A DNA stretch of 13,308 nucleotides. It comes from an uncultured Candidatus Saccharibacteria bacterium (GTDB lineage Bacteria; Patescibacteria; Saccharimonadia; Saccharimonadales; UBA1547). Below, one piece after another: positions 1-13,308 of the stretch (positions within the stretch are counted from its first letter, which is position 1; every line of letters starts with the position of its first letter). The notes beneath the pieces are model-generated. The model did not search any database. It saw only the letters and a program-made list of their open reading frames with translations, and was not told the origin of the DNA. The position numbers and the translations under genes are program-made. Location of the stretch: NCBI GenBank assembly GCA_946480535.1, contig CAMLKA010000029.1, positions 1-13,308 of the forward strand. The letters are read 5' to 3'.

Positions 1-603
1 GGTACGCTTCGTGCCTCGATGCCGGTATATGCCCCACTTTTTCTTCTGAAGCGACTCGTGAAATCTTCGCGACCACAACTGCGGAAAATGCTTGAGCAAG
101 CCCAGCCGCACTCGTCGTATGTAGACGGCCAGCAGATTGGCAAAAGCCATACGCTTATCGTGCGTCATGGAGGCGGCAGGGTAACGGCGACGCGCAGCAA
201 GCAGCATATTGTCGTGACACTTCCGACGGGTACAACGCTGGCAGATCCCGATGTGGTGCGTAAGGTGCGTGATGCGAGTATTGCGGCGCTTCGTCTTGAG
301 GCGAAAAGTTATCTTCCAAAGCGCTTACAGTACCTTGCCGATCAGTTAGGCTTTCGGTATAGCAAAGTGCGCTTCTCACACGCCAGTAGTCGATGGGGGA
401 GTTGCAGCAGCACCGGTACGATCAGCCTTAATATTGCACTTATGAAACTTCCGTTTGAGCTTATCGACTATGTCTTAGTACACGAACTTGCTCACACTGT
501 CGAACTCAACCACAGCGAACGCTTCTGGAAGTTAGTAGAAAAAGGCGACCCGCTCTATAAGCAACACAGGCGAACACTCAAGGAAGAAGCCCCGTCAATT
601 TAA
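1..603 (+). CDS. YgjP-like (DUF45/M48-type) zinc metallopeptidase, 5' end missing
   Basis: This is the C-terminal part of a YgjP/DUF45 zinc-dependent hydrolase, a small soluble protein related to SprT and M48 peptidases. The reading frame stays open to base 1. The residues before the first Met (base 19) read GTLRAS and continue smoothly into MPVYAP, as expected inside the N-terminal beta region of this family, so I take the true start to lie before the window. Counting from the Met at base 19, the visible motifs are RWGSCS at 125-130, then HELAH at 155-159 (two zinc ligands and the catalytic Glu), and NHSERFW from 164, whose His165 is the likely third ligand. The order WGSCS / LN / HExxH / NHS-FW is the family signature. 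The physiological substrate of YgjP proteins in CPR bacteria is not established. The stop is TAA at 601-603, and no terminator is visible before the kinase gene. Confidence 0.88.
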   Translation, partial: GTLRASMPVYAPLFLLKRLVKSSRPQLRKMLEQAQPHSSYVDGQQIGKSHTLIVRHGGGRVTATRSKQHIVVTLPTGTTLADPDVVRKVRDASIAALRLEAKSYLPKRLQYLADQLGFRYSKVRFSHASSRWGSCSSTGTISLNIALMKLPFELIDYVLVHELAHTVELNHSERFWKLVEKGDPLYKQHRRTLKEEAPSI

Positions 604-607
604 CCCA

Positions 608-636
608 TAGGCAGCACGGGCACTATGGTCTATAAT
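608..636 (+). promoter_or_regulatory. Promoter of the histidine kinase gene, near-leaderless
   Basis: A perfect TATAAT lies at 631-636. TAGGCA (4 of 6 matches to the -35 consensus) lies at 608-613, with a 17-nt spacer. Only 11 nt separate the -10 box from the ATG at 648, so transcription would start about 4-6 nt before the start codon. No Shine-Dalgarno is visible, which points to leaderless or near-leaderless translation. Confidence 0.6.
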
Positions 637-647
637 CATAAGCACTT

Positions 648-2276
648 ATGCAAGTGGGTGGTGCCGAATTTAATCATGAAGCGGCGCGTGCAGTACGCGT
701 TATTAGTGTTGCCATCACGCCAGTACTCGCGCTGTACGCCATGCTTATTCTTGCAGGTGTAATACCGAGCGATTATTCAATTAATGCACCCCTTACGATC
801 TCTATCTCCGTACTCTGGGTACTCATGAGCCTTTGGTTTTACGTGCAACCAGCTGCAAGCTTGACGCAGCAAGCGTGGCGATTAGGGCTCATTCATCTGT
901 TTGCACTCGCAATGTTTGTGTTTGTGACTGGTTTTGCGCAACCCTTTGCACCTCTCTATGTCTTACTCTTGCTTGCAAGTCAGCTCTATTTTGGAACAAA
1001 AGGGCTTGTTTTAAGCACGGCTGCGCTGCTTGGTGCTGGTGTGGTGAGTACTATCTTTCTCTACGACACGGTGCCCTATATCCTTATCAATAACGGACTC
1101 ACTATATTCGCAACAATCTTCCTTGGGTTTGCTATCCTTGGGGTTTTGCACGTTCAGGAGACAAAACGCAAGGCATTGCTGCATAGCCAGCGACGCGAGC
1201 GATTACAGTATGACCGTATCTTAACAATCATGAACAACCTGACTGACGCAGCGTTTACGACCGACGAAAAGGGCGCCATTCTTATGTATAATGCCGCTGC
1301 GCTTGACTTGCTTGATACAAACGACAGTCTTAAAAACAAGAACATCGGCGACCTCTTTAAACTTTCAACAAAAGATAACGAAGCCGCGAACCTTCTAGCG
1401 GTGCTCAAGGAAACAACACGTGCTACCAGGCGCGATGACTTAAACCATACTTATAGCGATGGTGAATCAATTCGTCTTGAGATTACCTCAGCTCCAATCC
1501 GAAGTAACTACAGCCTCACAAAGCGCCGTGATGAGCTGGGAGGCTATATTCTCATCATGCGTGATGTCACCAAGCAAAAGAGCCTCGAAGAAGAGCGAGA
1601 TGAATTTATTAGCGTAGTGAGCCATGAGCTTCGCACGCCTATTACGATCGTCGAGGGGACGCTTTCCAACCTTGAGCTAATGATGAAACAACCAAAGCAG
1701 CCTGAGCCAAAGCTGCTTTCAAGCAACATCACCACTGCTCACGACCAGGTGGTGTACCTAGCGAAAATGGTCAATGACCTCAGCACACTTTCGCGCGCTG
1801 AGCGTGGAGTCGCAGACGCTCCGGAAGAAATTGATGTCCAAGAGCTTCTTCATCTCATGCATCAACGCTATGAAAAAGAAGCTGAGGCTCGAAAACTCCA
1901 CTTGAACCTCGACTTGGGTGCAAAGCTTGGCAAGGTGAACGTGAGTCGCCTCTATCTTGAAGAGCTCCTGCAAAACTTCATTACAAACGCTATTAAATAC
2001 ACCAAAGAGGGGAGTGTCACCATTATCGCTCGCCGCACAAAAGATACCGTCACCTTCACAGTAAAGGACACCGGCATTGGTATTAGTCGTACTGATCAAA
2101 ATAAAGTCTTTAATAAGTTCTACCGTAGCGAAGACTATCGTATCCGCGAAACAAACGGTACGGGGCTTGGTTTGTATGTTTCAACGAAGCTCGCACATAA
2201 GCTTCGCACGCAAATCGAACTAAAGAGTCGCCTTAACCACGGATCTTCCTTTAGCTTTGAGCTTCCGGTCGAATAA
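648..2276 (+). CDS. Membrane sensor histidine kinase with PAS domain
   Basis: This is a complete two-component sensor kinase of 542 aa. Residues 17-168 hold about six hydrophobic segments with very short loops, so it is a membrane-embedded sensor without a large extracellular domain. A coiled linker (about 169-190) leads to a PAS domain (about 190-305), ending GYILIMRDVT. The HisKA domain carries SHELRTP with the phospho-accepting His326. The HATPase domain shows the N box (NFITNAIKYT, 443-452), the G1 box (DTGIGIS, 474-480), the F box (FNKFYR, 488-493) and the G2 box (GTGLGLY, 504-510), so all catalytic elements are intact. It is a HisKA-type (PhoR/VicK-like) kinase; the signal is unknown. 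No response regulator gene is in the window, so the kinase is an orphan here. I use the ATG at 648 because a good -10 box sits 11 nt upstream; the next in-frame Met is inside the first TM segment. Its last 26 bp overlap the convergent glycosyltransferase gene. Confidence 0.93.
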   Translation: MQVGGAEFNHEAARAVRVISVAITPVLALYAMLILAGVIPSDYSINAPLTISISVLWVLMSLWFYVQPAASLTQQAWRLGLIHLFALAMFVFVTGFAQPFAPLYVLLLLASQLYFGTKGLVLSTAALLGAGVVSTIFLYDTVPYILINNGLTIFATIFLGFAILGVLHVQETKRKALLHSQRRERLQYDRILTIMNNLTDAAFTTDEKGAILMYNAAALDLLDTNDSLKNKNIGDLFKLSTKDNEAANLLAVLKETTRATRRDDLNHTYSDGESIRLEITSAPIRSNYSLTKRRDELGGYILIMRDVTKQKSLEEERDEFISVVSHELRTPITIVEGTLSNLELMMKQPKQPEPKLLSSNITTAHDQVVYLAKMVNDLSTLSRAERGVADAPEEIDVQELLHLMHQRYEKEAEARKLHLNLDLGAKLGKVNVSRLYLEELLQNFITNAIKYTKEGSVTIIARRTKDTVTFTVKDTGIGISRTDQNKVFNKFYRSEDYRIRETNGTGLGLYVSTKLAHKLRTQIELKSRLNHGSSFSFELPVE

Positions 2277-3387
2277 CTCGACCTTTCCAAGTAACCGTAC
2301 GTCGCTTGTACTGGACAATACTGGCGATGATGAGTATAACTTCCTGAAAGACGATAAGTGGCCATAAAAGCGCTCCTATGAGCCATCCATGACGCCAAAC
2401 TTTGTGTGCGTACACACCGTATACTGCACAAAAGCTCAGGGCAACAAGCGCGGTAAGAATTGTGGCGAACGGTGAAACGAGTCCTCGTGGTGCAATAAAC
2501 ACGAGGACGACAAAGGGTATGAGCAACATAAGGACATCAAGAAGCGCGAGGATAGCCATCGCAACCTGGTTGCCGAGAAGAGGGTAGAGTAGGCGAACAC
2601 TTGTAATAAGTTGCGAGCGCCACTTCTTTTCATACGCAATGCCAAACGTTTCAGTACCAATAAGGAATTGATACTCCTTTGTTTGCGCCAGCTCAGCGGC
2701 AATCTTCGCTTCCGGCTGCACGGCATTCTTGAAGGACTTAAAACCATCGAAGCGTTTCAGAAGCACTTCTCGTCGAATAAGCCAGGCGTTGCTGGCAGTC
2801 GATGGCCAAAGGCGTCTATTGAAGATAAGCTCCCAGAAATAACGCAGCGGAGAGGCGACAACACTCGCGCGCCAGCCATCTTCACGGCGAGGTAATACCG
2901 AAACCATTGACGCTCGTTTTGAAAGCACGTAGCGAATCATATGCTCGACAGCTCGTGGGCTCAGTCGCGTATCGACATCCATAAAGAGTACATACGAGCC
3001 ACTAGCCTCTTCAAGTAACCCCTGAAGGGCGTGGTTCTTTCCAAGCCAACCACGAGGAAGCGCTTCACCTTTTACAAACCTGACCCCTTCGCTGGCAAAT
3101 GATTTAATGAGCGCCGAGGTGTCGTCACCTGAAACGTCATCAAGAACAATGATCTCGAGCTTCTGGTAGTCGGAAGCGATTACTGCTTGCAAACAGTCCA
3201 TAAGAGCATGCGCTTCGTTGCGTGCAGGGATGCACACCGTCACGCTTGGAAGGTCGGTCTCATTGGCCAGCTTTGAGGTATATGCCGGAGGGGTACTGTG
3301 CTTAAAGGCTCGAAAGAGTTGTCGTGCCATAAGAGCCACGATGCAAATAAGGACAACATTGACTATATAAAGAATAACCTCAAGCAT
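2251..3387 (-). CDS. Membrane-associated family 2 glycosyltransferase
   Basis: This is a 378 aa GT-A fold (GT2) glycosyltransferase anchored in the membrane. An N-terminal hydrophobic helix (about 3-20) precedes the catalytic domain. That domain shows PARNE (54-58), LDD (82-84), the GWLGKNHA motif (113-120) and the metal-binding DVD (137-139). An FGIAYEKKWR segment (248-257) may stand in for the Q/RxxRW acceptor motif. Three hydrophobic segments follow (about 273-299, 304-326 and 333-357), with a basic tail KRRTVTWKGR. The GW-GK-A motif and the N- and C-terminal membrane helices are typical of the GT2 group that includes the CrtQ and HpnB enzymes acting on lipid acceptors. The acceptor here cannot be read from sequence; a cell-envelope glycolipid is an inference. 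The start ATG is followed at once by the hydrophobic helix. The gene converges on the kinase gene, and no terminator separates them. Confidence 0.87.
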   Translation of the reverse strand: MLEVILYIVNVVLICIVALMARQLFRAFKHSTPPAYTSKLANETDLPSVTVCIPARNEAHALMDCLQAVIASDYQKLEIIVLDDVSGDDTSALIKSFASEGVRFVKGEALPRGWLGKNHALQGLLEEASGSYVLFMDVDTRLSPRAVEHMIRYVLSKRASMVSVLPRREDGWRASVVASPLRYFWELIFNRRLWPSTASNAWLIRREVLLKRFDGFKSFKNAVQPEAKIAAELAQTKEYQFLIGTETFGIAYEKKWRSQLITSVRLLYPLLGNQVAMAILALLDVLMLLIPFVVLVFIAPRGLVSPFATILTALVALSFCAVYGVYAHKVWRHGWLIGALLWPLIVFQEVILIIASIVQYKRRTVTWKGRVIRPEAQS

Positions 3388-3395
3388 CTTCTGGC

Positions 3396-3404
3396 ACTAT
3401 AATA
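3396..3404 (-). promoter_or_regulatory. Probable -10 region of the glycosyltransferase gene
   Basis: On the minus strand, overlapping -10-like hexamers TATTAT (3399-3404) and TATAGT (3396-3401) lie 11 and 8 nt before the ATG. No Shine-Dalgarno is visible, so this also looks near-leaderless. No convincing -35 box was found. A 7-bp direct repeat, CACTATA, occurs at 3395-3401 and 3405-3411 on the plus strand, with a 10-bp period. Confidence 0.35.
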
Positions 3405-3427
3405 CACTATATAGACAAGGAGTCATA

Positions 3428-3456
3428 TTGACGTTTTGCTAGGGGTACGCTACAAT
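3428..3456 (+). promoter_or_regulatory. secE-nusG promoter
   Basis: TTGACG (3428-3433) and TACAAT (3451-3456) are separated by exactly 17 nt, close to the sigma70 consensus. Transcription would begin near 3462-3464, giving a leader of about 40 nt before the secE GTG. A second pair, TTGACA (3461-3466) and TATTTA (3484-3489) with a 17-nt spacer, follows, but its start would fall in or after the Shine-Dalgarno, so I favour the first. Confidence 0.7.
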
Positions 3457-3503
3457 AGCCTTGACAGTCTGCAACAGCAGACTTATTTATTTGGGAGGAA
3501 AAA

Positions 3504-3839
3504 GTGGCAGAGAATAAGAAAGTCACTCGCATCACCGCTAAAGATGACGCGCCAAAGAAGGCTGAAAAGCCAGCAGCAGCGCCAAAGACTAAAGCAGTAA
3601 AAGCGCAAAAGGTTACAAAGACCGAAACGACTGAAACCACCGAAAAGAAGAATGTATTCGCTCGTATAGGCGGCTATTTCAAGGGTGCGTGGGTTGAGCT
3701 CCGCCAAGTGCGTTGGCCAAACCGTAAAGCAACATGGGCATTAACTGTTGCCGTTATCTTGTTCAGCCTCTTCTTTATGGGACTTATCGTCCTCCTCGAC
3801 ATGCTTTTTAAATGGATTTTTGAAATCATCATCGCTTAA
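3504..3839 (+). CDS. secE: Preprotein translocase subunit SecE
   Basis: SecE is the small essential subunit that clamps SecY in the Sec translocon. The protein is 111 aa. Residues 1-50 are a Lys/Ala/Thr/Glu-rich, probably disordered cytoplasmic extension. The conserved SecE amphipathic helix follows (from about 53), with ELRQVRWPNRKATW at 65-78 as the signature. A single transmembrane helix (about 79-98) and a hydrophobic end follow. It is the one-TM form, longer than typical one-TM SecE (about 60-70 aa) only because of the charged extension. The start is GTG at 3504, chosen because a strong GGGAGG (3493-3498) sits 5 nt upstream. The gene precedes nusG by 14 nt, the classical bacterial secE-nusG pair. 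Confidence 0.93.
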   Translation: MAENKKVTRITAKDDAPKKAEKPAAAPKTKAVKAQKVTKTETTETTEKKNVFARIGGYFKGAWVELRQVRWPNRKATWALTVAVILFSLFFMGLIVLLDMLFKWIFEIIIA

Positions 3840-3853
3840 GGATAAAGGAATAT

Positions 3854-4402
3854 ATGGCAAAGAATCGATACGACTCATCACGACAATGGTACGCAATCCA
3901 CACCTACAGTGGCTACGAAGAGAAAGTTGCTGAAAGCATTCGTCAGCGTATTAACGCGGTCGACATGGCTGACAAAATCTTCGACGTAATGGTACCGAAG
4001 GAAAAGCAAATTGAAATCAAGAACGGTAAGCGTAAGGTAGTTGAGAAGAAAATCTTCCAAGGCTACGCACTGGTTGAAATGAAACTCACCGACGAAACGT
4101 GGTACATCGTCCGTAACACGCCTGGCGTGACCGGTTTCGTAGGAACCAGCACACAACCAACTCCAGTTTCTGATCAAGAAATTTCAAAGATTAAGAAGCG
4201 TATGGGTGTCGAGGATCCTAAGCACCAAATCGACTTCGCAGAAGGCGAAGTGGTCAGCATTACCGACGGCCCATTCAAGGGATTCGATGGTGCCATCTCT
4301 GAAATCGACAACGTGAAGGGCAAGGTGAAGGTTATGGTTAGTATGTTTGGCCGTGACACTTCAGTCGAGCTCGACGCATTGCAAGTTAAGAAGGTGTCGT
4401 AG
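3854..4402 (+). CDS. nusG: Transcription elongation/antitermination factor NusG
   Basis: NusG binds RNA polymerase near the clamp and couples it to Rho or the ribosome. The 182 aa protein has the usual two-domain layout. The NGN domain (about 10-110) starts with WYAIHTYSGYEEKV and contains FQGYALVEM and a TPGVTGFVG segment. The C-terminal KOW domain (about 128-180) carries EGEVVSITDGPFKGFDG and ends with FGRDTSVELD. All core motifs are intact and the length is standard. A purine-rich AAAGGA (3844-3849) lies 4 nt before the ATG. The gene is co-transcribed with secE and is followed by a strong intrinsic terminator about 20 nt after the stop codon. Confidence 0.96.
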   Translation: MAKNRYDSSRQWYAIHTYSGYEEKVAESIRQRINAVDMADKIFDVMVPKEKQIEIKNGKRKVVEKKIFQGYALVEMKLTDETWYIVRNTPGVTGFVGTSTQPTPVSDQEISKIKKRMGVEDPKHQIDFAEGEVVSITDGPFKGFDGAISEIDNVKGKVKVMVSMFGRDTSVELDALQVKKVS

Positions 4403-4422
4403 TCACCAATGACGATACATAT

Positions 4423-4455
4423 GAAGGCTTTACATCGTGTAGAGCCTTCTTTTTT
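4423..4455 (+). terminator. Intrinsic terminator after nusG
   Basis: A 12-bp stem (4423-4434 with 4438-4449, one G-U pair) closes a 3-nt loop (TCG) and is followed by six T residues (4450-4455). The next gene's Shine-Dalgarno starts only 3 nt after the T tract. Confidence 0.88.
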
Positions 4456-4475
4456 ATAAGGAGGGGTTCAACAAA

Positions 4476-4886
4476 ATGCCAGAGAAAGTTCCAGAAAGTG
4501 TAGCGGTTGTATTTAGAAAGGGTAATTTCTTTCTTGTACCGCCAGAGCCGCTTGCACTTCCCTACGAAGAGCGTTTCGAGAAGGAGACATTTGAAAGTGC
4601 CGCGTATCGACTTGCGGCGGATCATGGAGTAGTACGAGCAAAAGTCGATACTGTGTTGAATGTCCCTGACTTGGATGGTGCGCCGAAGCGTGCGTATGTA
4701 TTGACTGATGCTGTTGGACAGCTTGATGGAAGTGAGTATTACCGCCACGAAGTGGAACTGATGGATCATATTACTGAGCATCGTACGCTTCGGCCCGTGG
4801 ATATTGCCCTGTTTGAACAAGCTTTAAAGTCGCATCGTCACACCCGAAGCCTCCAAGGCGCTGCAGCAATTCGTCGCGCCTCTTAG
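4476..4886 (+). CDS. Small conserved-looking protein, possible degenerate Nudix fold
   Basis: I do not recognise this 136 aa soluble protein with confidence. It opens with a beta strand, VAVVFRKGNFFLV (10-22), followed by YEERFEKETFESAAYRLAADHGV (from about 30). That helix has the spacing of a Nudix box helix but lacks the REUxEE residues, so an active pyrophosphohydrolase is unlikely. A second possible strand (AYVLTDAV) and a C-terminal helix (VDIALFEQAL) fit a small alpha/beta fold. AAGGAGG (4458-4464) lies 11 nt upstream of the ATG and supports the start. The gene sits between the nusG terminator and the rplK promoter with no clear promoter of its own, so it may depend on read-through. The Nudix link is an inference from pattern only. 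Confidence 0.6.
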   Translation: MPEKVPESVAVVFRKGNFFLVPPEPLALPYEERFEKETFESAAYRLAADHGVVRAKVDTVLNVPDLDGAPKRAYVLTDAVGQLDGSEYYRHEVELMDHITEHRTLRPVDIALFEQALKSHRHTRSLQGAAAIRRAS

Positions 4887-4891
4887 CATCA

Positions 4892-4920
4892 TGGACAATA
4901 GGGGCGTAATTTGCTATAAT
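4892..4920 (+). promoter_or_regulatory. rplK promoter with extended -10
   Basis: TGGACA (4892-4897, 5 of 6 to consensus) and a perfect TATAAT (4915-4920) are 17 nt apart. TGC directly before the -10 box makes it an extended -10. The -10 box is flanked by a perfect 5-bp inverted repeat, TTGCT (4911-4915) and AGCAA (4922-4926). Predicted transcription start is near 4927, giving a leader of about 73 nt. Confidence 0.82.
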
Positions 4921-4933
4921 AAGCAAGTTACGC

Positions 4934-4979
4934 ACTAAATATCGCGCATGCTTCAACAAACGCGATTCTAATATTTAGT
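4934..4979 (+). promoter_or_regulatory. Leader hairpin upstream of rplK, candidate ribosomal-protein autoregulatory site
   Basis: A perfect 9-bp helix forms between ACTAAATAT (4934-4942) and ATATTTAGT (4971-4979). It continues into CGCG (4943-4946) with CGCG (4961-4964), leaving a 6-nt bulge on the 3' side and a 14-nt loop. It ends just before the rplK Shine-Dalgarno AAGGA (4984-4988). No T tract follows, so it is not a terminator. In E. coli, L1 represses the L11-L1 operon through the L11 leader; an equivalent role here is only an inference. Confidence 0.5.
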
Positions 4980-4999
4980 ACAAAAGGATATTTACAACA

Positions 5000-5425
5000 A
5001 TGGCAAAGCAAGTAATTGGTAACTTGAAGCTCCGTATCCCTGCTGGTCGTGCGACCGCTGGTCCTCCAGTTGGTTCAACACTCGGTCAATGGGGTCTTAA
5101 CATGATGGACTTCATTAACCCATTCAACGACGCAACTAAGGAACTCAACGGTAAGGACGTTATCGTACACATTCAAGTGTTCGAAGACCGTACCTTCGCC
5201 TGGAAGTCACTTGGTCAACCAGTTGACGACCTTATCCGTGAAAAGATTGGCATCCAAAAGGGAAGCGCCAAGCCTCACTCTGACAAGGTTGGTAAGATCA
5301 CTCGTGCTCAGCTCGAAGAAATCGCTGAACTTAAGAAAGATCAACTCAACGCCATCGACCTCGAAGGTGCAGTAAAGGTTATCGCCGGAACCGCACGTTC
5401 AATGGGTGTCGAAGTTACTGAATAG
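5000..5425 (+). CDS. rplK: 50S ribosomal protein L11
   Basis: L11 forms the GTPase-associated centre with 23S rRNA. The 141 aa length is standard. The N-terminal domain carries the proline-rich segment AGPPVGSTLGQWGLNMMDF (about 20-38), which differs from the usual PAPPVGPALGQ-G-NIM at several positions. The linker reads FAWKSLGQPVDDLIREK in place of the usual TPP-containing form. The C-terminal RNA-binding domain is well conserved: GIQKGSAKPHSDKVGKITRAQ and the signature IAGTARSMGV near the end. Such divergence is plausible for a CPR ribosome. AAGGA lies 11 nt before the ATG. Unlike most bacteria, rplA does not follow: a terminator and the minus-strand island come next, and a probable rplA starts at 13121. 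Confidence 0.96.
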   Translation: MAKQVIGNLKLRIPAGRATAGPPVGSTLGQWGLNMMDFINPFNDATKELNGKDVIVHIQVFEDRTFAWKSLGQPVDDLIREKIGIQKGSAKPHSDKVGKITRAQLEEIAELKKDQLNAIDLEGAVKVIAGTARSMGVEVTE

Positions 5426-5434
5426 TAATGGCAC

Positions 5435-5469
5435 AAAAAAGAAGCCTCTCGGGGCTTCTTTTATTTTGG
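5435..5469. terminator. Bidirectional intrinsic terminator between rplK and the minus-strand island
   Basis: GAAGCC (5441-5446) pairs with GGCTTC (5453-5458). On the plus strand the stem is followed by TTTTATTTT, ending rplK. On the minus strand the stem is followed by six T (5440-5435), ending the island's last transcript. The stop codon of the minus-strand gene (5461-5463) lies inside the T-rich side, so the two convergent units share one compact element. Confidence 0.85.
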
Positions 5470-5631
5470 GTAAAGCTGCCCGAATTCTATAATTGGCGCA
5501 GATTCAATCACTTCGACTTCGGGCATGAGCGCTTCTTGATATGCGACAGTCGAGAATTCGGTAACCATTGCTGAAGCATCGAGGCCCGAAGGAACCGAAA
5601 GGGGGAGTTGTGCTGCGCCTAAATCAGCCAT
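5461..5631 (-). CDS. Small cassette partner protein C (MAD...GQLYP family)
   Basis: A 56 aa ORF starts with ATG only 2 nt after the stop of large protein C and ends with TAA inside the shared terminator. It begins MADLG and ends IIEFGQLYPK, with GQLYP at residues 51-55. The same start and end pattern is seen in three other small ORFs, each directly downstream of a paralogous large protein. Four conserved occurrences with the same gene order argue strongly that this is a real gene despite its size. It is acidic in the middle (PEVEVIE) and has no signal peptide or membrane segment. This copy is the most divergent of the three short ones, since it lacks the SPxxYG and DEP motifs of B and D. Function is unknown; a partner, chaperone or tip of the large protein is an inference. 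Confidence 0.78.
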   Translation of the reverse strand: MADLGAAQLPLSVPSGLDASAMVTEFSTVAYQEALMPEVEVIESAPIIEFGQLYPK

Positions 5632-5633
5632 AT

Positions 5634-6626
5634 CTATATCGCCCTAAATGCTAAACAAGTAAGATATGTCGCATGACTTGAGGTTAACACCCACGTATCT
5701 CCATCAATTGTTACAGTATCACCACGCGTAACGGTACTCGCACTAAGGAAAGATAGGGCGTCTTTTGCCCTTCCCACATTCACTGCCGCTATGGAGTTGT
5801 TTGCATACACGGTGCCCGCCGTAAAAGTACCAGTACTAGGATTCATGAGGACATATACATATTTTCCTCTAGGCGGAATAGTACCTAGGAATGGGCTAGC
5901 GTCGGCAGCGCCCAAGACACCATACCCTCCTTCAGGGTGGTGAGGGAAGAAATGCCCTGTCCAGAATGTCGCAATCCTGTTCCAGCGGCTAAACGTTGTT
6001 GCTCGAGGCGCCCTGGTAACGGCAGCATAGCCGTCCGTCGTACCCGTTGTGCTTGTGAGATATGAATCAAGGCTTCCAACGATAAGGGGATAGAGAGCGG
6101 CGCCGGCATTAGTGCTGTAGGCAGTATTTGGCTCCCAGAAACCACAATAAACTAGTCTACTTGGCGCTAAAGAACTCATCGCTATGACACGGTTTTGTGT
6201 AATTGACATCCAATAACCTACTGATGCGGTCGATAGAGTTATTTGATTAATTGTTCCTGTTGCCGCCATCCAGTTTGTTTCAAGTGCAGAGCCAGTTGCG
6301 CCGTACTTGGAGAAGTAGGTACCTTCAATGGTCGTTGTTGTATCAAAAATAGGACCTCGTGTACCGATGTCAGTGACTGCATTGAAATCTTCGAATGGTG
6401 AAAGCCAAATAGAACCGGCCCCTGTTGTCGTGTAGGTTACATCGAGATACCAGTCGAGACCCGCCTGGTTATTCGCCGCATTTGACTTCCAGATTTTGTG
6501 TGTTCGAGTAGAGATAACTACCGTATCGACGAGCGTAAACCCGGCACTTGCGAACGCAGGATCCATAAGAGCATAAAGGTCTGCTGCTGGGTTTGCGCTG
6601 GTGATGTTTCCGGATATATACGTCAT
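5634..6626 (-). CDS. Large cassette protein C, fibre-like family of unknown function
   Basis: This 330 aa protein is one of four paralogs in the window. It begins [20 protein letters not shown]. Motifs shared at the same positions as its relatives are DTVVISTRTHKIW (34-46), LDWYLDV (57-63), TTTGAGSIW (66-74) and PFEDF (77-81). Further on come SKYGATGSALETNW (106-119), GYWMSITQNRV (137-147), EGGYGVLG (232-239), PPRGK (251-255) and VTRGDTVTIDGDTWVL (299-314). It is rich in Thr, Ser, Gly, Ala and aromatic residues with few charges, as in beta-rich fibre or tail proteins. There is no signal peptide or transmembrane helix. The region between about 165 and 290 is the most different from the paralogs. 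The gene starts 10 nt after small gene B and ends 2 nt before small gene C, so translation is probably coupled. Phage-tail or adhesin-like function is inferred from style and context only. Confidence 0.85.
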   Translation of the reverse strand: MTYISGNITSANPAADLYALMDPAFASAGFTLVDTVVISTRTHKIWKSNAANNQAGLDWYLDVTYTTTGAGSIWLSPFEDFNAVTDIGTRGPIFDTTTTIEGTYFSKYGATGSALETNWMAATGTINQITLSTASVGYWMSITQNRVIAMSSLAPSRLVYCGFWEPNTAYSTNAGAALYPLIVGSLDSYLTSTTGTTDGYAAVTRAPRATTFSRWNRIATFWTGHFFPHHPEGGYGVLGAADASPFLGTIPPRGKYVYVLMNPSTGTFTAGTVYANNSIAAVNVGRAKDALSFLSASTVTRGDTVTIDGDTWVLTSSHATYLTCLAFRAI

Positions 6627-6636
6627 ATAATATCTA

Positions 6637-6810
6637 TTACCGTGGGTAAATTTGTCCTATGGTTGGTATCTCCGCATCAAGGGAGAATTCTAGTGGGTTT
6701 GGCTCATCGACCGTTCCGTATGCTACAGGCGACTGTGCGGCCGCGTAGGTATCAATCAAAAAGCCTACAGGAAAAGCAACGGGTGACAGGACTGTACTAA
6801 AATCCGCCAT
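6637..6810 (-). CDS. Small cassette partner protein B (MAD...GQIYP family)
   Basis: A 57 aa ORF starts with ATG 2 nt after the stop of large protein B. It begins MADFS and ends IPTIGQIYPR, with GQIYP at 52-56. It aligns well with small protein D over its second half: (I/S)DTY or DSY near 20, SPVAYG or SPMQYG near 28-33, DEP at 35-37, and then IGQ(I/L)YP at the end. The ribosome-binding sequence AAGGCGG lies in the last codons of the upstream large gene, which encode its conserved C-terminus AFKAV. No hydrophobic segment long enough for a membrane helix is present. Function is unknown. Confidence 0.8.
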   Translation of the reverse strand: MADFSTVLSPVAFPVGFLIDTYAAAQSPVAYGTVDEPNPLEFSLDAEIPTIGQIYPR

Positions 6811-6812
6811 AA

Positions 6813-7802
6813 CTACACCGCCTTAAAGGCATAAGCCGCTTCTATACCACTTAATTTTGACCCGAGTACCCATGTTTCGCTATTCAATGTCACGGTGTCG
6901 CCACGCGCAACAGCGGCAACTGCCTGAAAAACAAGTATGTCATAGAGCTCACCCACAAGCGCAGGACTCGTCAAGCTGGTAGATTTGAACGTCAGCGTGT
7001 GATCACTTGACGTACTCCCAAATACAACATACAGCTTTCGACCCCTTGGAGTTGAGAATCCAAGATACGGATTAATAGAATTATCACCAATAACCCCCTG
7101 CCCACCTTCATGTACTGTTGCAAGTGTAGAGTAGGCAAAAAATCGTGCAATATACGGCCAGTAGTACATAGTAGCCGCCTTTGGCGCGCGAGTAACCATC
7201 ACCTTCTCGTTTGTTGCCGTTCCATTGAGGGCGTCGGTATCGCTTGCCTGACCTGCAATAAGCGGGAATAAAGAAGATCCAGCGTGAGCTGTAAACGCAT
7301 CGCTTGGTTTGTACAGACCAGCATAGACGAGCTTCGTAGTGCTAATAGTTGTTAGTCCAATGACACGATTGGGTGTGATTGAAATCCAATAGCCAAAGCT
7401 TGAGGTTGACAAATCAAGTCGATTGTTTGCATGAGAGACTGTGGCCCAGTTCGTTTCGAGCGCATAACCGGTAGCTCCGAAACGACTATAATACGTTTGT
7501 TCGATTGTTGAGGTTGTATTCATACATAGGCCACGAACGCCAAGGTCGGTTGTGGCATTAAAATCCTCAAACGGAGCAAACCATACAGAGCCAGCACCTG
7601 AGGTCGTGTAGGCAACATCGAGATACCAATCAAGATTTTGAGCGTTCGAACCCGCAGGTGAACGCCACATTTTGTGAGTCCTGGCACCAATAACTACAGT
7701 ATCTACAAAAACATATCCAGCTGCCGAGAGGGCGGGATCAATAAGAGCATAAAGATCAGCCGCTGGGTTAGCACTTGTCAGGGTGCTCGCAATATAGGTC
7801 AT
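6813..7802 (-). CDS. Large cassette protein B, fibre-like family of unknown function
   Basis: This 329 aa paralog begins [20 protein letters not shown]. Key motifs are RTHKMW (41-46), [11 protein letters not shown] (57-67), [11 protein letters not shown] (71-81), [16 protein letters not shown] (104-119), [13 protein letters not shown] (135-147) and GLYKP (162-166). The C-terminal half has EGGQGVIGD (232-240), [11 protein letters not shown] (251-261), LVGELYD (282-288) and [15 protein letters not shown] (299-313), ending YAFKAV. It lacks a signal peptide and any long hydrophobic helix. Its ATG overlaps the stop codon of the collagen-like gene as ATGA (7799-7802), a classic sign of translational coupling, so both proteins are made from one message. 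The repeated PR-G-K, RGDT and TWVL features suggest a shared C-terminal beta domain. Family identity is unknown to me; receptor-binding or tail-fibre-like is an inference. Confidence 0.85.
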
Positions 7803-8752
7803 CGTGTCTCACGAATCCACTCGATATTGAGCGTAGCCGTGCCGTCGTCCACGCGCCAAAAGACAGTATTCTGTCCTGCATCGAGATTTAAAGTAAAGCC
7901 GCTCGTCCAAAATGTCGCTGGAGATTCCCAGCGAAACTCAGCAAGGAGCGTGCCGTCTGTTGGTGGCGCAGTGGTATGTGCGCGACCAGAATCGGCAGTA
8001 CGATCGTTGATAGAGCGATAAAAACGAATACGACAGGCTGTTGAGGCAGTAATTTTCACGATTCTGAAAGCATCAGCCATGGTTGAAGAGCCGTCACCGG
8101 TAACATTCGTGAGGGTAGTCACCTGTGCAGTAGGAAGTAGGGAAGTAATGCTCGACCACTGCGTCGCGTAGTCGGTACCAGAACTCTTTGAAAGCACTTG
8201 TCCCGTCGTACCGCCACTTGCAACACCTGGGCCTGGGTTACCTTGCGGGCCCTGAGCGCCTGGATCGCCCTGAGGTCCCTGTGCACCTGCAGCACCTTGA
8301 GGGCCGGTGTCTCCAGTATCACCCTTATCTCCTTTGGCGCCGGCTGGCCCTTGCGCACCTGCGTCACCGGTGTCGCCTTTAGGCCCCTGTATACCAGGAG
8401 TTCCAGGTACACCTTGAATACCCTGAGCGCCTTGTTCACCATCGGCTCCACGAGCACCTTGTGGCCCCGTAATATCAGCAAGGAGAACGAGCAACTCCCA
8501 AGATGCGCTTTCACTCGTACGCCATTCTAGCGCAGTAGCGGTTTTTCGAAGCTGCACTTCAGTGGTAGCGTTCAGTTTAGCGCGCACACCTGGAGCGAGC
8601 TTGGCTTCGGCAATAGCGTCATTAAGAATATGCTGCGTTGCAACAGTATTTACCTTAAATGATCCGTCGGCATCGTGAGCAACTTTAAGATATTCATTAA
8701 GAATATCACCCCATACACCCTCGTCCGCACCTGTAACTGGAAGCCTTGCCAT
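7799..8752 (-). CDS. Collagen-like repeat protein with fibre-type head and tail domains
   Basis: This 317 aa protein has three parts. Residues 1-95 are an N-terminal domain with [19 protein letters not shown] (13-31), a module often found at the head of phage-fibre-like and collagen-like proteins. Residues 96-176 are 27 uninterrupted Gly-X-Y triplets rich in GPQ, GAQ, GDT and GDK, which should form a trimeric collagen-type triple helix in the absence of hydroxyproline. Residues 177-203 hold a linker, [23 protein letters not shown], of a type common in phage tail fibres. Residues 205-317 form a beta-rich C-terminal domain with [15 protein letters not shown] and FWRVDD. There is no signal peptide. 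AAAGGA (8759-8764) lies 6 nt before the ATG. The stop TGA overlaps the start of large protein B. A trimeric fibre or surface stalk is the likely role, by family knowledge and context. Confidence 0.88.
8225..8467 (-). repeat. Gly-X-Y coding repeat, 27 triplets
   Basis: This 243-bp stretch encodes the collagen-like residues 96-176. The nucleotide repeat is imperfect with a 9-bp period, and codons vary, so the repetition is kept at protein level. The register is never interrupted. Confidence 0.9.
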
Positions 8753-8777
8753 TACTTTTCCTTTTAGCGTTAGTACT

Positions 8778-8786
8778 ATGATAGCA
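8778..8786 (-). promoter_or_regulatory. Extended -10 promoter of the collagen-like gene
   Basis: On the minus strand, TGCTATCAT occupies 8786-8778: an extended -10 (TGC) plus TATCAT. Transcription would start near 8771, leaving a leader of about 18 nt that carries the AAAGGA ribosome-binding site. No good -35 hexamer is seen at 16-18 nt, which an extended -10 can tolerate. This makes collagen-B-C a separate transcription unit from cassette A. Confidence 0.55.
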
Positions 8787-8810
8787 CTTTATATGTAAAA
8801 TTTACTCATT

Positions 8811-9083
8811 TTAGCTGTCCGAGGCACCGGGGGCGATTGCATAAGGATAAAGCTGGCCCGTTGTAGCCCCAGAATTTGTATTTGTACTAACATCAGCACC
8901 CGTCCCGGCAATACCGAATTGTCCAACGCGAATCATGTCGCTTTCTCGCACGGGGTCGTCAAAAATAAAGTGGACCCCAGCATGATGAACAGCTGAGTCA
9001 ATCGAAGTTTGTATTGAAATATTACTGACTTGAAAAGTGTTCGGGTTGAAGTCGATAATTGCGATACTTCCGTGATCTGCCAT
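8811..9083 (-). CDS. Small cassette partner protein A (longer MAD...GQLYP variant)
   Basis: This 90 aa protein starts 4 nt after the stop of large protein A, with AAAAGG just upstream inside that gene's last codons. It begins MADHGS and contains TTGQLYP with GQLYP at 76-80, followed by a 10-residue tail (YAIAPGASDS) not seen in the other copies. Its middle is different from the other small proteins: about residues 7-60 include IAIIDFNPNTFQVSNISI, HHAGVHFIFDD and VGQFGIAGTG, suggesting a small beta domain in place of the SPxxYG/DEP segment. Only the two ends are shared with the family. This makes it the most divergent small partner, matching the divergence of large protein A. No signal peptide or membrane helix is visible. 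Confidence 0.82.
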   Translation of the reverse strand: MADHGSIAIIDFNPNTFQVSNISIQTSIDSAVHHAGVHFIFDDPVRESDMIRVGQFGIAGTGADVSTNTNSGATTGQLYPYAIAPGASDS

Positions 9084-9087
9084 AAAC

Positions 9088-10032
9088 CTACCTTTTAAAC
9101 ATCAATGAGGCGTTATTTGCGCGTGCAGTCAAAACCCAAGTAGCACTTGTGTCGTCCGTGAGAGTGTCACCACGAGTAACAATGGCGTCTGTCCAAACGG
9201 CAGCAACATCAATAAGGTACCCCCAGAAACCACGTTGGGTAGCACCTGAAGTAAGCGGAACGCGAATTGCGAACTTCCTCGAAACGGTCGTATCACCGCT
9301 TGGAACGGTTGGAGAATTAAATATAGTCATGAGTTGTGCAACATTCGAAGCAAGTGCTTCATAGCGAATAGACCCGACTATCTTAGGGAAGCGCGTCATA
9401 GCGAGCATTCCATAGTTTGGCGCCTCACCACCGTTAATCATAGCCGAGACAAGAGGGAAGGCTGAAGCGCCTGCATTTAAGGTTTGTTCAGCACTTGGTT
9501 CGTAAAGGCCATTGTAATACAGCATCGAAGGGGCGACTGAGAATAACATAGCAATTCGTTGAGGCGTGACCGAAATCCAATACCCAAATGAACTTGCAGG
9601 AAGTGAGACGTCGCGATTGGTCGTGCTGTTATCAGAGGCTGCGCCAGCACGCACATACCACTGACTTGCCTCAAGAGAGTATCCCGTAGCACCGTACGGC
9701 GCATAGTTATTGGCCGCAGAAAGTGTTGAGGCGCTCGTGTAATATTGCCACCCCATCGCCATTCGATAGGCAAGATTTGAAGCGGCATCATACCCCTCCA
9801 TGACGTACATACCAAATGTACCGGTACCAGTTGTTGTGTAGGCAACGTCTATATACCAATCTTGTCCCTTTGGATTATTTGCAGCAGGGTTCTTCCAAAC
9901 CTTGTGAGTACGGGTTGAGATAACAACCGTATCTTCCAGTGTGTAGCCAGCTGTAATAAGCGCAGGCTCCAACTCTGAATACATCACCGATGGCGCGTTC
10001 ACGTCTGTAATTGTGTTGCTAATATACGCCAC
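9088..10032 (-). CDS. Large cassette protein A, divergent fibre-like paralog
   Basis: I place the start at GTG (10030-10032), not the TTG six bases further upstream. From this GTG the conserved motifs fall at exactly the same residues as in the other three paralogs (GY 29-30, DTVVISTRTHKVW 34-46, DWYIDVAYTTTG 58-69), and AGGGG lies about 9 nt before it. The protein is then 314 aa. After residue 70 it diverges strongly: it lacks the PFEDF, EGG-G and PRGK motifs. It keeps [33 protein letters not shown] and, near the C-terminus, VTRGDTLTDDTSATWVL. It is Ala/Ser/Thr-rich, low in charge and without a signal peptide. The conserved N-terminus with a different body is what one expects of a common attachment domain carrying a variable distal part, as in phage fibres. 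That reading is an inference. Confidence 0.83.
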   Translation of the reverse strand: MAYISNTITDVNAPSVMYSELEPALITAGYTLEDTVVISTRTHKVWKNPAANNPKGQDWYIDVAYTTTGTGTFGMYVMEGYDAASNLAYRMAMGWQYYTSASTLSAANNYAPYGATGYSLEASQWYVRAGAASDNSTTNRDVSLPASSFGYWISVTPQRIAMLFSVAPSMLYYNGLYEPSAEQTLNAGASAFPLVSAMINGGEAPNYGMLAMTRFPKIVGSIRYEALASNVAQLMTIFNSPTVPSGDTTVSRKFAIRVPLTSGATQRGFWGYLIDVAAVWTDAIVTRGDTLTDDTSATWVLTARANNASLMFKR

Positions 10033-10062
10033 TCTCAAAACCCCTATGCAATTAACGTTAGC

Positions 10063-10074
10063 AGTATTCTAGCA
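10063..10074 (-). promoter_or_regulatory. Extended -10 promoter and inverted repeat upstream of cassette A
   Basis: On the minus strand TGCTAGAAT lies at 10074-10066, an extended -10 with TAGAAT. The box sits within a perfect 6-bp inverted repeat, CAGTAT and ATACTG (plus-strand 10062-10067 and 10074-10079), with a 6-nt centre. No T tract follows, so an operator-like site is more likely than a terminator for the upstream oxidase gene. The -35 region overlaps the oxidase stop codon and is poor (TTTCTA). Confidence 0.45.
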
Positions 10075-10087
10075 TACTGGCTTCGTT

Positions 10088-11752
10088 TTAGAAATGGTCA
10101 CGAATGTGTGAGAAGCTGTAATCCCAAGTTGCGTAGGCCTTCTTGTTTGGATTAAAGATATGCTCTGGGTCGAAGATATCTTTCGTCTTTTTGAAAAGAT
10201 CAACGATTTCTTTACCGTACTGTGCCTCAAGCCATGGTCCACGAACCAGTCCATCATTATGCTCACCACTGAGAGACCCTTTATATTCAAGGACAAGATT
10301 ATTTACCTCTTTCATGGCAGGCTCAAGCTTTGCGCGGTCGTTTGGATCTTCAAGCTTCATGAGAGGGATAATGTGGAAATTACCATCACCCATGTGGCCG
10401 GCAATTGTTGCGAAAAGTTTATACTTCTTAATAATCACACGAATCTTCGGAAGGAATTCAGGAAGATATTCAGGGTTAATAATGAAGTCGTCGATAAATG
10501 GTGCGGTGTGCTTGTCTTTCACCTTGCTGCGGAGCAATTGGAAGCTGCGGCGACGAAGGATCCAAAACTTCTCGCTTGACCCTTCAGTTGGATCTTCTTC
10601 GAACCCGTTAATTTCGTAGCGAGCCTTGTATGGTTGGAGGTCGCGGTGAAGCGCCTTAATCTTTTCACGCACTTCTTCTTCAGTTGCGCCTGTAAACTCA
10701 ACCATAAGAACAAGCTTTGGAATACCCTTCAGCATTTGGAAGCCTTCAGGAATAAGGCTGAAGAGAAGGTGAATAAACTTTACGGGTCCAAGGAAGGTAA
10801 GGAAGCTTGGCAAGAATTTGATTGCAAGCAGCAGGGTTGCGTCGTCAAAACCTTCAAATGTAGCAGGTTTGTGCGCAACAACCGTCTTAATAAGCTCTCC
10901 GAGGCCATCAATATCGCGAAGGAAAAGCACGAGCAGTCCAGAGTGAGCTGGTCGCTCCACAAGGTTGAAGCTTGCTTCGGTCACAAAGCCGAGTGTACCC
11001 TGTGCTCCAACAATCGCCTTTGCAAGGTCAAATATCTCCGTGTCACGATTCCAGACATCCCAAAGGTGATACCCTGTTGAGTCCTTGCTGACATGAGGGC
11101 GAGCAGCCTGAATAGCGTCGTAGTTTGCTTCAATCATTTCATACAGCTCACGGTACACGCGGCCTTCAAAGTCGCCTTGTCCCATCTTTGCTGCAAGCTG
11201 GGCTTTCGTGAGTGGCTTCACGATACGCTCAATACCGTCCGCAAAGACAAACTTAAGCTCGGTAACGTAGCGGTCGGTCTTGCCGAACTCAAGTGACTTT
11301 TCACCACCAGAGTTATTATTAACCATGCCACCAATCGTACAAAGGTCGCGACTTGCTGGATATGACGGCAGAAGTGCGTTGAGCTTAATAGTCTCGACGT
11401 CAAAATCACGGAAGAACATTCCTGGCTGAACAGTAGCGCTGTTCGCGTCAATTTTTACAAGTTGGTTAAGGTGTGCGTTAAAGTCAACGATGATTGAATC
11501 GTTAATAGCCGCACCTGACATGTCGGTACCTGCACTTCGAGCAGTGAGCGACAATTTTGGATTATTCTTTTTATTCTCTGCTACAAACTTCACGAGCTTT
11601 GTAACATCTTCGGCAGTTTGCGGTTTTGCAACCACTTCAGGAATGATTTCAAACATTGAGGCGTCGTGTGAGTAGAGCTCACGCGCTTCAGCGCTGTCAT
11701 CTAGTTCTCCTGTGAATCCTGTTTGCTGTAGTTTTTCTTTCAACTCTTTCAT
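10088..11752 (-). CDS. FAD-linked oxidase, GlcD/D-lactate dehydrogenase family
   Basis: This 554 aa flavoprotein belongs to the VAO/PCMH fold group that oxidises 2-hydroxyacids such as D-lactate or glycolate. The FAD-binding domain shows RSAGTDMSG (72-80), PSYPASRDLCTIGGMVNNNSGG (from 129) and GAQGTLGFVTE (249-259). The cap and C-terminal domain has PFIDDFIINPEYLPEF (418-433), GHMGDGNFH (452-460, the family metal-site motif), SGEHNDG (495-501) and FDPEHIFNPNK (527-537). The length fits the single-domain GlcD type; there is no C-terminal 4Fe-4S domain. A stretch IKFLPSFLTFLGPVKFIHLLFSLIP (about 311-335) in the cap is unusually hydrophobic and may allow membrane association. The electron acceptor is not apparent from this window. 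It is the only enzyme inside the cassette island and has its own promoter. Substrate is not certain. Confidence 0.92.
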   Translation of the reverse strand: MKELKEKLQQTGFTGELDDSAEARELYSHDASMFEIIPEVVAKPQTAEDVTKLVKFVAENKKNNPKLSLTARSAGTDMSGAAINDSIIVDFNAHLNQLVKIDANSATVQPGMFFRDFDVETIKLNALLPSYPASRDLCTIGGMVNNNSGGEKSLEFGKTDRYVTELKFVFADGIERIVKPLTKAQLAAKMGQGDFEGRVYRELYEMIEANYDAIQAARPHVSKDSTGYHLWDVWNRDTEIFDLAKAIVGAQGTLGFVTEASFNLVERPAHSGLLVLFLRDIDGLGELIKTVVAHKPATFEGFDDATLLLAIKFLPSFLTFLGPVKFIHLLFSLIPEGFQMLKGIPKLVLMVEFTGATEEEVREKIKALHRDLQPYKARYEINGFEEDPTEGSSEKFWILRRRSFQLLRSKVKDKHTAPFIDDFIINPEYLPEFLPKIRVIIKKYKLFATIAGHMGDGNFHIIPLMKLEDPNDRAKLEPAMKEVNNLVLEYKGSLSGEHNDGLVRGPWLEAQYGKEIVDLFKKTKDIFDPEHIFNPNKKAYATWDYSFSHIRDHF

Positions 11753-11760
11753 ACTTGTTA

Positions 11761-11789
11761 ATCATAAGCTGTATGAAGGGCAAGTGCAA
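11761..11789 (-). promoter_or_regulatory. Leaderless promoter of the FAD-linked oxidase
   Basis: On the minus strand, TTGCAC (11789-11784) and TATGAT (11766-11761) are separated by exactly 17 nt. Only 8 nt lie between the -10 box and the ATG, so the transcript should begin at or 1-2 nt before the start codon. No Shine-Dalgarno is possible. Confidence 0.72.
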
Positions 11790-11797
11790 GAGGGCGC

Positions 11798-11974
11798 CTA
11801 AGAAGGGTAGAGTTGACCGATTACCGGAAGAGTTCCAGGTGCCTCACCGCTCTCAATTGCGCTTGGCTCATCAAGTGCTCCATACTGCATAGGACTACTC
11901 ACCATGCCGTAACTATCAAGAAGCGGTCCTGATTCGATATCGAGTGCTGGATTGAGGGTTCCAAAGTCTGCCAT
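11798..11974 (-). CDS. Small cassette partner protein D (MAD...GQLYP family)
   Basis: A 58 aa ORF starts with ATG 2 nt after the stop of large protein D. It begins MADFGTL and ends LPVIGQLYPS, with GQLYP at 53-57. It shares with small protein B the pattern D-(S/T)-Y near residue 20, SPxxYG at 27-32 and DEP at 35-37. The ribosome-binding site is weak (AGCAGG within the last codons of the large gene, encoding FKQV), so reinitiation after the large gene's stop codon is likely. It is acidic, soluble and has no hydrophobic segment. No terminator is seen before the oxidase promoter, which begins right after its stop codon. Confidence 0.8.
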   Translation of the reverse strand: MADFGTLNPALDIESGPLLDSYGMVSSPMQYGALDEPSAIESGEAPGTLPVIGQLYPS

Positions 11975-11976
11975 CG

Positions 11977-12960
11977 CTATACCTGCTTAAAAGCATACGT
12001 TGTGTATCCAGTGCCGGTTGAACAGAACGTCCATGAAGCGCCACCAATAGACGCCGTATCACCACGTGTGACCGTATTTGCAGCCTGAAAAGCATAAATA
12101 TCATAGAGCTGGCCGACAAGTGCAGCATTGCTTGCGGCGTTTCCACCGTACGCGTCCGAGAGAGATGAAGGGGAGAAGACGATATAGATTCGCTTACCAC
12201 GGGGTGTTACGGGGCCAAGGAAGGCATTGCTCGTCACATCGCCAATCATACCAATGCCACCTTCGTACGAGAGTGGTGAAGCACCGTACGACCACAATCG
12301 TGCAGCATAACTCCATCTATAAATGGAGGGGGCCCTTGGGACTCGAGAGACCATCGCCATATTTGCGCTTGCATTGACGGAGCTCGCACCATCAAGACTC
12401 GCTGAAATAATAGGAAATAAATCAGCCCCAACAAAGCTGGCATGTGCTGTGTCTGCTTTATAAAGGCCCGTATACACCATTCGAGAAGGAGCGGCAGTTG
12501 AAATTGAAATAATTCTATTTGGCGTAATTGATATCCAGTATCCAAAAGCGGACGTTGTTACATCAAGCTGGTTGATTGTTGTAACCCCATTGGTCGGCCA
12601 GTTTGTCTCGAGCGCATAACCAGTAGTACCGAAACGTGAGTAGTATGTTTGCTCGACAGCAGTAGTTGTAGCGGTTGTCCAGAACGCACCTCTATATCCA
12701 AGGTCGGTCACGGGGTCGTAATTTTCAAAAGGAGTAAACCAAATTGACCCCGCTCCTGTGGTTGTATACGCAATATCAAGATACCACTGTAAATTTTGGA
12801 CATTGTTAGCGGCAGGGTTACGCCATACCTTATGGGTGCGTGTTGAAATAACTACCGTATCGACAAGTAGATATCCATTGGAGGTCAGCGCGGTTTCAAT
12901 AAGAGCATAGAGATCTGCTCCTGGCGTCGCACTCGTTAAATTCCCCGATATATATGTCAC
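11977..12960 (-). CDS. Large cassette protein D, fibre-like family of unknown function
   Basis: This 327 aa paralog starts with GTG and reads MTYISGNLTSATPGADLYAL. It is most like protein B. Motifs are DTVVISTRTHKVW (34-46), LQWYLDIAYTTTGAGSIW (57-74), PFENY (77-81) and [16 protein letters not shown] (106-121). Later come [13 protein letters not shown] (138-150), APSRMVYTGLY (157-167), EGGIGMIGD (233-241), TPRGKRIYIVF (252-262), LVGQLYDIYAFQA (281-293) and VTRGDTASIGGASW (297-310). It ends YAFKQV. The start is supported by the alignment of all motifs with B and C at equal residue numbers. There is no signal peptide. The cassette lies upstream of the FAD oxidase, apart from A-B-C, and is divergent to the probable rplA gene. 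Function is unknown; a fibre or receptor-binding role is inferred from the family style. Confidence 0.86.
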   Translation of the reverse strand: MTYISGNLTSATPGADLYALIETALTSNGYLLVDTVVISTRTHKVWRNPAANNVQNLQWYLDIAYTTTGAGSIWFTPFENYDPVTDLGYRGAFWTTATTTAVEQTYYSRFGTTGYALETNWPTNGVTTINQLDVTTSAFGYWISITPNRIISISTAAPSRMVYTGLYKADTAHASFVGADLFPIISASLDGASSVNASANMAMVSRVPRAPSIYRWSYAARLWSYGASPLSYEGGIGMIGDVTSNAFLGPVTPRGKRIYIVFSPSSLSDAYGGNAASNAALVGQLYDIYAFQAANTVTRGDTASIGGASWTFCSTGTGYTTYAFKQV

Positions 12961-12985
12961 GGTATGTCTCGCTTATGTTAGGTTT

Positions 12986-12991
12986 ATTATA
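12986..12991 (-). promoter_or_regulatory. -10 box of cassette D
   Basis: A perfect TATAAT on the minus strand lies 25 nt before the GTG start of large protein D. The -35 region is weak. The leader of about 18 nt contains only a poor ribosome-binding site (GCGAGA). Confidence 0.5.
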
Positions 12992-13040
12992 CATCACATA
13001 GCCCATGTACCTATGACCTCTGGCTTTTCAGGGGTTATTG

Positions 13041-13049
13041 TGCTACAAT
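13041..13049 (+). promoter_or_regulatory. Extended -10 promoter and leader of the probable rplA
   Basis: TGCTACAAT (13041-13049) is an extended -10 box with TACAAT. The -35 region (TGGCTT at 13021-13026) is poor. Transcription would start near 13056, leaving a leader of about 65 nt. In it, 13075-13082 can pair with 13091-13098 (8 bp, three G-U), a marginal hairpin. AAAGGG at 13104-13109 is the likely ribosome-binding site, 11 nt before the ATG. Confidence 0.55.
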
Positions 13050-13120
13050 GAACAAATACAAATCAATGTTGGGAGGTGTGAAGAGCGCCGTTTGTACCAC
13101 AGAAAGGGTTATATACCTAC

Positions 13121-13308
13121 ATGGCAAAGAAAGCCGATTTGCTTGCTGAGGCTGCAAAGCTCAACCTCGAAGTAAGTGAAAAGAACACTATTGCAGAAAT
13201 TGAAGCTGCAATTGCTGGCGCTGCCCCTGCTGAAACTGCAGAAGTAGCAACCGAAGAAGTTAAGGAAGAAGCACACGTTGCAAAGGCTGGTAAGCGTTCT
13301 GCAAAGGC
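13121..13308 (+). CDS. rplA: Probable 50S ribosomal protein L1, N-terminal extension only, 3' end missing
   Basis: The frame is open from ATG 13121 to the window end and gives 62 residues. Residues 4-32 (ADLLAEAAKLNLEV, then NTIAEIEAAIA) look like a short HeH/LEM-type helix-extended-helix module. They are followed by an Ala/Glu/Val-rich linker (33-53) and a basic end, KAGKRSAK. The conserved L1 core is not reached, so the call rests on two things: my recollection that Saccharibacteria L1 proteins carry such an N-terminal extension ending in a GKRSAK-like segment, and the partial gene order, since rplK lies upstream on the same strand. Other proteins with HeH-like N-termini, including other ribosomal or nucleoid proteins, remain possible. 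The promoter upstream is of the same TGC-extended type as that of rplK. Confidence 0.6.
   Translation, partial: MAKKADLLAEAAKLNLEVSEKNTIAEIEAAIAGAAPAETAEVATEEVKEEAHVAKAGKRSAK

Follow-up and report, generated by a model that had tools for sequence, protein, structure and literature searches.

Phage-type tail-fibre cassettes in the chromosome of a Saccharibacterium, probably kept for adhesion

Saccharibacteria are tiny bacteria living on other bacteria, their hosts being actinobacterial. The mechanism by which they recognize and bind a host is largely unknown according to PMC12206443, and the same paper presents Type IV pili (T4P-2), built of pilins, as a host-recognition system in the class of the organism studied here; to these pili the large proteins described below can be likened only by a putative host-recognition role. 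Pilus binding has also been described, at 26 Å resolution, for the Pseudomonas phage JBD30, whose gp47/gp48 fibres are encircled by residues 2-74 of gp49, the distal tail protein (PMC11445458). In JBD30 and seven relatives gp47, gp48 and gp49 are consecutive, and they lie behind the tape measure wherever the stretch includes one. A third comparison is with tail fibres and bacterial adhesins of the collagen-like kind (PF01391; NCBIfam Lcl, SclA and SclB), which have Gly-X-Y repeats. Here we describe a locus for which our preferred reading, which we hold with somewhat better than even confidence, is that its large-small gene pairs (L and S) and a collagen-like gene (COL) are phage-type tail-fibre, or adsorption, cassettes that are kept in a Saccharibacterium chromosome and used for recognition or adhesion.

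The window, by which we mean the whole 13.3-kb stretch of DNA analyzed, is of Saccharibacterial lineage, in support of the CPR host originally proposed, with a NusG 99% identical to that of Ca. Saccharibacteria 49-20. Beside a chromosomal anchor, which is nearest to S1, the minus-strand genes run in the order L4 S4 FAD L3 S3 COL L2 S2 L1 S1; the list below follows the coordinates.

3504..5425, + strand: chromosomal anchor of secE, nusG, a 136-aa ORF and rplK (gene names assigned from sequence)
3504-3839, + strand: secE
3854-4402, + strand: nusG
4476-4886, + strand: 136-aa ORF between nusG and rplK
5000-5425, + strand: rplK
5461..5631, - strand: S1, 56 aa, MAD...GQLYPK, 2 nt after L1
5634..6626, - strand: L1, 330 aa
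6637..6810, - strand: S2, 57 aa, MAD...GQIYPR, 2 nt after L2
6813..7802, - strand: L2, 329 aa, start overlapping the COL stop by 4 nt
7799..8752, - strand: COL, collagen-like fibre protein, 317 aa (PF01391, 2.7e-13)
8811..9083, - strand: S3, 90 aa, 4 nt after L3, GQLYP 10 residues before the end
9088..10038, - strand: L3, divergent; a TTG start gives 316 aa, a GTG two codons further gives 314
10088..11752, - strand: FAD-linked oxidase (Pfam PF01565, PF02913)
11798..11974, - strand: S4, 58 aa, MAD...GQLYPS, 2 nt after L4
11977..12960, - strand: L4, 327 aa, GTG start, the copy used for structure prediction

In BLASTP comparisons L1, L2 and L4 are mutually 47-50% identical and L3 is 33-35% identical to the other three, with E values of about 1e-41 or lower; the four are true paralogs in a multi-copy family. 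This bears out the original prediction of four paralogous large proteins, each with a small ORF 2-4 nt further on, as well as the motifs RTHK(I/M/V)W, GYW(M/I)S(I/V)T and RGDT that it had listed for all four; the variable part of the proteins probably lies at about residues 181-280. Relatives were found for L1 (P0004, 70% identical; P0006, 62%), L2 (P0009, 59%; P0005, 60%; P0008, 56%) and L3 (P0010, 78%; P0011, 66%), the database copy of L3 itself being P0007, which starts two codons later and has 314 aa. P0008, P0010 and P0151 lie on one 638-kb contig. Relatives of two L subtypes co-occur again, in similar company, on two other contigs, one of them labelled Patescibacteria, and together with the divergence of the paralogs these relatives support the suggestion that the set has diversified.

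The small proteins are less uniform. All four begin with MAD and carry GQ(L/I)YP at or near the end, as had been claimed, and they follow L4, L3, L2 and L1 at distances of 2, 4, 2 and 2 nt. Kinship by BLASTP is clear for S2 and S4 (40% identity, E 8e-12) and weak for S1 (E 0.001-0.002); for S3 just 5-7 residues around GQLYP could be aligned with the others (E 0.5 or worse), so that the grounds for counting it as kin are its position, the MAD start and GQLYP.

Searches with L returned 226 homologs at E <= 1e-3, and sequence kin lie on 31 uncultured-phage contigs (IMG/VR), where they are 32-49% identical over the best segment. An S gene directly follows L in all four window cassettes and on all 31 phage contigs, and a fibre-type gene precedes L on 28 of the 31. 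The pairing of L and S is not chance, because an ORF of 40-100 aa starting between -10 and +5 nt from the L stop is present at 31/31 L genes from distinct phage contigs, compared with 75/500 other long ORF ends on the same contigs, these control ends belonging to ORFs called mechanically, with a length of at least about 200 codons, and not to curated genes. When S-type start and end motifs are added the contrast becomes 29/31 versus 0/500, although only the positional figures are free of circularity, since the motifs were drawn from these S proteins; the 31 L genes are also not all independent, because the S proteins are identical in L135-L137 and in L147-L148. Near the end of the phage S proteins we found V(P/A)(I/V)Q (terminal in 19/31) or GQ(L/I)(W/Y)P (7/31). 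The small ORFs are conserved at homologous loci, so that the first of the two refuting conditions set by the original prediction did not come about. Its statement that no named system has this architecture does not hold where kin are concerned, since in these phages L is regularly followed by S. The phage kinship of the cassettes is well supported. On the phage contigs scanned the fibre-L-S module lies among phage genes, whereas the window has four copies with no such surroundings recognized.

The predicted structure of L4 (pLDDT 89.4, pTM 0.90) matches the fold of the JBD30 tail-fibre protein gp47 (PDB 8RK3) over the whole chain, and on the basis of this model the L family has the gp47 tail-fibre fold. 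Significant sequence homology to gp47 or gp48 was not found by hhalign, in which the L family gave a probability of 11% with the gp47 family (203 columns, E 0.0027) and 16% with the gp48 family (38 columns, E 0.0016). The gene organization also differs from that of JBD30, in that S is free-standing after L, L2 follows a collagen-like gene and the order tape measure, gp47, gp48, distal tail protein does not occur. As gp47 had been classified in a nitrilase superfamily according to the JBD30 paper (PMC11445458), L might instead be an enzyme with S as its small partner, the fibre resemblance being only one of fold. We regard this as very improbable: the four L proteins match no enzyme or other family in Pfam or PHROGs, nor do L3 and L4 in NCBIfam, and both the constant companion S and the fibre-type gene usual upstream of L in the phages argue against it. 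The second refuting condition of the original prediction, a match of the large proteins to a known enzyme family, thus did not come true either. The idea of phage fibre-like modules is supported by the fold match, by the succession of L and S on phage contigs and by the fibre-type gene that precedes L on most of them.

A further phage-type member amid the cassettes is COL, which the original prediction missed; its claim that no other phage gene is present therefore fails as far as kin goes. From sequence and model, COL comprises an N-terminal WG module (about residues 1-90), Gly-X-Y repeats (about 96-178) and a C-terminal β-sandwich domain (about 207-315). It has relatives 65-67% identical and matches tail-fibre PHROGs, chiefly via the collagen repeats. 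These repeats are shared with the bacterial collagen-like adhesins, but matches to NCBIfam Lcl, SclA and SclB are confined to the repeat region and score 55-65 bits against cut-offs of 325-500, and COL differs from those adhesins in that its end domains are its own and an LPXTG motif is lacking. Its C-terminal domain recurs in genes preceding L in phage contigs, a fibre gene with this domain standing before L in 9/31 of them and in two Saccharibacteria (the window and G331). Within the window a fibre gene lies immediately upstream of L2 only, and not of L1, L3 or L4. Proteins with the WG module are present in 58/151 Saccharimonadaceae genomes, with up to 20 matches in one, and some are fused to tailspike-like parts, as if one attachment point served many fibres. 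This distribution would suit fibre subunits of a phage-tail-like particle (a tailocin or injection system) assembled by Saccharibacteria, its core genes lying in another part of the genome. A signal peptide is not required by tail proteins, and inspection of L, S and COL by eye showed no signal peptide, hydrophobic signal segment or anchor. We nevertheless consider such a particle unlikely, given that the one other cassette-bearing genome gave no match to the three families searched, tape measure (PF10145), portal (PF04860) and capsid (PF05065).

The cassettes lie next to rplK, in an interval whose content varies. The rplK gene is present in 71/80 related nusG loci, and the order secE, nusG, rplK is matched in one of them (L022), in which an FAD oxidase sits between rplK and rplA. 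The FAD-linked oxidase of the window is a chromosomal neighbor outside the L-S unit; its gene occurs in 23/80 of the relatives' nusG loci, and L and S are absent from all 23. Neither L nor S was found in any of the 80, 57 of which span the post-rplK interval; there the rplK-rplA distance ranges from 0.4 to 7.7 kb and prepilin-like motifs occur in 5/57. Among 392 genomes of the class there is one clear L match, two marginal matches being discounted, with none in the 17 genomes of the genus; because of this rarity L is not a general Saccharibacterial adhesin. The variable interval, the lack of an L match in the genome of the nearest relative, 49-20, the tandem L genes with an intervening S-like ORF on one phage contig (L002), and the finding that, outside Saccharibacteria, those L kin whose context can be read sit on phage contigs would all fit leftovers or a fibre-gene store of Saccharibacteria phages, either dropped by a prophage without cell function or recombined into infecting phages, shifting their host range. 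We find this possible but rather doubtful. The ORFs of all nine cassette genes are intact and their GC resembles that of the chromosome, and the recurrence of two subtypes in similar company on other contigs also speaks against it. No capsid, portal, terminase, tape measure or integrase gene was recognized in the ORF list and in scans of the main genes of the window, which ends beyond L4, and no head or tape-measure gene was recognized in 20 kb around a distant cassette copy, which has further tail-like genes upstream.

With a phage-type unit beside housekeeping genes and no phage recognized around it, the bacterium may have borrowed part of the phage grip, and the cassettes are probably kept for adhesion. 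Under our preferred reading of retained adsorption cassettes, the bacterium would use the proteins for recognition or adhesion, most likely by binding the surfaces or pili of its host. L would be the binding body, with the variable part noted above, and S a short, probably extended peptide tying L to its fibre, by analogy with the gp49 segment; the L1/L2/L4 type may form a pair with L3, as gp47 does with gp48. Pilus binding, described for JBD30, is for L a putative likeness, and domestication, use, surface display and target are what we infer. Against the adhesion reading stand the rarity of L, the low hhalign probabilities, the fibre gene directly before L2 only and the chance that phage genes follow beyond L4, as tail-like genes do upstream of the distant copy; nor was a signal peptide or anchor seen by eye that would explain export. 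More tentatively, and with less confidence than in adhesion itself, episymbiotic Saccharibacteria might have taken whole cassettes (fibre, L arm and S tether) from phages that attack their actinobacterial hosts, and a diversified set of these might be retained for recognizing the same hosts, perhaps via host pili, the WG-module proteins of Saccharimonadaceae then being a large borrowed repertoire of tailspikes and fibres.

Even if the adhesion reading fails, the L family is tied to a solved tail-fibre fold, and even if the cell does not use the cassettes, they define a phage adsorption module of fibre, L and S that is unnamed in the libraries searched. If the cell does use them, gripping parts would be common to an episymbiont and phages, and the cassettes would be direct candidates for host range and would show how a phage fibre can evolve into a bacterial adhesin.

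The cassettes occupy the minus strand as a block in which each large fibre-like gene (L1 to L4) precedes its small partner (S1 to S4), with two further genes interspersed.

12960 down to 5461, minus strand: L4, S4, FAD oxidase, L3, S3, COL, L2, S2, L1 and S1, in this ORF order
7799-8752, minus strand: COL, a collagen-like fibre gene (N-terminal WG module, Gly-X-Y repeats, C-terminal beta-sandwich domain) which shares its last 4 nt with the start of L2
Plus strand: secE, nusG, a 136-aa ORF and rplK, gene names assigned from sequence

All four large proteins are paralogous, L1, L2 and L4 sharing 47-50% identity and L3 being 33-35% identical to these. The original prediction, which had left out COL, placed a small ORF directly after each large one, and each S indeed starts 2-4 nt past its L; the motifs it quoted are likewise present in the window proteins. 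The GC content of the nine cassette genes (47-54%) is similar to that of their neighbours (46-52%), the 13 phage loci measured have 55-69%, and GC3 in the cassette genes (0.39-0.45) is below that of most neighbours (0.40-0.56). No Pfam match was obtained for the 136-aa ORF (4476-4886) that lies between nusG and rplK; in a close relative (L022) the nusG-rplK spacing is only ∼135 nt.

The same pairing is found in phages. Two IMG/VR scans (21 and 26 loci) combined to 31 distinct contigs, in all of which an ORF of 40-100 aa starts between -10 and +5 nt from the end of L; among 500 ends of other long ORFs on these contigs, 75 have one. Both S motifs, which were derived from these same proteins, occur at 29/31 L ends and at 0/500 control ends. 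The GQ(L/I)(W/Y)P motif lies near the end of seven of the 31 phage S proteins, as in the window, with a related WP motif in four (L002, L135-L137), a V(P/A)(I/V)Q ending in 19 and neither ending type in one (L131). One phage contig (L002:3113-5815) carries an S-like ORF between two L genes, resembling the tandem of the window.

The gene upstream of L in these contigs ends in GDEW(I) in 19/31 (e.g. L005 and L020) and carries a COL-type end domain in nine (L001, where it lies 94 nt from L, L133, L135-L138, L147, L148 and L150), the pattern R-x-R-x-Y...R-x-AD..R being common to this domain and that of COL; collagen-type repeats were flagged in 13/31. The exceptions are an S-like gene in L002, another gene in L131, and L003, where the upstream gene was not assigned a type. 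Phage genes surround L in all five contigs scanned, with a tape measure near L in L005, L020, L133 and L147, tail and endolysin genes also in L005, and portal and terminase genes in L136. The ten listed of the 967 records with a tape measure related to that of L005 are from Microbacterium and Arthrobacter phages (44-52% identity, 46-77% coverage), and the tally includes other hosts, e.g. Staphylococcus. From these relatives of the L005 tape measure and from the high GC, the phages probably prey on actinobacteria. An L homolog recorded under unclassified Microbacterium (P0025, 1.1-Mb contig) is perhaps a prophage within an actinobacterium.

The window itself is Saccharibacterial: its NusG and the one from Candidatus Saccharibacteria bacterium 49-20 share 99% identity. 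Among 80 related nusG loci (by title, 60 with a Saccharibacteria or kindred name, 15 unassigned bacteria, four Patescibacteria and one Chloroflexi) there was no match to L or S at E <= 1e-3 and none to COL at E < 1e-20, a limit that puts weaker COL matches outside its scope; the FAD oxidase is present in 23. Of the 80 loci, 71 contain rplK and 57 contain it together with rplA, 0.4 to 7.7 kb apart; the content of this interval is therefore variable. In the window, rplA is still not reached at least 7.9 kb past rplK (5426-13308). The interval of 49-20 holds prepilin-like genes, a membrane protein (named by us) and the FAD oxidase, and prepilin-like motifs occur in 5/57 intervals; in L022 the FAD oxidase also lies within the interval. 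L had no match in three relatives' genomes, that of 49-20 among them (0/3).

Searches for L in overlapping genome sets gave three matches in 392 genomes of the class, one of them clear (G331, E 3.9e-21), G331 again in the order (1/392), and none in the genus (0/17) or the phylum set (0/286). The two other class matches (E 5.7e-4 and 6.4e-4) were partial and marginal and were discounted; the single family match (1/394) is one of these. G331 has the order collagen-like fibre, L, and an S ending GQLWPRG..., among ORFs that we named from sequence as glycosyltransferase, rhodanese-like, P-type ATPase and others; none of those around the cassette is recognisable as a capsid, portal or tape-measure gene. 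Upstream of the cassette in G331 (L105:130-2411), another collagen-like gene is accompanied by two tail-like, glycine-rich genes (PF21722) with a phage-tail-tip-like start, one with a sub-threshold PF24243 match. The G331 genome gave zero matches to PF10145, PF04860 and PF05065.

Database homologs of both L types also occur together, co-location being inferred from equal contig base counts among the protein hits: a 638,191-base contig has an L2-type protein (P0008), an L3-type protein (P0010, 78% to L3) and a COL homolog (P0151, 67%), and a 45,983-base contig labelled Patescibacteria has P0009 and P0011 (V4611_02430 and V4611_02415). By FastTree, L1, L2 and L4 group with P0004, P0005, P0006, P0008 and P0009 (support 0.997), apart from a second group of L3 with P0010, P0011 and P0017 (support 1.0).

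The first 90 residues of COL (MARLP..G.D.G.WG.ILN.(F/Y)L) are matched in 58/151 Saccharimonadaceae genomes, up to 20 times per genome. Ten such proteins, some cut by locus ends, were scanned for Pfam: a pectate-lyase-like domain passed the cut-off in two, collagen repeats were present in two, with fibronectin type III as well in one of these, a DUF5907 repeat was present in one, and four gave no match. Saccharimonadaceae therefore own a wide set of proteins with the WG N-terminus, which is in part tailspike-like and has COL as one member. The C-terminal regions at WG-module loci L114-L125 are tailspike-like in part. With a composite query, the first 33 residues of the module match six Streptomyces phage records, e.g. 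BRock and GiJojo.

The cassettes are thus phage kin, multi-copy and intact, with recurring subtypes, and adjoin housekeeping genes of a bacterial chromosome. In the most likely reading, their products would attach to a target beyond the cell itself. Rival readings take the cassettes as phage leftovers or a fibre-gene store, or as belonging to a tail-like particle whose core genes lie elsewhere. In an alignment of 82 L sequences, conservation is highest in the first 120 residues and residues 181-280 are most variable, a profile that would suit a conserved body with a variable contact face. S might act as a tether, analogous in position and size only to the loop of gp49, the distal tail protein of Pseudomonas phage JBD30. 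Because of gp47/gp48, the JBD30 tail-fibre proteins that L matches in fold, a pilus is by analogy a plausible target. PMC12206443 shows that Saccharibacteria attach to hosts with type IV pili of their own, and additional close-range adhesins are proposed there. Export is a gap in the binding account, because no signal peptide was seen by eye in any of these proteins.

A literature search of limited scope found no description of the fibre-L-S module. Phage fibre genes are of a known kind, and bacterial reuse of tail parts is known. What is new is the fibre-L-S module, nameless in the libraries searched, the assignment of its fold, and its presence in multiple copies in a Saccharibacterium where no prophage is recognisable.
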